A stretch of DNA of 64,000 nt from Victivallis vadensis (GTDB lineage Bacteria; Verrucomicrobiota; Lentisphaeria; Victivallales; Victivallaceae), in the NCBI RefSeq assembly GCF_003096415.1, contig NZ_QEKH01000028.1:1-64000 (forward strand), read 5' to 3'. The first letter of the stretch is position 1. Each line of letters starts with the position of its first letter. Shown piece by piece: positions 1-64,000 of this stretch. A model generated the notes under the pieces. The model had not been told where the DNA came from. It was given only the letters and a program-made list of their open reading frames with translations, and did not search any database. A program made the translations under genes and the position numbers.

Positions 1-46
1 GGGGGGCTACTTTTGAGAATTGGTGTGAAATAGATGAAAATGAGGG

Positions 47-68
47 GGCGTAATCAGAAAATTACGCC
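47..68. repeat. Short inverted repeat at window start
   Basis: An 8-bp perfect inverted repeat (GGCGTAAT, 47-54, against ATTACGCC, 61-68) encloses the 6-nt loop CAGAAA. It lies just before the first glycosidase-like reading frame, and an in-frame TAA (51-53) closes that frame on its upstream side. It could be a hairpin, a terminator without a T tract, or a rearrangement scar. Only the pairing is seen; the role is unknown. Confidence 0.4.
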
Positions 69-1298
69 ATTTTGAAAATTGTTAGGACAGGTGTGGGCAT
101 GACCGGGAAATTCCACTCCACCTGGGGCGAATTCGGCGGTTACAAACATCCCGACGCCCTGCGCTACGAATGCATGGCGATGCTGGCCAACGGCGCCCGG
201 TGCAGCATCGGCGACCAGCTCCATCCCGACGCCCGCCTCGATGAATCGACCTATCGCGCCATCGGACAGGCGTATGCCGAAGTCGAAGCGAAAGAAGCGT
301 GGTGCATCGGGGCGGAATCGGCGGCGGACATCGCCGTACTCTCCAACAGCGCATTCCATCGCGAAAGCACGGAATCGGCGGCGGAGACCGGCTGCGCCCG
401 GATTCTGCAGGAAGGGCACCTGCCTTTCGACCTGCTAGACCGGGAGATGGATTTTTCCGGCTACGGCCTTGTGATCCTGCCTGACGACATCCGGTGCGAC
501 GCGGCGTTGGCCGGCCGCCTGACCGGATATCTGGAACGGGGCGGAAAACTCCTGCTGTCCGGAACTTCCGGACTTGCCGCGGACAAAGACGCTTACTCCT
601 TTGACACCGGCGTCGAATATCAGGGCGTCAGCGGGTTCAACCCGGCCTATCTGCAAATGGACAAGGCGTTCGCTCCGGAATGGCTGACTTCGCCGCTGGT
701 CCTTTACGGCGCGCCGGGAAAGCTGCGGGCCGCTGCCGGGGAGCGTTGGCTCGGCAAGGTGCTGAATCCCTATTTCCAGCGTTCCTACCGGCATTTTTCC
801 TCTCACCAGCACACGCCGTTCTCCCCGGCCCCGACCGGGCTGTGCGGCGGAGTGATCCGGGATAATCTGGCGGTCCTCGCCTTTCCGGTCTTTTCCATCT
901 ACCGGGAACGCGGGCAGATCGCGCTCAAAGAGTTCCTGCTCAAGACCATCGATGTCCTGCTGGGCGGCAGGCGGCAGATCCGCTGCACGGGACTGCCCGC
1001 CGAAGGCCGGTTGACCCTGATGCGGCAGCCGGAGCGGGAAAGAACGGTCCTTCACCTGCTCTACGCGCCCAAAGTATTGAAAGGCGGCGGGAAACACCAG
1101 GTCGAAGTCATCGAGGAGCTTCCGCCCGCGCCGCCGGTCACGGTGGAGCTGCGCACCGGGTTCCGTCCGGCCCGGCTCCGCCTCGAACCGGCCGGAACGG
1201 AGCTTGCATTCTCGCAGACGGGGGAATCCATTCGCTTCACAGTCCCCGCCTTCTCCTGTCATCAGATGGTGGTCGCATACCGGAGGGAAACCAAATGA
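54..1298 (+). pseudogene. 5'-truncated glycoside hydrolase-like protein (beta-galactosidase trimerisation-type domain)
   Basis: The open frame begins right after an in-frame TAA (51-53) and has no plausible ATG start; the first candidate start is TTG at 72. The product (about 408 aa) begins in what should be mid-protein: the stretch GMTGKFHSTWGEFGG followed by SIGDQLHP is normally preceded by a TIM-barrel catalytic domain in a PVC/Bacteroidetes family of putative glycosidases. Residues about 100-210 look like the amidotransferase-like trimerisation domain of GH42 enzymes (GYGLVILPDD, then YLERGGKLLLSG), followed by a C-terminal beta region. No catalytic domain is present, so a decayed or rearranged gene is more likely than a complete one. 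Its stop overlaps the next start (ATGA), so the two were probably co-transcribed. Confidence 0.6.
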
Positions 1299-2818
1299 GC
1301 CTTTATATCAACGACGACGCGTGGTGTTTCTTCGCGAACCGTTCGGGAGCGCCGTGGCACTCCCCGATCGTGGAGACGATGGACGAGGCCGGCCTGAAAC
1401 GGCACATCGATTATTATGCGGTTCCCGGCGTCACCGGCATTCTGTTCAATCCGAACGCGATGCGGGCATTCTTCGACAGCCGCGCCTTCGAGCCGCTCTG
1501 GAAAGGACTGGAAGAAGGCGATGACGGCAAGGCACGCTATCAGGGCCGCGAACTCGAAACCCGCTGCGGCGCCCCGGAGGACTTCGCCACTCTCTGCCGC
1601 AACGTCAAAGCCCTGTTTCAGAATGTGAAAGACCCTTACCGCTTCCGGTACGACTACTGCCGGAAGAAAGGGGTCGAAATGTGGATTTCGATGCGGATGA
1701 ACGACGTTCATTACGCGGACGATCCGACCCGGATCATGCACGGGGAATTATGGCGGGACCATCCGGAATACCGGAGGGCCGCTTATAAGGAAAAGTATTC
1801 GTTCTGGTTCTCCCAGTGTCTGGACTACGGAGAAAAAGCGGTATGGGATCACCATTTCACACTGGTCCGGGAATACTTCGAACGCTTTGAAATGGACGGC
1901 TTCGAACTGGACTGGATGCGCAGTCCCTTCTATTTCAAGCCCGGCTTCGCTGAACCGAATTGCGGGCTCCTGACCGAATTCATGCGCGGCGTGAAACATC
2001 TGGCGCGGGAGGCCGCCGGCCGCCGGGGCCATCCGGTCAAAATCAACGTCCGGGTTCCGAGCCACCCGGAGGAGGCGCTTTACGCCGGGCTGGATGTGGT
2101 CAACTGGTGCCGGGAGGGACTGGCGGACATGGTGACGCCCAGCCCTTATTTCCAGACCTCGGAATCCGGCTTGCCGGTGAAACTGTGGCGCCGGCTCCTG
2201 CCGGACGGTGTCGCGCTGCTCCCCTGTCTGGAACAGCACGTCGGCAGTTCGCTGCCGGTCCGCATGAAGAGCACCCCGGAAATCGACACCGGTTTCGCCT
2301 CCTCGTACTATCAGCAGGGAGCGGACGGCATCTACCTGTTCAACCATCTGTACCGTGACAGCATCAATAACTGGGAAAGCCAGCGGAAACTCTACACTTT
2401 CCTCGGCTCCGCCTGCGCACTGTCCCGGAAATCCCGGCGGCATGTCGCGACTTATCATGAGTGCATGGTCGAGGGAATTTCGGGGCGTGCGGCTTTTGAC
2501 GACAACATCCCCGCGAACGGCAGTGTTTCCGTACGCCTCAACGGCGGCAGCATTCCGGCAGGCAGCGAAAGCCGCGTTCTCCTCGGCACTGCGGTTCCGC
2601 TTCCCGGCTCGGCGGAAATCCGGCTGAACACCGTGGTATGCATGCCCGCACCCCCGCCCGCGCCGTTGCCGTTGCCGGAGGTTCCGCTGGAACTGAATGC
2701 GTTTTCCGTTCCGGCCGGGACGCTCCACGACGGCGAAAACCTGATCGAGATCATCAACCGGAGCGATGCGGAAATCCGCCTGCGATGGGCCGAAATCCAT
2801 ATTCGGGTCGGAGAATAG
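1295..2818 (+). CDS. Putative TIM-barrel glycoside hydrolase-like protein
   Basis: This is a 507-aa cytoplasmic-looking protein with no signal peptide. It starts at an ATG overlapping the upstream stop by 4 nt. The barrel-like N-terminal two thirds includes KGVEMWISMRMNDVH and then YFERFEMDGFELDWMRSP, an acidic strand-end motif (D-G-x-E-L-D-W) typical of glycosidase-like barrels such as the GHL10 type. The last ~110 residues look like a small beta-sandwich (VSVRLNGGSIPAGSESRVLLG, NLIEIINRSDAEIRLRWAEI). The substrate cannot be read from the sequence. The truncated glycosidase relative upstream suggests a former carbohydrate-catabolic operon. The family assignment is tentative. Confidence 0.7.
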   Translation: MSLYINDDAWCFFANRSGAPWHSPIVETMDEAGLKRHIDYYAVPGVTGILFNPNAMRAFFDSRAFEPLWKGLEEGDDGKARYQGRELETRCGAPEDFATLCRNVKALFQNVKDPYRFRYDYCRKKGVEMWISMRMNDVHYADDPTRIMHGELWRDHPEYRRAAYKEKYSFWFSQCLDYGEKAVWDHHFTLVREYFERFEMDGFELDWMRSPFYFKPGFAEPNCGLLTEFMRGVKHLAREAAGRRGHPVKINVRVPSHPEEALYAGLDVVNWCREGLADMVTPSPYFQTSESGLPVKLWRRLLPDGVALLPCLEQHVGSSLPVRMKSTPEIDTGFASSYYQQGADGIYLFNHLYRDSINNWESQRKLYTFLGSACALSRKSRRHVATYHECMVEGISGRAAFDDNIPANGSVSVRLNGGSIPAGSESRVLLGTAVPLPGSAEIRLNTVVCMPAPPPAPLPLPEVPLELNAFSVPAGTLHDGENLIEIINRSDAEIRLRWAEIHIRVGE

Positions 2819-2849
2819 CCTGCAATAACGGGAATTTGGGAAGAGCATC

Positions 2850-2877
2850 TTGATCATTCGGGAATTGATGCTATAGT
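2850..2877 (+). promoter_or_regulatory. Putative sigma-70 promoter of the MATE gene
   Basis: TTGATC and TATAGT are separated by 16 bp, about 115 nt upstream of the MATE start. The same TATAGTAA box recurs before mraY and rpmF in this window, which supports the call. It is sequence-based only. Confidence 0.45.
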
Positions 2878-2992
2878 AAAGGCCATTCGTTTCCGCCGCG
2901 TCCGTCGCATCCCCACCGCAGCAGGCCTGTCGCCGCGGTGTCACTCCTCGGACGCAGTATTCCGTAAACAGGCAGAAAAATCCGGTTTTCCC

Positions 2993-4417
2993 ATGTCCTC
3001 TTCCGTCTCCGAACGCCTGACCCATGAGCTCGGCACCCAGTCGATTCTGAAGCTGCTGCTGCGCTTCAGCATTCCGTCGCTGATCAGCAATCTGATGTTC
3101 ACCGTCTACAATGTGGTGGACCGCCTTTTCATCAGCTGGAAACTCGGCACCGACGCGATTGCCGGAGTCGGAATCACCTTTTATCTTTTCATGATCTTCA
3201 TCGCGGTCGGCATGATGTTCGGCATCGGCGGCGGCACGCTGGTCTCCCTGAAGCTCGGGGAAAAGGACAAGGAGTCCGCCGAACGCATCCTCGGCAACGT
3301 GATCATGATCTTCCTCGTCGGCGGGGCGCTGACCACGCTGCTCGGCTTCCTGTTCCTGAAACCGCTGCTCTACTGCTTCGGCGCAAGCGAGGCGACCTAT
3401 CCCTACGCCGCCGAATACTTCCGCATCCTGCTCTGGTTCATGGCCGCCGACTTCCTGTCGATGGGAACCACCAACATCATCCGCGCCGAAGGCAGCCCGA
3501 ACTTCTCCATGTGGTACATCGCGGTCGGCTGCATCGCCAACGTCGTGTTGGACTACATCTTCATCATGGAGTGGAACTGGGGCATCGCCGGGGCGGCGTG
3601 GGCGACCGGCATCTCCAAGGTTTTCTCAACGCTGCTGATGTTCTGGCACTTCTCGGTCGGCCCGTTCCGCTACCTGACGCTGCGCCGGCGCAATTTGCGG
3701 ATCGACTGGCACTATCTGTGCGCGATGAGCGCGATCGGCCTGTCGCCGCTGATCCTGCAGAGCATCAATTCGGTGCTGAACGCCCTGATCAACACCACGC
3801 TGCTCCGGAACGGCGGCGACAAGGCGGTCGCGTCGATGACCTGCATTTCGACGATCATCATGCTGATCATGATTCCGACTTTCGGCGTGATGATGGGCTA
3901 CCAGCCGATCGTCGGCTACAACTACGGCGCCGAACAGTTCCGGCGGGTGGCGCAGACGCTCAAGGGTGCCTTTCTGATGAGTGAAATCATGACGCTTTTC
4001 CTGTACATACCGGTGATGATCTTCGCTCCGGCGGTGGTGGGCTGGTTCTGCAACAGCGATCCCGACGTGGTGCCGATGGCGGCGCACGGGCTGCGGGTGT
4101 TCTTCCTGCTCTTTCCGCTGTGGCCGATCTTCTGCATCGGCTCGAATTTCTTCCAGGCGACCGGGCGGCCCCGGAAGACCATCTTCCTGACCATCTTCCG
4201 CAACGGAGTCTGCTTTCTCGGCAGCATCCTGATCCTGCCGCGCTTTTTCGCGCTCGACGGAGTATGGGCCACGGCTCCGATCGCCGACGGCATCGCCGCA
4301 CTGTTCATCTTCTTCCTGCTCTATCTGGAGTTCCGCCAGCTCAGGCACAAGGAGGCGCACGCACTCCGCCGCCGGAACTCCGCGGCCCGCGGACCTGCCG
4401 TCGCACCGGAGATGTGA
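2993..4417 (+). CDS. MATE family efflux transporter
   Basis: The 474-aa inner-membrane protein has about 12 hydrophobic segments in two similar halves, as in the MATE family (Na+ or H+ coupled export of drugs or metabolites). The N-terminal half contains NLMFTVYNVVDRLFISWKLG and GVGITFYLF. The second half contains GYQPIVGYNYGA, the pseudo-repeat of the MATE motif. Length is typical (about 450-480 aa). It stands alone behind its own promoter-like sequence. The C-terminal ~25 residues are basic and proline/alanine rich. The substrate cannot be predicted. Confidence 0.9.
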   Translation: MSSSVSERLTHELGTQSILKLLLRFSIPSLISNLMFTVYNVVDRLFISWKLGTDAIAGVGITFYLFMIFIAVGMMFGIGGGTLVSLKLGEKDKESAERILGNVIMIFLVGGALTTLLGFLFLKPLLYCFGASEATYPYAAEYFRILLWFMAADFLSMGTTNIIRAEGSPNFSMWYIAVGCIANVVLDYIFIMEWNWGIAGAAWATGISKVFSTLLMFWHFSVGPFRYLTLRRRNLRIDWHYLCAMSAIGLSPLILQSINSVLNALINTTLLRNGGDKAVASMTCISTIIMLIMIPTFGVMMGYQPIVGYNYGAEQFRRVAQTLKGAFLMSEIMTLFLYIPVMIFAPAVVGWFCNSDPDVVPMAAHGLRVFFLLFPLWPIFCIGSNFFQATGRPRKTIFLTIFRNGVCFLGSILILPRFFALDGVWATAPIADGIAALFIFFLLYLEFRQLRHKEAHALRRRNSAARGPAVAPEM

Positions 4418-4437
4418 CAGACCCGTCGCAGCCCCCT

Positions 4438-4457
4438 GAAAAAATCGCTTTTTTCAC
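4438..4457 (+). terminator. Possible weak terminator after the MATE gene
   Basis: An A/T-rich perfect hairpin, TGAAAAAA - TCGC - TTTTTTCA, lies 20 nt after the MATE stop. The 3' arm itself supplies the T run. The stem is weak, so this is a low-confidence call. Confidence 0.3.
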
Positions 4458-4547
4458 CGGAAGCATGTCGAAAAATCCCGCGTTGGTGATATAGTAAAAG
4501 CCTGTATTGTCAACCCCAATTTTTTATATGGAAAGTTTGTTCGAGCG

Positions 4548-5639
4548 ATGCTTTACCTTCTCTCCCAATTCAGCGATCATTTCGGGCCGCTGCGCCTCTT
4601 CGACTATGTGACGTTCCGGGCCGGCGGCGCGGCTCTGACCGCCTTTTTGCTGGTCATCCTGCTCGGAGGCTGGACCGCCCGGAAGCTCAAGGCGCTGAAC
4701 GCACAGGCCGCCACCCGGCTGGAGGGCCTCGTCCCCGCCGAATTCATCGACCGGGAAAAGGACCGGACTCCCTGCATGGGCGGCGTGCTGCTGATCGGCG
4801 CAACCCTCGTCAGCAGCGTTCTCTGGAACCAGATCGACGATCCGATTTCGATTGTGCTGATCCTGAGCACGCTCGGATTCTCGCTGATCGGCTTCTACGA
4901 CGATTTCATGAAGGTGGTCTACAAGCGGCGCGACGGCATTCCCGGCAAACTCAAACTGCTCGGACAGTTCCTGGTCGCGGGACTTTCGGTCTGGTACCTG
5001 AGCCGGATTCCGGAGCTCAGCGTGCTGATGCGCCAGCTGATGGTGCCGTTCTTCAAAGAGCCGGTCTACACCGGATTCTGGACGCTCCCCTTCGCCGCAA
5101 TCGTGGTCGTCGGAGCCTCCAACGCGGTGAACCTGACCGACGGCAAGGACGGACTCGCGACCGGCTGCACAATCTTCTGCACGCTGACCTACGCCGCCTT
5201 CGCCTATCTGATGGGACACAAGATTTTCGCGGGACACCTGAACATTCCCTTCATCGCCGGCGCCGAGGAGGCGATGGTGTTCGCGGCCGCGATCTGCGGC
5301 GCCTGCATCGGATTCCTGTGGCACAACTGCCATCCCGCCTCAATGTTCATGGGGGACACCGGCAGCCTTGCGCTCGGCGGAGCGGTCGGCATGCTCGCGG
5401 TGCTGGTGCGGCAGGAGATCCTGCTGGTGCTGGTCGGCGGAGTCTTCGTGATGGAAGCGGTTTCGGTGATGCTTCAGGTCGCGTCGTTCAAGACCACCGG
5501 GAAACGCATCTTCCTCTGCGCCCCGATTCACCACCACTTCGAACGCAAGGGCTGGACCGAAACCCAGATTGTCGTTCGCTTCTGGATTCTCGCCGGAGTA
5601 TTCGCGCTGATGGCCCTCGCCACGCTCAAACTGCGCTGA
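4548..5639 (+). CDS. mraY: Phospho-N-acetylmuramoyl-pentapeptide transferase (MraY)
   Basis: MraY transfers phospho-MurNAc-pentapeptide from the UDP precursor to undecaprenyl phosphate, forming lipid I at the cytoplasmic face of the inner membrane. The 363-aa polytopic protein has the family signatures in order: GFYDDFMKVV (catalytic Asp pair, ~residue 120), NLTDGKDGLATG (~195), MFMGDTGSLALGG (~270) and APIHHHFERKGW (~325). Length matches the family. It is not embedded in a dcw cluster: the neighbours are a MATE exporter and a convergent symporter, so it appears to be separately expressed from its own promoter. Function is very well supported. Confidence 0.97.
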   Translation: MLYLLSQFSDHFGPLRLFDYVTFRAGGAALTAFLLVILLGGWTARKLKALNAQAATRLEGLVPAEFIDREKDRTPCMGGVLLIGATLVSSVLWNQIDDPISIVLILSTLGFSLIGFYDDFMKVVYKRRDGIPGKLKLLGQFLVAGLSVWYLSRIPELSVLMRQLMVPFFKEPVYTGFWTLPFAAIVVVGASNAVNLTDGKDGLATGCTIFCTLTYAAFAYLMGHKIFAGHLNIPFIAGAEEAMVFAAAICGACIGFLWHNCHPASMFMGDTGSLALGGAVGMLAVLVRQEILLVLVGGVFVMEAVSVMLQVASFKTTGKRIFLCAPIHHHFERKGWTETQIVVRFWILAGVFALMALATLKLR

Positions 5640-5727
5640 CTTCCCGGAGTGCCTCCGGCGGCCGAGGGCCTTGCCCGGCGAACCGCTCCGGCAATCGTGA
5701 GAAATTTCGGCGGCTCTCCGGTACGGT

Positions 5728-7098
5728 TCAGTGCCGGGCCGCCTTGTCCACAAACTCGGCCTTCGGGTCGTCGTAAACCGTCTTGTTGAAATTGCCGGTG
5801 AATCTGGCCGTGCCGAGCGCCGAAACCATGCCGTCACTGACATTCAGCGCCGTCCTGCCCATATCGATCAGCGGTTCGATCGCGATCAGCAGTCCAGCGA
5901 TTCCCACCGGCAGTCCCAGCGCCGACAGCACCATGATTCCGGCGAAGGTCGCACCGCCTCCCACCCCGGCGATCCCGATCGAAACCACGGTGATCGTCAG
6001 CACCATCACAAGAAAGAAACCGGGAGTCATCGAACGCCCCACCGTCGGAAGCACCATCACCACCAGCATTGCCGGGTAGATGGCGGCGCAGCCGTTCTGT
6101 CCGATCGAAACTCCGAGCGAGGCCGTCAGATTGGCGACGCCGCCGGATACTCCCATTTTCTCGGTCAGGGCGCGGACCGTCAGCGGCAGGGTTCCCGCGC
6201 TGGTTCTGGAGGTGAAGGCGAAGCTCAGCGTCGCCAGCGCCTTTTTACAGTAGGTCAACGGATTCAGCCGCAACATTGTCAGAATCAGCGCGTGAATCAG
6301 GAACATCAGGAAGATCGCCGAGTAAGACGCAATTACGAATTTCATCAATTTCAGGATGCCGGCAAAATCCCCTCCGGCAATCGTGCTGGTCATCAATGAG
6401 AAAATGCCGTACGGCGTGAGCATGATGATCATCATTACGATTTCCACCACGAGGGTATTCAGCGCGTTGATCCATCCGGTGAACAGCTCGGCCTGTTCCG
6501 GCTCGTAGGTGCGTACGCCGATGATCCCGACTCCGACCAGGCAGGCGATCAGCACGACGGAAAGCGTCGCGTTCGGGCCCTGTCCCGTCATCGCATAAAA
6601 GGGGTTTTCCGGAATGATTCCGACGATGGTGTCCTCCAGCAGCCCCATATTGCCTGCCTGATCCTGCAGCGAGTGCGTGGTGTGGGCTTCGGATTCTCCG
6701 ATGGCAATCCCCTCCGCGGTGAGGTGGAAACTCATGGCGGTCAATCCGCCGACGGTCGCCGCGATTGCGGCGGTTCCCAGCAGGAACACCAGCGACCACG
6801 CGGCTATTCTGCCCATCTGCCGGCCCGATTTCTGGTTGATGATCGCGCAGACGATCGACACGAAGATCAGCGGAACGACCATCATTTTCAGCAGACGGAC
6901 ATAGATGCTGCCGACGATTCCGATCCACCTCAGGCTCCGAGCGGCGGTTTCGCCGTCGAACAAATTCAGGAACACCCCGAAACCGACTGCACCGGCCAGA
7001 GCCGACAAAACCAGAATATTGAAGGAGACCTTTTTCCTCTGCAGAATAAAAAGGCCGACAACACCCGACAGAAAAATACAGACATTCAATATAATCAC
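5728..7098 (-). CDS. tcyP: L-cystine / dicarboxylate-type symporter (TcyP/YdjN-like)
   Basis: This is a 456-aa member of the DAACS (Glt-type) cation symporter family with the N-terminal hairpin and about 8 transmembrane segments. The signature region is TSRTSAGTLPLTVRAL (~290) followed by GQNGCAAIYPAMLVVM. The latter motif is characteristic of the cystine transporters TcyP/YdjN rather than glutamate or C4-dicarboxylate carriers. The start is GTG with an AAGAAGG Shine-Dalgarno-like sequence. It is divergent from the fused glutathione synthetase across a ~250-bp gap, which fits a role in cystine supply for gamma-glutamylcysteine. Substrate specificity is inferred from motif and context. Confidence 0.8.
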   Translation of the reverse strand: MIILNVCIFLSGVVGLFILQRKKVSFNILVLSALAGAVGFGVFLNLFDGETAARSLRWIGIVGSIYVRLLKMMVVPLIFVSIVCAIINQKSGRQMGRIAAWSLVFLLGTAAIAATVGGLTAMSFHLTAEGIAIGESEAHTTHSLQDQAGNMGLLEDTIVGIIPENPFYAMTGQGPNATLSVVLIACLVGVGIIGVRTYEPEQAELFTGWINALNTLVVEIVMMIIMLTPYGIFSLMTSTIAGGDFAGILKLMKFVIASYSAIFLMFLIHALILTMLRLNPLTYCKKALATLSFAFTSRTSAGTLPLTVRALTEKMGVSGGVANLTASLGVSIGQNGCAAIYPAMLVVMVLPTVGRSMTPGFFLVMVLTITVVSIGIAGVGGGATFAGIMVLSALGLPVGIAGLLIAIEPLIDMGRTALNVSDGMVSALGTARFTGNFNKTVYDDPKAEFVDKAARH

Positions 7099-7267
7099 AA
7101 TGCAACCGCCTTCTTCATTAAAAAAACAGGCGCCGTTCCGGACCGGGGCGCCGGACTCCTGTGATTAATTATAACTTTCCATTGATAAATTGCAAGCGAT
7201 CCGCCCGATTTGAGCGGAAGTTTTGCCGCCGCGCGGGAAATTTCCGAGGGGAAATCCGCCGCCCGGT

Positions 7268-7295
7268 TTGACCTGTTGCGTTTTTGCTGTATGCT
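7268..7295 (+). promoter_or_regulatory. Putative promoter of gshF
   Basis: TTGACC and TATGCT are 16 bp apart, about 50 nt upstream of the gshF start, in the divergent intergenic region. A strong Shine-Dalgarno (AGGAGGAGG) follows at the gene. The call is sequence-based only. Confidence 0.45.
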
Positions 7296-7347
7296 ATAAG
7301 GGAGGAGCATTTATTTTGACTTCATCAAGTTTCAGGAGGAGGAAACC

Positions 7348-9570
7348 ATGAAGAACCATACGGAAATTGCAGAAAAGCTGAATGGGAAATCGATCATCCG
7401 CGCGGCGGGCGAAGCGTTGCGCGGCCGCGCCAATTGCAGAATCGGAGTTGAACGCGAAAGCCTGCGCTGTACCGCCTCCGGCGAGCTGGCCGAAACCGCC
7501 CACCCGGAAACGCTGGGCAGAAAGGACGACAACCCGTTTTTCACCGCGGACTGGGCGGAGAGCCAGATCGAGTTGAAAACCCCGCCGTGTGAATCGCCGC
7601 TGGCCTGCCACCGCTTTCTGGAAACGCTGACCGACATCGCGCTGCGGGAGTTGGCCGCCCGGCATGAATTGCTGTGGCCGCTTTCCACGCCGTGCCTCCT
7701 GCCGGAACCCGACCGGATCGCCTGCGCCCGGTTTGAAAATGCCGCCGAAAATCTCAGGCGGCGGAAACTCAGGGAGAAATATCCGGTCGAGATGCTGCTG
7801 CTCTCCGGGATTCACTACAATTTTTCCTTCGATGACGGGCTGCTGCGCCGGATCGCGGGCGACGGGGAACTTCAGGCGGTCCGGGAGGGCTGCTATCTGA
7901 AAACCATCCGCAATCTGTACCGGATGCTGTGGTTTGCGGTCGGCCTGCTCGGAGCATCTCCCGCTTCCGCCGGGGACAGGGAAATTCAGGTGTCGATCCG
8001 CAACTCTCCGGCCGGTTACCGCACCCTCAGCTCCGCCCGGCTGGACTATTCGTCAGTCCGGGCTTACCGGGAGAGCGTGGACCGCTGCCTGAAAGCGGGG
8101 CTGATCGCCACGGAACACGAACTGTACACTCCGATCCGGCTGCGTTTCGCCGGGGCCGCAACGGACGATGCGCCGGAAATCGACCGGCTGGAGCTGCGCA
8201 TTCCGGACCTCAACCCGTTTGAAAAATGCGGGATTTCGCCGGTCGATATGGAATTTCTCCGGCTGCTGTTCTTCCACTCTCTCCTGACCGATGAAACGGA
8301 GCTGGAGAAATTTGCCGACGATGCCGACGCGGTCGCCGAATACGGCTTTTCCCCCGATCAGAGCCGTAAGGCGGGAAAGCTGCTGGAGCGGCTCGCGGAA
8401 ACGGCCCGAAACATATCCGTTGAGCTTCCGGACGTACTTGAACAGGCCGGCAAGCGGCTGCACCATCCGCAACTCTCCTATGCCCGGCGAATCCGGGAAA
8501 CCGGGGAGCGTTCTCCCGAATGGCTCCGGCTGGCTGAATCCTACCGGGATCAGGCGCTGGCCGAAGCGTGGCGGCTGCCGGGCTTCGACGACCTCGAACT
8601 TTCCACCCAGTGCATCATCCGCGAAGCGATCAAAGGGGGGATTTCATTCGAGGTGATCAGCCGGGCGGACAACATCCTCCGGCTCCGGAAAGGGACGCGG
8701 TGCGACTATGTGGTCCAGGGAACCAAGACCTCCCTCGACACCTATGTGACGCCCCTGCTGATGGGAAACAAGGTCGTCAGCAAACAGCTTCTGCGTGAAC
8801 ACGGCCTGCAAACGCCCGCCGGAATCGAATTTCAGCCGGACTCCGGCAACGCGGCGGAAGCCATCCGCCCCTTTGTCGGCAAAACCGCCGTCGTCAAACC
8901 CGTATCGACCAATTACGGCATCGGCATATCCGTATTTGAAAATCCGGCGACCGAAAAACAGCTTCTGGAAGCGGTCAGGCTGGCGGGCCGATTCGACCGC
9001 CATATCCTGATCGAAGAGTACTGCCCGGGCCGGGAATTCCGTTTTCTGGTCATTGCGGGCAGGACGTTCGCCGTCACTCACCGCCGCGCGTGCCACGTCG
9101 TCGGCGACGGCGTCTCGACGATACGCGCACTGATCGAACAGGCGAACCGCAATCCGTGGCGCGCGCCGGGACACCACCGTCCGCTGGTCACGATCGTGGC
9201 GGACGAGGCGATGAAACAATATCTGGCGCTGCAGAAATTGGACCTTGACAGCGTGATACCGGCGGGACAGGACGTTCAGCTGCGGCGCATTTCCAACATC
9301 AGCGCCGGAGGCGAGGCCTGCGACGCCACCGACATCATGCCGGAGCGTTTCAAAAGGATTGCGGAACAGGCCGCCGCGGCCTTCAACGCCGTAGTCTGCG
9401 GAGTCGACATCATCATTGCGGAACCGCTCACTTCCGCTTCCGCCTGCGCGGTGATCGAAGCCAACTTCAATCCGGCTTTGCTGATTCATGAATTTCCGGC
9501 GGAAGGGAAACCGCGTCCGGCCGCCCGGCAGATTCTGATTGCGCTGGGATTGCTCGACCGAAAACTATAG
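7348..9570 (+). CDS. gshF: Bifunctional glutamate-cysteine ligase / glutathione synthetase (GshF)
   Basis: The 740-aa protein has the length of GshF/GshAB fusions. The N-terminal ~460 residues form a gamma-glutamylcysteine ligase domain (RIGVERESLRCTASG, HPETLGRKDDNPFFTADWAESQIEL, LLSGIHYNFSF). The C-terminal ~260 residues form an ATP-grasp domain (VVKPVSTNYGIGISVFEN, LIEEYCPGREFRFLVI, CGVDIIIAEP, VIEANFNP) performing the glycine addition normally done by GshB. Together they make glutathione from Glu, Cys and Gly in the cytoplasm. The strong AGGAGGAGG before ATG 7348 fixes the start. The cystine-type symporter lies divergently upstream. GshF-type fusions are otherwise best known from Firmicutes and Pasteurellaceae. 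Confidence 0.93.
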   Translation: MKNHTEIAEKLNGKSIIRAAGEALRGRANCRIGVERESLRCTASGELAETAHPETLGRKDDNPFFTADWAESQIELKTPPCESPLACHRFLETLTDIALRELAARHELLWPLSTPCLLPEPDRIACARFENAAENLRRRKLREKYPVEMLLLSGIHYNFSFDDGLLRRIAGDGELQAVREGCYLKTIRNLYRMLWFAVGLLGASPASAGDREIQVSIRNSPAGYRTLSSARLDYSSVRAYRESVDRCLKAGLIATEHELYTPIRLRFAGAATDDAPEIDRLELRIPDLNPFEKCGISPVDMEFLRLLFFHSLLTDETELEKFADDADAVAEYGFSPDQSRKAGKLLERLAETARNISVELPDVLEQAGKRLHHPQLSYARRIRETGERSPEWLRLAESYRDQALAEAWRLPGFDDLELSTQCIIREAIKGGISFEVISRADNILRLRKGTRCDYVVQGTKTSLDTYVTPLLMGNKVVSKQLLREHGLQTPAGIEFQPDSGNAAEAIRPFVGKTAVVKPVSTNYGIGISVFENPATEKQLLEAVRLAGRFDRHILIEEYCPGREFRFLVIAGRTFAVTHRRACHVVGDGVSTIRALIEQANRNPWRAPGHHRPLVTIVADEAMKQYLALQKLDLDSVIPAGQDVQLRRISNISAGGEACDATDIMPERFKRIAEQAAAAFNAVVCGVDIIIAEPLTSASACAVIEANFNPALLIHEFPAEGKPRPAARQILIALGLLDRKL

Positions 9571-9674
9571 AAAAGGCCATATCCCAATCGTATTTCCGAC
9601 TGCAACGCGCCAATGCGGAATTTACCGACAGACTTTTCGTATCCCGTTTATGAATGCAAAGCGCAGTCACGCGG

Positions 9675-9700
9675 AAAAGCCTGCCGTTTTAAAGGCAGGC
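9675..9700 (-). terminator. Probable terminator of the argB-aroK-aroC operon
   Basis: Read on the minus strand, a 7-bp stem GCCTGCC / GGCAGGC with an 8-nt loop is followed by TTTT, about 40 nt past the aroC stop. On the plus strand no T tract follows, so it probably serves the aro operon rather than gshF. Confidence 0.55.
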
Positions 9701-9740
9701 GGGTCTGCCCGCCGAAGGCGAAATCCCGGATTATCGTGCA

Positions 9741-10796
9741 TCAGATGCGGGCGGCGCGATTGCGCAGGGCGAGGTCCGCGAGAACCAGCGCGGTCATCGC
9801 TTCGACGACCGGAACGGCGCGCGGCACCAGACAGGGGTCATGGCGTCCCAGAACCTCGATCTCGGTTGCGTTGCCTTCTTTATCGATCGTATGCTGCTTC
9901 TTTGCGATGGACGAAGTCGGTTTCATCGCGGCGCGGAAGGTGATTACGTCGCCGTTGGAGATGCCGCCCAGAATGCCGCCGGCATGGTTCGACGCGAAAC
10001 CGGACGGCAGAATCGAATCATTGTTTTCGCTGCCGCGTTTTTTCGGAGCCTCGAAACCGGCGCCGATTTCGATTCCCTTGATGCCGCCGATGGAAAGGAT
10101 CGCGTGCGCCAGCAGCGCATCGAGTTTGTCGAACACCGGCTCTCCCCATCCGGCGGGAACGCCGTGGGCTTCGCAGCAGATGATGCCGCCGACGCTGTCG
10201 CGGTCGGCCTGTGCGGCGCGGATTGCCGCGACCATCTTTTCCGCCGCGGCGAGATCAGGCGAACGCACGATATTCTCTTCGACGACGGACCAGTCGACGG
10301 TTTCGGCGTAGACGCCGCCGATCATCATCGAACAGGCCCGCACCGAAACTCCCATCGTCGCGAGCACCATCTTCGCAACCGCTCCCGCCGCGACCCGCAT
10401 CGAGGTTTCGCGCCCCGAGGAACGACCGCCGCCGCGATAATCGCGTACTCCGTACTTTTTGAAGAAACCGAGGTCGGCGTGGCCGGGGCGGAACAGCTCC
10501 GCAAGCCGGCCGTAATCCTGGCTGCGCTGATCCGTATTGCGGATCACCATCGCGAGACTGGTTCCGGTGGAAACGCCTTCAAACACGCCGGAGAGAATTT
10601 CGACCCGGTCCGGTTCCTTGCGCATCGTGCTGACTTTGGATTGTCCGGGTCGCCGCCGGTCGAGGTCGCGCTGGATCAACGCCTCATCGATCTTCACCCC
10701 TGCCGGCACCCCATCGATGATCACTCCCAGTCCGGGACCGTGGGACTCCCCGAACGTGGTCACTCTGAACAGTTCGCCAAACGTATTTCCGCTCAT
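9741..10796 (-). CDS. aroC: Chorismate synthase
   Basis: AroC removes phosphate from 5-enolpyruvylshikimate-3-phosphate to give chorismate, the last step of the shikimate pathway; it needs reduced FMN. The 351-aa protein shows all family signatures: FGESHGPGLGVIIDGVPAG near the N-terminus (~14), RRPGQSKVSTMRKEPD (~48), YRGGGRSSGRETSMRVAAGA (~120) and GRHDPCLVPRAVPVVEA at the C-terminus. Length is normal. Its ATG overlaps the aroK stop by 4 nt (ATGA), indicating translational coupling in the argB-aroK-aroC operon, and a hairpin with a T tract follows. Confidence 0.96.
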   Translation of the reverse strand: MSGNTFGELFRVTTFGESHGPGLGVIIDGVPAGVKIDEALIQRDLDRRRPGQSKVSTMRKEPDRVEILSGVFEGVSTGTSLAMVIRNTDQRSQDYGRLAELFRPGHADLGFFKKYGVRDYRGGGRSSGRETSMRVAAGAVAKMVLATMGVSVRACSMMIGGVYAETVDWSVVEENIVRSPDLAAAEKMVAAIRAAQADRDSVGGIICCEAHGVPAGWGEPVFDKLDALLAHAILSIGGIKGIEIGAGFEAPKKRGSENNDSILPSGFASNHAGGILGGISNGDVITFRAAMKPTSSIAKKQHTIDKEGNATEIEVLGRHDPCLVPRAVPVVEAMTALVLADLALRNRAARI

Positions 10797-11359
10797 GGTT
10801 TCAACTCCGTAAGAATAATCTGAATCAGTTTTTCGGCAACGGCGGAGGCCGCCTCCTCCCGCTCGATCGGGAACGTCAGGTCGGCATAGCTTCGGTATGC
10901 CGCTTCCCGCTGCCGGTTCATCCGCAGAAATTCGGCATAGGGATCGGCAAACGAGGCGAGAAACGGCGGCAGCCCCCGGCGCCTGACCCGCTCGAACGCA
11001 ATTTCCGGCCGGATCGCCAGATATACGCCGAAGCCCATTTTTTTCAAAACCTCCGGCTCCACAAAAGGATTGGCCGGAACGCCTCCGCCCAGCGCGACCA
11101 CCCGGGGGCCGGCCTGCTGCGCGGCAAGCGCCTCGACCGTCTCCGCCTCGAACCGGCGGAACCCCTCCTCGCCCAGTTCCCGGAAAATATCGCGGGTCGG
11201 CAGCGGGCAGCCGTTCAGCATCTGGAACCGGCTCTCCAGCTCAAGGTCGGTATCGACGAATTTCACTCCGAAGTGTTCGGCCGTCAGTCGCCCGAGCGTA
11301 CTTTTGCCGCAGTGCTTGATGCCGAAAAAAAGCAGCGGCCGCGTCAGTCGTTCCGCCAT
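10793..11359 (-). CDS. aroK: Shikimate kinase
   Basis: This 188-aa P-loop kinase phosphorylates shikimate at the 3-hydroxyl using ATP. The Walker A motif is GIKHCGKST (residues ~13-21), an unusual GIKHCGK variant of the more common GxxGxGK but matching GxxxxGKS/T. FVDTDLELESRF follows (the shikimate-binding D-x-D of the family), then VVALGGGVPANP (the GGG loop), and a lid-region arginine pair FERVRRRGLPPF. The gene lies one base after argB and overlaps aroC, so the two committed shikimate steps are expressed with an arginine-pathway gene. Confidence 0.92.
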   Translation of the reverse strand: MAERLTRPLLFFGIKHCGKSTLGRLTAEHFGVKFVDTDLELESRFQMLNGCPLPTRDIFRELGEEGFRRFEAETVEALAAQQAGPRVVALGGGVPANPFVEPEVLKKMGFGVYLAIRPEIAFERVRRRGLPPFLASFADPYAEFLRMNRQREAAYRSYADLTFPIEREEAASAVAEKLIQIILTELKP

Positions 11360-11360
11360 A

Positions 11361-12248
11361 TCACATCACGGAGTCCGGGCGGACGATCTGGGTGCCGACG
11401 CCCCGGTCGGTAAAGATTTCCAGCAGCAGCGTGTGCATCACGCGCCCGTCGATCAACTGCACCTTGTTGATGCCGGAATTCAGCGCCTCGACGCAGCTTT
11501 TGATCTTCGGCAGCATGCCGCCGGAAATAATGCCGTCGCGAATCAGGCCGCCGATCTCATCGGTGCAGATGGTCGGAATCACCGAAGCTTCATTTTCCCG
11601 GTCCGACAGAATGCCCGGCACGTCGCTCAGGAATACCAGCTTGCGCGCATGAATCGCCTCGGCCACCTTGCACGCGGCCACATCGGCGTTAATGTTATAG
11701 ACCTGGCCGTCCAGTCCGAGGCCCAGCGGCGTCACGATCGGAATCCGCCCCGCTTCGACCTCTTCCAGGATCTTCGCCCCGTTCACGCCGACGATTTCAC
11801 CGACGAAGCCGATATCCTGCGCTTCTCCGGTCACCGGGTCGACCGATTGCGTCCGCTGCGCCTTCAGCACCTGCTTGCCGGAAACCCCGACCGCATTGCC
11901 GCCCGCCGCATTGGCCAGTTCGACCAGTTCGCGGTTGACCTGATTGTGCAGCACATCGTCCACCACCCTGATGGTGCGGTCACAGGTAAAACGCAGGCCG
12001 TTCACGAACCTGACCGGAATATCCTGCTTGCGCAATTCCGCTGAAATCGCCTTGCCGCCGCCGTGCACCACCACCGGCTTGATGCCGGTCGCTTCCAGAA
12101 GCACCACGTCGCGCATCGTGCTCCTGACCAGTTCCGGGTCCTCCATCGAACTGCCGCCGAACTTGATCACCATCACCGAATTACGGAATTTCTGAATATA
12201 CGGCAGTGCTTCGACCAGCACATTCGCCTTTTTGATAAGATCCTGCAT
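11361..12248 (-). CDS. argB: Acetylglutamate kinase
   Basis: ArgB phosphorylates N-acetylglutamate, step two of arginine synthesis. The 295-aa amino-acid kinase fold protein has MVIKFGGSSMED (~27), VVVHGGGKAISAEL (~60, the acetylglutamate-binding glycine loop), NINADVAACKVAEAI (~175) and a C-terminal GISGGMLPKIKSC motif. About 25 residues precede the first FGG strand. An N-terminal helix of this kind is the feature that builds the arginine-inhibited hexamer in feedback-sensitive enzymes, so feedback control by arginine is likely. It is the first gene of the operon with aroK and aroC; GAGGA lies 8 nt before the ATG. Confidence 0.95.
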   Translation of the reverse strand: MQDLIKKANVLVEALPYIQKFRNSVMVIKFGGSSMEDPELVRSTMRDVVLLEATGIKPVVVHGGGKAISAELRKQDIPVRFVNGLRFTCDRTIRVVDDVLHNQVNRELVELANAAGGNAVGVSGKQVLKAQRTQSVDPVTGEAQDIGFVGEIVGVNGAKILEEVEAGRIPIVTPLGLGLDGQVYNINADVAACKVAEAIHARKLVFLSDVPGILSDRENEASVIPTICTDEIGGLIRDGIISGGMLPKIKSCVEALNSGINKVQLIDGRVMHTLLLEIFTDRGVGTQIVRPDSVM

Positions 12249-12349
12249 GTCACTGTCCTCTGTAAAAAAATCAATGTACCTGCTATAACATGCCGCCGTT
12301 TGCCTGTTTTTTCAACTGCTCCCGCCGAAATGATTGTGAAAAATCACCC

Positions 12350-12615
12350 GATGCAAAGCAGCTTTGGAGTGCGGTCCCCGAAGGGGCGGCAGAGCCGGCT
12401 TCAGCTCCGCTTTCCAGTCGCGTGTGAGTTTTACCGTTCCGTTTACCATTGCAACAAGCTGCCCGGAAAGGCCGATCGGCAACTTTGGAGCTTCCGTGCC
12501 TTCCGTGCCAGTCCGTGGAAGTCCGTAGGCCCAATATCCGTAATGCCGATCGGCAACCTTGGAGTGCGGAGATTCATCTCCGCTTTCCAATCGCACATGA
12601 GTTTTATGGTTGGCT
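12350..12615. repeat. Imperfect internal repeat block next to dispersed repeat copy 1
   Basis: Two blocks of related sequence, about 12,360-12,440 and 12,547-12,612, both run from CTTTGGAGTGCGG or CCTTGGAGTGCGG through CTCCGCTTTCCA to a GTGAGTTTTA/ATGAGTTTTA end. A third CAACTTTGGAG start occurs at 12,480. GCCGATCGGCAAC occurs twice (about 12,471 and 12,545). Between them lie iterated CCGTG/GTCCGT words. Such GGAGTGCGG...CCGCTTT units are, from memory, common intergenic repeats in Verrucomicrobia/Lentisphaerae genomes. Confidence 0.6.
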
Positions 12616-12719
12616 CGTCATTGCCGCAAGAATAAGCGGGGTTGCCCGGAGGGTAACAACTTTTGAACGCAAGCACAGGCAGGCTGCCCGGAGGGTAGTG
12701 AGCACGGGATTGACGGCCT

Positions 12720-13096
12720 GCGGATGGCTCCGGGGGACGTCGCGCACGTCCCCCGGCCCCCCTCGCCGGTGGCAGAGGCCGGTCCGGTTGCGGAGCACTT
12801 CCGCTCGCGGGCGCGGCTTCGCCGCTTACTTGTCCGCCTGCGGCGGCCAACTCCTCAACGTTCGCTGCGCTCACTACGCCGGAGGGGCTTCGCTCACTAC
12901 GTTCGGCTTCGTCACTATCGTTCCTCGTTACTTGCTGCCGCAAGTAATTCCCTCACATTCGTTCGCGGCGCTGACCGCGCTTATTGTGCGCCGCGTAAGT
13001 GGTAATGCAGACCGCCCGATGCTTTGCCTGTACTGGTTGCCCGCACGCCCCCCGGAGGGGCATTGGCGGGCGTATTTGCAGCGGCGCCTTGCCGCA
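12720..13096. repeat. Dispersed ~0.4-kb non-coding repeat, copy 1
   Basis: From GCGGATGGCTCCGG to about CGGCGCCTTGCCGC this region aligns with 58,901-59,308. The core after GGCTTCGCCGCTTACTTG is nearly identical for ~190 bp in both copies, including runs such as TTCGCTGCGCTCACTACGCC and GTTCGTTCGCGG-like words. The outer parts diverge and carry short insertions. It lies between argB (divergent) and the STAS gene. No transposase, target duplication or terminal inverted repeat common to both copies was found. Confidence 0.75.
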
Positions 13097-13147
13097 AAAA
13101 ATACCGCCTCCGGGTAAGAGGCGGCATTGATCGGCTTCGTGCTGAAT

Positions 13148-13495
13148 TCAGGCCTGTTGCGGCGGCTCAAGAGCGGCGAGCGCCTTTTCGACATCCGGAT
13201 AGATATCGAAAATCTTGTAGGCTTTGGTGATATCGAACACGACGCGCGGCTTGGCCTGAAGGCTGGCGATCTTGAGTTCACCGCCGGCCTCGGAAATACG
13301 TTGCAGAACGAAAACCATCGCCCCCAGCCCGGTACTGTCCACATATTCCATCTCGGACAGATCCAGCACGAAACGACGACCGCGCGCCAAGGCCTCCTGC
13401 ATATATTGTTTGAATTGATCCGCACAATCCGCCGTCAATCGCCCGATAATCATCACTTTGACCGACGAACCGATCTTCTCCTCACGAATATCCAT
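13148..13495 (-). CDS. STAS-domain anti-sigma factor antagonist
   Basis: The ~115-aa single-domain STAS protein is of SpoIIAA/RsbV type. The phosphorylatable serine lies in EYVDSTGLGAMVFVL (Ser about 54 from the chosen start). Unphosphorylated STAS proteins bind an anti-sigma kinase and free its partner sigma factor; the kinase inactivates STAS by phosphorylation and a PP2C phosphatase reactivates it. I chose ATG 13495 because GGAGAGGG precedes it; ATG 13510 is possible. The divergently transcribed neighbour carries both a PP2C and a HATPase domain, the expected partners. The sigma factor itself is not in the window. Confidence 0.88.
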   Translation of the reverse strand: MDIREEKIGSSVKVMIIGRLTADCADQFKQYMQEALARGRRFVLDLSEMEYVDSTGLGAMVFVLQRISEAGGELKIASLQAKPRVVFDITKAYKIFDIYPDVEKALAALEPPQQA

Positions 13496-13577
13496 AAACA
13501 CCCTCTCCATCTTTCTTACTCGTCCCGGGTATGGAACGGAATCATGATCCCCCTCGGCACAATCTTACAATATTATT

Positions 13578-13605
13578 AAGATAGTCTGGTATTCACTTTT
13601 TACAA
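13578..13605 (-). promoter_or_regulatory. Putative promoter of the STAS gene
   Basis: On the minus strand TTGTAA and TATCTT lie 16 bp apart, about 80 nt before the STAS start. It faces away from the promoter of the phosphatase fusion gene. Confidence 0.4.
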
Positions 13606-13696
13606 CTGTTTTCCGATCTTAAAAAAGATTTTTTCCTCTTTTTTTCTATAATATCTGCAATTCTTTATTTTTTTACGCCATTTTTAAACTTGATAG

Positions 13697-13725
13697 TTGA
13701 TTAATGACATTGGCAGTTCTATATT
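13697..13725 (+). promoter_or_regulatory. Putative promoter of the response regulator-phosphatase gene
   Basis: TTGATT and TATATT are separated by 17 bp, 55 nt upstream of ATG 13780, in an AT-rich divergent intergenic region. The call is sequence-based only. Confidence 0.5.
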
Positions 13726-13779
13726 ATCACAAATAATTCAGTTTGGCAGTTCAGAATACAGTGCCGGAAAACAACGGAA

Positions 13780-15393
13780 ATGGAAAACCGATATAAAATT
13801 CTCGCAGTGGATGATGAGAAATTCAATCTGCTGCTGCTGGAGTCCTGTTTGCAGAGCGAATCCTGCGACCTGGTGACGTGCAACGATGCCCTGAAAGCGT
13901 TCAGCGAGTTCAAAAAAGCGGATTTCGATGTGATTTTGCTGGATATTCTGATGGACGGCATCGACGGCTTCGAGGTGCGTCAGCTGATCCGGTCGCGCAA
14001 CAAGAAGATTCCGATTATTTTCCTGACTTCGCTGCTGGATGACATCAACAGCACGCTGGTCAACCGGATCACCGCCGACCAGTACTCCTATTATCTGAAC
14101 AAATCCTTCAATAAAAAGACCCTGATCGAAAAGATCGAGCAAGCGGTTCAGACCTACCGCGAAAGCGCCGCCGCCAACGGCTTTCTGCAGAAAATCGAAT
14201 CCGACCTGGCGCTGGCGGGCGAAGTGCAGCGGCTGGTGCTGCCGAACTGGTGCCAGATCAACGACCAGCTGATCAGTTCCTTTCTCTATGAGCCGAACTT
14301 CAAGGTATCCGGGGACATCTTCGAATTTTACCGGATTGCCGACGGACGGCATCTGGTAGTGCTCGGAGATATCGCCGGCCACGGCGTGCAGGCCGCGCTC
14401 TACATGATGGCGCTGCAGGCTTTCCTGAAAATGCTGCTCGCCGAAATCGCGCCCGAGGAGTTGCAGGTGCATCAGGTGATGAACCGGATCAATGAATTCG
14501 TCCGCAACGACCTGAACGGTGAAAGCTATATGACCTGCATGGTGGCGCTTTTCGATTTCCGCCGGAATCACCTGACCTTTCACAATGCGGGGCATCCCGG
14601 CCTGATCTGCTGCTCGCCCTCCCGCGGCGAAGCGCGGGAGATTTCCGCGGACGGGCGCGGCAGCATTCCGATCGGCTGGTCCCGGGACCTTCCTTATAAG
14701 GAGGAGGACAACATCGACTTCGACTTCGAGGACGACTCGATTTTCATCAGCTATACCGACGGATTGCTCGACCTCAGCAAACCCAATGCCCCGGAAGAGG
14801 TGATTGAGGAGAAGAATTTCCGCGAACTGCTCGGCGCCTTGGCGGCGGAATCCAACGTGGTTTCAATCCCCTTCCGGCTGCGCAGCGTGATCGACCAGAT
14901 CGGCTTTTCCGAGTCTCCCGATGACGTTTTCATCATGGCGCTGCAGAAGAACTGCGCAATTCCGACCGTTTGCTTCCGGCAGCTCCAGCCGACGACGAAC
15001 AGCATCAGCGCGGGCGTGCTGGAATTCTGCAATTTCGTGCAGCACCATACCGGGGATGAGGAACTGGGCACCAGAATCGAACTTCTGCTCAGCGAGTTTC
15101 TGAACAATGTGGTGCTGCACGGCCTCGTCAACGCCAAACGCGGCAAGGCCGTGATTGCGGTCCGGCTGGAAGTTCAGGAGGAGAAAATCGTGATCTCCGC
15201 AATGGATCGCGGCCGGGAGTGGGAAGATGTCCCGGCCTTCAACGTCCATACCGCCAGGCAGCAGCTGGAGGAACTCAATGCCAACCGCGCCACCTCCGGG
15301 CGCGGACTGGCGATCATCACCAGCATCGCCGAATCCATCCGGCGCAAACATTATCGCGGCCTCAACGAAACTGTTTTCATCATTCGCAGATAA
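13780..15393 (+). CDS. Response regulator - PP2C (SpoIIE/RsbU) phosphatase - HATPase (RsbW-like) fusion
   Basis: The 537-aa soluble protein has three domains. Residues 1-125 are a receiver (ILAVDDEKFN, phospho-acceptor D55 in ILLDIL, T83 in IFLTS, K108 in YYLNKSF). Residues about 170-375 are a PP2C phosphatase of SpoIIE type (VSGDIFEFY, VVLGDIAGHG, FHNAGHPG, FISYTDGLLDL supply the metal-binding Asp residues). Residues about 400-537 are a GHKL ATPase of the RsbW type (LLSEFLNNVVLHG, ISAMDRGREW, GRGLAIITSIA). Phosphorylation of the receiver probably tunes the phosphatase acting on the divergent STAS protein, while the ATPase domain may be the opposing kinase. Upstream histidine kinase and downstream sigma factor are not in the window. 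Confidence 0.9.
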   Translation: MENRYKILAVDDEKFNLLLLESCLQSESCDLVTCNDALKAFSEFKKADFDVILLDILMDGIDGFEVRQLIRSRNKKIPIIFLTSLLDDINSTLVNRITADQYSYYLNKSFNKKTLIEKIEQAVQTYRESAAANGFLQKIESDLALAGEVQRLVLPNWCQINDQLISSFLYEPNFKVSGDIFEFYRIADGRHLVVLGDIAGHGVQAALYMMALQAFLKMLLAEIAPEELQVHQVMNRINEFVRNDLNGESYMTCMVALFDFRRNHLTFHNAGHPGLICCSPSRGEAREISADGRGSIPIGWSRDLPYKEEDNIDFDFEDDSIFISYTDGLLDLSKPNAPEEVIEEKNFRELLGALAAESNVVSIPFRLRSVIDQIGFSESPDDVFIMALQKNCAIPTVCFRQLQPTTNSISAGVLEFCNFVQHHTGDEELGTRIELLLSEFLNNVVLHGLVNAKRGKAVIAVRLEVQEEKIVISAMDRGREWEDVPAFNVHTARQQLEELNANRATSGRGLAIITSIAESIRRKHYRGLNETVFIIRR

Positions 15394-15432
15394 AAGTTTA
15401 CTGCGTAATTCCGAAAAAGTTGCTTTTCAGGT

Positions 15433-15461
15433 TTGCAACGAACGGGGAAAGCACCTATATT
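15433..15461 (+). promoter_or_regulatory. Putative promoter of the small HTH gene
   Basis: TTGCAA and TATATT are 17 bp apart, giving a leader of about 90 nt before ATG 15557. The leader holds a short open frame (next entry). Confidence 0.5.
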
Positions 15462-15512
15462 ATTATCAGAATGGTTTACCGTGTAACTCGGCAGGCAATC
15501 GGGGGAGACGGA

Positions 15513-15542
15513 ATGAGCAGTTATCCAAAACAGGTATCTTAA
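15513..15542 (+). CDS. Possible 9-codon leader peptide
   Basis: ATG 15513 is preceded by GGGGGAG at a good distance, and the frame reads MSSYPKQVS then TAA at 15540-15542, 14 nt before the HTH gene. The ribosome site is better than that of the HTH gene itself, so it may couple or modulate its translation. It could also be chance; conservation has not been tested. Confidence 0.3.
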   Translation: MSSYPKQVS

Positions 15543-15556
15543 CGAGGGGTCAGGTC

Positions 15557-15949
15557 ATGGTCACAAAATCCGAAAAGAAGTTTCCCAGCGCTCTCAAGAA
15601 TATTCTTGCCCAGTTCGAAATCAAGAATGTGGCGCTTGCCAATGCGATCGGAGTTACCAGCCAGTATATTTCCAAGCTGCTGAGCGGCAAGAGTCTGCCC
15701 AGCCGCGAACAGATGGATGCGATTCTGGTGCATCTGAATTCGCGCCAGGTGCCGATCGCGCAGCAGCGGATGCTGATCAGCTGCTTTGTCGAAGACAAAA
15801 CCGGTTTTTTCTATGAAATCGCGGATCTCGAATTCACCGCAAAGAACCAGCTTGAAAAGAAACTGCTCAGCGACTTCCGGATGCTCAGCATCGAATCCCA
15901 GAAGAAGGCGCTCTCCAATATCAACGAGCTTCTGATCAGCGCCTTGTAA
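15557..15949 (+). CDS. Small XRE-type helix-turn-helix protein
   Basis: The 130-aa protein has an N-terminal Cro/C1-type HTH (NVALANAIGVTSQYISKLLSGKSLPS, residues ~28-54). The helical C-terminal part (~60-130) has no family I recognise. I start it at ATG 15557 behind GAGGGG; an open frame continues upstream but runs through the promoter and the phosphatase gene end. It has its own promoter and is followed by a strong terminator, so it is a single-gene unit. The last residues, ALSNINELLISAL, form an amphipathic helix that could serve dimerisation. Target genes are unknown. Confidence 0.8.
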   Translation: MVTKSEKKFPSALKNILAQFEIKNVALANAIGVTSQYISKLLSGKSLPSREQMDAILVHLNSRQVPIAQQRMLISCFVEDKTGFFYEIADLEFTAKNQLEKKLLSDFRMLSIESQKKALSNINELLISAL

Positions 15950-15976
15950 TACGCCTGTGTTTGCATCTGCAATTCC

Positions 15977-16002
15977 ATCCGGCCATCCGGCCGGATTTTT
16001 TT
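15977..16002 (+). terminator. Rho-independent terminator after the small HTH gene
   Basis: A perfect 8-bp stem ATCCGGCC / GGCCGGAT with the 4-nt loop ATCC is followed by a run of T. It lies 27 nt after the HTH stop and before the promoter of the DUF368 gene. Confidence 0.85.
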
Positions 16003-16032
16003 ATTCCTCCGCCGGAAAATTACGGGAAGACT

Positions 16033-16061
16033 TTGCATTTGTGTGTTTTCTGCTGTATATT
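16033..16061 (+). promoter_or_regulatory. Putative promoter of the popT-lgt-rluD operon
   Basis: TTGCAT and TATATT lie 17 bp apart, 45 nt upstream of ATG 16106. Confidence 0.5.
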
Positions 16062-16105
16062 TGTCATCAATGGTTTGAGTTTAAAAAGCAGAACGGAATT
16101 TTCAG

Positions 16106-17071
16106 ATGGCGGAAATAGAACGGAAAAAGCGGGTGATCCGGGAATACGGGCGCATCTTCCTGTCGGGGTTCATCATGGGGTCGGCGGATGTGGTCCCGGG
16201 CGTGTCGGGCGGAACAATGGCGTTCATCCTCGGCATCTATCAGGAGCTGATCGATTCGATCCGGGCGTTCCTCTCTCCGGATGCCTTTAAAATGGCCTTC
16301 CGCTTCCAGGTCAAAAAAGCGTATCGGACATTGCCGTGGCCGTTCCTGCTGTCGCTGGGGCTGGGAATCCTGACCGCGATCGTGCTGCTTTCCTCGAAAA
16401 TCAAGTGGATGCTGGATCATAAACCGGCGCTGATCTGGTCGTTTTTCTTCGGACTGGTGCTCGCTTCGATCTTCGCGGTATTCCACCGGGTGTCGAAGTG
16501 GTCGTTCGACCGGATCATCGGCGCGCTGGCCGGCGCGGCGGCCGCCTGGATCATCGTCGGGCTGCCGCTGACCCGGCATCCGCCGGCCGGTCTGTGGTAT
16601 ATCGCGGTATGCGGAGCGATCGCGATCTGCGCGATGATTCTGCCCGGGATTTCCGGTTCGTTCATCCTGGTGCTGATGGGCAAGTATGAGACGGTGCTCG
16701 GAGCAGTGCATAACCTCAAGAGCGGAACGGATGTCGGCCAGAACCTGCTGATTCTGGCGTTTTTCATGGTCGGCATTGTAGTCGGAATCGGTTCGTTCGT
16801 GCGGTTGCTGGGCTGGCTCTTCCGGAAATACCACGACCTGACCGTCGCGGTGCTGATCGGCTTCATGGCCGGCTCGCTCCGCAAGGTCTGGCCCTGGAAG
16901 GGACCGGACGGGCTGGAAAATGTGCTGCCGGCCCGGTTCGACTCCGGTGTCGCCGGAGCCGTGGCGCTCGGCGTGCTCGGCTTCGTGCTGGTGCTGGCAA
17001 TCGAATATGCCGCCAAACGCCTCGAGGCGCGGGAACGGACCGGAACGGCCGATGCGGAGGAGACGGTTTAA
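16106..17071 (+). CDS. popT: DUF368 / PopT-type undecaprenyl-phosphate translocase
   Basis: The 321-aa polytopic inner-membrane protein has the DUF368 signature FIMGSADVVPGVSGGTMAFI (~residues 19-38) and the related second half ILPGISGSFILVLMGKYE (~185). DUF368 proteins were shown in Gram-positive bacteria and Vibrio to recycle the carrier lipid undecaprenyl phosphate across the membrane. Cytoplasmic, strongly basic residues open the protein. It ends exactly where lgt begins (adjacent stop and start), and uppP, the undecaprenyl-diphosphate phosphatase, lies 3 kb downstream. The family call is firm; the transport role rests on the characterised homologues. Confidence 0.88.
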   Translation: MAEIERKKRVIREYGRIFLSGFIMGSADVVPGVSGGTMAFILGIYQELIDSIRAFLSPDAFKMAFRFQVKKAYRTLPWPFLLSLGLGILTAIVLLSSKIKWMLDHKPALIWSFFFGLVLASIFAVFHRVSKWSFDRIIGALAGAAAAWIIVGLPLTRHPPAGLWYIAVCGAIAICAMILPGISGSFILVLMGKYETVLGAVHNLKSGTDVGQNLLILAFFMVGIVVGIGSFVRLLGWLFRKYHDLTVAVLIGFMAGSLRKVWPWKGPDGLENVLPARFDSGVAGAVALGVLGFVLVLAIEYAAKRLEARERTGTADAEETV

Positions 17072-17857
17072 ATGCACCCGATTCTTCTGCAGTTCGGTTC
17101 GGTCACAATCCGCAGCTACGGCCTGATGGCGGCAGTCGGCTTCCTGCTCGGCTGCCTGATGATCGGCGTAAACCGCAAATACGCGAAGATGAGTTCCGAT
17201 CAGGCCTCCACCAGTCTGTTCGTGGCGATGATCGCGGGTATTGTCGGAGCCCGCATTTTCTATGTGGTCCAGTTTTTCGACAAATACCGGGACCATCTGT
17301 GGCGGATCGTCCGGATCGATCAGGGCGGCCTGGTCTTCTACGGCGGCTTCATCCTGGCGATTCTCGCGCTGATCGTCTACTGCCGGATGCAGAAGCTCGA
17401 CCTGGTGCGGGTATTGGATGTCTATACGCCGGCCATCGCGATCGCACACGCCTGCGGACGGATCGGCTGCTTCCTGAACGGCTGCTGCTACGGCCGCCCG
17501 ACTGCGCTTGGAATCGGCGTCCACTATCCGCCGGGCAGCGAGGCCGCCCTCCGGTATCCGGAGCAGGCGCTTCATCCGGTCCAACTGTACGAGGCGGCTG
17601 AAATGCTGGTCGTCTGGGGAGTGTTTTTCCAGCTGGTGCGCCATACGAAGCGCGGCGTGGCGATGAGCTGCTACCTCGCCCTTTACGGAGTGCTGCGGTT
17701 TGTGAATGAATTGTTCCGCGGCGACAACCCCAAAGCGTTCGACCTGTTCACTCCCGCCCAGTTGATCGGGCTGGTGATCATCCCGCTCGGAATCGGCCTG
17801 GCCATTTATTTTGCACGGAAACATGATGAACCGCAAGACGCTGACCTTTCAAATTGA
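17072..17857 (+). CDS. lgt: Prolipoprotein diacylglyceryl transferase
   Basis: Lgt moves diacylglycerol from phosphatidylglycerol to the lipobox cysteine of prelipoproteins in the inner membrane. The 261-aa protein has about 7 hydrophobic segments, the catalytic signature HACGRIGCFLNGCCYGRP (~residues 126-144), an upstream GARIFYVVQFFD segment, and RFVNELFRGDN near the C-terminus. All are conserved. It directly abuts the PopT gene and overlaps the pseudouridine synthase start by ~30 nt, so these three are an operon. Lipoproteins it would serve include the RND adaptor at 46486. Confidence 0.95.
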   Translation: MHPILLQFGSVTIRSYGLMAAVGFLLGCLMIGVNRKYAKMSSDQASTSLFVAMIAGIVGARIFYVVQFFDKYRDHLWRIVRIDQGGLVFYGGFILAILALIVYCRMQKLDLVRVLDVYTPAIAIAHACGRIGCFLNGCCYGRPTALGIGVHYPPGSEAALRYPEQALHPVQLYEAAEMLVVWGVFFQLVRHTKRGVAMSCYLALYGVLRFVNELFRGDNPKAFDLFTPAQLIGLVIIPLGIGLAIYFARKHDEPQDADLSN

Positions 17858-18797
17858 AGCCGGCGACGCCGGCACCCGGCTCGACCGCTGCCTTTCCCGG
17901 CTGATTCCGGGGGAGTCTCGCTCCTTTCTGCAGCGGCTGATCCGGGACGGGCTGGTGAAGGCTGACGGCGTGGCGCTCGAAGTGCCGCGCTATCCGGTGC
18001 GGGCGGGAATGTCGATCGCGGTGGAACTGCCCGAAGAGGAATCCCCGGAACCGGCGGCGGAACCGTTTGAATTTCCGATTCTATATGAAGACGACGTGAT
18101 GCTGGTGATCGACAAACCGGCGGGCGTGGTGGTCCATCCGGCCGCGGGGAATCCGACCGGAACCGTGGTCAACGCGTTGCTGGGGCGTTACCCGCAGCTG
18201 GCCGAACAGCTGGCCTGTACCACTTCGCGTCCCGGAATCGTGCACCGCCTCGACAAAGATACTTCCGGCTGTCTGGCGGTGGCGAAAACCGCGAATGCGC
18301 AGTTCAAGCTGTCCACCGCGTTCGCGGGGCGGGAGACGCGCAAGACCTATCTGGCAATCACGCGCGGGGTGCCGATACGCCGGTCGGGAGAGTTGAGCAC
18401 CCTGATCGGCCGCCATCCGGTGAGCCGGCAGAAGATGGCGGTGGTGGAGCGCAACGGCAAACTGGCGATCACCAGATACCGCGTGGAATATACCGGTATG
18501 CTCGACGGAGTGGAAATAGGCGTACTCGCAGTCCGGATCCTGACCGGCCGGACCCACCAGATCCGGGTTCACCTGGCTTCTCTCGGCGTTCCGGTGCTGG
18601 GAGATGCCGTTTACGGCGGCGCGCGAACGGCGGTTGCGGGGGTGGAACGCCAGCTGCTGCACGCCTGGAAGCTTTGCGTTCCGCATCCGGCAACCGGAAC
18701 GCCGATGGAGTTCACGGCTCCGCCGCCGGAAGATATCCGGAGAATTTTAGAACGGATCGGGGTGAAAACACTTCGGGAACCGGCTGATTTTCCCTGA
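17826..18797 (+). CDS. RluA/RluD-family 23S rRNA pseudouridine synthase
   Basis: The ~323-aa cytoplasmic protein has an N-terminal S4 RNA-binding domain (GTRLDRCLSRLIPGESRSFLQ, ~residues 11-31) and an RluA-type catalytic domain with the active-site Asp in GIVHRLDKDTSGCLAVAKT (~140). It also has GRTHQIRVHLASLGVPVLGD (~235), typical of RluD. It isomerises specific uridines of large-subunit rRNA. The start lies inside lgt: ATG 17826 and ATG 17823 are both behind a GGAA; I use the former. An RluD-type role is most likely, but RluC/RluA cannot be excluded. Confidence 0.88.
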   Translation: MNRKTLTFQIEAGDAGTRLDRCLSRLIPGESRSFLQRLIRDGLVKADGVALEVPRYPVRAGMSIAVELPEEESPEPAAEPFEFPILYEDDVMLVIDKPAGVVVHPAAGNPTGTVVNALLGRYPQLAEQLACTTSRPGIVHRLDKDTSGCLAVAKTANAQFKLSTAFAGRETRKTYLAITRGVPIRRSGELSTLIGRHPVSRQKMAVVERNGKLAITRYRVEYTGMLDGVEIGVLAVRILTGRTHQIRVHLASLGVPVLGDAVYGGARTAVAGVERQLLHAWKLCVPHPATGTPMEFTAPPPEDIRRILERIGVKTLREPADFP

Positions 18798-18856
18798 TTT
18801 TTTTCACGTGCTAAATTCTGACCGCAAAAGTTCTTCGTTTTTTCTTAAAAAAACGT

Positions 18857-18884
18857 TTGGATTCTTGGAAAAATTATGTATATT
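18857..18884 (+). promoter_or_regulatory. Putative promoter of the HTH-uppP-proC operon
   Basis: TTGGAT and TATATT, spaced 16 bp, lie 43 nt upstream of ATG 18927 within an AT-rich patch that follows the rluD-like gene. Confidence 0.5.
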
Positions 18885-18926
18885 AACGATAAATAAATCG
18901 AAATTCACAAATTCCAAGGTGATGAT

Positions 18927-19910
18927 ATGTCAGTAACTCCATTGAAAATCAGATTCGGGAAGCTGCTCAAGGACTGTCTTAAGAACACCGATTACAGGCA
19001 GAATGATCTGGCGGCCCGGCTTCAGGTGACTGGCTCCGCGGTCTCACAAATGATGCACGGCAAGATTGTGCCGAACCAGCAGCAGCTCGACGCGATCTGC
19101 GAAATGCTGGCGCTGGACCGGGCGAAGGTCTTTGAACTCAACTCCATGCTCTCCCGGATCCGTACCGGAGCGGAGAACATGCTTTCTCCGTTCAACCAGA
19201 CGTTGTTCGCGCTGCGTTGCCAGCGGGGACTCTCGCTGCAGCAGCTTTCCAACCTCTCCGGGGTTTCGGTCGAACACCTGCGGGTGTTTGAAACCTGCTT
19301 TGAAGCGTATCCGACGCTCGATGAGGTGAACCGGATTGCGCCGATTCTCGACTGTTCTCCGGCCGCACTGCTTCAGAGCGCCGGAGTCGGCGGCCTGAAT
19401 CCGAGCCTGATCGCGGGCCTGGACGGCGGCGAGGAGCTTGAAGCGATGGAGTATCACGCTCCCTATCATGCCGAGCGGCAGATTCCGCTGCTCCAACTTA
19501 CCGATCTGGATCGATACGACGGAACCGGCCCCTTCGGCGACTATGCGAACCGCCACGCCCTGAAAGTGCTCGACTACGAACAGTTCCCGGAAGAGACGCT
19601 GGCGGCGATCCATGCTTCCGGGCGGGATCTGACGCTCGGGATTCCCGGCACGATCACCCTGATCCTCGGCGAACGCAGTCAGACCGCCGGCCGCGGCACT
19701 TACTTGTGCCGCAGTGTTTCAGGCCGCTACTCTCTTCAGGAGGAGCGCAGCAACGGCCGCCGCAAAGAGTACCGGATCGCCGGTACGCGCAAGCTCTGCG
19801 AAGAAATCGCCTGGCAGCTGCCGGTATTTGAAATCAGTCTCCGGCCGGGTAAATCGGAGGCCCGTCCCCGCAAGTCGGAAGTCCAGCCGGAAGCGGAAGA
19901 GCAGGAATGA
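18927..19910 (+). CDS. Double helix-turn-helix regulator
   Basis: The 327-aa protein has two XRE-like HTH segments: one at ~10-65 (RQNDLAARLQVTGSAVSQMMHG) and one at ~90-150 (FALRCQRGLSLQQLSNLSGVSVEHL). A ~150-aa C-terminal region follows (YHAPYHAERQIPLLQLTDLDRYDG, then TITLILGERSQTAGRGTYLCR), reminiscent of the S24/LexA-like fold seen in phage-type repressors. No Ser-Lys protease dyad could be confirmed. The tail is charged. Its stop overlaps the start of the small membrane protein by 4 nt (ATGA), so the two are coupled. Targets are unknown. Confidence 0.78.
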   Translation: MSVTPLKIRFGKLLKDCLKNTDYRQNDLAARLQVTGSAVSQMMHGKIVPNQQQLDAICEMLALDRAKVFELNSMLSRIRTGAENMLSPFNQTLFALRCQRGLSLQQLSNLSGVSVEHLRVFETCFEAYPTLDEVNRIAPILDCSPAALLQSAGVGGLNPSLIAGLDGGEELEAMEYHAPYHAERQIPLLQLTDLDRYDGTGPFGDYANRHALKVLDYEQFPEETLAAIHASGRDLTLGIPGTITLILGERSQTAGRGTYLCRSVSGRYSLQEERSNGRRKEYRIAGTRKLCEEIAWQLPVFEISLRPGKSEARPRKSEVQPEAEEQE

Positions 19911-20122
19911 TCAGAATGGGAGTCGGCTGCTGCTGCGGAATGATCGGCGGCTGCCTCTTGGTGTTATTGCTCGTCGCGGGAGCGGGAGTGGGTCTGTATT
20001 TCTGGCTCTTTCCCGAAGCGCGCAACGAGAGCATTACAGAAGTCGAAGCGGTGTGGGGACGGGTGAAAACCGATGTCGATACCGGGCTGGAAAAAGCCAA
20101 AAGCAACCAGGAAAAGAATTGA
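19907..20122 (+). CDS. Small single-pass membrane protein
   Basis: The 71-aa protein has a short N-terminus, a glycine/cysteine-rich start (VGCCCGMIGGC), one hydrophobic helix (LLVLLLVAGAGVGLYFWLF, ~residues 17-36) and a charged, probably cytoplasmic or periplasmic helical tail (EVEAVWGRVKTDVDTGLEKAK). It overlaps the HTH regulator by 4 nt and sits 3 nt before uppP, so it is translated with them. No family is recognised. It may be an accessory of the regulator or of the lipid-carrier phosphatase, but nothing in the sequence decides this. Confidence 0.7.
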   Translation: MIRMGVGCCCGMIGGCLLVLLLVAGAGVGLYFWLFPEARNESITEVEAVWGRVKTDVDTGLEKAKSNQEKN

Positions 20123-20125
20123 ACC

Positions 20126-20965
20126 GTGAATATGTGGATCTATATCGTGATCCTTGCCGTGGTGCAGGGAATCGCGGAATTTTTGCCGATCAGCTCGTCC
20201 GGCCATCTGGCCATTCTCGGAACCCTTTTCGGTTTTTCCGAGGACCGCAGCCTTGCGCTGGGAATTGTACTGCATGCCGGTTCACTGCTGGCGATTCTGG
20301 TTTTCTACTTCAAACTGCTGCTCGGTTTCCTGAAGCGTGACCGGTTCCACCTGCTGCTGATGGTGATCATCGGCACGATTCCCGCCGGGCTGGCCGGAGT
20401 GGGCCTGAAGCTTTCGGGACTGGACGAAGCGATGTTCGGCGAACCGCTGCTGATCGGCATCTGCTTTTTGATCACCGCCACGCTGCTGCGGATGTCGGAA
20501 AAGCCGGGCCTGATCGTGCGCCCGGCTGCAGAAAAAGAACTGCCGCCGACTCCGCTGGAGAAGATCACGCTCCGCGAAACCCTGATCATCGGCGTTTCGC
20601 AGATGTTCGCGATCCTGCCGGGACTGTCCCGCTCCGGGACCACGATTTCCGCAGGCATCCTGAGCGGCGTGAACCGTGAAGCCGCCGGCACCTTTTCCTT
20701 CCTGCTCGCGATTCCGGCGATCGGCGGCGCGGCGTTTCTGGAACTGCTCTCGCTGGTCCGGCACGGTGTGCCGCAGGGCAGCGAGGATGCCTCCATCCCG
20801 CAGATGGCAGTCGGACTGCTGCTGTCGGCGGCCGTGAGCTACGGCGCGCTTTCGTGGCTGACCACGCTGATCAAGCGCGGCAAGCTTTCCTATTTCAGCT
20901 ATTATCTCTATTTTGCGGGAGTCGCGGTCATTCTGTGGCGGCTCGCGGTTGCAGTCAAAGGATAA
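20126..20965 (+). CDS. uppP: Undecaprenyl-diphosphatase (UppP/BacA)
   Basis: UppP hydrolyses undecaprenyl diphosphate to the monophosphate after cell-wall polymerisation, in the inner membrane. The 279-aa polytopic protein has both family motifs: GIAEFLPISSSGHL (~residues 14-27, catalytic Glu and Ser) and LPGLSRSGTTISAGI (~165-180, catalytic Arg). The start is GTG 20126 with AGGAAAAG upstream; ATG 20132 is an alternative. Together with PopT at 16106 and MraY at 4548, the window encodes carrier production, flipping and use. Confidence 0.95.
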   Translation: MNMWIYIVILAVVQGIAEFLPISSSGHLAILGTLFGFSEDRSLALGIVLHAGSLLAILVFYFKLLLGFLKRDRFHLLLMVIIGTIPAGLAGVGLKLSGLDEAMFGEPLLIGICFLITATLLRMSEKPGLIVRPAAEKELPPTPLEKITLRETLIIGVSQMFAILPGLSRSGTTISAGILSGVNREAAGTFSFLLAIPAIGGAAFLELLSLVRHGVPQGSEDASIPQMAVGLLLSAAVSYGALSWLTTLIKRGKLSYFSYYLYFAGVAVILWRLAVAVKG

Positions 20966-20976
20966 CCTTTCAAATC

Positions 20977-21780
20977 ATGAGCAAACTGTTTTTTCTGGGC
21001 GCGGGCAAGATGGCGACCGCGATCGCGGGCGGCCTGGTCAAGGCCGGTACTTTCCAGGCGGATGAACTGCTGGCCTTCGATGTGAATCCCAAAGCGGCGG
21101 AAGCATTTCAGAATGCGACCGGCATCCGCTGCGTTACCGCCGACTGTAAAGCGGCGGCGGCCGGAGCGGAAACGATCCTGCTGGCCGTCAAGCCGCAGAT
21201 GCTCGCCGACGCGGCCGCACCGTTGCGGAGCGAAGCAGGCAACCGGCTTTTCCTGTCGATCGTGGCGGGAGTCTCGATCGACAGGCTCACGGAACTGACC
21301 GGTTCGGAGCGGATCGTGCGGATCATGCCGAATACGCCGATGCTGGTCGGCCGGGGCGCCGCCGGTTTCTCCGCCGGACCGAAGGCCAACGAAGAAGATA
21401 TCGCTTTGACTGAACGGATTCTCGCTTCAGTCGGCATCGCGTTCCGGGTCGATGAGAAGTATATGGACGCCGTGACGGCGCTTTCCGGCAGCGGCCCGGC
21501 TTACGTGTTTGAATTTATTCAGGCGCTGGCCGACGGCGGCGTCTCGGAAGGACTGCCGCGCGATATGGCGACGCAGCTGGCCGCGCAGACGGTGCTGGGC
21601 GCCGCGGAAATGGTGCTCAAGACCGGAACGCATCCGACCGTGCTGAAGGATCAGGTGACCAGTCCGGCCGGAACCACGGCGCGCGCTCTGGAAGTGATGT
21701 ACCGCAACGGCTTCGCCGCGACGGTGATCGACGCGATGCACGCCTGCGCCAGACGCTCCGAGGAGCTGGGCAAAAAGTAA
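20977..21780 (+). CDS. proC: Pyrroline-5-carboxylate reductase
   Basis: ProC reduces 1-pyrroline-5-carboxylate to proline with NAD(P)H. The 267-aa protein starts at ATG 20977, just before the Rossmann motif FLGAGKMATAIAGGL. Further signatures are AVKPQM (~80), RIMPNTPMLVGRGAAG (~115) and the C-terminal GSGPAYVFEFIQALADGG (~170) and VTSPAGTTARALEVM (~230). It is 11 nt downstream of uppP and upstream of a glycosyltransferase gene. No proA or proB is present in the window. Confidence 0.94.
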   Translation: MSKLFFLGAGKMATAIAGGLVKAGTFQADELLAFDVNPKAAEAFQNATGIRCVTADCKAAAAGAETILLAVKPQMLADAAAPLRSEAGNRLFLSIVAGVSIDRLTELTGSERIVRIMPNTPMLVGRGAAGFSAGPKANEEDIALTERILASVGIAFRVDEKYMDAVTALSGSGPAYVFEFIQALADGGVSEGLPRDMATQLAAQTVLGAAEMVLKTGTHPTVLKDQVTSPAGTTARALEVMYRNGFAATVIDAMHACARRSEELGKK

Positions 21781-21808
21781 TTTCGACCGGAACAAAGAGG
21801 GGACGAGG

Positions 21809-22579
21809 ATGAGAGCAGCGACGGAGTGCAACGGTTGCCTGACTGTGGTCATGCCCGCCTATAACGAGGAAAACACGATCCGGAAGATCGTGAAACGGGT
21901 GCTGGAACGCCCCGAAGTCGGCGAGCTGATCATCGTGAATGACGCTTCGCGCGATGCGACATGGGAAAAGCTTCAGGCTTTCCGCGATGAGTCGCGGGTG
22001 CGGCTGCTGAACCAGGAGATCAATCAGGGCAAGGGGGCGGCGCTGATCCGCGGTTTCAAGGAAGCGACGAAGCCTTTCGTGATGGTGCAGGACGCCGACT
22101 TCGAATACGACCCGGACGATTATCCGGCCGTGCTCGCTCCGTTGCTGGCGGGGAAAGCGGATGTGGTTTACGGTTCGCGTTTTATGGCGACGCCGGGACA
22201 GGTGCGGTATTTCCATCATGAAATGGGGAATAAATTCCTGACGTTCCTCTCCAATTTTTTCTCCGACATCCACCTCTCCGACATGGAGACCTGCTACAAG
22301 GCATTCCGCCGCGAGGTGATCCAGAACCTGAAACTGGAATCGAAGCGGTTCGGCATCGAAGTGGAGCTGACCGCCAAACTGGCCCGTTCCCGGCGGCTGC
22401 GCATCTGGGAGGTGCCGATCACCTACAATCCCCGCCGCTACGATGAAGGCAAGAAAATCGGCTGGCGGGACGGTGTGGCCGCGTTGTGTCATATCATCCA
22501 TTACAATGTTTTCAATTCCGACGAAAAAAGTTTCGTCCGCCCGTGGGATGAGGTATTGACCCCGGAACTGGCGGAGTAA
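21809..22579 (+). CDS. Family 2 glycosyltransferase (polyprenyl-phosphate sugar transferase-like)
   Basis: The 256-aa GT-A fold protein resembles dolichyl/polyprenyl-phosphate mannosyl or glucosyl transferases. It shows VVMPAYNEENTIRKIV (~12), LIIVNDASRDATWEKL (~40), GKGAALIRGFKEA (~75), and the metal-binding D-x-D in VMVQDADFEYDPDDY (~95). DMETCYKAFRREVIQ and WEVPITYNPRRYDEGKKIGWRDG follow. There is no C-terminal membrane anchor, unlike GtrB/ArnC types. Likely reaction: sugar transfer from a nucleotide sugar to a lipid carrier. Its place beside uppP supports a polyprenyl-phosphate acceptor; this is inference. Confidence 0.85.
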   Translation: MRAATECNGCLTVVMPAYNEENTIRKIVKRVLERPEVGELIIVNDASRDATWEKLQAFRDESRVRLLNQEINQGKGAALIRGFKEATKPFVMVQDADFEYDPDDYPAVLAPLLAGKADVVYGSRFMATPGQVRYFHHEMGNKFLTFLSNFFSDIHLSDMETCYKAFRREVIQNLKLESKRFGIEVELTAKLARSRRLRIWEVPITYNPRRYDEGKKIGWRDGVAALCHIIHYNVFNSDEKSFVRPWDEVLTPELAE

Positions 22580-22582
22580 TCC

Positions 22583-23428
22583 ATGCAACTGGCGATCGGT
22601 CTTCTGATTTTCAGCTGGATCATGCTGCTGGCGGTGGTCGGTTTCACTTTCCGGGACGCCCGTAACCGGCGCGCCCTGACGCAGAAGATCAAAACGCTGG
22701 AAGAAGAGCTGGCGGCAGAAAAAGACCGTGCCTTCAACCAGAGCATCGACATGGCCGAAAAAAGCGTCGCGCTGCTGGAACTCAAGGAGTCGCTCGAACA
22801 GGAACGGGAGCGTTCCGAGCAGCTGCTGCGCAATATCCTGCCGGAGCGGGTGATCCGGGTGCTGCAGCGCGAAGGGGCGAGCAAGCCGGAGCTCTTCGAC
22901 AATGTGACGGTTTTCTTTTCCGACATCGTCGGTTTCACCCGGATGAGCGCGGAGCTGACGCCGGAGGCGGTAATTGCGGAACTTTCCGACATCTTCACGC
23001 AGTTCGACCATATTTTCACTTCGCACGGCTGTGAGCGGATCAAAACCATCGGCGACGCCTATCTGGCGGTCTGCGGCCTGCCGGAGCCCCGCCCCGAGCA
23101 TTGCGCCAACATCCTGCGTTCCGCGCTTGAAGCGCGCGCGTATCTGGAACGGCGCAATCAGGATTCCCCCCATCAGTGGCGGATGCGGTTCGGGATTCAC
23201 TCCGGCAGCGTGGTCGGCGGCATCGTCGGGACGGAAAAGTACCTGTACGATATTTTCGGCGACACCGTGAACACGGCGGCGCGGATGGAACAGCTCTCCG
23301 AACCCATGCGGATCAACGTCTCCGAAACCGTTCGGAACCTCGCCCCCGCCGACTGCGTATTCACTCCCCGCCCGCCCCAGGAAGTCAAGGGCAAGGGGGA
23401 GATGAAGATGTTCTTCCTCGACCGGTAG
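22583..23428 (+). CDS. Membrane-anchored class III adenylate cyclase
   Basis: The 281-aa protein has one N-terminal transmembrane helix (~residues 3-22), a coiled coil (~30-85, EELAAEKDRA...ESLEQERERSEQLL) and a class III nucleotidyl cyclase domain (~105-281). Metal-binding aspartates are in FFSDIVGFTRMS and TIGDAYLAVCG. Purine specificity residues are Lys in ERIKTIGD and Asp in LYDIFGDTVNTAARME, the adenylate-cyclase pair rather than the guanylate Glu/Cys. The transition-state Asn/Arg (NTAARME) are present. It likely makes cAMP. No CRP-like receptor is in the window. It follows the glycosyltransferase by 3 nt. Confidence 0.9.
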   Translation: MQLAIGLLIFSWIMLLAVVGFTFRDARNRRALTQKIKTLEEELAAEKDRAFNQSIDMAEKSVALLELKESLEQERERSEQLLRNILPERVIRVLQREGASKPELFDNVTVFFSDIVGFTRMSAELTPEAVIAELSDIFTQFDHIFTSHGCERIKTIGDAYLAVCGLPEPRPEHCANILRSALEARAYLERRNQDSPHQWRMRFGIHSGSVVGGIVGTEKYLYDIFGDTVNTAARMEQLSEPMRINVSETVRNLAPADCVFTPRPPQEVKGKGEMKMFFLDR

Positions 23429-23468
23429 AGTGTCCACCGGTCAAAAAACGGCACGGTTCCGACGTTGT

Positions 23469-24239
23469 TTACGGCTTTGTACTTTCAAAGCCTTCACAAA
23501 CGAGCAGCCGGTAGAATTCCGGGAAATGCGGATCATCGGTCCCCGGCCCGGTGAAACGGTTGATACGAAGCTGAGTACAGATCGTCAGATCCCAGCTTGC
23601 AAACCGGACAGCAGCCACTCTCCCTGCGTTTTCGCCGGTCGGAGGAGAAGCAAGTCCGGTTCGCATCAGTTCTTCCCACGGCAGAAATAACTCCGCCGTC
23701 CACTGTCGATCGAATTCAAGATGGGAGTTCAAGGAACCATCCACCGCCACCGCACTCGCCGGCCGATTAAAGCGGATACCTTCCGGCGGATTGAGCATCA
23801 TCACATTCGTCGGATTCAATTGAATTTCAAGATGCTTTTCACCGGAGCGGGCATTGCGGGCCAGAAACAGCTCTACCACATCCTCAAGCCATAACAGCTC
23901 CCCTTCTTTCATGCGACCAATGATATCGGTATCCTCTACTATAAACGCGAAATACAATCCGCGTTCCGACCAAAGAGCAGCAGCCTGAACATTCTGTGCG
24001 AACTGCTGTTTCACATATTCACCGACCATCCGGGAAAGTTCGTTCCATTCGCCATCGGTCCGCGGCCTGGCCGGACGGCTGCGGTCAAGAGTAACCCATC
24101 TCGCGCTTTTCCAGTCGGGTTCAGTCAATCGCCCGTCAATGACCGGATCCCATACCGCCCTTCGGGCGATGACGGCTTCCGGCACGGCCAAACCGGAAAA
24201 CGCCATCAGGAGGGCAAAGAGGAAAAATAAACTCCTCAT
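23469..24239 (-). CDS. Secreted CBM9-like carbohydrate-binding protein
   Basis: The 256-aa protein has a signal peptide (MRSLFFLFALLMAFSGLAVP). The family-9 CBM-like / DOMON-type fold opens with DPVIDGRLTEPDWKSARWVTL, followed by RGLYFAFIVEDTDI, WLEDVVELFLA and LEFDRQWTAELFLPWEEL. These are the conserved blocks of the CBM9-like sugar-binding or heme/sugar DOMON domain. It is the last gene of the GH130-pseudopilin-glycosidase operon, 3 nt after the 990-aa gene. It probably binds a glycan at the cell surface or in the periplasm; the ligand is unknown. Confidence 0.8.
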   Translation of the reverse strand: MRSLFFLFALLMAFSGLAVPEAVIARRAVWDPVIDGRLTEPDWKSARWVTLDRSRPARPRTDGEWNELSRMVGEYVKQQFAQNVQAAALWSERGLYFAFIVEDTDIIGRMKEGELLWLEDVVELFLARNARSGEKHLEIQLNPTNVMMLNPPEGIRFNRPASAVAVDGSLNSHLEFDRQWTAELFLPWEELMRTGLASPPTGENAGRVAAVRFASWDLTICTQLRINRFTGPGTDDPHFPEFYRLLVCEGFESTKP

Positions 24240-24242
24240 GTT

Positions 24243-27215
24243 CTACTCCGTCACCAGCTTATAGGACCAGATGCCGGGAGTACGGTGAATGATCCGAATC
24301 GAATCGTTTTCGTGAATCAGTTCATCGCAGGAGTTACCGGTATACTCCTTACCGTCGGCATCGAGAGCAATGGCGCGGACGATTCGACCCGCCATGGGAT
24401 TTTCCCGGACCTCAACAAATCCGGCTTGACCGTGGGGGAAAAAGCGGAGCCGCCAAACACCGGCTTTCTCCAACTCCAGAGACACTGCCGTATCGGTCCG
24501 CAGGAAACCACGGGACACCGCTTTGCCGTCGTTGTGGAATTCGGGGGACTTGCCTTCACCGCGACCATGATAGGTGCTTCCCAGCGGTTCGAGTGTCCAA
24601 TCATAGTTCCGGGAATTCAGGAAACAACCGTTCTCTCCCTGCCAGTAATCAAACCAGAGACCGTCACGGCAGCCGGTTTCCGCTTCAAAATCCTTGCCCT
24701 TCGCATAAAAACCCAACGGCGCAACAGTGAGCTTATCATCCACTTTCCACGGCGTTTTTCCGAAATTCAACCAGATGGCGCTTGCGTCGGCGAATTCCAA
24801 TTGCAGGCGCTGTATCTGAATTTTAGGCAGAAACACCGCCTGGCTCGAAGTCAGTTTACGGTTGTCCGGCGTGTAATACCAGATTGCTTTCACCGGCTGG
24901 TTGACCAGTCGCTCCACAATCTTCCGTTTCTGGTAATATTGGACGGCGGCGGGCAGGAACTGCCGTTTCATCTTGTCATCGATAGTGGGAGAACTCAGGA
25001 AAGAAAGTTCATTCAAGCTGTACCGGGCATATTCGGCAGGCAGCAGCGGGGCCAGTTCCCAGTCATTGGCATAGCCGCGCTTGTTCCAACGCTCGAAATA
25101 GCCCGCGCCGTGGTTTGTGGCAAGCGGACGGATCTTCAACAGTTGAAAGTCCACCAGAAGGCTGTTGTCATGCTTGGTTGCCGCCATTACCGCATCAATA
25201 CGGCCGGAGTGAACCCAACTGGTCAACGGGGAAGATTCGCCGAATACAGGCCCCTGATAACTGTCGCGAGCCAACTGCCACAGCGCATTGTTCGGTTCGA
25301 GGGTTCCGGCGGTCATCCCCGCCTTGGGAACACCGGCGCGAAAGTCGATCCGCCACCACGGCAGATGGGCGCTGTGAACATCGAGGTATCCGGCGTTCGG
25401 TCCGAGTTTTTCGCGGATTTCAGCCATATTCGGTTCGGCATATTTCAGGATTTTCGACGGCGCCATCTCGCAGGAATCCGCCCAGGCACGCTGCGGCTTG
25501 CCGTTGGAACAGAGCATCAGATCGTCCGGATTCCATTGCGGCGAAGTCGGATAGAAATCCTTATAGTTATCATGCAGCGCAATACGCATGCCGTTTTCCT
25601 TTGCCCGGTCAATGACCGCTTTCAGGGTATCGAGTCCGCCGCGCGCTGTCGAAGGCGGCATGATGGTCGGCAGCTTGCGGTCGAATCCGGCATTCTGCCA
25701 GCGATGAACCAGAATCACCAGCTGATCCATACCGTAGCGATGGTACGTATCAAGCAGGTCGCCGAGTTCGTCGAAATGGCCGTACCAGTATTCCATCACC
25801 ACCCGGGAAGCAAGTTCTTCCCGATAGGGTGAAACAGGATTCGGAATGGAGGGCAGCACCTTGGGGAGAGTATCGGCCACGGTGATTGCCACGGTATCCC
25901 TCAACGGCGCGACCGTCTTGCCGTCCAGTGTCGACTGATAGGTGATGGTCGGAGCGGGAGAGGTGCTGTTGGTTTTGGTCCAATCGGCCTGATAGGAGAA
26001 AAACCAGCCGGGAGCTTCCAGATAGCCGAGGTCGCCGCCGAAACCGAAGAACGCAATATTGTCGTTGTAGCGAAACTTGGTATTATCGCCGTTGGTAATC
26101 AACCGCATATGTTCCGGACGCGGTTTCAGAATGCGCAGCGGTACATTTTTCTTTTCCGAACTGAAATCAAAACACAGAGATCCGCCGGAGAGATACAGCC
26201 GGACCGTTACCGGTAAAGTGAATCTGTCGTTTTTCCAGATGTATTCGGCAATCACCGCATCATTCTCCTGTCGGACGGCGACCAGTTCTTCAGCGGCGGC
26301 CCTGCCGCCGAGTTCCGGCGCCATGCGGAGCGTAATCGGCAATGCCGGAGCGCCGTTCAGGCTTGCGGTAATGCCGGAAAGCCCGGCCTTTGGTTCAAAC
26401 CGATAGGTATAGCGGGTGCCATCCAGCTGATTTTCCAGAACCGCCACTCCGTCTTTCAGAGCAATCGAAGGCTTTCCCGCCGGAACTTGCGGCGCAACAT
26501 TCACCCGGTTGGCCCCGTTCAGCAGGGAATAATCGGCGGCAACTACCGGAGGCAGCTTGACCGGAGGAATCACAGGTGCGGGATTCCAGCAAAGGTTGTC
26601 AATCGCAAAATGATCAGTCGTTCCCTTGTTGAGATTCAGCCGGGCAAAAGTGATCTCCCTGACCCGGGAAAATTCATCAGTGGACTGAAAGACGGCAAAA
26701 TAGTCCTGCCATGTATTGTTCTTTTCAGGATCGGGCTGTCCGTGAACCACATACTCTTTCAGGACATCCCCCTCTTCTCCGACAAACTGGATCCGCAGCG
26801 AACCGGTGGCAAAACAGATCCCGACACCAGCGGCCGCAACCGGTTCCCGGAACAGAATACGGCCGGTTATCTCCCCGTTTTTCCCGGGGGCCCCGAGACT
26901 TCGAGGAACAGACAGCAAATAGGCAGGAGCGGTGGAAAGTGTAAATCCTTCGAAGCCGACCGTCTGCGTTCGCCCGGCATCGGAAACCCGATCAACAGCG
27001 GTTTGATTTTCAAACTCACGTTCATCAAAAGTCAATCTCCGTCCCCTGGCAAACAGTTTCTCCCAGCCGGCGGCCTCCACCCCGAGAAATATATCCGGGT
27101 GGTCATGATATTTAGCGGTTCTGGCCTCAAAGCCATTGTTCAATACGATTTCCGCCGCAACTCCCCAAGAAACGGAACCGGCCAATGCGACAGCAAACAG
27201 TGTCATAAACTTCAT
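24243..27215 (-). CDS. Large secreted glycoside hydrolase-like protein (GH101/DUF5696-like barrel)
   Basis: The 990-aa secreted protein has a signal peptide (MKFMTLFAVALAGSVSWGVAA). The N-terminal ~210 residues look like a beta-sandwich (ITGRILFREPVAAAGVGICF). A beta-rich region follows to ~460, then a TIM-barrel-like domain (~470-800) with RVVMEYWYGHFDELGDLLD, GMRIALHDNYKDFYPTSPQW, GPNAGYLDVHSAHLPWWRIDF and GPVFGESSPLTSW. The aspartate in YLDVHS and the glutamate in FGESSP are candidate catalytic residues. The shape recalls GH101/DUF5696 enzymes; the exact family is unsure. It lies 30 nt downstream of its pseudopilin gene behind AAGGAG. Confidence 0.72.
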   Translation of the reverse strand: MKFMTLFAVALAGSVSWGVAAEIVLNNGFEARTAKYHDHPDIFLGVEAAGWEKLFARGRRLTFDEREFENQTAVDRVSDAGRTQTVGFEGFTLSTAPAYLLSVPRSLGAPGKNGEITGRILFREPVAAAGVGICFATGSLRIQFVGEEGDVLKEYVVHGQPDPEKNNTWQDYFAVFQSTDEFSRVREITFARLNLNKGTTDHFAIDNLCWNPAPVIPPVKLPPVVAADYSLLNGANRVNVAPQVPAGKPSIALKDGVAVLENQLDGTRYTYRFEPKAGLSGITASLNGAPALPITLRMAPELGGRAAAEELVAVRQENDAVIAEYIWKNDRFTLPVTVRLYLSGGSLCFDFSSEKKNVPLRILKPRPEHMRLITNGDNTKFRYNDNIAFFGFGGDLGYLEAPGWFFSYQADWTKTNSTSPAPTITYQSTLDGKTVAPLRDTVAITVADTLPKVLPSIPNPVSPYREELASRVVMEYWYGHFDELGDLLDTYHRYGMDQLVILVHRWQNAGFDRKLPTIMPPSTARGGLDTLKAVIDRAKENGMRIALHDNYKDFYPTSPQWNPDDLMLCSNGKPQRAWADSCEMAPSKILKYAEPNMAEIREKLGPNAGYLDVHSAHLPWWRIDFRAGVPKAGMTAGTLEPNNALWQLARDSYQGPVFGESSPLTSWVHSGRIDAVMAATKHDNSLLVDFQLLKIRPLATNHGAGYFERWNKRGYANDWELAPLLPAEYARYSLNELSFLSSPTIDDKMKRQFLPAAVQYYQKRKIVERLVNQPVKAIWYYTPDNRKLTSSQAVFLPKIQIQRLQLEFADASAIWLNFGKTPWKVDDKLTVAPLGFYAKGKDFEAETGCRDGLWFDYWQGENGCFLNSRNYDWTLEPLGSTYHGRGEGKSPEFHNDGKAVSRGFLRTDTAVSLELEKAGVWRLRFFPHGQAGFVEVRENPMAGRIVRAIALDADGKEYTGNSCDELIHENDSIRIIHRTPGIWSYKLVTE

Positions 27216-27245
27216 CTTGAATACTCCTTAAGAAAAATAATGGTC

Positions 27246-27998
27246 TTACCATTTCCAATGTTTATCGACCGCGTACCGAATCTTGTACAGACCGGTGCTT
27301 TCTTCAACGGCAAATGCATCATCCTGGGAAACGCTGCGGGCGCTGCCGTCGCAGAAACCGACATTGGAACCGTGGCCATGCCGCTTCTTAGTCACATCGA
27401 CCCGGCCCGCCATCAGATTGTTTTCCGCCCACTCCCGGTCATTGGCATTGGCCAGCCGGGAACGCAACTTCGTGGTATACCCCAGCAGGATAGTCGTTGA
27501 ACCGTCTCCGACCAACACGGAACTGCTCGGGATTTTCCACGTCTTAAGCGGAGCACGTTCATCATGGCAATAGCTGTTCAGATAACCGTTGATGCCGTAT
27601 CCAATCGGCGAATAGGCTTTTTCCTTCCATTCCAGAATCTTCTGATAACCAGTCGAGTCGGAGGGGCAATTGAAAATATTTGTACCGACGTATTTATTGA
27701 TCACAAGCAACCCGGCCCATGTCGCATAATCGCTGACGTACCAGAGCCCGAGTTGTGCCGCTTTGTCGGCAGGCGGCACCCGGTTTCCGGCATCGGAATC
27801 CGCATACATCAGGCAGGCGGTTGTAATCTGCTTGACATTGCTGAGGCATCGTGCTGCCTGCGCCACACTGCGCGCTTTGTTCAGCGCCGGCAGCAGCATC
27901 GCCGCCAGAATCGCGATGATCGCTATCACAATGAGCAGCTCAATAAGGGTGAAACGGATAGTACGCGGCAGAAAATCGCGGTTTTGAGTGATTTTCAT
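27246..27998 (-). CDS. Pseudopilin-like protein with H-X9-DG motif (27.2 kb)
   Basis: The 250-aa protein opens with a positively charged leader and the type IV pilin-like segment [28 protein letters not shown]. The residue before Phe is Arg (TIR/FTLIE), not the glycine needed by canonical prepilin peptidase. Glu5 is kept. A globular domain with scattered cysteines follows, ending in HGHGSNVGFCDGSARSV, an exact H-X9-DG motif. Start ATG 27998 follows AAAGGAGAG. The gene sits between the GH130 and the 990-aa hydrolase. By family it is a minor pseudopilin of a type II-like secretion machine; partner and function are unknown. Confidence 0.9.
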   Translation of the reverse strand: MKITQNRDFLPRTIRFTLIELLIVIAIIAILAAMLLPALNKARSVAQAARCLSNVKQITTACLMYADSDAGNRVPPADKAAQLGLWYVSDYATWAGLLVINKYVGTNIFNCPSDSTGYQKILEWKEKAYSPIGYGINGYLNSYCHDERAPLKTWKIPSSSVLVGDGSTTILLGYTTKLRSRLANANDREWAENNLMAGRVDVTKKRHGHGSNVGFCDGSARSVSQDDAFAVEESTGLYKIRYAVDKHWKW

Positions 27999-28012
27999 GA
28001 TACTGCTCTCCT

Positions 28013-28962
28013 TTACTGTTGATTCAACATATACTGATAGCCCTCGTAACAGCTTTTTACAATATCCTCAAGCTGCATTTCCGCAAGCCCGATGCAGGCA
28101 TCGGCGGCGCCGTAGTAGATTTTCACCGAATTGTCCGGTTCGAGCAGCGCATTGCAGGTGAACACCACGTTGCCGGCGCGGCCGGTCCGCTCGTAGGGAG
28201 TTTCCGGGAAAAGCAGCGGGCGCTTGCTGCGGGCGATCACTTTCCACGGTTCCCTGTAATCGAGAATCGCCGCGAACAGCGCGTAGATTGAACCGTCGCA
28301 GCTGGCAGACACTCCGTGGTAGATTTCGAGCCATCCCTCCTCGATCCGGATCGGCGGAGCGCCCGCGCCGAGCTTGAGCTGGTCCCAGTGGCAGGGGCGC
28401 GAACTCATCACCGGACGGCTTTCCCCCCAGTAGACCAGATCAGGCGAAAAACTCATCCACATATCGCAGGGTGACTGTTCGCCGCCGCCGAACGGGCGGT
28501 CGAGGCGGCAGTACCTGCCGTCGATCAGCTCCGGAAACAGCGCGCCGTTGCGGTTGTTGATCTCCGAGCTGATCGATACGGATTCAAATTTCACGAAATC
28601 ACGGGTTTTCACGAAACCGATCCGGGTGCCGTTCAGCGCGTTGTTGTGGCTGCCGTAGGCGATGAACCAGTCGTCGCCGATCTGCGTGATGCGGGGATCG
28701 TACACGCCGTTCTCCTCCCAGTAGTCCGGCGGTTTCGGCCAGTCCACCGGCGCGGGATCGAACTTGAAGTGGTAACCGTCCCGGCTGCGCGCGATCCAGA
28801 ACAGGATGCCGCCCTCGTTGTGGAACACGTCGACCAGCAGCAGGTATTCGCCGTTGAATTTGACCGCTCCCGGATTCAGGATGAAGTAGCCCGCCTTCTC
28901 CGGCAGGTTCCGGACAGTCAGAATCGGATTTTCTCGTAGCGTTGAAAAGATTTCTTGTACAT
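28013..28962 (-). CDS. GH130 family glycoside phosphorylase/hydrolase, apparent frameshift near start
   Basis: The protein has a GH130 five-bladed beta-propeller: NPGAVKFNGEYLLLVDVF, YDPRITQIGDDWFIAYG, FPELIDGRYCRLDRPFG, GSIYALFAAILDYREPW and VVFTCNALLEPDNSVKIYYG. GH130 enzymes phosphorolyse or hydrolyse beta-mannosides. The main frame can be traced upstream only to a TTG at 29044, which lies inside the promoter. A natural start, ATG 28962, reads MYKKSFQRYEK in another frame and stops at once. One extra A in the AAAA tract (plus-strand 28929-28932) would join it as RYEKNPILT, the normal GH130 N-terminus. The gene is therefore mutated, mis-sequenced or recoded here. Confidence 0.85.
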
Positions 28963-29008
28963 GGAAAATGTTTCTTATGGTTGGTAAACTGTTTCGTTCG
29001 CTATTAAT

Positions 29009-29037
29009 AGTATGATCGATTTTGTTCAAAATGTCAA
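29009..29037 (-). promoter_or_regulatory. Putative promoter of the GH130 operon
   Basis: On the minus strand TTGACA and CATACT are spaced 17 bp; a 10-bp palindrome CTATTAATAG (29001-29010) overlaps the -10 region. A start site near 29,003 would give a ~40-nt leader to ATG 28962. Confidence 0.55.
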
Positions 29038-29203
29038 GAGGCAATTCAAAAAAATCGACAGATTTCCATCATTTTGCGATCGGATTCCCGGATTCCGAAC
29101 CGATGACCGGAAGCATTGCCCGAATTGCGGTGGAAAAACGGCGCAACCGGTGGTATGTTATGGTATTCAACCGAAATTCAACCGATTTACGGATCTACAA
29201 GCT

Positions 29204-30034
29204 ATGGCCGATTTCGATACCGAACTGGATTTGTTCAGCTTCATCCCGGCGGAGCCGGTCCCCGAACCGCCTCCGCCGCCCCGGCCGGCGCGGCGAAAAC
29301 CGGCGCACCGGGAGCTGCAGCAGCTCTGCTTCGGCTTCCTGTGGTCGCTGAATCCCGATGCGGCGGCGATGCGGGTTCCGGCGCGCTTTCACAAATATCA
29401 GGTGACGGCAGCCGGTTTCTGGCGCGGCGAAACCGGCCGCAACCGGAGTGTGGAACGCACCGCGGTGGTCGTATTGTATGAACGTTTCGAGCATTGCTTC
29501 GCCGACTGCGCGGACCGGGACGCCCGGCTGGCGGCCATCCATGAATTGCGTGCCGAAAAGGAGGCCCTGGAAGCGGAGATCCGCCGGACAGAGCCGGAAC
29601 TGGGTTCGACCGACGACCTGTTTTCGGACTTCCGGGTCTGGAACTACGCGGCCAGCCGGAACCGGGACTACCTGAAACTGCGCCGAAGGCTCGAAAAGCT
29701 CCAGCACGCGCTGCATCAGGGAAGCCGCCTGGAGCATATCCGGCACACCGGCGTCGCGGACTACTGCTATCTGGCCGTGCCGGAAAATCTGGTGGCTCCC
29801 GATGAAATCGCGGCAGGCTGGGGGCTGGTCTATCTGGAGCCGGGCCGGAAGTTCCGGCTGGTGCGCGAAGCCGAAGAACAGGCGATCGCCACCCCGGAGG
29901 GACGGCAGCTCCTCGCCGAAAACATCGCAATCGCCGCCTCATGCAACGCCAGATTCGCGGCGGGGCTGGATGTCAGGAAAGACGGCACGGTAGTCTACCG
30001 GCGGCCGCCGCGCAAGCGCTCCCGCCTCAAATAG
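29204..30034 (+). CDS. Protein of unknown function with MmcB-like C-terminal motif
   Basis: The ~276-aa soluble protein starts at ATG 29204; no clear Shine-Dalgarno is seen. A proline-rich acidic N-terminus (AEPVPEPPPPPRPARRKP) is followed by LQQLCFGFLWSLNPDAAAM, a coiled-coil-like charged stretch (~120-200), then VADYCYLAVPENLVAPDEIAAGWGLVYLEPGR (~203-233, split here: VADYCYLAVPENLV, then GWGLVYLEPGR). The latter pattern resembles the end of restriction-endonuclease-like folds such as MmcB. I cannot identify the upstream catalytic D...ExK. The tail is strongly basic (RRPPRKRSRLK). It is a single gene between two glycan operons transcribed the other way. Confidence 0.65.
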   Translation: MADFDTELDLFSFIPAEPVPEPPPPPRPARRKPAHRELQQLCFGFLWSLNPDAAAMRVPARFHKYQVTAAGFWRGETGRNRSVERTAVVVLYERFEHCFADCADRDARLAAIHELRAEKEALEAEIRRTEPELGSTDDLFSDFRVWNYAASRNRDYLKLRRRLEKLQHALHQGSRLEHIRHTGVADYCYLAVPENLVAPDEIAAGWGLVYLEPGRKFRLVREAEEQAIATPEGRQLLAENIAIAASCNARFAAGLDVRKDGTVVYRRPPRKRSRLK

Positions 30035-30091
30035 CTTGCTTCCTGTTCTCTTGAAGTTTCCGGGATTCCGCTTCTGTCGGAGCAGATATGT

Positions 30092-31183
30092 TCAATAATT
30101 CCCAGCCCCCACATCCATCGTTTCTCCCGGTTGAAAAACAGCGACGATTCGCTCATGCCGGGGCGGAGCATCCGGATTCTGCTCCCGCCAGCGTACCAAC
30201 TCTATTCCGCGAAAGGCCATTTCACGCGCCTGTGTGCAGAACACCGCCGGACGCGGACAGTAATACCAGGCTTCCAGCCGGTCGCCGTAACAGAGCACCC
30301 CCACCTCCCGGGGAACGCGCATGCCGGAATCACAGAGTCCGCGCATCACTCCCCAATAACAGCTCAACGGCGTGACGATCAATGCTCCGCGCAAGCTGTT
30401 GCCGAGCATCCGCACCTTTTCCGTCAGCACCTTGTGGGGCAATTCAAAACGGGGCACCTCGAAAAGCAGCGAGGTATCATCGAGCACCACATCCGGGTAA
30501 TGTTCCGCCATATAACGGCCTATCTGATGCATTCCGGGATTCAGGAAACGCTTCCCGGCCATGTTGCGTATGAACTGCTCCACCTGCACAATCCGGCGAT
30601 AGCCGGCTTCATACAGCCTGCAGGCCAATTCCACCAGTCCGAACTCGGGGGAATCGACCACGGCATCCACGCCGCCGATTCCATCCACGCTTCCGCAGAA
30701 TACGACCGGCTTGCCTCCGGAACGGAATTTCTTTTGCAACGATTCCGGAATCGTCCAGAGATCACGGATCGACATACAGAACATGGCATCCGAATTTCCC
30801 CACAAGTCAGCAATCGTCTTTTCTTCCCACGAGCGAGCATAGATCACTTTGACCAGCCATCTCGCATGTTCGGAAGCCTCAGAGATATACATGTTGAAAT
30901 CAAGGTATTCCGGCGCCGACCAGGCGGGCAGTACCACCCCGAGCTGCTTTTGTACTTTATGCTCCGGAATTTCGCAGCGAACAAAGGTGCCGATGCTGTG
31001 GGCTCGCTCAAGGTAACGCTCAGCCACAAGCGTTCCCACCGCCTTGCGCAACGTCATATAACTGACGCCGAACTGTTCGGCCATGATCCGCTCCGGCGGA
31101 AGCAGCGCGCCGCGCGGATAGTTTCCGATCCGGATCTCCCGCAGAATCTGCTCTCGAATTTGATTTACCTTACTGGGACGCAT
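30092..31183 (-). CDS. GntR-type HTH regulator with LacI-like sensor domain
   Basis: The ~363-aa regulator has an N-terminal winged HTH of the GntR family (~residues 1-70: SKVNQIREQILREIRIGNYPRG, then FGVSYMTLRKAVGTLVAERYLERAHSIGTFV). This is fused to a LacI/periplasmic-binding-protein-like sensor (~80-363, ending with GVLCYGDRLEAWYYCPRPAVFC). This AraR-like layout is typical for sugar-responsive repressors. I start it at ATG 31183, since the upstream extension has no fitting start. It is the last gene of the pseudopilin/GH-A operon and probably regulates it; the inducer is unknown. Confidence 0.85.
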   Translation of the reverse strand: MRPSKVNQIREQILREIRIGNYPRGALLPPERIMAEQFGVSYMTLRKAVGTLVAERYLERAHSIGTFVRCEIPEHKVQKQLGVVLPAWSAPEYLDFNMYISEASEHARWLVKVIYARSWEEKTIADLWGNSDAMFCMSIRDLWTIPESLQKKFRSGGKPVVFCGSVDGIGGVDAVVDSPEFGLVELACRLYEAGYRRIVQVEQFIRNMAGKRFLNPGMHQIGRYMAEHYPDVVLDDTSLLFEVPRFELPHKVLTEKVRMLGNSLRGALIVTPLSCYWGVMRGLCDSGMRVPREVGVLCYGDRLEAWYYCPRPAVFCTQAREMAFRGIELVRWREQNPDAPPRHERIVAVFQPGETMDVGAGNY

Positions 31184-31224
31184 ATTGCTTAATATTCCAT
31201 GCAAACCGCCAAAATGCAAGTCGT

Positions 31225-33645
31225 TCAAGGAGCATATACAAACCGAATCTTGCGGAGCCAAACGGTAATTTCTCCGGCGGCGCTGTTCACTCCGATCCGC
31301 AGCCGCCTTATCCGGTCCGGTTCAAACCCGGCAGGAAACTGCACAGTAAGCTTCTCCCACTCCCCATCAGGAGCAACCCGCAAATAGAGGTCGCGTTCCC
31401 CTTCACCGGGAACCGCCATTACCAGCATCTGCCTGACTGCGGCGGGCGAAGAGACCTTTGCCTCCAACGCAATTCCAAGCGCCCCCTTCAACGACTCCTG
31501 CGGCAGTTGAAGTTCGTATTCCGGATAACTCCAGCGGTCCTCGATCGCCGGGAAAACGGTGTGGAAACGGATAGCCTCTTCCATCTCGTCATAAGCGATC
31601 TGCATCTCGCCCGAAGCATTTTTACGCCAATTGACCGGATCGAGCATCGCCGTGATTTCCAGTTTCCGCCCGGAACCCGCCATCGCCTGCAGCCCCTGTA
31701 CCGGAACCACCAACGGCGTCACCCTGCGGCCATTGAAAACCCCGCCGACCGCAAGGACCGTCTTAAAGGCCCCGTCATATGCCGGCGAAAAGCGGAGCGC
31801 CAACTCCGCCTTGCCGAAGGGTGGAACAGACACCGACGGAGGAATCCCGGTACAATCCCCGCCGGAAACCGTGATCGTCCCTTTCTTCGGTTTCCCGGAA
31901 AGGTTCCAGATTTCCAGTTTGAAACGCGCCTCCGGCTGCCGGATATCCACATAGTCCTTGCCGCTGGAAAGCAGAAAATCCTCTGAAAGTTCCGTACGGA
32001 ACACGACTGTTCTGTCCTCTCCGGCTTCCGGATCCCGGGCAACCGGTGGAAGGATGGCCCGGTCGATGACGGTCAGACCGGTCACACCGTGGAGAAAGCT
32101 CGGAAAGCGCGAAACCGTCAATGCTTCCTCCTTCATCTCAAAAGGCGTTCCGAACAGGTCGGTCCCACATAACGGCCCTTCCTGCGGAGGAAGGACAATC
32201 CTGCGCAATTTAGGGTCCGCCGCAGAGAGTCCGGGACGAACCGGTTCCGTATCAAGCTCGGATATACTCCAGTATACCAGAGTCCGACTCCCGTTTCTGT
32301 GTCGGTACAAATATCCTTTCACGCCATCACCGACATCAGCCTCCCCCTCCGGGATCGCATCGCCGAGCTGATCTACCAGCGTGGCGAAAGCGGCAAAGCC
32401 GGGTTTCACCGTGTAGTCGCGCCGCATCAGCCCCCAATCCTTGTTTCCTCCATTCTCGCTGTAGGGAGGAAGAACGAAGAAAAAATCACGGGACACCCCG
32501 AGCATCTGCATGGAGATCATCATCTTCGGCAGATACTCCGCAATCAGCAGTTCTTGGTCGAAAGAGTGTTGCCGGATTCCCGGCATAAAGCTCTCCTCGC
32601 GTCCAGCCCCCTCCATGCCGGAACCGTTCTCTGTAAACCAGATCGGCCGGCCCGCAATACCGCAGCGTTCCATATGAGCCCGGATGTCCGTCAGGATCTC
32701 CGGAAAATCCCGGAGAGGCCGGTAAGTATGGATATTGAAAATATCGAAGTAGCAGCCCGCTCCATTTTTCATCACGACATCTGCATACGGCAGCACCGGC
32801 GTTATCGCAAAACCACCGATCGCTACCGTCGCCTCCGGCTCCCCGGCTTTAAACCCCAGCGATGCGGCTTTCAGAGCAGCGGCGTAATCCCACGCGCTCT
32901 CCTGACCGAAGCCGTGATCCTGTTCGTTCCAGAATTCCCAATTGGCCATGCAGCCCCTGAAAGCCTCCGCCGCATTTTTTGCAAAAACGTATGTGTCGAG
33001 AAGATTGGTCGGGAGCAAACCTTTCCCGTTCCTGCACCAGCCGGGAGAGTCGTGATACATTCCGGAGAGCCTGATCCCGCGTTCCTTCAGCAGTTCCGCA
33101 TTGGTCTTGTAATAGGTCCACACATATCGGTTCCGGGCGGGATTCACTTCGGCCCAGCTCATGCGATCGCGTACCATGCCCGCACCGGAACGCCGGGCGA
33201 CCTCCGAAACGATTTCAAAGGCGTTTCCCGGTTGTCGGGGATTCTCCGCATCGGGCCGGGCCAACCAGCTCTGGGCGGAGTCCAAAGCAAAAAACATATC
33301 CGGATTTGCCGGCCGCTTTCCGGGATCGGAAACTACCGCGAATCCGCGACTGCCTGTAAAGCCCCCGCCGCCAATCAGCTCCAGCTTATAGTATCCGTTG
33401 GGCAAAGGTGCCAGAACCAGTTCCTTCCCCGGCCACGTTCCCTGGCGCACCACTTCATCGCGCCAATTTCGCAATGTCCATGTGCGTGGCGGCGATTCCA
33501 CGCACTTCAATGAGAATTTCAATTTCTCCCCTTGCACAAAGGCTGCACCGGGAGCCGCGGCAACCAGGGATTCGGAGGTATCCACAACGGCCGCACCGGC
33601 CGCCAGCGTCATACAAAACAGAAAAAGATATTTCATCATGATCAT
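31225..33645 (-). CDS. Secreted clan GH-A glycoside hydrolase
   Basis: The 806-aa protein has a signal peptide (~residues 1-20), an N-terminal beta domain (~25-105), a (beta/alpha)8 barrel of clan GH-A (~110-470) and C-terminal beta domains (~550-806). The putative acid/base is E241 in NWEFWNEQDHG, and the nucleophile is E339 in PIWFTENGSG, on strands 4 and 7 as in GH39/GH5. RDRMSWAEVNPARNRYVW and SGMYHDSPGWC fit early barrel strands. Substrate is not predictable. Its ATG overlaps the pseudopilin stop by 1 nt, suggesting translational coupling; the GntR regulator follows 41 nt downstream. Confidence 0.82.
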   Translation of the reverse strand: MIMMKYLFLFCMTLAAGAAVVDTSESLVAAAPGAAFVQGEKLKFSLKCVESPPRTWTLRNWRDEVVRQGTWPGKELVLAPLPNGYYKLELIGGGGFTGSRGFAVVSDPGKRPANPDMFFALDSAQSWLARPDAENPRQPGNAFEIVSEVARRSGAGMVRDRMSWAEVNPARNRYVWTYYKTNAELLKERGIRLSGMYHDSPGWCRNGKGLLPTNLLDTYVFAKNAAEAFRGCMANWEFWNEQDHGFGQESAWDYAAALKAASLGFKAGEPEATVAIGGFAITPVLPYADVVMKNGAGCYFDIFNIHTYRPLRDFPEILTDIRAHMERCGIAGRPIWFTENGSGMEGAGREESFMPGIRQHSFDQELLIAEYLPKMMISMQMLGVSRDFFFVLPPYSENGGNKDWGLMRRDYTVKPGFAAFATLVDQLGDAIPEGEADVGDGVKGYLYRHRNGSRTLVYWSISELDTEPVRPGLSAADPKLRRIVLPPQEGPLCGTDLFGTPFEMKEEALTVSRFPSFLHGVTGLTVIDRAILPPVARDPEAGEDRTVVFRTELSEDFLLSSGKDYVDIRQPEARFKLEIWNLSGKPKKGTITVSGGDCTGIPPSVSVPPFGKAELALRFSPAYDGAFKTVLAVGGVFNGRRVTPLVVPVQGLQAMAGSGRKLEITAMLDPVNWRKNASGEMQIAYDEMEEAIRFHTVFPAIEDRWSYPEYELQLPQESLKGALGIALEAKVSSPAAVRQMLVMAVPGEGERDLYLRVAPDGEWEKLTVQFPAGFEPDRIRRLRIGVNSAAGEITVWLRKIRFVYAP

Positions 33646-34406
33646 CAGAAATTGAATTTACTGTTCCCGATTACAACCGGAACCGTCGAACCGCCGGAAT
33701 GGAAAGTGAAAATTTCACGCAGCCTGAAACGGTCGGTCGCCGCCGCATGTCCGTCGAAGAACCACATATTCGCGCGGTCGCTGTGCCGGAGCGCATATCC
33801 TGCGTTCTGACCCGTCGTGACATACCATATCTGCAGGTCCGGCTGATCATCGGTTTTGACTGAATCGGCAAGTCCCCAGCTTTTATCTCCCCGCCTCATG
33901 CGTTTGAGCAGGATATATGCGGCAGGATTGCCGCCGCCCGACCAAGTCTGATACTCCGGACGCAGCCCGAAAGAAGGATCGCCGCTCGGGAAAGGAACCG
34001 CATATACATAGGGATGATAGTTCGTTGCATCCGGCAGGCGCTGCGCGGTTGCGGGACAGTTATTCAGCTTCCAATTGTAATAACCCAGCTTGAAAAACAT
34101 CGGCGCCGGCAGGTTTGCCGCCCAGTCGGCAGTTGCCTGCCAGCTCGGAGAATCACTCAACAAAGCATGATAGGAGTGCCAATTGCCCGCGTTCCCGACA
34201 TTCAATGCCAACATTACGCTATCATTGAAATCATTAGCATAGAACAGGAAACCGGTCCCGATCTGTTTCTGGTTGTTCAGACATGCAGTAGAGTGAGCTC
34301 TCCCTCTGGCACGGTTCAGAGCCGGCAACAGTATTCCGGCAAGAACTGCAATGATCGCAATCACCGTTAGCAATTCAATCAATGTAAATTGAAATTTGCT
34401 TCGCAT
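33645..34406 (-). CDS. Pseudopilin-like protein with H-X9-DG motif (33.6 kb)
   Basis: The ~253-aa protein begins [20 protein letters not shown]. The residue before the FTLIEL block is Gln, not Gly; Glu5 is kept. It ends with [19 protein letters not shown], an exact H-X9-DG motif. The start is ATG 34406, because GGAGG lies 5 nt upstream; the ATG at 34418 is part of that ribosome site. It is first in the operon with the clan GH-A enzyme (1-nt overlap) and the GntR regulator. By family it is a type II-like pseudopilin; a role as partner of the exported hydrolase is inferred from position. Confidence 0.9.
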
Positions 34407-34443
34407 AAAAACCTCCAATCGTTTATTACTGTCGATGCTATAT

Positions 34444-34472
34444 ATTATGGCACGAAGCTATTCTAAAGTCAA
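34444..34472 (-). promoter_or_regulatory. Putative promoter of the pseudopilin/GH-A/GntR operon
   Basis: On the minus strand TTGACT and CATAAT lie 17 bp apart, about 40 nt before ATG 34406. It is flanked by two similar AT-rich arms (TATATATTATGG and GAGTATATATTG) that could hold the GntR operator; that last point is conjecture. Confidence 0.55.
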
Positions 34473-34645
34473 GAGTATATATTGAAAAAATTTCAAAAAT
34501 TACAGAAATCACCAGATATTTGGATCAGAATAAAGCCAGTCACACTGATACGCAACGAAAAACGGATTGACACTCAGCGATTTTACAGCCGTAATACCAA
34601 ACGAACCGCAAACTTTATAATTACAAATCGGGATTCAGGATAGAA

Positions 34646-36910
34646 TCATAATCCGTCGGCCAGCTGCCTGAGCTTTTTCAGGTCCAGCTTGCCGCTGCCG
34701 AGCAGCGGCAGATGGTCGATCTTCACGAAATCCTCCGCCTTCGGAATCCACAAATTCGGCATTTTCTCACCGCGCAGGGCCTCCACAATCGCCGCCGGGT
34801 CGAGGTCGTCGGGCGTATAGAATACCACCAGCCGTTCGCCGCGCTTCGCGTCGCCGCGGCCGGTCACCGCGACCTCCCGCTCCTCGCGCCCCCGGATTTT
34901 CGCGATCGCCTGCTCCACCAGTTCATGCGGCACCATTTCGCCGCCGATCTTGCTGAAGCGGGAGGCGCGGCCGGTGATATACACGTAACCGTCCTGGTCG
35001 ATCCGGGCGATGTCGCCGGTGTCGTAATAGCCGTCGCGCAACACGTTGCGGGTCTGTTCGGGATCGTTCAGATAGCCCTTCATCACGATGCCGCTTTTGA
35101 CCTGCATCCGGCCCGGCTGGTCCGGCCCCAGCTCGAAGCCGGTATCGGGATCGACCACCCGCACGTGGATGCCCGGCAGCGGCGTGCCGATGCTGCCCGG
35201 ATGGTCCGCGTGCCTGCCCAGTTGGAAGATCGAATTGCACAGGTTGATCGTCACGATCGGCGAGAGTTCGGTACAGCCGTATCCCTCGATGATTTCAAGC
35301 CCGGTCAGCGCACGGAACTTCGCGGCCAGCTCGGGACGGAGTTTTTCCGCGCCGGTGATCACCAACCGCAGCGGACGGAGCTGTTCCGGCTTCGCCTTGC
35401 GGATGTAGTTCTGCAGGAAGGTCGGCGTCGCGGTCAGGATCGTGATGTTGAATTCCTCGATCGCCTTGACCACCCCCGCCGAATCCAGCGGATTGACCAC
35501 ATAGACCGTCGGCGTGCCCGACATCGCCGGGAACGCGAATTCCACCGTGAAGCCGTAGGCGTGGAAAAGCGGCAGATTGCCGACGATCCGGTCCGCCTTG
35601 CTCCACACGATCACCCGCCAGAACGCCCACAGATCGCAGTTGATGTTGCGGTGAGTCAGCATCACCGCTTTCGGCCTGCCGGTCGACCCCGAGGAGAAGA
35701 GCAGCACCGCCTGCCGCTGCACGTTGAAGCCGGAGAGCGGCGCCAGGCGGCGCACCAGCATCCGGCGCGGCAGCAGCAGAATGCGCAGCGCGGCCCGCTT
35801 TTTCTCCCGCTTCGTCACGGATTTGGCGACGTCCTCAAGGAACACCATCTCCGGAGCCGCCTCCCAGCCGAGTTTCGCAAGGAATTTGCGGCTGGTCAGG
35901 ATCACCGAAATTCCGGCGCGGCGGGCGGCTTCGAGCGCGACGTCGGCTCCGGCGCTGAAATTGATCACCGCCGGAGTCCGGTCGCTGTACATCACGCCCA
36001 GCATCAGCGACGCGAGAACCGTGCAGTTCGGCATCAATACGCCGACATAGCCGGATTCGCCGATGTCGAGGGCACGGATTTTCTTCGACAGGATCGCGGC
36101 GCGGACCAGCATTTCAAAATTCGTGACCCTGGCGCCGTCCGCATCGTAATAGGTGACCGCGAAAGGATGGCGTTTGGCGCGCAAGGCGAATGCGGTGTGG
36201 ATCGGCACCTCGTTGGGCTGCGGCCCCATCTCCGCCTCCGCGCCCAGTTCGGAGATGCGCTGGCGCAGCTGGAATGCGGAAAGCTCCGGCGAAACCGGAT
36301 CGCCGATGTTCAGGTTGAACTGCACCGGCAGCGTGCGCGGCTTCTGGTATTTGAGCTTGCCGCGGAAGATCGTGAACAGCCTCCCCCACAGCATCCCGAT
36401 CCGCACCGGAATCACCGACACCTGAACCCCCGCCGGCAGCAGCGGCGCGACGCCCGATTTGAACCGCATCAGCCCGCCGTTGCCGGAGATGCCGCCCTCC
36501 GGGAACAGACAGAGCACGCCGCCCTTGCGCAGCTCGGCGCGGCTGCGCTCGAAAAACCGCTGCATCGCCTTGGGGCGGCGCAGGTTCGGCACCTTGATCA
36601 CCCCGAGATACCAGAAGATGAACCGGGTCGGCACGAACTCCAGCACCTCCTGCTGGATCATGAAACGCACCGGGCGCGGCGAAATCGACTGGATCAGCAG
36701 CAGGTCGATCAGCGACACATGGTTCGACACGATCAGCACCGGCCCGGATTCCGGGATGTTCGCGCCGCCGATCACCCGCAGATTGACCACCGTGTGCCGC
36801 AGAAGCCACACGATGATTTTCAAGGTCCAATGCGGTTTCAGGAAGAAAATCAGCAGGCCGATGACCACGGCCAGGCTCAATACGGCGGCAAGAATGGAGT
36901 CCCAGTGCAT
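34646..36910 (-). CDS. aas: Acyltransferase / acyl-ACP synthetase fusion (Aas-like)
   Basis: The 754-aa membrane-associated protein has an N-terminal anchor (~5-25), a PlsC-type acyltransferase domain with H64-x4-D69 in NHVSLID and the FPEGGISGNGG block (~140), and an AMP-forming acyl synthetase domain (~235-754). The latter has the P-loop-like LLFSSGSTGRPKAVML (~405), IIEGYGCTELSPIV, GYYDTGDIARIDQDGYVYI and a C-terminal LPLLGSGKLDLKKL lysine motif. Aas re-acylates lysophospholipid with acyl-ACP made in situ. It sits 3 nt after the metallo-hydrolase gene in a ROK-MBL-aas operon and divergent to the plsX-fabH lipid genes. Confidence 0.88.
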   Translation of the reverse strand: MHWDSILAAVLSLAVVIGLLIFFLKPHWTLKIIVWLLRHTVVNLRVIGGANIPESGPVLIVSNHVSLIDLLLIQSISPRPVRFMIQQEVLEFVPTRFIFWYLGVIKVPNLRRPKAMQRFFERSRAELRKGGVLCLFPEGGISGNGGLMRFKSGVAPLLPAGVQVSVIPVRIGMLWGRLFTIFRGKLKYQKPRTLPVQFNLNIGDPVSPELSAFQLRQRISELGAEAEMGPQPNEVPIHTAFALRAKRHPFAVTYYDADGARVTNFEMLVRAAILSKKIRALDIGESGYVGVLMPNCTVLASLMLGVMYSDRTPAVINFSAGADVALEAARRAGISVILTSRKFLAKLGWEAAPEMVFLEDVAKSVTKREKKRAALRILLLPRRMLVRRLAPLSGFNVQRQAVLLFSSGSTGRPKAVMLTHRNINCDLWAFWRVIVWSKADRIVGNLPLFHAYGFTVEFAFPAMSGTPTVYVVNPLDSAGVVKAIEEFNITILTATPTFLQNYIRKAKPEQLRPLRLVITGAEKLRPELAAKFRALTGLEIIEGYGCTELSPIVTINLCNSIFQLGRHADHPGSIGTPLPGIHVRVVDPDTGFELGPDQPGRMQVKSGIVMKGYLNDPEQTRNVLRDGYYDTGDIARIDQDGYVYITGRASRFSKIGGEMVPHELVEQAIAKIRGREEREVAVTGRGDAKRGERLVVFYTPDDLDPAAIVEALRGEKMPNLWIPKAEDFVKIDHLPLLGSGKLDLKKLRQLADGL

Positions 36911-36913
36911 AAG

Positions 36914-37531
36914 CTATTCCAGATGTTGAAGTTCTGCTTTGAACTCTTCGAGAGAATGACAGTTCAGATAAGGATTGAGCTTTTTCTCTTCTCCGAGGGT
37001 GCGGAAAGGAACCGGGCCGTAATCGTGCCCGGAATAAACCACCAGCGAATCCGCCAGCGGCAAAATCTTTTTCATCAGGGAGTTGTACATCTCCTTCGAC
37101 CGGCAGAAGCCGATACAGCCGACAAACAGCACGTCTCCGGTGAAAACCGCCGAATCGTCGGCGAACCGGTAGCAGACCGAATCGCGGGTGTGCCCCGGCG
37201 TGAAGATCGCTTCGACCGCGGTCTCCCCGAACGGCAGCAGCTGCCCGTCCCGGAGCCGCGTCCGGCCCGCCAGCGGATGATTCGGATGCGCGACCACCTC
37301 AGCCGGGAAAAAGCCGAGCGCCTCCCCGACCGCCTGCGTATGGTCGAGATGGCCGTGAGTCAGCAGGATATAGCGCGGCGTGATGCTTCCGGCCGCTTCG
37401 ACCGCCCTGCAGATCACTTCGGCGTCGCCGGTCGGATCGACCAGCAGCGCGTCTCCATTCGCCGCGACCGCCAGATAGCTGAAATTGTGATCGAAACCGC
37501 CGACCGCAAGCTGGTGGACCGTGACGCTCAT
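36914..37531 (-). CDS. Metallo-beta-lactamase fold hydrolase (glyoxalase II-like)
   Basis: The 205-aa soluble enzyme has the metal-binding motif LTHGHLDH (H59, H61, D63, H64), then TPGHTRDSVC (~130), FTGDVLFVG and a last ligand in YSGHDYG. This matches the small glyoxalase II / YcbL-like hydrolases acting on thioesters. An upstream open frame exists but belongs to the ROK gene region; the ATG at 37531 shares one base with the ROK stop (TGATG). Substrate is open; with gshF in the same window a glutathione thioester is possible. Confidence 0.85.
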   Translation of the reverse strand: MSVTVHQLAVGGFDHNFSYLAVAANGDALLVDPTGDAEVICRAVEAAGSITPRYILLTHGHLDHTQAVGEALGFFPAEVVAHPNHPLAGRTRLRDGQLLPFGETAVEAIFTPGHTRDSVCYRFADDSAVFTGDVLFVGCIGFCRSKEMYNSLMKKILPLADSLVVYSGHDYGPVPFRTLGEEKKLNPYLNCHSLEEFKAELQHLE

Positions 37532-38514
37532 CAGTACTCCCCCATCGCCAGGGAGAGGGCGGCGTAGTCGCCGATCTTTTCCCCGAGCTGCGCCGGGACG
37601 ATCCGGCAGCGCTCCACCGCGGCCGGAAGCGCCTCGCCGCGCAAGGTTTCCTCCATCGCCGGGCGCAGCAGCGCCTCGGAGCGGGCGAAAATGCTGCCGA
37701 TCACGATCAGTTCCGGATTCAGCAGGTCGACCAGCACCGCCAGTCCCCGCCCGAGCCATTCGCCGCACTCGCGGTAGATTGCAATGGCGAGGTCGTCGCC
37801 GCCGTCGGCCGCATCCGCAACCGTTTTGGCGGTCACGGCGCACAAATCGGCGGCAGTCGGACACCACTCCACCGGTATTCCCCGCTGCAACTGCTCCCGA
37901 ACCCGGATCGCGGCCAGTTGCGCAAGGCCGCCGCCGGAGCAGAATCCCTCAAAGGAGCCCGCCTTGCCGAAGCCGGCCGGTCCGAACGGGGCCAGCCGGA
38001 TATGGCCGCACTCCCCGGCGAGGTCGCAGCACCCCGCATAAAGCCGTTTATTCAGAATCAGGCCGGCGCCGAGTCCGGTGCCGAAAGTCAGAAACGCCAT
38101 GGATTCCACTCCCTGCCCGGCACCGAATTTCCACTCGGCGACCGCTCCGGCATTGGCGTCGTTCTGAAGCCGGACCGGGCGGCGGAAGCGGTTTTCGAGC
38201 ATGCTGACGATCGGCACCTCATCCCAGCCGGGCAGATTCGGCGGCGACTGAATCACTCCGGCGCGGCTGTCCAGCGGACCGCCGCAGGAGACGCCGAGGC
38301 CGTGGAGCCGATCATTGGTCAGCTCGTGCCGGGCCAGCATCCCGTCGGCGAGGCGGGTCATCTCCTCGATGCACCGCTCCGGCTCACGGAACTCCGCTGT
38401 GGGGAAAACGCCGCGCTCCAGAAACTCCAGTTCGCCGTCCGTCCCCGCGGCGCCGAGGATCACCGCACACTTGGTGCCGCCGACATCGAATCCGACCAGA
38501 AATTTTTTATCCAT
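37531..38514 (-). CDS. ROK family sugar kinase, zinc motif degenerate
   Basis: The ~327-aa protein has the ATP-binding start FLVGFDVGGTKCAVILG (DxGGTK), the sugar-binding/catalytic RLQNDANAGAVAEWKFG (~115) and GECGHIRL (~160, the conserved ExGH). ROK glucokinases usually have a CxCGxxGCxE zinc site right after this; here it reads APFGPAGFGKAGSFEGFCSG, so three of four cysteines are lost. It is therefore a probable sugar kinase with an altered zinc site rather than a standard GlcK. The start ATG 38514 follows GGGAGGGGG. It is first in the ROK-MBL-aas operon. Confidence 0.85.
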   Translation of the reverse strand: MDKKFLVGFDVGGTKCAVILGAAGTDGELEFLERGVFPTAEFREPERCIEEMTRLADGMLARHELTNDRLHGLGVSCGGPLDSRAGVIQSPPNLPGWDEVPIVSMLENRFRRPVRLQNDANAGAVAEWKFGAGQGVESMAFLTFGTGLGAGLILNKRLYAGCCDLAGECGHIRLAPFGPAGFGKAGSFEGFCSGGGLAQLAAIRVREQLQRGIPVEWCPTAADLCAVTAKTVADAADGGDDLAIAIYRECGEWLGRGLAVLVDLLNPELIVIGSIFARSEALLRPAMEETLRGEALPAAVERCRIVPAQLGEKIGDYAALSLAMGEY

Positions 38515-38568
38515 CAAACCCCCTCCCGAAATGGAAGTTGAAAAAATCACGCTTGCTACTTTCTATTT

Positions 38569-38597
38569 ATAGTAGCCCTGTTTGCAGCTTTTTTCAA
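38569..38597 (-). promoter_or_regulatory. Putative promoter of the ROK-MBL-aas operon
   Basis: On the minus strand TTGAAA and TACTAT are separated by 17 bp, about 55 nt upstream of ATG 38514. It is back-to-back with the rpmF promoter. Confidence 0.5.
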
Positions 38598-38648
38598 CCC
38601 GGCGGGCAGGAGGGAACGGCTTTTCATCGATAAACTTGTCCGCACACC

Positions 38649-38676
38649 TTGCAAAAAAACGATTCTGTGATATAGT
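38649..38676 (+). promoter_or_regulatory. Putative promoter of rpmF-plsX-fabH
   Basis: TTGCAA and TATAGT are 16 bp apart. The leader to ATG 38759 is about 75 nt and contains a 5-bp GC hairpin, CCCCG-TGATG-CGGGG (38699-38713), which might act in L32 feedback control; that role is a guess. Confidence 0.5.
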
Positions 38677-38758
38677 AAGCTACTTGTATGAATTCTGTCC
38701 CCGTGATGCGGGGATGACGAAAAGACGACACAAAACAACGAATCAAGGAGTTGATAAA

Positions 38759-38938
38759 ATGGCTGTACCGAAAAGAAAAACCTCGAGAATGAAGAGACGC
38801 CAGCGCAAGGCCGCCAACCGCTACGAAGGCGTACAGGCCACCTATTGCACCAACTGCTCCGCTCCGTCGACACCGCACCGGGTCTGCCCGTCCTGCGGTT
38901 TCTACAACGGCAAGCAGGTCCTGAACGTCGAAGCGTAA
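38759..38938 (+). CDS. rpmF: 50S ribosomal protein L32
   Basis: The 59-aa basic ribosomal protein begins MAVPKRKTSRMKRRQRKA, the L32 signature, and keeps the zinc ribbon CTNC...CPSC (C30, C33, C43, C46). AAGGAG lies 8 nt before ATG 38759. It is the first gene of the classical rpmF-plsX-fabH cluster that links ribosome and membrane-lipid synthesis; the usual upstream yceD (DUF177) is absent here. Confidence 0.97.
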   Translation: MAVPKRKTSRMKRRQRKAANRYEGVQATYCTNCSAPSTPHRVCPSCGFYNGKQVLNVEA

Positions 38939-38990
38939 GCCGTTTCTGCGTTTGCGTTGATTTCCGTTGTCTCTGGAGGCTGGAGCGAGT

Positions 38991-40034
38991 ATGAAGATTG
39001 CCGTTGATGCCATGGGTGGCGATTATGCGCCCGGAGTGGTGGTCGAGGGTTTGACCATCGCTCTGGCCGATTTTCCGGATTACGATTTCGTACTGGTGGG
39101 TCATCAGGCCAAACTGGCATTTTATCTGGAAAAGTACGGAATCGCCGATCATCCCCGGGTTCAGGTGGTTCACGCCGAAACGGTCTGTGAGATGTCGGAG
39201 CCTTCGGCGATTTCGTTGCGCGCCAAGCGTAATTCTTCGATCACCGTGTGCGCGAAGCTGCTGAAAGAAAAGCAGGTCGACGCGATGGTGACGCCGGGCC
39301 ACACCGGGGCCACGGTGGCCGCGACCAAGGTATTGGTCCGGACCCTGCCCGGAGTCGACCGGCCCGCGCTGGCCGCCAGTTTGCCCTCCCAGGAAGGGCG
39401 CTTCATCCTGATGGATGCGGGCGCCAACCCCGACTGCACTCCCGTCAATCTGGCGCAATTCGCCATCATGGGTGAAATCTACGCCCAGTATCTGTTCAAG
39501 CTCGACCGGCCCCGCGTCGGCCTTCTGAGTGTCGGCGGCGAGGACATCAAGGGGTGCGAACTGACCAAGGAATCCTTCAAGCTGATGGATCAATTGCCGA
39601 TCAATTTCGTCGGCAACGTTGAAGCGGACGTGGTATTCGAAGGAGCTTCCGATGTGCTGATCAGCGACGGTTTCGCGGGAAACGTGATGCTCAAAGGCAT
39701 TGAAGGCCTGGCGAAGTCCACGATGTTCTGGCTGAAGCGGGTGCTGACCAAAAACGCGCTGCGGCTGGTCGGGGCGATGCTGGCGAAAAACGCGTTCCGC
39801 GAATTGAAGGCATTCGGAGACGCCGATGACGTCGGCGGCGCACCGCTGCTCGGAATCAACGGAATCTGTATCATCGGCCACGGTTCATCGAGCCCCAAAG
39901 CGGTTCGGAATGCGATCCGGGTGGCCGGCGAGTGCGTCACGTTCGGTCTCAACGACCGGATCATCGCGAAAATCAACGAGACGCACAGTACGACGGCCGA
40001 ACTGGAAAAGAAGCTGGCCGCCGAAAAGCAATGA
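38991..40034 (+). CDS. plsX: Phosphate acyltransferase PlsX
   Basis: PlsX converts acyl-ACP to acyl-phosphate, the first step of the PlsX/PlsY route to phosphatidic acid. The 347-aa protein begins MKIAVDAMGGDYAPGVVVEG, the family hallmark. It also has VTPGHTGATVAATKV (~100), FILMDAGANPDCTP (~145), GLLSVGGEDIKGCELTKE (~185), VISDGFAGNVMLKGIEG-like (VLISDGFAGNVMLKGIEG, ~225) and APLLGINGICIIGHGSS (~290). ATG 38991 is chosen over an upstream TTG because GGAG precedes it. It lies between rpmF and fabH. Confidence 0.96.
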   Translation: MKIAVDAMGGDYAPGVVVEGLTIALADFPDYDFVLVGHQAKLAFYLEKYGIADHPRVQVVHAETVCEMSEPSAISLRAKRNSSITVCAKLLKEKQVDAMVTPGHTGATVAATKVLVRTLPGVDRPALAASLPSQEGRFILMDAGANPDCTPVNLAQFAIMGEIYAQYLFKLDRPRVGLLSVGGEDIKGCELTKESFKLMDQLPINFVGNVEADVVFEGASDVLISDGFAGNVMLKGIEGLAKSTMFWLKRVLTKNALRLVGAMLAKNAFRELKAFGDADDVGGAPLLGINGICIIGHGSSSPKAVRNAIRVAGECVTFGLNDRIIAKINETHSTTAELEKKLAAEKQ

Positions 40035-40062
40035 AGTTTAATTTTACACGCCGGGAGCGTAA

Positions 40063-41049
40063 ATGAGCATCAGAATTGCAGGAACCGGGTCCTATGTCCC
40101 TGACCGGGTGATGACCAATGCGGATTTGGAAAAGATGGTCGAAACCAGTGACGAGTGGATTCGCACTCGCACCGGAATTCAGGAGCGCCGGATCGCCGCG
40201 CCGGAACAGGCCACCAGCGACCTCGCCTATGAAGCCGGAAAACGCGCGCTTGAAATGGCCGGAATCACCGGTGACCAGCTCTCGGTAATCATCGTCGCGA
40301 CAATCACTCCCGACCACGTGTTTCCGAGCACCGGCTGCATCCTGCAGAAACGCTTCGGCGCTTCCAATGCGTTCTGCTTCGATCTGGAAGCCGCCTGCTC
40401 CGGTTTGCTCTATTCGCTCGAAGTCGGCCATTCGCTGATGAAAGCGAATCCCAAATACAAATACGCGCTGGTGATCGGCGCAGAAAAGCTCTCCAGCATC
40501 ACCGACTGGACCGACCGCAATACCTGTGTGCTCTTCGGCGACGGTGCCGGCGCGGTAGTGCTGGAAAATACCGGTGCGGAGGGCGCCGACTGTCTGCTGG
40601 CCAGCGATCTGCATGCCGACGGCGGCTATGCCGATATCCTGATCATGCCCGCCGGCGGCAGCCGGATGCCGTTCACCGCGGAAACCCTCGCCAATCATAT
40701 GCATTCGATCCATATGGCCGGCCGCGAAACCTTCAAGCTTGCGGTCAACGCAATGGTCAGCGCCTGCAAAAAGACGCTGGAAGACGCGAATGTCGCCCCC
40801 TCTGAAATCCGGATGGTCGTACCGCATCAGGCGAACCAGCGCATCATTCAAGCCGTCGCGCAACGCCTCGACGTCGCCAATGACCGGGTCTTCGAAAACA
40901 TCGGTCACTACGGCAACACCTCCGCCGCCTCCATCGGCATCTGCCTCGATGAAATCATCCGCTCCGGCGATATCGAGCGCGGCGATTATCTGCTGCTGAC
41001 CGCATTCGGCGGCGGTCTGACCTGGGGCGCAATCCTGTTGCGCTACTGA
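40063..41049 (+). CDS. fabH: 3-oxoacyl-ACP synthase III (FabH)
   Basis: FabH condenses acetyl-CoA (or another primer) with malonyl-ACP to start fatty acid synthesis. The 328-aa thiolase-fold protein has the catalytic Cys in DLEAACSGLLYSLEVG (~113), His in PHQANQRIIQAVA (~250) and Asn in GHYGNTSAASIG (~280). TSDEWIRTRTGIQERRI near the N-terminus is typical. A clear terminator follows 16 nt after the stop. It is the third gene of the rpmF-plsX-fabH operon. Confidence 0.96.
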   Translation: MSIRIAGTGSYVPDRVMTNADLEKMVETSDEWIRTRTGIQERRIAAPEQATSDLAYEAGKRALEMAGITGDQLSVIIVATITPDHVFPSTGCILQKRFGASNAFCFDLEAACSGLLYSLEVGHSLMKANPKYKYALVIGAEKLSSITDWTDRNTCVLFGDGAGAVVLENTGAEGADCLLASDLHADGGYADILIMPAGGSRMPFTAETLANHMHSIHMAGRETFKLAVNAMVSACKKTLEDANVAPSEIRMVVPHQANQRIIQAVAQRLDVANDRVFENIGHYGNTSAASIGICLDEIIRSGDIERGDYLLLTAFGGGLTWGAILLRY

Positions 41050-41064
41050 TTTCCCATGCGATAC

Positions 41065-41094
41065 AGCCGGAGCCGAAAAACTCCGGCTTTTTTT
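41065..41094 (+). terminator. Rho-independent terminator after fabH
   Basis: A perfect 8-bp stem AGCCGGAG / CTCCGGCT with an 8-nt A-rich loop is followed by a T run. Confidence 0.88.
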
Positions 41095-41179
41095 CCGTTC
41101 GGGATTTCACCTTTGGCGATCAGGGCGCTTCGCCCGGCCGCCGAATGCGGAATTCCGATTCGGAGACTTGCCCCCGGTG

Positions 41180-41914
41180 CTACTTCGTAATTCCACCAAA
41201 GTCCGTATCATCCTCTCTATAAGGACGATCCAGCAGGAATGCGGAAGGATTTAAAGAACTGCCGTTCATCCAGTGGCTGGACGACACGGTCGCGGCATGG
41301 CCATCGCCGAAAAGCACACCGTTGCCGCTGGAGTGGACTCCGGTCCGCTCTTTCTTGAAGCTGCCGGACGAGTACCAATTCAACGGAGCGGGCCGGAATA
41401 CGATCGAATTGCGCATCGAGCCGGAAAGGTCGCACATGATGATGATTTTGGATGACAGCGCCTTACCGTTGGAAATCTTGATTCCGCTCGTTCCGGTCTT
41501 CGGCATTGCATGCGCCATGCCGTTCGGCCATTTACCGCACACAAATTTCTTCCGGTCCGTACCGGCGACGTAGGTGTTGAGCAACGGACATTCAAAATTT
41601 TTGATCCGCCCCAGATTGGCAGTATCACTCTCATTGACGCTGGCTCCGACATAAGGGGCCAGCTGCAAGGAAAGAAAAGTTTTTTCAGAAAGAACCTGCT
41701 GGTTGTTTTTGATCGTATCGGTAAACGGCATGAAGCCATCGCTGTTGTCGCTGTATTGGGCATAGGCCAGCCCCAACTGCTTGTCGTTGTTGGTACAGGT
41801 GATCTCCTTCGCCTTGTCCCGCGCCCGGTTCAGGGCGGGCAGCAGCATTCCGGCCAGAATTGCGATGATCGCAATCACTACTAACAATTCGATTAAAGTA
41901 AAACTTCTTTTCAT
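41180..41914 (-). CDS. Pseudopilin-like protein with H-X9-DG motif (41.2 kb)
   Basis: The ~244-aa protein starts [20 protein letters not shown]. The residue before Phe is Ser, not Gly, and Glu5 is kept. A globular domain with [20 protein letters not shown] follows, ending with [17 protein letters not shown] (exact H-X9-DG). ATG 41914 is behind AAAGGGAG; an upstream TTG is less likely. Unlike the other four pseudopilins in the window, no exported enzyme gene follows it; a terminator-bounded fabH lies beyond. The FAD oxidoreductase on the same strand lies 148 nt upstream and may be related. Confidence 0.9.
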
Positions 41915-41930
41915 AGCTCCCTTTCTAATC

Positions 41931-41957
41931 AATATAGATAATAATAACTATTGTCAA
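41931..41957 (-). promoter_or_regulatory. Putative promoter of the 41.2-kb pseudopilin
   Basis: On the minus strand TTGACA and TATATT are 15 bp apart, directly upstream of the ribosome site. The spacing is one base shorter than the other promoters called here. Confidence 0.4.
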
Positions 41958-42062
41958 CTGTGGAATTTTCTGAAAACAGCTTCGGAAAATTCCATAGAGT
42001 TTTGAAAACAGACGGTTCCGCGACTCCATGCGGAATCGCGGAACATCCCCGGGAGATCCTCT

Positions 42063-43766
42063 TTACTTCACGTCGAAGGAGAACACCCGCATCGGTTCGG
42101 CGCTCCAGCCCGTTTCCAGCACCAGCCGCACCGCCGACGCCTGAACCGGTTTCCAGGCCAGCTGCACCAGCCGGTGATGGTTTTCCTCCACATTCGCCAG
42201 CACGACGTTTTTGCCGTCCACATCGGCTTCCACCCGGAAGGCGCGCGGCAACTTCGCCGGCATTTCGCGGATTTCGCCGGAGGTCTCCACATTGCGCTGC
42301 CGCTTCAGGTCGGCAAGATCGCTGTCGAACACCAGCCGCGCTCCGGAAACCGTCTCCGGTTTGTCGAAGGTGTAGGAGCAGCTTTCACCCGCCGCGAAGC
42401 TCGCGCCGTGCTCGCCGTCGTCCCAGTCGCGATCCCAGCCGTCCCGCAGGATTTCACGGTCACTCCTGGCTTTCAGGGTCAGTTCCGGCACGCGGCGCGG
42501 AATGTTCGGGATGAACTGGTCCTGATCCAGCAGCGTCTGCTGGAGTTCGTCGAGATGGCGCTCGTAAACGCCGCGCGGCAGTTCGCCGTGGCGCAGTGCG
42601 ATCGCGGCGGCGGTGCCGACCGCCTGCCCCATCATCGCGGTGGTCGCCATCACCCGGGTCGAACTCAGCGCCATGTGCGTGGTCGAAATCTGCCGTCCGG
42701 CAAAGAACAGATTGTCGATGTTCACCGAATAGAGCGAACGGTACGGAATCCCGAACGGCGATGGCGCGGGATGGAAAATCGTCGGCGCGCCCGGATAGTA
42801 GATCGCCTCGGGATGGTGGTCGTCCATCGTCCAGCCGCCGTAGCAGACGCTGTCCTTGAATTTCCCCTCCGCCTCGACCTCTTTCTGGCACAGGATGTGG
42901 TCGCCGACAAACCGGATGCTTTCACGCTTGCCCGGCAGACTGCCGATCCAGTCCAGTTCCCAGCCGTGGCCGCGCCCGTCCGGATGGTTCTTGATGTACT
43001 CCCAGACGCCGTAGGCGATTTTATAGAGTTCGTCGCGGATCTCCTCGGCGTCGGTGATCGTGTCCTTCACGCCGCCGAACTCCATCCACCAGAAGTTGTT
43101 GCCTTCCGGCATCAGGTTGCGTTTCGGCGCGGTCTCGTCGGTGTAATGATAGGCCCACTCCGGCGCGCGGAACGGCCGGTGCGCGGAGGTCCGGCGCAGC
43201 TGGATCAGAATGGAGTTGCCCATGGTCTTTTTGTCTTCGACTTCCGGTGCGTGGGATTCGTCGAACTCATCGCGCCCCTCGCGTCCCTGCCGGAACTTCG
43301 CGCCGGAGAGCCGCAGGATGCCGTCGCCGGAACAGTCGGAGAAAAGTTTTCCGCTGACCTTGTAGCGAGTGTATTCCACCAGGTTCCACGCGGTGACTGA
43401 AGTGATTTTGCCGTTTTCAACCTCAACCTTCTCGACGGAGGAATTCAGCAGCACCCTGAGGTTCGGTTCACGGATCGCAAAGGAGTACATCACATCATCC
43501 CAGATCGTGAAGCGCAATTCCGGATTATAGTAATAGTTGTCGAGCTGAAGCTCTTCCAGCAGGCCGGTCTCCTTGCGGTTCGGACCGTGTGCGCCGCAGA
43601 TCCACATGCGGATCTCGCTCGAAGCGTTGCCCCCGAACATCGGCCGGTCCTGAATAATCACGGTTTTCGCCCCGTTCCGGGCCGCGGCGACCGCCGCGCA
43701 AAGTCCCGCCATGCCGCCGCCGACCACCACAAAATCAGCACAAAGCTCTCTCGTCTTGACCATCAT
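42063..43766 (-). CDS. FAD-dependent oxidoreductase
   Basis: The 567-aa protein has an N-terminal FAD-binding Rossmann motif FVVVGGGMAGLCAAVAAARNG (split: VVVGGGMAGLCA at ~13, KTVIIQDRPMFGGNASSE at ~37), the second dinucleotide-type block LFSDCSGDGILRLSG (~140), and NIDNLFFAGRQISTTHMAL (~360) characteristic of the FAD_oxidored (PF12831) family. The last ~130 residues look like a beta-sandwich domain (CSYTFDKPETVSGARLVFDS), uncommon in plain members. The family is much expanded in glycan-degrading PVC bacteria, sometimes acting on sugar derivatives. Substrate is unknown. It has a strong promoter and is a single-gene unit. Confidence 0.85.
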   Translation of the reverse strand: MMVKTRELCADFVVVGGGMAGLCAAVAAARNGAKTVIIQDRPMFGGNASSEIRMWICGAHGPNRKETGLLEELQLDNYYYNPELRFTIWDDVMYSFAIREPNLRVLLNSSVEKVEVENGKITSVTAWNLVEYTRYKVSGKLFSDCSGDGILRLSGAKFRQGREGRDEFDESHAPEVEDKKTMGNSILIQLRRTSAHRPFRAPEWAYHYTDETAPKRNLMPEGNNFWWMEFGGVKDTITDAEEIRDELYKIAYGVWEYIKNHPDGRGHGWELDWIGSLPGKRESIRFVGDHILCQKEVEAEGKFKDSVCYGGWTMDDHHPEAIYYPGAPTIFHPAPSPFGIPYRSLYSVNIDNLFFAGRQISTTHMALSSTRVMATTAMMGQAVGTAAAIALRHGELPRGVYERHLDELQQTLLDQDQFIPNIPRRVPELTLKARSDREILRDGWDRDWDDGEHGASFAAGESCSYTFDKPETVSGARLVFDSDLADLKRQRNVETSGEIREMPAKLPRAFRVEADVDGKNVVLANVEENHHRLVQLAWKPVQASAVRLVLETGWSAEPMRVFSFDVK

Positions 43767-43833
43767 TCCCGATACCCCCGTAAAATTTTAACGATATGAA
43801 CAAAAGACAATCCGACTCCATCCGTCGTTATTA

Positions 43834-43861
43834 ATTATAATGGATTTTACAGAAATGACAA
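43834..43861 (-). promoter_or_regulatory. Strong putative promoter of the FAD oxidoreductase gene
   Basis: On the minus strand TTGTCA and a perfect TATAAT are 16 bp apart, about 65 nt before ATG 43766. Confidence 0.6.
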
Positions 43862-43924
43862 GGCAAAGATTATCAAATGATGCAATTATTTTGCAAAAAT
43901 ATTACAATATGATATTTTGAACAA

Positions 43925-44080
43925 TTAAAAATAAGCAGCAAGCAGCTCGAATACGCCGCTGAAAATGCGCAGCGCCATCCCCGGCAGAATCAGCGCCAGC
44001 AGCAGAATGACGATTGCCTGCAACAGCGGATCGTTTTTCCGATTTGGAGTTTTTTTTCCCACATCGTCCCTCCCGGTCAT
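43925..44080 (-). CDS. Possible small membrane protein
   Basis: The ~51-aa frame starts at ATG 44080 behind a weak GGAAAC. A basic N-terminus (MTGRDDVGKKTPNRKND) precedes one hydrophobic helix (AIVILLLALILPGMALRIF, ~22-40). A TATAAT sits just upstream at 44099-44104. It occupies the 484-bp gap between the FAD oxidoreductase and the IclR regulator, which otherwise holds only promoters. No family is recognised; it may be spurious. Confidence 0.45.
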   Translation of the reverse strand: MTGRDDVGKKTPNRKNDPLLQAIVILLLALILPGMALRIFSGVFELLAAYF

Positions 44081-44250
44081 TCCGAAGTTTCCAGCCATAT
44101 TATACTGTGCAAATGCCGAAAGTGCAAAGAAACGCACTGTTTATGCAAATCTTTTGTATGAACTTGGTCAATTTACAATTTCCGAGCTTGAATTTAACAT
44201 CGTAAGATATTATTTTCCTTACAAGAAATTATCTGTCGAAAGAGCCTGTG

Positions 44251-44988
44251 ATGAAAAATAAATTGTTGGAAAAGACTTTTCTGGTGCTGGAGGCGATCGC
44301 CGCTTCGCCGGAACCTGTTTCGCTGAAGGATCTGAGCACCACGCTCGGCCTGAACATCAGTACCGCCAGCCGGATCACCGCCGATCTGGTCGAGGCCGGT
44401 TATGTGACCAAATCCGGCTACCGCCATTTCGAAGCCGCGCTGGGACTGATCCGGCTCGGGCAGAACGCGATCAACAGCTCCCCGCTGCCCCGCACGGTCA
44501 ATCCGCTGATCCGGGCCAAGGCGGAAGCGCTCGGCGTCCACGGCGCATTCGCCGGCATCCAGCATGGCCAGCTGGTCTATCTGTACCGCAGCGACCTGTT
44601 CAGCCAGAACCAGATGTACGGCCTGCCCTGCCAGGTGCCCTTTCACCGCTCCAACATCGCGATCGTGATCCTCTCGCAGGCGTTCTCCCGCGAGGAGGCG
44701 GTGCAAAAGCTGATGGATTCCGCCCGCAACGACAATGCCGATCCGGCCTACCTCAACGAAGAACGGGAGCTGCTGGAAAAGTTGGTCGACAGCGTACTGA
44801 CCAACGGCTATCTGCTGCGGATGGAGCCGAACAAGCGCTGGAACATCTGTTTCCCGGTCCGGTGCAAAGAGATTTATTACGGCGTCTCCTTCTACGGCGA
44901 CGCCGCCGACACCCGGAATTTCGACCGGCTGCTTTTCGAGTGCTCGCTGCTGACCAGCCGCATCCGCAACCTGCTCGGTGAAGAGTAA
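44251..44988 (+). CDS. IclR-family transcriptional regulator
   Basis: The 245-aa protein has an N-terminal winged HTH (VSLKDLSTTLGLNISTASRITADLVEAGYVTKSG, as VSLKDLSTTLGLN then STASRITADLVEAGYV, ~24-58) and a C-terminal IclR effector domain (~75-240: GIQHGQLVYLYRSD, LPCQVPFHRSNIAIVIL). IclR proteins respond to small acids or sugars and repress or activate nearby genes. ATG 44251 is used; GTG 44248 is an alternative. It lies just upstream of the trehalase gene, which has its own promoter, and is divergent from the FAD oxidoreductase; either may be its target. Confidence 0.88.
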   Translation: MKNKLLEKTFLVLEAIAASPEPVSLKDLSTTLGLNISTASRITADLVEAGYVTKSGYRHFEAALGLIRLGQNAINSSPLPRTVNPLIRAKAEALGVHGAFAGIQHGQLVYLYRSDLFSQNQMYGLPCQVPFHRSNIAIVILSQAFSREEAVQKLMDSARNDNADPAYLNEERELLEKLVDSVLTNGYLLRMEPNKRWNICFPVRCKEIYYGVSFYGDAADTRNFDRLLFECSLLTSRIRNLLGEE

Positions 44989-44998
44989 CTTCTTCCGG

Positions 44999-45026
44999 TT
45001 GACAACGGCGGATGGAGCGCTATATT
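44999..45026 (+). promoter_or_regulatory. Putative promoter of the trehalase gene
   Basis: A consensus TTGACA and TATATT are spaced 16 bp, ~40 nt before ATG 45065 and only 10 nt after the IclR stop, so the trehalase can be transcribed on its own. Confidence 0.6.
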
Positions 45027-45064
45027 AAACCGGAGAGTGCAATCATTCAACCCGGGGGGAGAAT

Positions 45065-46303
45065 ATGCAGAAGGTTCTCGACTTCATCAAACGGCGCTGG
45101 CCGGAAACGACCCGCATCCACCGCACCGCCGAGGGCACCCTGCTCGGCCTGCCCCATCCCTATAGCGTTCCCTGCGCCCGGCCGGCGTTTCAGGAGTTCT
45201 CCTACCGGGACACCTACTTCGCCAGCCGGGGACTGGTGCTGGACGGCTTTGCCGAACAGGCCCGGAACAACTGTGAAAACCTGCTCTACGAGGTGGAAAC
45301 CTATGGCTTTGTGCCGGCAGGGAACCGCACGTTCCATCTGAACCGTTCCCAGCCGCCCTTCCTCGCCCCGATGATCGAACTGATCGCCCGCAAATTCCCG
45401 AACGACCGGGAGTGGCTGCCCCGCGCGGTCGCCGGGCTGGAAAAGGAGATGGCCTTCTGGAATGACCACCGCCGCACTCCCTGCGGCCTCCACCATTACA
45501 GCGGCAATCCCGACGCGGCGGCGATTGAGGAGTTCTATGCGGACTGCTGTGTGCAGCGTCCCGGCTGCCCGGCGGAAGAAGCCGATCCGGCGGCCCGGCG
45601 CGCCGCGGCGTTCCATGCCCTTGCCGAAGCGGAATCCGGCTGGGATTTCACGCCCCGCTTCGAACACCGCTGTCTCGACTACGCCCCGATCGACCTCAAC
45701 GTGCTGATGTATATCGCCCGGCGGGAGATTTCCCTGCTCTACCGCGACCTCGGCGACCTCGGCCATGCGATGGAGTGGGAACAGCGCGCCGAAATCCGCA
45801 GGAACCTGATCAATCGCTACTGCTGGAATGAGGAGCGCGGCGTATTTCTGGATTACGACTTCGTCAACAAGCGGCATTCACCGGTATTTTCCGCCGCCTC
45901 GCTGTTTCCGCTCTGGGCCAGCTTCGCGACGCCGGAACAGGCGGAATCCACCCTGTTCGCGGCGGAAAAGTATCTGGAGTGCGACTACGGCCTCGCCGCC
46001 TGCGAACCTGGCAAATCCGACCGGCAGTGCCGGTGGGATTACCCGAACGGCTGGGCGCCGCTGCAATTGATTGCAATCGAAGCTTTCGACCGCAACGGTT
46101 TCACCGAAGCCGCCCGGCGTCTCGCTCTGAAGTACGTCGATCTGGTCACGGCGAACTTTGAAAAGACCGGCGAACTGTGGGAGAAGTACAACGTGGCGGA
46201 CGGCACCGTCGATATCCGCGGCACGCATCCGATGCCCGCGATGATGGGATGGACTGCCAGCGTGTTCGTCTGCGCCGCCGACTATCTCAGCCGTTCCCGG
46301 TAA
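45065..46303 (+). CDS. GH37-type trehalase (cytoplasmic)
   Basis: The 412-aa protein has no signal peptide and belongs to the (alpha/alpha)6 GH37 group that hydrolyses alpha,alpha-trehalose. The first signature is present in the form AFQEFSYRDTYFASRGLVL (~40), the catalytic Asp is in ESGWDFTPRF (~195), the second signature reads CRWDYPNGWAPLQ (~325), and the general-acid-region ELWEKYNVADG follows (~370). It is shorter than E. coli TreF (~550 aa), so the N-terminus is compact. A GH37-like enzyme with another alpha-glucoside substrate is possible. GGGGGAG precedes ATG 45065. The adjacent IclR regulator suggests a sugar-responsive unit. Confidence 0.82.
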   Translation: MQKVLDFIKRRWPETTRIHRTAEGTLLGLPHPYSVPCARPAFQEFSYRDTYFASRGLVLDGFAEQARNNCENLLYEVETYGFVPAGNRTFHLNRSQPPFLAPMIELIARKFPNDREWLPRAVAGLEKEMAFWNDHRRTPCGLHHYSGNPDAAAIEEFYADCCVQRPGCPAEEADPAARRAAAFHALAEAESGWDFTPRFEHRCLDYAPIDLNVLMYIARREISLLYRDLGDLGHAMEWEQRAEIRRNLINRYCWNEERGVFLDYDFVNKRHSPVFSAASLFPLWASFATPEQAESTLFAAEKYLECDYGLAACEPGKSDRQCRWDYPNGWAPLQLIAIEAFDRNGFTEAARRLALKYVDLVTANFEKTGELWEKYNVADGTVDIRGTHPMPAMMGWTASVFVCAADYLSRSR

Positions 46304-46420
46304 CGGATCAGAAAAGCGTCCCGGCGGCAGGCTGTAATGCTGCCGGAACAGCTTCGCGAAGTGAAATTGATCGTTGAAGTTCAGCCGCGCGGTCATCCGC
46401 CGCTCACTCCCGACTTGCAA
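46303..46420 (-). pseudogene. C-terminal remnant of an AraC-family regulator
   Basis: On the minus strand, the frame from 46420 reads ERRMTARLNFNDQFHFAKLF then RQHYSLPPGRFSDP. This is the last HTH helix of an AraC/XylS regulator (compare IAFQVGYAGALYFSAEFRKF in the intact AraC at 60516). Nothing upstream of 46420 encodes the rest, and the frame runs without a stop into the antisense of the trehalase. It is therefore a leftover of a deleted regulator gene, overlapping the RND operon promoter. Confidence 0.65.
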
Positions 46421-46443
46421 AAAATGCGTTTGAAAGGTATTTT
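46415..46443 (+). promoter_or_regulatory. Putative promoter of the RND efflux operon
   Basis: TTGCAA and TATTTT lie 17 bp apart, about 45 nt before ATG 46486, at the edge of the AraC remnant. Confidence 0.45.
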
Positions 46444-46485
46444 ATAAAAAATTTCAGCCGTTTTTCTGATCGGAAAGGAGTGAAT

Positions 46486-47649
46486 ATGATTCGAATGTTC
46501 CTGATTGCGGGTGCCGCAACTTTGTTGCTGGCCGGATGTGAAAAAGAGGCTCCGGCCCCGGCCGCGCCGCCGCAGGTCGAAGTGATTACGGCGGCCGAAG
46601 CGCCGATCGCCGAAACGATTCCCGCCGTCGGGGTCGCCAAAGCCTACGATGAGGTGAATCTGGTCGCGCGGGTCGAAGGCTATCTGGTCAACCGGAATTT
46701 CAAGGAGGGGCAGGAGGTCAAAAAAGATCAGCTTCTCTATGAAATCGAACCGGTGCTGTACCGGGCGCAGGTCGAGGCCGCCGAAGCCGAACTGGCCAAG
46801 GCGAAGGCCAATCTGGCCAATGCCGTCGAGCAGTACAACCGCCAGCAGACATTGCTGAAGGGGGACGCCACCAGCGAACGTGCGTTCCAGAACGCCGAAG
46901 CCGACAAGCTCAGCGCCGAGGCAGACGTGCGCGGCTGTCAGGCCAGGCTCGAAACCGCGAACCAGAATCTGGAATACACCCGGATCAGCGCCCCCTTCGA
47001 CGGCTGGGTCGGCCTTTCGGCGGTCAGCACCGGCAATCTGGTCAACCTCGAAACCGGCACGCTGGCCAAGGTGGTCAAGACCGATCCGATGCGCGTCGAA
47101 TTCGTGATCACCGAGATGGACATTCTCAAAATGCACGAGTTCCGCAAGGACGGCCGGAATCCGGATGTGAAGGTCAGTTTGACCTTTCAGGACGGCACCG
47201 TCTATCCGACCGAAGGAAAAATCTCCTTCTGGAACAATGAGATCAACAATACCACCGGCACGCTGAAGCTGCAGGCGGTATTCCCGAATCCCGACCGGAA
47301 ACTGCTCCCGGGCATGTTCGTGCGGGTCAAGCTCGAACCCCGGCAACCGAGCACGAAGCTGCTGCTGCCGCTGGCGGCGCTGATGAATGATCAGGCGGGC
47401 GATTATGTCTATCTGGTCACGCCCGACGGCACCGTGAAGCGGCAGACCCTCAAAACCGCGTTTCGCGACGACAGTTTCGCAGTGGTCACCGACAACCTGA
47501 AGCCCGGCGACCGGGTCGTGGTCAAGGGACTGCAGAAAGTCCGTCCCGGCTCGAAGGTCAGGGCGGTCGAATCCGCCGATCCCAATGTGCAGCTGCCGAA
47601 GGCCGCGAAGCCGGAAGCGCCGAAAACTGACGGAGCCAAGCAGAAATGA
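46486..47649 (+). CDS. RND efflux membrane-fusion lipoprotein (AcrA/MexA-like)
   Basis: The ~387-aa periplasmic adaptor has a lipoprotein signal (MIRMFLIAGAATLLLAGC, lipobox Cys18), a barrel-sandwich/lipoyl domain (AKAYDEVNLVARVEGYLVN, ~50), a coiled-coil hairpin (~90-150, AEAELAKAKANLANAVEQYN and ADVRGCQARLETANQNLEY) and beta-barrel regions (RVEFVITEMDILKM, LLPGMFVRVKLEP). AAGGAG precedes ATG 46486 at 5 nt, which decides against GTG 46480. It overlaps the permease start (ATGA). It links the pump at 47646 to an outer-membrane TolC-like channel that is not in the window. Lipidation would need the lgt at 17072. Confidence 0.93.
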   Translation: MIRMFLIAGAATLLLAGCEKEAPAPAAPPQVEVITAAEAPIAETIPAVGVAKAYDEVNLVARVEGYLVNRNFKEGQEVKKDQLLYEIEPVLYRAQVEAAEAELAKAKANLANAVEQYNRQQTLLKGDATSERAFQNAEADKLSAEADVRGCQARLETANQNLEYTRISAPFDGWVGLSAVSTGNLVNLETGTLAKVVKTDPMRVEFVITEMDILKMHEFRKDGRNPDVKVSLTFQDGTVYPTEGKISFWNNEINNTTGTLKLQAVFPNPDRKLLPGMFVRVKLEPRQPSTKLLLPLAALMNDQAGDYVYLVTPDGTVKRQTLKTAFRDDSFAVVTDNLKPGDRVVVKGLQKVRPGSKVRAVESADPNVQLPKAAKPEAPKTDGAKQK

Positions 47650-50600
47650 TCAGCCGTTTTTTCATCGAGCGGCCGCGGTTCGCCTTCGTGATCTCGATCG
47701 TGATCACGCTGGCCGGACTGATTTCGATCTTCACGCTGCCGGTCGCGCAGTACCCGAACATCACGCCGTCGCTGATTTCGGTGACCACCACCTATCCGGG
47801 CGCCGACGCCAAAACCGTGCAGGAGACGGTAATCCAGCCGATCGAAGCGCAGCTCAACGGCGTGAAGCGGATGCTCTACATCAGCAGCACCGCCACCGAC
47901 ACCGGCATGGCCACGATCAACGTGACCTTCGACATCGGCACCGACGGCGACCAGAACACCGTGAACACCCAGAACCGGGTCAACTGGGCCAGCGCCCAGA
48001 TGCCCGAGGAGGTGCGCCGCCAGAGCGTGATCGTAAAGGAGAAATCCAGCAATATGCTGCAGGTGATCGCGCTCTATTCCCCCAAAGGGACCTATGACTC
48101 ATTGTTCCTGAACAACTACAGTTCGATCAACCTCAAAGATGAGCTTGCGCGCATTCCGGGCGTCGGCGACGTGCAGATGCTCGGCGAACTCAAGTATTCG
48201 ATGCGAATCTGGCTGGATTCGGACAAGCTCGCCTACCTCAATATGACCGTGGATGACGTGATCGCTGCAATCAAGGCGCAGAACGTGCAGGTTTCGGCCG
48301 GAGCGCTTGGAGACGCGCCGATCTCCGGCAAGCAGGTGTTCCGCTATTCGCTGCAGACGCAGGGGCGGTTCACCGAGCCGAAGGAATTTGAAAATATCGT
48401 GGTCCGTTCCACCAGTGCCGGGGAACAGGTGCGGCTGCGCGATATCGCGAAGGTCGAACTCGGCGCCGAAAACTACTCCTCCAGCGGCAGCTTCAACGGC
48501 AAGCCCGCCGCGCTGCTCGCGATCTACCAGCTCAACGACGCGAACGGCCTCGAAATCGCCGAAGCCGCCCGGAAAAAGCTCGAAGAACTGAAGGTCTACT
48601 TCCCGGAAGACCTCGACTATGCGATCCCGTTCGACATGACCGACTTCATCACCGCCTCGATCGACGAAGTGGTGGTCACGCTGATCGAAGCGGTGCTGCT
48701 GGTGATCTTGATCACCTATCTCTTTCTGCAGGACTGGCGTTCGACGATGGTGCCGACCATCGCGATTCCGGTATCGCTGATCGGCACGTTCGCAGTGATG
48801 GCGGTGATCGGGTATTCGATCAACCTGATCACGCTCTTCGGGCTGATCCTCGCGATCGGCGTGGTGGTGGACGACGCGATCGTGGTGATCGAAAACGTGA
48901 ACCGGCTGATGGAGGAGGAGCACCTCGATCCCAAAGCCGCCGCGATCAAATCGATGGAGCAGGTCACCGGGCCGGTGATCGCGACCACGCTGGTGCTGCT
49001 GGCGATGTTCATCCCGGTCTGTTTCCTGCCGGGGATCACCGGTGAAATGTACCGCCAGTTCGGCATCACCATCTCGGTGGCGGTCGCGATTTCGAGCGTC
49101 AACGCGCTGACGCTGAGTCCGGCGCTGAGCGCGATGATCCTGCGGCCGATCGATCCGAATGCGAAGAAATTCATCTTTTTCCGCTGGTTCGACGCCGGTT
49201 TCGAGAAGCTGACCGCGGGCTACGGCAAAATCGTGTCGCCGATCGTGCGGCGCACTTCGCTGATGATCGTCTGCTATGCGGGTCTGGCGTTCCTGTGCGT
49301 GCAGCTCTTCAACCATCTGCCGACCGGCTTCATCCCGGACGAGGATCAGGGCAAGCTCTTCGTAAACGTCCAGCTCCCCGACGCGGCCAGTTTGAACCGC
49401 ACCACCGCCGTGACCGACCGGGCCGCGAAGCTGGCCGCCGAAGTCCCCGGCGTGATCGACGTGATCGCGGTGCCCGGCTTCAGCATCCTGACCGGCGCGC
49501 AGGCCTCCAACAACGCGCTGCTGATCGTCTGCCTGAAACCGTGGGAGGAGCGCAAAAAGCCGGAGCTTCAGCAGAATGCGATCCTCGCGGAGCTGATGGC
49601 GAAATTCAATGCGATCCCCGAAGCGCAGCTCAGCGTTTTCGGCATGCCGTCGATCCAGGGGATCGGCACCACCGGGGGCTTCTCCTTCGTGATCGAGGAC
49701 ACCACCGGCACCCACACCGACCGGCTGCAGGAGGCGATCGACCTGATCACCGCCGAAGCGCGCAAGCGTCCGGAGTTCCTCGCGGTCTATTCGACCTTCA
49801 GCGCCAACGTGCCGCAGGTTTTCCTTGAAATCGACCGGGAAAAGGCGCTCAAGCTCGGCGTCGCGCTGACCGACCTCAACACCGCGCTGCAGGGGCTGAC
49901 CGGTTACACCTACGTGAACGACTTCAACAAATACGGCAAGGTGTACAAAGTGGAAATTCAGGCCGAAACCAACTTCCGCGACAGCACCGCCAAGCTGCGC
50001 AACCTTTTCGTGCGCAATAAATCCGGTGAAATGATCCCGCTCGGCACGCTGGTCAACATCAGAACCCGCCCCTCGCCGCAATACCTGAACCGCTACAACC
50101 TCTACTCCTCGGCCACCGTCAACGGCATGCAGCGCCCCGGCTACAGCAGCGGACAGGCGATGAAGGCGATGGAGGAGATCGCCCGCAAGGTGCTGCCCGC
50201 CGGAATGAAGTTCGAATGGACCGACATGTCCTATCAGGAGCAGAAGTCCGCCGCCGGCATCAGCCTCGGCAGCATTGAAATCAATATGATGGCGGTCATC
50301 TTCGCGCTGGCGCTGCTCTTCATGTACCTCTTTCTGGTCGCGCAGTACGAAAGCTGGATGCTGCCGGTCGCGGTGCTGCTGGCGGTGCCGATCGCATTCT
50401 TCGGCTCGCTGCTGTCGCTCTACCTGGCCGGAATCGACAACAACATCTACACGCAGGTCGGCTTTGTGCTGCTTTTCGGCATCGCCTGCAAGACCGCGAT
50501 CCTGATCGTGGAATTCGCCAAAAACAAATATGACGAGGGAACGCCGCTGTACGACGCGGCGCTCGCCGCCGCCAGACTGCGCTTCCGCGCGGTGCTGATG

Positions 50601-50849
50601 ACCGCGATCTCGTTCCTGCTCGGCACGCTGCCGCTGGTGATCGCGACCGGGGCCGGAGCGGCCAGCCGCCGCTCGCTCGGCACGGCGGTGTTCGGCGGCA
50701 TGTTCGTCGCGGTAATCGGCGGCACCATCCTGATCCCGGCCTTCTACGTGCTGGTGCAGCGGCTGGTCAACTGGACCGGCGGGACAGGATCGCCGCGCCG
50801 AGCGCCGCAGTCAGCGGAGCCACCAGCACCAGCCCGAAACTCCCGATGA
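47646..50849 (+). CDS. RND multidrug efflux permease (AcrB/HAE1 family)
   Basis: The 1067-aa inner-membrane pump has 12 transmembrane segments and two large periplasmic loops. RFFIERPRFAFVISIVITLAG starts TM1, and GLILAIGVVVDDAIVVIENVNRLM (~410) has the proton-relay Asp pair of TM4. FGIACKTAILIVEFAKNKYDEG (~945) lies in TM10-11, with GAASRRSLGTAVFGGMFVAVIGG near the end. It drives drug export by proton antiport with the adaptor at 46486. The last ~25 residues (GTGSPRRAPQSAEPPAPARNSR) lie antisense over the 3' end of the yibE/F gene and are unlike the family. Confidence 0.94.
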   Translation: MISRFFIERPRFAFVISIVITLAGLISIFTLPVAQYPNITPSLISVTTTYPGADAKTVQETVIQPIEAQLNGVKRMLYISSTATDTGMATINVTFDIGTDGDQNTVNTQNRVNWASAQMPEEVRRQSVIVKEKSSNMLQVIALYSPKGTYDSLFLNNYSSINLKDELARIPGVGDVQMLGELKYSMRIWLDSDKLAYLNMTVDDVIAAIKAQNVQVSAGALGDAPISGKQVFRYSLQTQGRFTEPKEFENIVVRSTSAGEQVRLRDIAKVELGAENYSSSGSFNGKPAALLAIYQLNDANGLEIAEAARKKLEELKVYFPEDLDYAIPFDMTDFITASIDEVVVTLIEAVLLVILITYLFLQDWRSTMVPTIAIPVSLIGTFAVMAVIGYSINLITLFGLILAIGVVVDDAIVVIENVNRLMEEEHLDPKAAAIKSMEQVTGPVIATTLVLLAMFIPVCFLPGITGEMYRQFGITISVAVAISSVNALTLSPALSAMILRPIDPNAKKFIFFRWFDAGFEKLTAGYGKIVSPIVRRTSLMIVCYAGLAFLCVQLFNHLPTGFIPDEDQGKLFVNVQLPDAASLNRTTAVTDRAAKLAAEVPGVIDVIAVPGFSILTGAQASNNALLIVCLKPWEERKKPELQQNAILAELMAKFNAIPEAQLSVFGMPSIQGIGTTGGFSFVIEDTTGTHTDRLQEAIDLITAEARKRPEFLAVYSTFSANVPQVFLEIDREKALKLGVALTDLNTALQGLTGYTYVNDFNKYGKVYKVEIQAETNFRDSTAKLRNLFVRNKSGEMIPLGTLVNIRTRPSPQYLNRYNLYSSATVNGMQRPGYSSGQAMKAMEEIARKVLPAGMKFEWTDMSYQEQKSAAGISLGSIEINMMAVIFALALLFMYLFLVAQYESWMLPVAVLLAVPIAFFGSLLSLYLAGIDNNIYTQVGFVLLFGIACKTAILIVEFAKNKYDEGTPLYDAALAAARLRFRAVLMTAISFLLGTLPLVIATGAGAASRRSLGTAVFGGMFVAVIGGTILIPAFYVLVQRLVNWTGGTGSPRRAPQSAEPPAPARNSR

Positions 50850-51903
50850 TGGTCTTGACCGCTTCGGAAGCGACGTAGGGGTTGTTGATGAAATCCGCCG
50901 GACTGGTCCCCTGCGCGGCGAAGGTCATCATCAAAGTCAGGTAGCCGCCGGAGTAGGCCAGCAGCAGCGTGGTGGTCATCGTGCCGACCACGCTGCGCCC
51001 GATCCGCAGCCCCGACTGCATCAGTTCACGCCGGGAAATTCCGGGCTGTTTCAACCTCACCTCCTCCATTCCGGCGGCCACATCCATCGCCAGATCCATC
51101 ACCGCCCCGGAGGAGGAGAGGAAGATCGCACCGATGTAGATATCCGACAGACTCAGGAACTCGTAGCCGGAGTAAAGCAGCGACTGCGAATACGGCATCA
51201 CCGCGCCGTTGATCTTGAAAAGATGGGTGAACACATACGCCAGCAGCGAGCTTGCGAACACCCCGGCGATCGCTCCCGAGAAGGCGGCGGCTCCCTTGCG
51301 GGTCAGTCCCGCCACCAGAAAGATGATCACCGCCGAAAGCAGCGTCACCGCCGCGAAGGAGACCAGCAGCGCGTTCCAGCCCAGCAGGCAGAGCGGGATC
51401 ACCAGTTTCCAGATCACCAGACAGGAAAATACGAAAGAGAGCAGCGCGCAGATTCCGGTGAACCGGCCGAACACCGCCAGCAGCACTGCAAAGAGGCTGA
51501 ACAGGATGACGGTATAGCCGATCCGGTAGTGATCCTGCGCGTTCAGCGTGTAGGTTTCCGGGTCGACGTCGTCGAGGATTCCGACCAGAACGGTATCCCC
51601 CGCTTCAAACAGCTTGTCCAGTTCCATTTGCGCGCGCAGGATGTTCGCCGCCCGGAAGCGCTGCCCTTTCCACCTGCCGCCGAGGATCTCCACCTCCAGC
51701 GACTGCGACCCTTTTTTCAGCAGGCCGAACTCCTCCACGTCGGTGTTGTCCACCGCGACGACCCGGGCACGGACCTTCCGGCCCGGCTGCGGATCGCTTT
51801 TCGGAAAGAGGTCCAGACAGGCCAGCCCCGCGCACAGCAGCGCCAGCACCAGAAACATCACCAGGTCGCGCCGGGAAACCGGCAGCTTCTTCCGGCCCGG
51901 CAT
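50767..51903 (-). CDS. YibE/F-like membrane protein
   Basis: The 378-aa polytopic protein has an N-terminal anchor (~13-32), a small extracytoplasmic beta domain (~40-120, VRARVVAVDNTDVEEFGLL, GDTVLVGILDD) and about 8 membrane helices of the YibE/F family (SLSDIYIGAIFLSSSGAVMDLAMDVAAGMEE, as YIGAIFLSSSGAVMDLAMD). The family function is unknown. The gene begins 3 nt after phoA (51907), so they share a transcript. Its final 83 bp overlap, tail to tail, the RND permease. Confidence 0.85.
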   Translation of the reverse strand: MPGRKKLPVSRRDLVMFLVLALLCAGLACLDLFPKSDPQPGRKVRARVVAVDNTDVEEFGLLKKGSQSLEVEILGGRWKGQRFRAANILRAQMELDKLFEAGDTVLVGILDDVDPETYTLNAQDHYRIGYTVILFSLFAVLLAVFGRFTGICALLSFVFSCLVIWKLVIPLCLLGWNALLVSFAAVTLLSAVIIFLVAGLTRKGAAAFSGAIAGVFASSLLAYVFTHLFKINGAVMPYSQSLLYSGYEFLSLSDIYIGAIFLSSSGAVMDLAMDVAAGMEEVRLKQPGISRRELMQSGLRIGRSVVGTMTTTLLLAYSGGYLTLMMTFAAQGTSPADFINNPYVASEAVKTIIGSFGLVLVAPLTAALGAAILSRRSS

Positions 51904-51906
51904 CGC

Positions 51907-53286
51907 TCAGCGCACCACTTGCTTCAGCCGTTTGGAGATATCGGTGTTGTCGATCATGTTGGAGAAAAGTTCCGCTCCGGCGCCGTAAGCGGTGGTGCTG
52001 ACCGGCAGCGCCGTGTGCGCTCCCGTCGTCCACGCCACTGCCGACTTGTTGTTCAGCAGGCGGATCACCGCGTCGGTCAGCACCGCACCGCCGGTGAATT
52101 TGCCGTCCTTGTACTGCCGCTCAAACGCCTCCTGCAACGTCTTTTCCTCGTTTTCGGTCAGGTTCAGGCCGCCCTTCTCCCGCCTGCCGTCAGCGGCGAA
52201 CACCAGCCCCGCCATCTCCGTGATCAGCGGTTTGACCTGCTCAAAGGACGGCTGCTCCAGCTTCCTGAATTGATCGGTCATCCTGTCGCGGGAGCACTTC
52301 TGAAACCGCAGATTTTCGATATAGGAGCGGTAGCCGGTCCCGGCGAAACCGAGCGTCAGGCCGCCGGTCTCATGGTCGCCGGTCACCACGATCAGCGTGT
52401 CGTCGGGATGTTTCCGCGCAAACTCATAGGCGACCCGGACCGCATTGTCGAAGTCGATCACCTCCCGGAGCGTCGTGGCCGCGTCGTTCGCATGGCACAT
52501 CCAGTCGATCTTGCCGCCCTCGACCATCAGGAAGAAGCCTTTCGGATTATCCAGCAATTCGATGCCCTGCCGGGTGAAGTCGGCCAGCCGCAGCGTGTCT
52601 GCATCCATGTCGATCGCATAGGGCAGGTCCGCCTTCGCGCCGACGGAGATCACCTTTCCGACGCCCGGCTTCAGTCTGCCGAACTCCTCTTTGCTGCGAC
52701 TGACGGTGTAACCCGCCTGCCGGGCCAGCCCGTAAATGTCGCCCCGGTACAGCTTGTCTTTCTTGTCGTCGTGCCGGGCGATGCCGCCGCCGCCGAAATA
52801 ATCGAAATCCGACGCGACCAGATCCAATCCGAGCTGGTAGTAGTTGCCCCGGCTCGCGTTGTGCCCGTAAAAGGCCGCCGGCGTCGCGTGGTTCAGCGTC
52901 ACCGAGGTTACAATGCCGACCTTGCGGCCGCTGTCGCGGGCGGCTTCGGCGACGGACTGAAGTTTGCGCTTTCCGGTCGCATCCATGCCGATACGGCCGT
53001 TGTTGGTCTTTTCGCCGCACGCGATCGCGGTGCCGCTGGCGGCCGAATCGGTGATGAAGGAGTCCGCCGCCATCGTGGTGGTGATCGCCTGGCCGGGGAA
53101 CCGGTTGATCAGCAATCCGCGTTTTTCGGTGCGGTTCAGGAACTCGTCGGTCATCATCCGCTGCGGGATCGACATGCCGTCGCCGATGAACAAAAACACA
53201 TACTTGACCGGTTTTGCTTCCGCGGCGTGAACCGCCGCCAGCACCGTCACGGCGATGATCGCCAGCAGACAACGCAGAAATCTCAT
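51907..53286 (-). CDS. phoA: Alkaline phosphatase
   Basis: The ~459-aa periplasmic enzyme has a signal peptide (MRFLRCLLAIIAVTVLAAVHAAEA region). Metal ligand Asp is in VFLFIGDGMSIPQ, the catalytic Ser in ITDSAASGTAIACGEKT (~90), zinc ligands in VVTGDHETGGLTLG (~300) and the late His in WTTGAHTALPVSTTAYG (~415). It hydrolyses phosphomonoesters. The start ATG 53286 has AAAGGA at 5 nt; ATG 53292 also fits. It is followed 3 nt later by a yibE/F gene. No PHO box was identified. Confidence 0.93.
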   Translation of the reverse strand: MRFLRCLLAIIAVTVLAAVHAAEAKPVKYVFLFIGDGMSIPQRMMTDEFLNRTEKRGLLINRFPGQAITTTMAADSFITDSAASGTAIACGEKTNNGRIGMDATGKRKLQSVAEAARDSGRKVGIVTSVTLNHATPAAFYGHNASRGNYYQLGLDLVASDFDYFGGGGIARHDDKKDKLYRGDIYGLARQAGYTVSRSKEEFGRLKPGVGKVISVGAKADLPYAIDMDADTLRLADFTRQGIELLDNPKGFFLMVEGGKIDWMCHANDAATTLREVIDFDNAVRVAYEFARKHPDDTLIVVTGDHETGGLTLGFAGTGYRSYIENLRFQKCSRDRMTDQFRKLEQPSFEQVKPLITEMAGLVFAADGRREKGGLNLTENEEKTLQEAFERQYKDGKFTGGAVLTDAVIRLLNNKSAVAWTTGAHTALPVSTTAYGAGAELFSNMIDNTDISKRLKQVVR

Positions 53287-53380
53287 TTTCATCCTTTCAC
53301 CTTGTGTTTAGGTTGACTCCGGGCCAACCGGAGCTAACATTTCCGTCACAGGATTAATATGGATGAGTTTTCCGCGCAAG

Positions 53381-54772
53381 TCAATGCGCATTCGGAAAAT
53401 TTTCGGGTTCCGGCGGCGTGTAGTGATCCGGTCCGCCGTACTGCCTGAACCGGCGGTAGCAGGCGAAGAGCAACATCGCGGTCAGCAGCGCCAGCAGCGC
53501 GCCGGCGTAGAAGATCAGCCGGTAGTTGCCGGAGAGGTCGATCAGCTTGCCGATCAACGGCACCACGAAAATCATCGCCAGCGTGCCCAGAATCCCCTGC
53601 GCCGACTGGTACTGCGCGAACCGCGACTGCGGGAACAGCCGCAGCAGCAGTGACGCCGTCAGCGTGAAATAAGTTCCGGAGAGAACCGTATGGGCGATCA
53701 GCGCCGCCGCGAATCCGGCTTCCCCCCGAATGAAAATCCCGCTGACGAGACAGCTTATCCCGTACAGCAGCATCACGGTGATCCCGCAGCGCAGCGGATG
53801 GAACCGGTCGGCCAGCACTCCCAGCGGATAGGAGAGCACGATCGAAACCACATAGCTCGCCGCGATGTACTTGCCGAAATGGTCCAGCGGCACATTCAGC
53901 TCCCCGATGAAGAAGATCGAATAGGTGTTCACCGGCATGAACACGATCGCCGCCAGCGTCACGGCGATGAAGATCAGCAGATAATAGCCGGAGGTGAAGC
54001 TTTCGCGCAGATAGGTCCCGGCGGCGGCGAGCGGCGAATGCCGCTGCTCGGGCTGCTCGGGCGGCGGCGGGTATTCGCCCTCCTTCACCCGGAAACACAT
54101 CACCATGAAGCCGATCAGGTAGATTCCCCCCACCGTCAGGAAAAGCATCATGTAGTGGGTTTCGGCATAGCCGAGGAACCACGCGTTGAAGATGATCCCG
54201 GTCGCCAGGCTGACAATGCGGAACAGCCCGAAAAAGCGGCCGATCAGCTCCCGGGGCACCACATCATTGATCAGTGCGGTGAAGATCGCGTTGCCGATGA
54301 ACACACCGAATTCAAACAGCATCCACGATACGCCGAACAGCGTCAGAATCAACTGATTTTCGGAGATACCCTGCAAGCCGGAAATCCGGTGCAGGCAGCT
54401 TCCCAGCCACGGGGTGAACGCCATGCCGACCATGCCGAGGAACGCGATCGGCGTCGAAAAGAACAGATAGGGGATCCGCCGCCCCCAGCGTCCCCGGTGG
54501 CGGTCGGAGCGGTAGCTGATGACCGGCCCGACCAGCAGTCCGAGAATGCCGGGCAGCGCGACCAGATAAAGTCCGACCAGAAAGTCCGAAGCGCCGTGCT
54601 GCTTGAGCAGCAGCTGGGTGATCACTCCGACCGAACGCTCCCGCAGCGACCATACGAAATCCCCCGCCAGCAGCAGGAAAAAGAGCGCGACAATACCGGC
54701 AAAGGTATAGGTCAAAGTCCCGGCGCGCCACTGCCTGCACGCGGGCGCTCCTTCAGCAGAATGCGTATTCAT
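53381..54772 (-). CDS. MFS transporter, sugar-porter-like
   Basis: The 463-aa protein has 12 hydrophobic segments in two halves. The loop 2-3 motif YRSDRHRGRWGRRIPYLFF (~90-108) matches the DRxGRR-type signature of MFS, here in the form seen in SLC45/GPH-like sugar carriers. NDVVPRELIGRFFGLFR (~170) and SYPLGVLADRFHPLRCG (~315) are the repeated cytoplasmic loops. It lies 39 nt downstream of the heparinase-like gene in the operon pseudopilin-heparinase-MFS, so it probably imports the oligosaccharide or monosaccharide products. Substrate is inferred only from context. Confidence 0.85.
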   Translation of the reverse strand: MNTHSAEGAPACRQWRAGTLTYTFAGIVALFFLLLAGDFVWSLRERSVGVITQLLLKQHGASDFLVGLYLVALPGILGLLVGPVISYRSDRHRGRWGRRIPYLFFSTPIAFLGMVGMAFTPWLGSCLHRISGLQGISENQLILTLFGVSWMLFEFGVFIGNAIFTALINDVVPRELIGRFFGLFRIVSLATGIIFNAWFLGYAETHYMMLFLTVGGIYLIGFMVMCFRVKEGEYPPPPEQPEQRHSPLAAAGTYLRESFTSGYYLLIFIAVTLAAIVFMPVNTYSIFFIGELNVPLDHFGKYIAASYVVSIVLSYPLGVLADRFHPLRCGITVMLLYGISCLVSGIFIRGEAGFAAALIAHTVLSGTYFTLTASLLLRLFPQSRFAQYQSAQGILGTLAMIFVVPLIGKLIDLSGNYRLIFYAGALLALLTAMLLFACYRRFRQYGGPDHYTPPEPENFPNAH

Positions 54773-54811
54773 CGGTGGATTCCCCGTTTGTTGTTTCTCG
54801 AAATATCCCTA

Positions 54812-57800
54812 TTATACAGCCGCGTCCAGGCTTTTGCAAGCGGAAATGACCCGATAAGTGCGGCCGGCTTCGACCGGCAGCAGAAGCGTCCCGGCACCTT
54901 CCGTAACCGTAATGTTCCGCTCCGGTTTGCCGTCCCGCATCACCGTATAGTCGCCCGGCAGCAGGTCGGTCAGCAGCGCCTGGCGCGGAGCGCCCGCCGG
55001 AACCGTGAATTCCACCGGGTCGGCGGTCGCCCGGCCGTTTTTCGAGAAGGTCACGATCCGGTCCGCGACCTTCACGCCGATCCGGGTACCGGATTCAAAC
55101 AACTCCGCCGGAAGCTTCGGCGCGGAAGGCTCCCCGATCTGCATCACGTGCAGGAAACGGTCCTCCGCCGCCGGTGTTTTCGGGGAGATCATCGTGCGCC
55201 AGCCGCGGCTCAGCATCCGGTTGCGGGGCGGCATCTCCACTTTTTCGTTGAAAAACTCCAGCGCCCTGCCGTCGCCCGCCGTCGTAACCTCAAGGTTATC
55301 ACGGCGCGGCAGCAGCGTGGTCACGAACAGCTCTCCGGGCTTTCCTCCGGGCAGGCTGTTTTCCACCCGGACGGCATTTTCCATGAGTTCCGGCCGCGCG
55401 ATGGTATTCAGCAGGAAATACTTCCGGAACTCCGGCCGAGCCGAAACCACATGGTCATACACGATCAGCAGCGCGGGCGTTTCCGGATTGTCGAGGCGGC
55501 AGAACACGAAGCTGCGTTCGTACTCCTTCATCTTGTGCGGACTGTACGCCGCCGCGATATCCCCCTTGATGTGGCTGAAGAGCGGCCGGTCGGCGTCGGG
55601 GCCGGCGTAATGGGCGGCCAGGCGGCCGGTTGAATGAATTTCAGGATGGTCGATCACCTGCCGGATCGTCCACGGCATCGTCTTCACGAAGCGCTGGCCG
55701 CCGTCGTTGCCGGGCACCGCAAACTTTTCATCCGGGTCGTAGACCAGCAATGCGTTGTGCGGAATGGTGCGTTTCGCGAAAGTGAAGTCGTAGTGCTGCC
55801 CCCAGTGGCCGTAGACGCCGATATCCACCGCAAGCGGGGCGCGGTAGAAAATCTGGAACGCGCCCGCATCCATGTGCTGGTGGTCGTGCCGGTTGTAGGG
55901 GGCGGCCTTCATCTCGACCACGGCGGTCCGGGAGTCCGGGCCGAACTCCCAGCCGGTGCGGGCGATCATCGAACTCAAAGGCTCCGGGAAAAAGCGGGTC
56001 AGCGGCAGTCCGGAATACTCCCGCGACGCAGCCACTTCCGGGCGGTTGAAGATCAGGAACTGCACCGGCATGTACTTTGAAATCCACGGCAGCCCGCCCT
56101 GGCGCAGGAATTCGCCCTTCAGCAGCGGATCGCCGGTATAGGCGAACATGTTGAAGGCCGGTTCGCCGTAACGGTACGGCGTGCCGTGCTCGAAAAACAC
56201 GTCGGTGTCGTCGAACAGCTCCTGATTCGGCAGCAGCATGTAAATCCAGAAATACGGTACCTTGGCCATGTCGGCGGAAAAAATCTCCTTCCCGGTCATG
56301 ATCCGGAAAGTCATCGCCAGATGCAGATCCCAGCTGAACCGGCAGGGACCGTAGTTACTCCCCTGCGTATGTCTCCCGGAGCGGTACTCGTAGTTGTGGG
56401 CCGGAACCATCTCCTCGAAAATCCGGTACGCGCACAGCCGGTAGGGTTCCGGGTCCTCGTCGTACACCGCGATCGCCATCGACAGGAAATCCCGCGACAA
56501 CTGCGATTCGTTGCCGTGACCGTTGATCACCGACTGTTTGAAGGGGGGCCAGCCGATTTCGGAATCCAGCCCGAGCCGCAGCATTCCGGCACGCAATTCC
56601 GCCTTCTCGGCGTCGGTGAGCTGCGAATAGCACCAGTCGTACACCTCCGACGCAACAAAGATCGTATGCCCGATCAGGCGCGTCACATCCATCAGGTTGT
56701 CGAAGTCGACCCCGGCAAGATATGTTTTCATCGCGTCCACGGCTTCGCGGGCGAGGCGGCGGTCGCCTTCCAGCGCATACAAGAACGCGCGCGCTTCGAT
56801 CGCGAGCAGATAGTTGCGGTCATAGACCGTCACGCCGTCCTTCTGCGGAGCCTGAAGCGGCGCGGCGGCCAGTTGGCGCAGCACCGCGACGGCCTGCGCG
56901 TTCTCCGGGTGTTTCAGGTTGGCGCGCACCGCCGGAATGGTTTCAGGCGTCAGCAGCAGACGCGGATGTCCGGCGGGCGGCGTCAGCTTCGGCTGATAGG
57001 AACGGGCGGCGGCGGGGGCTTCCGGCTCCGGCGGCAGCGGCTCCAGCGTCAGGCAGTCGAGGGTGATCGACCGCGGCAGTTCGACCCGCAGCGTGTGTTC
57101 CCCCGCCTTGAGCGGCAGCCGCATCAGCTTCTCCCAGCCCGCGCCGCGCCGCCAGGCCGGAAACACCACGCGGCGGCGCGGCGGTTCGCCGTCCAGACTG
57201 AATTTAGAATAAACCGGAACGTCGCGACTGGGGGATGCAACACTGCTTTTCAGCAGATAGTCACAGTCGCGATCGGTCCGGAAAGTAAAGGTCAGTTCAC
57301 CGGCTTCCTGTCTGGGCCGAAGTCCGCGCCCATCCGAAAACACCCGGTTTTCGACCGATTCAAATTTCCCGGCGTCGTATCCGGCGTCCGAGGCCTGCAA
57401 TACGATCTTCTTCGCCGGTTTCGGCGGGGGAACCGGCATCGGTTCATCGGTAACCCGGCATGCGGAAACCACCGTTTCGGCCAGCTCCGTGCGGGCCGTC
57501 ACCGCTCCGGCGGAGAGCTCCACCGGCTGCCTGAATTCATACCGCAGCTCCGCAAGCAGTTCACCGGAAGGCGCCAGCACCCGGCCGTCGGCTCCCTGCC
57601 GGTCCGCGGCCAGTTGCAGGATATAGGGTTTGCCGGTCCCCCAGCGCAGCTCGGAGTTGCTGCGCACGGTCAGCTCGGCCAATTCATTCTGGGCATGGTA
57701 TCTGCCGTCTTTGACCAGCACCAGCTCCACGAAACGCAGCGACTGTTTGGAGGCGGGGCGTTCGGCAAGGTGGAAAAACCAGCCGTTTTTCCGGTCGGGA

Positions 57801-58006
57801 GTCCCCAGCCAGAGGCCGCCGAGTTTATAACGTTCCGGCTCATTTGCTTCCGGCGTCACCGCGATTTCCGTGCGCACGGTCACCGGCAGCATCACCGGCG
57901 CCTCCTTCAGAACCGCGCTCGCCCGATTGCGGAGCGTCACCGGCAGCGTTGCCGCGCCCGCCCCGAATGCCAGCAGCGCCATGCCCAGCAGCAGATGTTT
58001 TTTCAT
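54812..58006 (-). CDS. Secreted heparinase II/III-like protein
   Basis: The ~1064-aa secreted protein has a signal peptide (MKKHLLLGMALLAFGAGAA). N-terminal beta domains extend to ~360, followed by an alpha-toroid (~370-650) with PRLLLTPETIPAVRANL, VASEVYDWCYSQLTDAEK, NGHGNESQLSRDFLSMAI and HNYEYRSGRHTQGSNYG. The beta-sandwich C-terminal half (~690-1064) has YNRHDHQHMDAGAFQIFYRAP, the Heparinase II/III (PF07940) His-rich block. Such polysaccharide lyases cleave uronate-containing glycans. The start is ATG 58006 with AGGAGG 4-5 nt upstream. It lies 13 nt after its pseudopilin and 39 nt before an MFS carrier. Confidence 0.82.
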   Translation of the reverse strand: MKKHLLLGMALLAFGAGAATLPVTLRNRASAVLKEAPVMLPVTVRTEIAVTPEANEPERYKLGGLWLGTPDRKNGWFFHLAERPASKQSLRFVELVLVKDGRYHAQNELAELTVRSNSELRWGTGKPYILQLAADRQGADGRVLAPSGELLAELRYEFRQPVELSAGAVTARTELAETVVSACRVTDEPMPVPPPKPAKKIVLQASDAGYDAGKFESVENRVFSDGRGLRPRQEAGELTFTFRTDRDCDYLLKSSVASPSRDVPVYSKFSLDGEPPRRRVVFPAWRRGAGWEKLMRLPLKAGEHTLRVELPRSITLDCLTLEPLPPEPEAPAAARSYQPKLTPPAGHPRLLLTPETIPAVRANLKHPENAQAVAVLRQLAAAPLQAPQKDGVTVYDRNYLLAIEARAFLYALEGDRRLAREAVDAMKTYLAGVDFDNLMDVTRLIGHTIFVASEVYDWCYSQLTDAEKAELRAGMLRLGLDSEIGWPPFKQSVINGHGNESQLSRDFLSMAIAVYDEDPEPYRLCAYRIFEEMVPAHNYEYRSGRHTQGSNYGPCRFSWDLHLAMTFRIMTGKEIFSADMAKVPYFWIYMLLPNQELFDDTDVFFEHGTPYRYGEPAFNMFAYTGDPLLKGEFLRQGGLPWISKYMPVQFLIFNRPEVAASREYSGLPLTRFFPEPLSSMIARTGWEFGPDSRTAVVEMKAAPYNRHDHQHMDAGAFQIFYRAPLAVDIGVYGHWGQHYDFTFAKRTIPHNALLVYDPDEKFAVPGNDGGQRFVKTMPWTIRQVIDHPEIHSTGRLAAHYAGPDADRPLFSHIKGDIAAAYSPHKMKEYERSFVFCRLDNPETPALLIVYDHVVSARPEFRKYFLLNTIARPELMENAVRVENSLPGGKPGELFVTTLLPRRDNLEVTTAGDGRALEFFNEKVEMPPRNRMLSRGWRTMISPKTPAAEDRFLHVMQIGEPSAPKLPAELFESGTRIGVKVADRIVTFSKNGRATADPVEFTVPAGAPRQALLTDLLPGDYTVMRDGKPERNITVTEGAGTLLLPVEAGRTYRVISACKSLDAAV

Positions 58007-58019
58007 CATGCCCTCCTGA

Positions 58020-58811
58020 TCAATAGCCCAGATAGAAACGCTGTGCGCGCTGACTGCTCCAGTCGAAAGTCGGCATATAACCGCGCCACGAGCTGACATG
58101 TCCGTCAAGCCAGCCGATCACCCGGTTTTCGCCGTGCGGATTCGGCATCTTGTAACTGCCGTCGCTGGCCTCGTTGTTGACTCCGTTCAGCCGCGCCCGG
58201 CTCAACTCCCAGTAGCCGTCGGAAAAATGGAAGGTTTCAGTCGGGTAGCGGAACCGCGAAGTCTTGCCGGTCACTTTGGTGAAATATCCGGCGATGATCG
58301 ATTTGAAGCCGGAAGCCTCATCGCCGTCCGTGGAGGTATTGATGCCGTAGCCGCCGCGGGTCTTGCCGACCTGCGTCCACCCCAGTTCATTGTAACGCTC
58401 CCGGGGAGTGCCGGGGCACTCATAGATTTTCGGATTCGTCTCCTCACTGCCGTCCGCCCCCGCATTCAGAAGTTCCGGCAGCCCGATATACGGTCCGAGC
58501 AGGTTGCGCCAGCTCCACACCGGCGACCATCTCGTACCGTAAACCGCGAACACCATATTGTCGTTATTCTCCGTCGAATACATGGTCGCCGCCGTGGTAA
58601 TCTGCTTCATATTGTTGGTACAGGCGCTCTGCTGCGCGGTCGTTCGCGCCCGGTTCAGCGCCGGCAGCAGCATGCTCGCCAGAATCGCGATGATCGCAAT
58701 TACCACCAGCAGCTCAATCAGCGTAAAATTCCGGCGCATAATGCCGAGTATGTTAATGTGCCGGGCGTGTTTTGCTTGCTGCATTTCCTTGTCCTTTACC
58801 TTGTTACGCAT
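58020..58811 (-). CDS. Pseudopilin-like protein with H-X9-DG motif and long leader (58.0 kb)
   Basis: The ~263-aa protein has an unusually long, basic leader of about 29 residues ([20 protein letters not shown], then ILGIMRRN) before [18 protein letters not shown]. The residue before Phe is Asn, not Gly. It ends in [18 protein letters not shown] (exact H-X9-DG). ATG 58811 is chosen because GGAGG lies 5 nt upstream; ATG 58739 has no ribosome site. Part of the leader coding sequence recurs in inverted orientation at 59,323-59,344. It is the first gene of the heparinase-MFS operon. Confidence 0.88.
58735..58756 (+). repeat. Left arm of 22-bp inverted repeat (in the pseudopilin leader)
   Basis: This arm is the exact reverse complement of 59,323-59,344. 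The arm encodes part of the pseudopilin leader (NILGIMR on the minus strand). The two arms lie ~570 bp apart and enclose the dispersed repeat copy 2. Confidence 0.85.
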
Positions 58812-58844
58812 TTTTACCTCCGCCATAAGTCGGTTGTGTTTCTT

Positions 58845-58872
58845 TTAAAGGCCATTACTTAAAGGCCACTAC
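58845..58872 (+). repeat. Tandem 14-bp repeat upstream of the pseudopilin gene
   Basis: TTAAAGGCCATTAC is followed directly by TTAAAGGCCACTAC (one mismatch). It lies between the pseudopilin ribosome site and dispersed repeat copy 2. It could be a small regulatory site or an insertion scar. Confidence 0.55.
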
Positions 58873-58900
58873 AGGCAACAAACTGGGCGTTACGTCTTAT

Positions 58901-59308
58901 GCGGATGGCTCCGGAGGGCCAATCGCCCTCCGGACCTCCCCGCTCGCCTCGGGACTCCCGTTGACTTGCGAAGCACTCCCATTCGCGGGCACGGCTTCGC
59001 CGCTTACTTGTCCGCCTGCGGCGGCCAACTCCTCAACGTTCGCTGCGCTCACTACGCCGGAGGGGCTTCGCTCTCTACGTTCGGCTTCGTCACTATCGTT
59101 CCTCGTTATTTTGCTGCCGCAAAATAATTCCCTCACATTCGTTCGCGGCGCTGACCGCGCTTGTTGTGCGCCGCGTAAAAGACGGCGTGGTCTTACTTAT
59201 GCGCCGCGTAAATGGTCTTGGAGACCAACCAAGGCTCGCCTGTACCAGTAGCCGCACGCCCCCCGAAGGGGCATTGGCGTGCGCACCCGGCAGCGGCACC
59301 TTGCCGCC
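58901..59308. repeat. Dispersed ~0.4-kb non-coding repeat, copy 2
   Basis: This copy matches 12,720-13,096; the core (about 58,990-59,180) is nearly identical, while the ends carry different insertions. It fills the 548-bp gap between the 58.0-kb pseudopilin and the GntR gene. No gene is supported here. A minus-strand frame shared with copy 1 (SPSGVVSAANVEELAAAGGQ) is conserved only as far as the DNA repeat is. Confidence 0.75.
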
Positions 59309-59322
59309 ACCTTGCCGCCCGC

Positions 59323-59344
59323 TTAACATACTCGGCATTATGCG
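59323..59344 (+). repeat. Right arm of 22-bp inverted repeat
   Basis: Exact reverse complement of 58,735-58,756. It lies between repeat copy 2 and the GntR gene and looks like a displaced fragment of the pseudopilin 5' end (reads NILGIMR on the plus strand). Confidence 0.85.
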
Positions 59345-59359
59345 AAATCAGCCCCGCAA

Positions 59360-60397
59360 TCAGATCAGAAACGGGCACTCCGTAATCACATAACTCATCG
59401 GGAAAATTTCGTGAATCGTCTCCTCCGGCACCTCCTTGCGAACCCGGCCGCTCAGATAGCGGATCGCCCGGCCGCACATATCGTTAAACGGCATCCGGCC
59501 GCAGGAAACCGCGCCGCGGCTCAATGAAAAACTGTCGACAATATCGTCAAAACAAAACAGATAGACCGGTTTTTCCAGCCGCGGCAGCGCGCTTTCGACC
59601 GCGGCGTACACATAGGTCACCAGGTATTCGTAGCACACGAACAGGAAATCTGGGCGCAGCCGGATCATCCGTTCGGCGAGCTGTCTGCAAAGATCCACAT
59701 CGCCCGGCAGGATCAGTTCCTCATTGATCCTGACTCCCAGTTCATCGTGCGCCTGCCGGTAGCCCAGCTCCCGCATCCGGGGGGCATACCCGAAATTCGC
59801 GGCGGCGCTGCCGACGAAAAGCACGGTGCGGTCGCCGTCGCCGAGCATGCGCCGGACGATCCGGCGGGTGGCCTCCGCATAATCGACCGCCACGTAACTC
59901 AATTCCGGCAGGTCGGTGATCCGGTTCAGCAGCAGCGTCGGAATCCGGCGCGCCAGCTGCACTGCCTGCGGAAAATACTCCGGTTCCAGCGATGCGAAAA
60001 ACGCCGCATCAATGCGTTCGCCCGCCAGCAGCTCCTCCAGACTCAACAAACGCAGATTGCAGTTGCAGCGGGCGCACGCCTGCTGCGCTTCCGCCAGAAT
60101 CTTCAGGGAAAAGGGGCGCGGATTGCCTTCCAGCGACGCCTCGATCCCGATTTCCAGCCGCTGGCCGGCCGCTTCCAGCGGAGTCGGCGCCTTGACGAAC
60201 GTGCCGATGCCGGAGCGCCGGAAAATATGCCCTTCCTCCTCCAGCCGGACCAGCGCCTTGCGCACTGTCATGCGGCTGACGCTCAGCTGCCGGGCCAGTT
60301 CCACTTCGGAATCCAGCTGCATGCCCGGCGTCAGCACCCGCTGCTTGATCTTCGCCAGAAGCGTTTCGTAGACAAAAAGATATCCGTTGCCCGGCAT
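59360..60397 (-). CDS. GntR-family HTH regulator with LacI-like sensor domain
   Basis: The ~345-aa regulator has a GntR winged HTH at ~8-72 (VYETLLAKIKQRVLTPGMQL, LSVSRMTVRKALVRLEEEGH, GIGTFVKAP), joined to a LacI/periplasmic-binding-protein-like sensor (~95-345: AAFFASLEPEYFPQAVQLAR, DFLFVCYEYLVTYVY, LFCFDDIVDSFSLS). ATG 60397 follows AAGGGAA. It shares the layout of the GntR at 30092 but is only distantly similar. Two TACCGGT boxes lie just upstream, likely autoregulatory sites. It could control the heparinase operon downstream of the repeat or the adjacent AraC/GH63 genes. Confidence 0.85.
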   Translation of the reverse strand: MPGNGYLFVYETLLAKIKQRVLTPGMQLDSEVELARQLSVSRMTVRKALVRLEEEGHIFRRSGIGTFVKAPTPLEAAGQRLEIGIEASLEGNPRPFSLKILAEAQQACARCNCNLRLLSLEELLAGERIDAAFFASLEPEYFPQAVQLARRIPTLLLNRITDLPELSYVAVDYAEATRRIVRRMLGDGDRTVLFVGSAAANFGYAPRMRELGYRQAHDELGVRINEELILPGDVDLCRQLAERMIRLRPDFLFVCYEYLVTYVYAAVESALPRLEKPVYLFCFDDIVDSFSLSRGAVSCGRMPFNDMCGRAIRYLSGRVRKEVPEETIHEIFPMSYVITECPFLI

Positions 60398-60427
60398 GTG
60401 AATAATTTCCCTTCGCAGCTCCAATTT

Positions 60428-60449
60428 ATACCGGTATTCTGTACCGGTC
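60428..60449. promoter_or_regulatory. Candidate GntR operator: two TACCGGT boxes
   Basis: The perfect 10-bp palindrome ATACCGGTAT (60,428-60,437) is followed by GTACCGGTC (60,441-60,449); the shared cores TACCGGT are spaced 13 bp centre to centre, 30 nt before the GntR start. Confidence 0.45.
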
Positions 60450-60515
60450 TAAAAATATTATACCACAAACCGGATTGAATGTCAAGAGGCGAATGTGTTT
60501 TTTGAAAAAAATCTG

Positions 60516-61421
60516 TCATTCGCCGAACTGGCTGCGTTTGCGGAAGGCGCTCGGCGATTCGCCGGTGAACTTGCGGAACTCCGCTGAAAAGTAGAGTGCG
60601 CCGGCGTAGCCGACCTGAAACGCGATCCATTTGACCGGCTGCTCGGTCAACCGCAGCAGCCGCATCGCGGTCTCCATGCGCCGCCGGATCAGAAAGTCGA
60701 CCGGGGACTCCCCCAGATGCTTCCGAAAGAGCCGCCGCAGCGTCGCCTGGCTCAACCGGAACTCCTCCGCCAGTTCGCCGATGCTCACGGGCTGGTCCAG
60801 CCGCGCCTCCAGATAACGCAGAATCCGCTGCAGGATTTCCGGCGTATCGGCCTGATTGTTCTCTTCCGCCAGCATCAGCAGCAGCCGGAAGGCGAGCGCG
60901 GCGCTCTCCTGCTGCTTGTCCGCCGCATCTCCGGCGAGCAGCCCGGCGGCGCGGTCGAACAGCGCGTCGAGTTTCTCCGGGGCGGCAGGAGTCAGCACAT
61001 CCACCCGGTCCAGTCCGAGCGAAGTCAGCAGCGGGCCGACCATCGGCCCGGTCAGCGCCAGCGTCCGCTTCAGCGCATAGTCGCAGTCGCAGCACTCCAT
61101 CTCCGAATCCTCCCCGTGCCGCACCAGGAATACGCCGCCCGGCTCCACCCGATAGCTCCGGCGGTTCTGTTGGAAATGGAAATTGCCGCGCTTCACGAAC
61201 TCCACCGCAAAGGTGTTCGAACGCTGCCGGAAACGGTAGCAGCCGGGCAGCCACTCGTCGTCGCCGGTGAAGTCGATCCGGATCGGCCAGTTTTCCAGCG
61301 GCGGCTCGGAGTGGTCGAAAATAAAGTGGTGTACCGGGAACTTCCCGACGTCGATCCCGCCGGACCGGGTCCGGGCGTTGTCCTCGAAAAAGCGGATCCG
61401 TCCGCGCCGTTCCTCCCGCAT
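60516..61421 (-). CDS. AraC-family transcriptional regulator
   Basis: The ~301-aa protein has an N-terminal cupin-like sensor (~25-130: WLPGCYRFRQRSNTFAVEFV, RRSYRVEPGGVFLVRHGE) and a C-terminal AraC double HTH (~200-295: VSIGELAEEFRLSQATLRRLF, VKWIAFQVGYAGALYFSAEF, GESPSAFRKRS). AGGAGGG precedes ATG pairs at 61424/61421; I use 61421. It is divergent from the GH63-like enzyme at 61555 across a 133-bp gap holding a palindrome and a promoter, so it most likely activates that operon in response to a sugar. Confidence 0.9.
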   Translation of the reverse strand: MREERRGRIRFFEDNARTRSGGIDVGKFPVHHFIFDHSEPPLENWPIRIDFTGDDEWLPGCYRFRQRSNTFAVEFVKRGNFHFQQNRRSYRVEPGGVFLVRHGEDSEMECCDCDYALKRTLALTGPMVGPLLTSLGLDRVDVLTPAAPEKLDALFDRAAGLLAGDAADKQQESAALAFRLLLMLAEENNQADTPEILQRILRYLEARLDQPVSIGELAEEFRLSQATLRRLFRKHLGESPVDFLIRRRMETAMRLLRLTEQPVKWIAFQVGYAGALYFSAEFRKFTGESPSAFRKRSQFGE

Positions 61422-61484
61422 CATCCGCCCTCCTTCGCGATTTTTATATATCCTTGATCGAATATCATATATTTTTTGTCGAAA

Positions 61485-61497
61485 ATCACTTTGTGAT
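61485..61497. promoter_or_regulatory. Palindrome over the -35 of the GH63 promoter
   Basis: ATCAC-TTT-GTGAT is a perfect 5-bp inverted repeat overlapping TTGTGA of the GH63 promoter. It is a candidate operator for the divergent AraC protein or a CRP-like factor; half of it resembles the TGTGA consensus. Confidence 0.4.
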
Positions 61498-61518
61498 CGG
61501 CTTTCATGATTGTATAAT
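61491..61518 (+). promoter_or_regulatory. Putative promoter of the GH63-pseudopilin operon
   Basis: TTGTGA and a perfect TATAAT are 16 bp apart, about 36 nt before ATG 61555. Confidence 0.55.
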
Positions 61519-61554
61519 ATAGCATAGGAAATCACAAAAACAACGGGGTACATC

Positions 61555-63168
61555 ATGGCTCATCAACCGATATTGAATGTGTGGGGCGGCGGACAGCTGC
61601 TCGGCTTTTCCGCCTTCGACGGCGAAACCGATTACGATTCGGGGCTGGTGCTGCGCACCGTCGCCGACTGCTGCGGCTTCGAGATCAAGCTGCCGGTCGA
61701 AAGCGGCATCGTGCTGCCGGATGCGGAGCCGCCCCGCGCGTGCATGCTCGCCGGCGACCATTTCCAACTGGAGTGCTCCTCCGGCCCGGTGCGCGGCGCG
61801 TTCGCCGATGCCCGCCACTTCATCATCGACGGGGAGTGCCGGGTGTACGGCCTGAATGACGCGCTGCAGATCATCCGCCGTCCCGGCCGGACGGTGCTCG
61901 GCGTGCGCAAGGGATTCAACGAATCGTGGCTGGATGCGGACTTCGACGCGATTTTCCGGCAGCGCGCCGCGTGGCTGGCGAAACTGCCGCAGCCCGGACT
62001 GCCGACGGACGAGGCGCGCCGCACCTACTGGAAAGCGTGTTCGCAGCTCAAGACCCAGCTCAACTCCCCCTCCGGCTGCCTGAAGCACCGCTGGACCACG
62101 CCGGACCGCTGGCCGCACCGCAAGATGTGGCTGTGGGACTCCGTATTCCACGCGCAGGGGCTGCGCCGCCTCGATCCGGCCGTCGCGCGCGAAACGCTTG
62201 AAGCGGTATTCGACGGGCAGTGCGCCGACGGCTTCATCCCGCACATGGCGTCGCCGCACGAAAAAAGCGACATCACCCAGCCGCCGATCCTCGGCTACGG
62301 CATCAAGCTGATGCTCGAACAACAGCAGTCGCCGGAGTTCCTCGAACGGCTCTATCCCAAAAACGCCGCGTTCCTGAACTGGATTTTCGCCCACCGCGAC
62401 ACCGACGGCGCCGGGCTGGTCGAATGGGCGATCGAAGCGCACGAGATGTGCCGCAGCGGCGAGAGCGGGATGGACAACTCCACCCGGTTCGACGGCGCCA
62501 CCCAGTTGGACGCGCCCGACTTCAACGCCTATCTCGCCTCCGAGTGTGAGATCATGGCGGAATTCGCCGCCCTTCTCGGCCGGCCGGAAGAACAGAAACT
62601 GTGGCAGGAGCGCCACCGGAAGCTGAACCATCTGATGAACGAACGGCTCTGGAACGATGCGGCGGGGCTTTACGTCGACTACGACCTCGCCGCCGGGAAG
62701 CAGTCCCCGGTGCTGAGCCTCGCGGGCTTCCTGCCGCTGATCTCCGGCGCGCCGACCGCCGAAATGGCGGAAAAACTGGTGCGGAACCTGAAGAACCCGG
62801 AAACCTTCGGCACCCCGTTCCCGGTTCCGTCGATCAGCTTCAGCCAGCCGGAGTTCTACAGCAAGGACATGTGGCGCGGCCCGGTCTGGATCAACATCAA
62901 CACCCTGATCGCCCGCGGCCTCGACCGGTACGGCTACCGCGACGAAGCGCGGCAGCTCCGCAGCCGGACCATGCGCGAACTGGAGAAGTTCTACTGCAGA
63001 TACGGCACATTTTTCGAGTTCTACGACGACCGGAACGAGTGCGACCCGCCGGAGCTGCTGCGCAAGTTCCGCTGCGATCCCGACCGCAGCGTCTACCATC
63101 AGGCTTTCATGGATTACGGCTGGAGCGCCACCCTCTATATCGATCTGGCTTTCACCATGTACAGTTAA
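61555..63168 (+). CDS. GH63-like (alpha/alpha)6 glycosidase
   Basis: The 537-aa protein has no signal peptide. The N-terminal ~120 residues are a small beta domain, followed by an (alpha/alpha)6 toroid with [19 protein letters not shown] (~195, the W-x-W-D-S signature), [19 protein letters not shown] (~225), [11 protein letters not shown] (~305, likely catalytic acid region), [20 protein letters not shown] (~440) and [20 protein letters not shown] (~510). This is the pattern of GH63 / MGH-type alpha-glucosidases and mannosylglycerate-type hydrolases. Substrate unknown, probably an imported oligosaccharide. It is divergent from AraC and is followed by a pseudopilin and a secreted protein. Confidence 0.82.
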
Positions 63169-63197
63169 ACGGAAACAACGACAGGAAGGACAGTTTC

Positions 63198-63902
63198 ATG
63201 AAAAGACGGATTTTTACCTTAATTGAGCTGCTCATAGTAATAGCCATTATTGCAATTCTGGCGGCGATGCTGCTGCCGGCTCTCAACAAGGCGCGGGACA
63301 AGGCGAAATCCTCCGCCTGCATGAACCAGCTCAAGCAATTCGGCCTCGGCTTCACGATGTTCGCGCAGGACCACCGCGACTGCCTGCCGAACCAGAATTC
63401 CGCCAACGGGCGCTATGCGCCGGGGGACGGCTGGCAGTCCAAATTCGGCTGGATCGACAGCCGGCTGTTCATCAAGGGAACCAATGCGGAATACGCGATG
63501 CTGGGAGCTTCGCGGCTCTGGCTGCGCGGCTACATCACCAGCTCAAAGATGTTCTTCTGTCCGAACGACCGGCTCAACACCCACGCGGCCAACTGGGAAG
63601 CGGTGGTCACCGGCTCCGCCGGAAGCACGCCGGAGAAGTTCAACGCCGAAAACACCAACTACCGGGGCAGCTACTACACGCGCGGCATCAGGGATGCGTG
63701 GTTCCTCGGAGGCAATCCCACCCAGATCGAATCGGAGAGCAAACTCAACCGCCTGAAGTCGGAACACTTCCTGCAGCTCTGCCGCAGCCACGCCACGGAG
63801 CCGACGCTCCCCTCCTCGCTGAAAATCTATCAATTCAACGTCCTGCGTCCTGACGGCAGCGCCCATATCGAGCAGAACAAAAAAAGCCAGTACGGGTGGT
63901 GA
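63198..63902 (+). CDS. Pseudopilin-like protein with degenerate H-X9-DG motif (63.2 kb)
   Basis: The 234-aa protein starts [20 protein letters not shown]. The residue before Phe is Ile, not Gly; Glu5 is kept. [20 protein letters not shown] follows. In the C-terminal motif ([18 protein letters not shown]) the Asp-Gly is kept but the His nine residues before is Lys. GGAAGGA lies upstream of ATG 63198. It is second in the GH63 operon and ends 2 nt before the start of an exported protein gene cut by the window end. Confidence 0.88.
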
Positions 63903-63904
63903 GC

Positions 63905-64000
63905 ATGGTCAAAACATTGCTGGGGGCGGTACTGCTGGCGGGGACGGCGGCGGGCTGGGCCGGAAACAGCCCGGTACTGCAGCAGGAAGGGGATTACTTC
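63905..64000 (+). CDS. Partial secreted protein, cut by the window end
   Basis: Only 32 codons are visible: MVKTLLGAVLLAGTAAGWAG is a clear Sec signal peptide, followed by NSPVLQQEGDYF. The frame is open to the last base. It starts 2 nt after the pseudopilin stop. By analogy with the other pseudopilin operons here it should be a large glycan-active enzyme, but that cannot be seen. Confidence 0.7.
   Translation, partial: MVKTLLGAVLLAGTAAGWAGNSPVLQQEGDYF

Follow-up and report, generated by a model that had tools for sequence, protein, structure and literature searches.

A one-base frame break at the start of a GH130 gene in Victivallis vadensis

A 64-kb stretch of the genome of the gut bacterium Victivallis vadensis (the window) carries on its reverse strand a gene of glycoside hydrolase family 130 (GH130) whose expected beginning and whose body stand in different reading frames. 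The locus raises the question of whether the gene is broken in the sequenced strain, whether a base was miscounted in the assembly, or whether the enzyme is made nonetheless, by recoding or from another start codon.

The frame break and the family N-terminus

The expected start codon, ATG 28962-28960 (-), opens a frame of 14 codons, MYKKSFQRYEKIRF, which ends at the stop codon TGA 28920-28918 (short ORF, 28918-28962). Its first 11 codons correspond to the family N-terminus, as judged from the N-termini of homologues and from a profile score. The five-bladed propeller of the GH130 protein (28013-28933, -; ENPILTV... to TAA) reads ENPILTVRNLPEKAG... in another frame, open to the TAA at 28015-28013; the propeller reading ENPILTVRNLPEKAGYF... 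is open from about 28933 (-). From the sequence and the comparison with orthologues, the two frames meet at a tract of four A (28929-28932, -), where they are one base out of register. The N-terminal residues of a GH130 protein are present in the window, but they are out of frame with the propeller, whereas they are in frame in 13 of the 13 closest homologues. The propeller frame has no in-frame ATG 5' of its NPIL motif, and the only common start codons upstream in this frame are TTG 29044 and TTG 29029. The frame break at the start of the gene is confirmed: coordinates and frames bear out the initial annotation, in which ATG 28962 opened a GH130-like beginning that stopped after 14 codons, and its proposal of a 1-nt frameshift is supported by the frames together with the orthologue N-termini.

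Homologous loci were drawn from 61 genomes and from a scan of genome_contigs, which may omit near-identical records. Of 50 loci, 45 were read upstream of the NP(I/V)L motif; the five left aside were the own loci L004 and L009 and the repeat contigs L039, L040 and L047 (by length and position, L039 and L040 correspond to the contigs G001:C123 and G006:C86). For L007 and L049 the anchoring on the NP motif differed from that of the other loci. Forty-four of the 45 loci were matched (L050 had no match), and not one of the 44 lacks an in-frame ATG 5' of the motif anchor; compared with these intact relatives, the disabling change in the window is the broken frame. The nearest in-frame ATG lies 6-14 codons 5' of NP(I/V)L in the 13 closest homologues that were read (64-80% identity; the reading is without G007:C189 and G025:C87, which are 65% identity matches). 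An arginine occurs four residues before NP in all 13, the in-frame RxxxNP(I/V)L start being a feature of the close orthologue group and not of the whole GH130 family. Orthologues begin with RYEKNPIL (L015), RYAKNPIL (L013) or RYKKNPIL (L046). The RYEKNPILT that had been put forward as the expected family N-terminus agrees with L015 and with the arginine at -4, and the orthologues do possess, rather than lack, a start of the RYxxNPIL type.

FQRYEK, the six residues of the ATG frame before the tract, scored 13.5 bits on a profile built from 35 six-residue N-termini of homologues. The window gene, L007 and L049 were excluded from this profile, L019, L020 and L034 contributed no six-letter row, and some six-residue strings shared by near relatives were counted a single time. 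The residues that the propeller frame has at this position scored -4.5 bits, and when the bases of the local sequence were shuffled 200,000 times, none of the shuffles reached 13.5 bits. FQRYEK of the broken frame fits the family start, unlike the residues upstream in the propeller frame.

The propeller and its genomic neighbourhood

The propeller matches Pfam PF04041 with 183.8 bits (cut-off 26) over profile positions 30-320 of 320, and its frame is intact. An enzyme of the GH130 mannoside-phosphorylase type is predicted; the NCBIfam phosphorylase equivalog models are matched well below their cut-offs. The propeller is under purifying selection, with dN/dS of 0.21 to the gene in the nearest relative, genome G005, and of 0.16-0.17 to L011 and L013. 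For five outgroups in turn, unique amino-acid changes numbered 14 v 29, 7 v 26, 17 v 23, 17 v 16 and 15 v 19 (window v G005), with no excess in the window. Neither dN/dS nor these counts gave any sign of relaxed constraint or further damage in the propeller. PF04041 is found at 12 places in the genome, one of which is 52% identical to the window protein; the loss of the gene may therefore be buffered, or a silent copy tolerated.

Read from its sequence alone, the G005 locus holds a row of a LacI-like regulator, the GH130 gene, a pseudopilin and a large glycosidase-like gene. The window likewise has a regulator nearby and, downstream of GH130, a prepilin-type gene (pseudopilin, H-X9-DG; 27246-27998, -), a pseudopilin-type gene following GH130 in G005 too. 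When the 64-kb window was compared by blastn with G005 C2 60-160 kb, the sole piece longer than 200 bases was the GH130 gene with the start of the pseudopilin, and the flanks of the two loci are otherwise unlike. The N-terminal coding stretch of the pseudopilin (27900-27957, -) recurs at dozens of places in the same genome and in relatives, at about 81-96% DNA identity.

The upstream region and alternative starts

A promoter lies upstream of ATG 28962 at 29009-29037 (-), with the hexamers, identified by eye, TTGACA (29037-29032) and CATACT (29014-29009) and a 17-base spacer. It is conserved in place in L010 (G005) and L011 (G001): in the alignment a CTTGAC block is common to all, and the -10 region matches. 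Between this promoter and the ATG is an 18-base element, AACGAAACAGTTTACCAA (28981-28998, -), with the palindromic core AAACAGTTT. Searched in nine genomes of the genus, it matches exactly at two places only, the window locus and the region upstream of the G005 GH130 orthologue, where it occupies the same position; with two mismatches, three further places were found. The element is a probable operator, perhaps for the regulator with a GntR-type DNA-binding domain and a LacI/periplasmic-binding-like part encoded at 30092-31261 (-), whose proximity makes it a candidate for control of the GH130 promoter. This regulator belongs to a large paralogue set, with 53 matches in its own genome at E <= 0.001. 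The promoter and the 18-base element, in the same position in G005, provide a usable lead on GH130 regulation in the genus.

The divergent ORF at 29012-30034 (+) has no Pfam match and is conserved in eight of the eight other genomes of the genus. Its ATG 29012 lies inside the GH130 promoter. The matches in the genus start no earlier than residue 56-89 (61 for the best match), which places the probable true start near ATG 29204.

We also considered that the propeller might be translated from another in-frame start, which we regard as improbable. Candidate codons do exist in the frame, namely TTG 29044, TTG 29029, a rare start (ATT near 28968) and the internal GTG codons at 28828, 28747 and 28705, but the family N-terminus is carried by the ATG frame. 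TTG 29044 sits just 5' of the -35 box, and TTG 29029 falls between the -35 and -10 boxes; both precede the -10 box and so are outside the transcript. Because they are at or inside the conserved promoter, neither is a credible start, and both were rejected. The internal GTG codons (residues 35, 62 and 76, counting NPIL as 1) would drop the first blade, just ahead of the aspartate of the DPR motif (residue 78), which we take to be the catalytic acid of GH130. The initial annotation had dismissed TTG 29044 as a start, a judgement that the conservation of the promoter supports; it had named this codon alone, not TTG 29029. Annotations of the propeller ORF should not begin at TTG 29044, which sits at the promoter, and should mark the locus as frameshifted.

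Mutation, assembly error or recoding

The propeller, the promoter and the upstream element show no decay, and the break is therefore very recent or absent from the organism. It is an ordinary kind of event, a one-base frameshift that is either very recent or an error. We consider a real and recent loss-of-function mutation in the sequenced strain to be somewhat likelier than an assembly error, at slightly better than even chances, the weighting being a matter of judgement. According to this explanation, transcription of the gene would run from the conserved promoter (29037-29009) and ribosomes would initiate at ATG 28962; they would lose the propeller frame in the AAAA tract (28929-28932) and stop after 14 codons, and we infer that little or no GH130 enzyme would be made. 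The recent inactivating deletion suggested by the initial annotation fits, in that the absence of decay agrees with a recent event, but an error of assembly or sequencing would look identical and likewise predicts no decay.

Such an error, with the GH130 gene of the living strain unbroken and the A tract miscounted, is a serious contender, if the less probable one. One base in a homopolymer makes up the whole difference, the draft assembly is in 87 contigs, and the gene, its promoter and the upstream element are under purifying selection without decay. However, the tract has only four A, and short-read platforms usually count tracts of this length correctly. A screen of stop-to-stop ORFs of G005 against 710 kb of this genome also speaks against an error. 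With 1.3 Mb of G005 it yielded 74 pairs (91 kb), and with 2.1 Mb 102 orthologue-like pairs (123 kb) and one candidate. This sole candidate (G000 C1, about 170.8 kb) proved to be an antisense ORF that continues into the following gene, and not a frameshift, and the reverse-direction screen (71 and 101 pairs) yielded no candidates. With no other true frameshift in 102 pairs and 123 kb, an indel-rich assembly was rejected as the general cause, and the balance leans mildly towards a real mutation. The thresholds of the screen (pieces of 12 aa or longer, 45% identity, E 1e-15) make it blind to a shift of 11 codons at the end of a gene, and a count of zero in 123 kb allows a few errors per 100 kb, which weakens the case for mutation. 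A search for another strain, with an exact 34-base sequence in viral_contigs, gave no match.

Programmed recoding, by a ribosomal frameshift or a slip of RNA polymerase at the A tract that would still yield the enzyme from ATG 28962, is very unlikely in our estimation. In its favour, the frames do join at the A tract, and the propeller frame, itself intact, is under constraint. Yet the ATG frame, with the codons TAC GAG AAA ATC, by inspection contains no X_XXY_YYZ slippery heptamer, the RNA downstream shows the folding expected from its shuffles (z -0.13), and a split arrangement occurs in 0 of the 44 matched homologues; these results count against the recoding that the initial annotation had listed among its options. 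The usual slippage of polymerase requires a tract longer than four A. It is also very improbable, we think, that a non-canonical slip of low frequency at the tract lets GH130 be expressed, or that the loss and gain of one A toggles it; were this true, GH130 output would be switched at the eleventh codon. Searches of the literature on Victivallis with GH130 and on programmed ribosomal frameshifting with glycoside hydrolase returned nothing relevant by title. If the recent mutation is real, its effect on the biology would be small: the sequenced strain may have one silent copy among its 12 GH130-like places.

The event resembles recent frameshift pseudogenes and the homopolymer indels of draft assemblies in its single-base length difference, its short A tract and its otherwise intact, constrained gene, and compared with these the window case has nothing distinctive. 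The gene itself resembles glycoside hydrolase family 130 (PF04041) in its propeller match and in its alignment with TM1225 of Thermotoga maritima (1VKD), the nearest solved structure, which extends from the NPI motif to near the end of 1VKD; TM1225 is listed as a beta-1,4-mannooligosaccharide phosphorylase (PMC8950772). The orthologues of the genus have the RxxxNPIL start, which the window gene shares as residues. In contrast to these orthologues, the first 11 codons of the window gene are, in this assembly, out of frame with the remainder.
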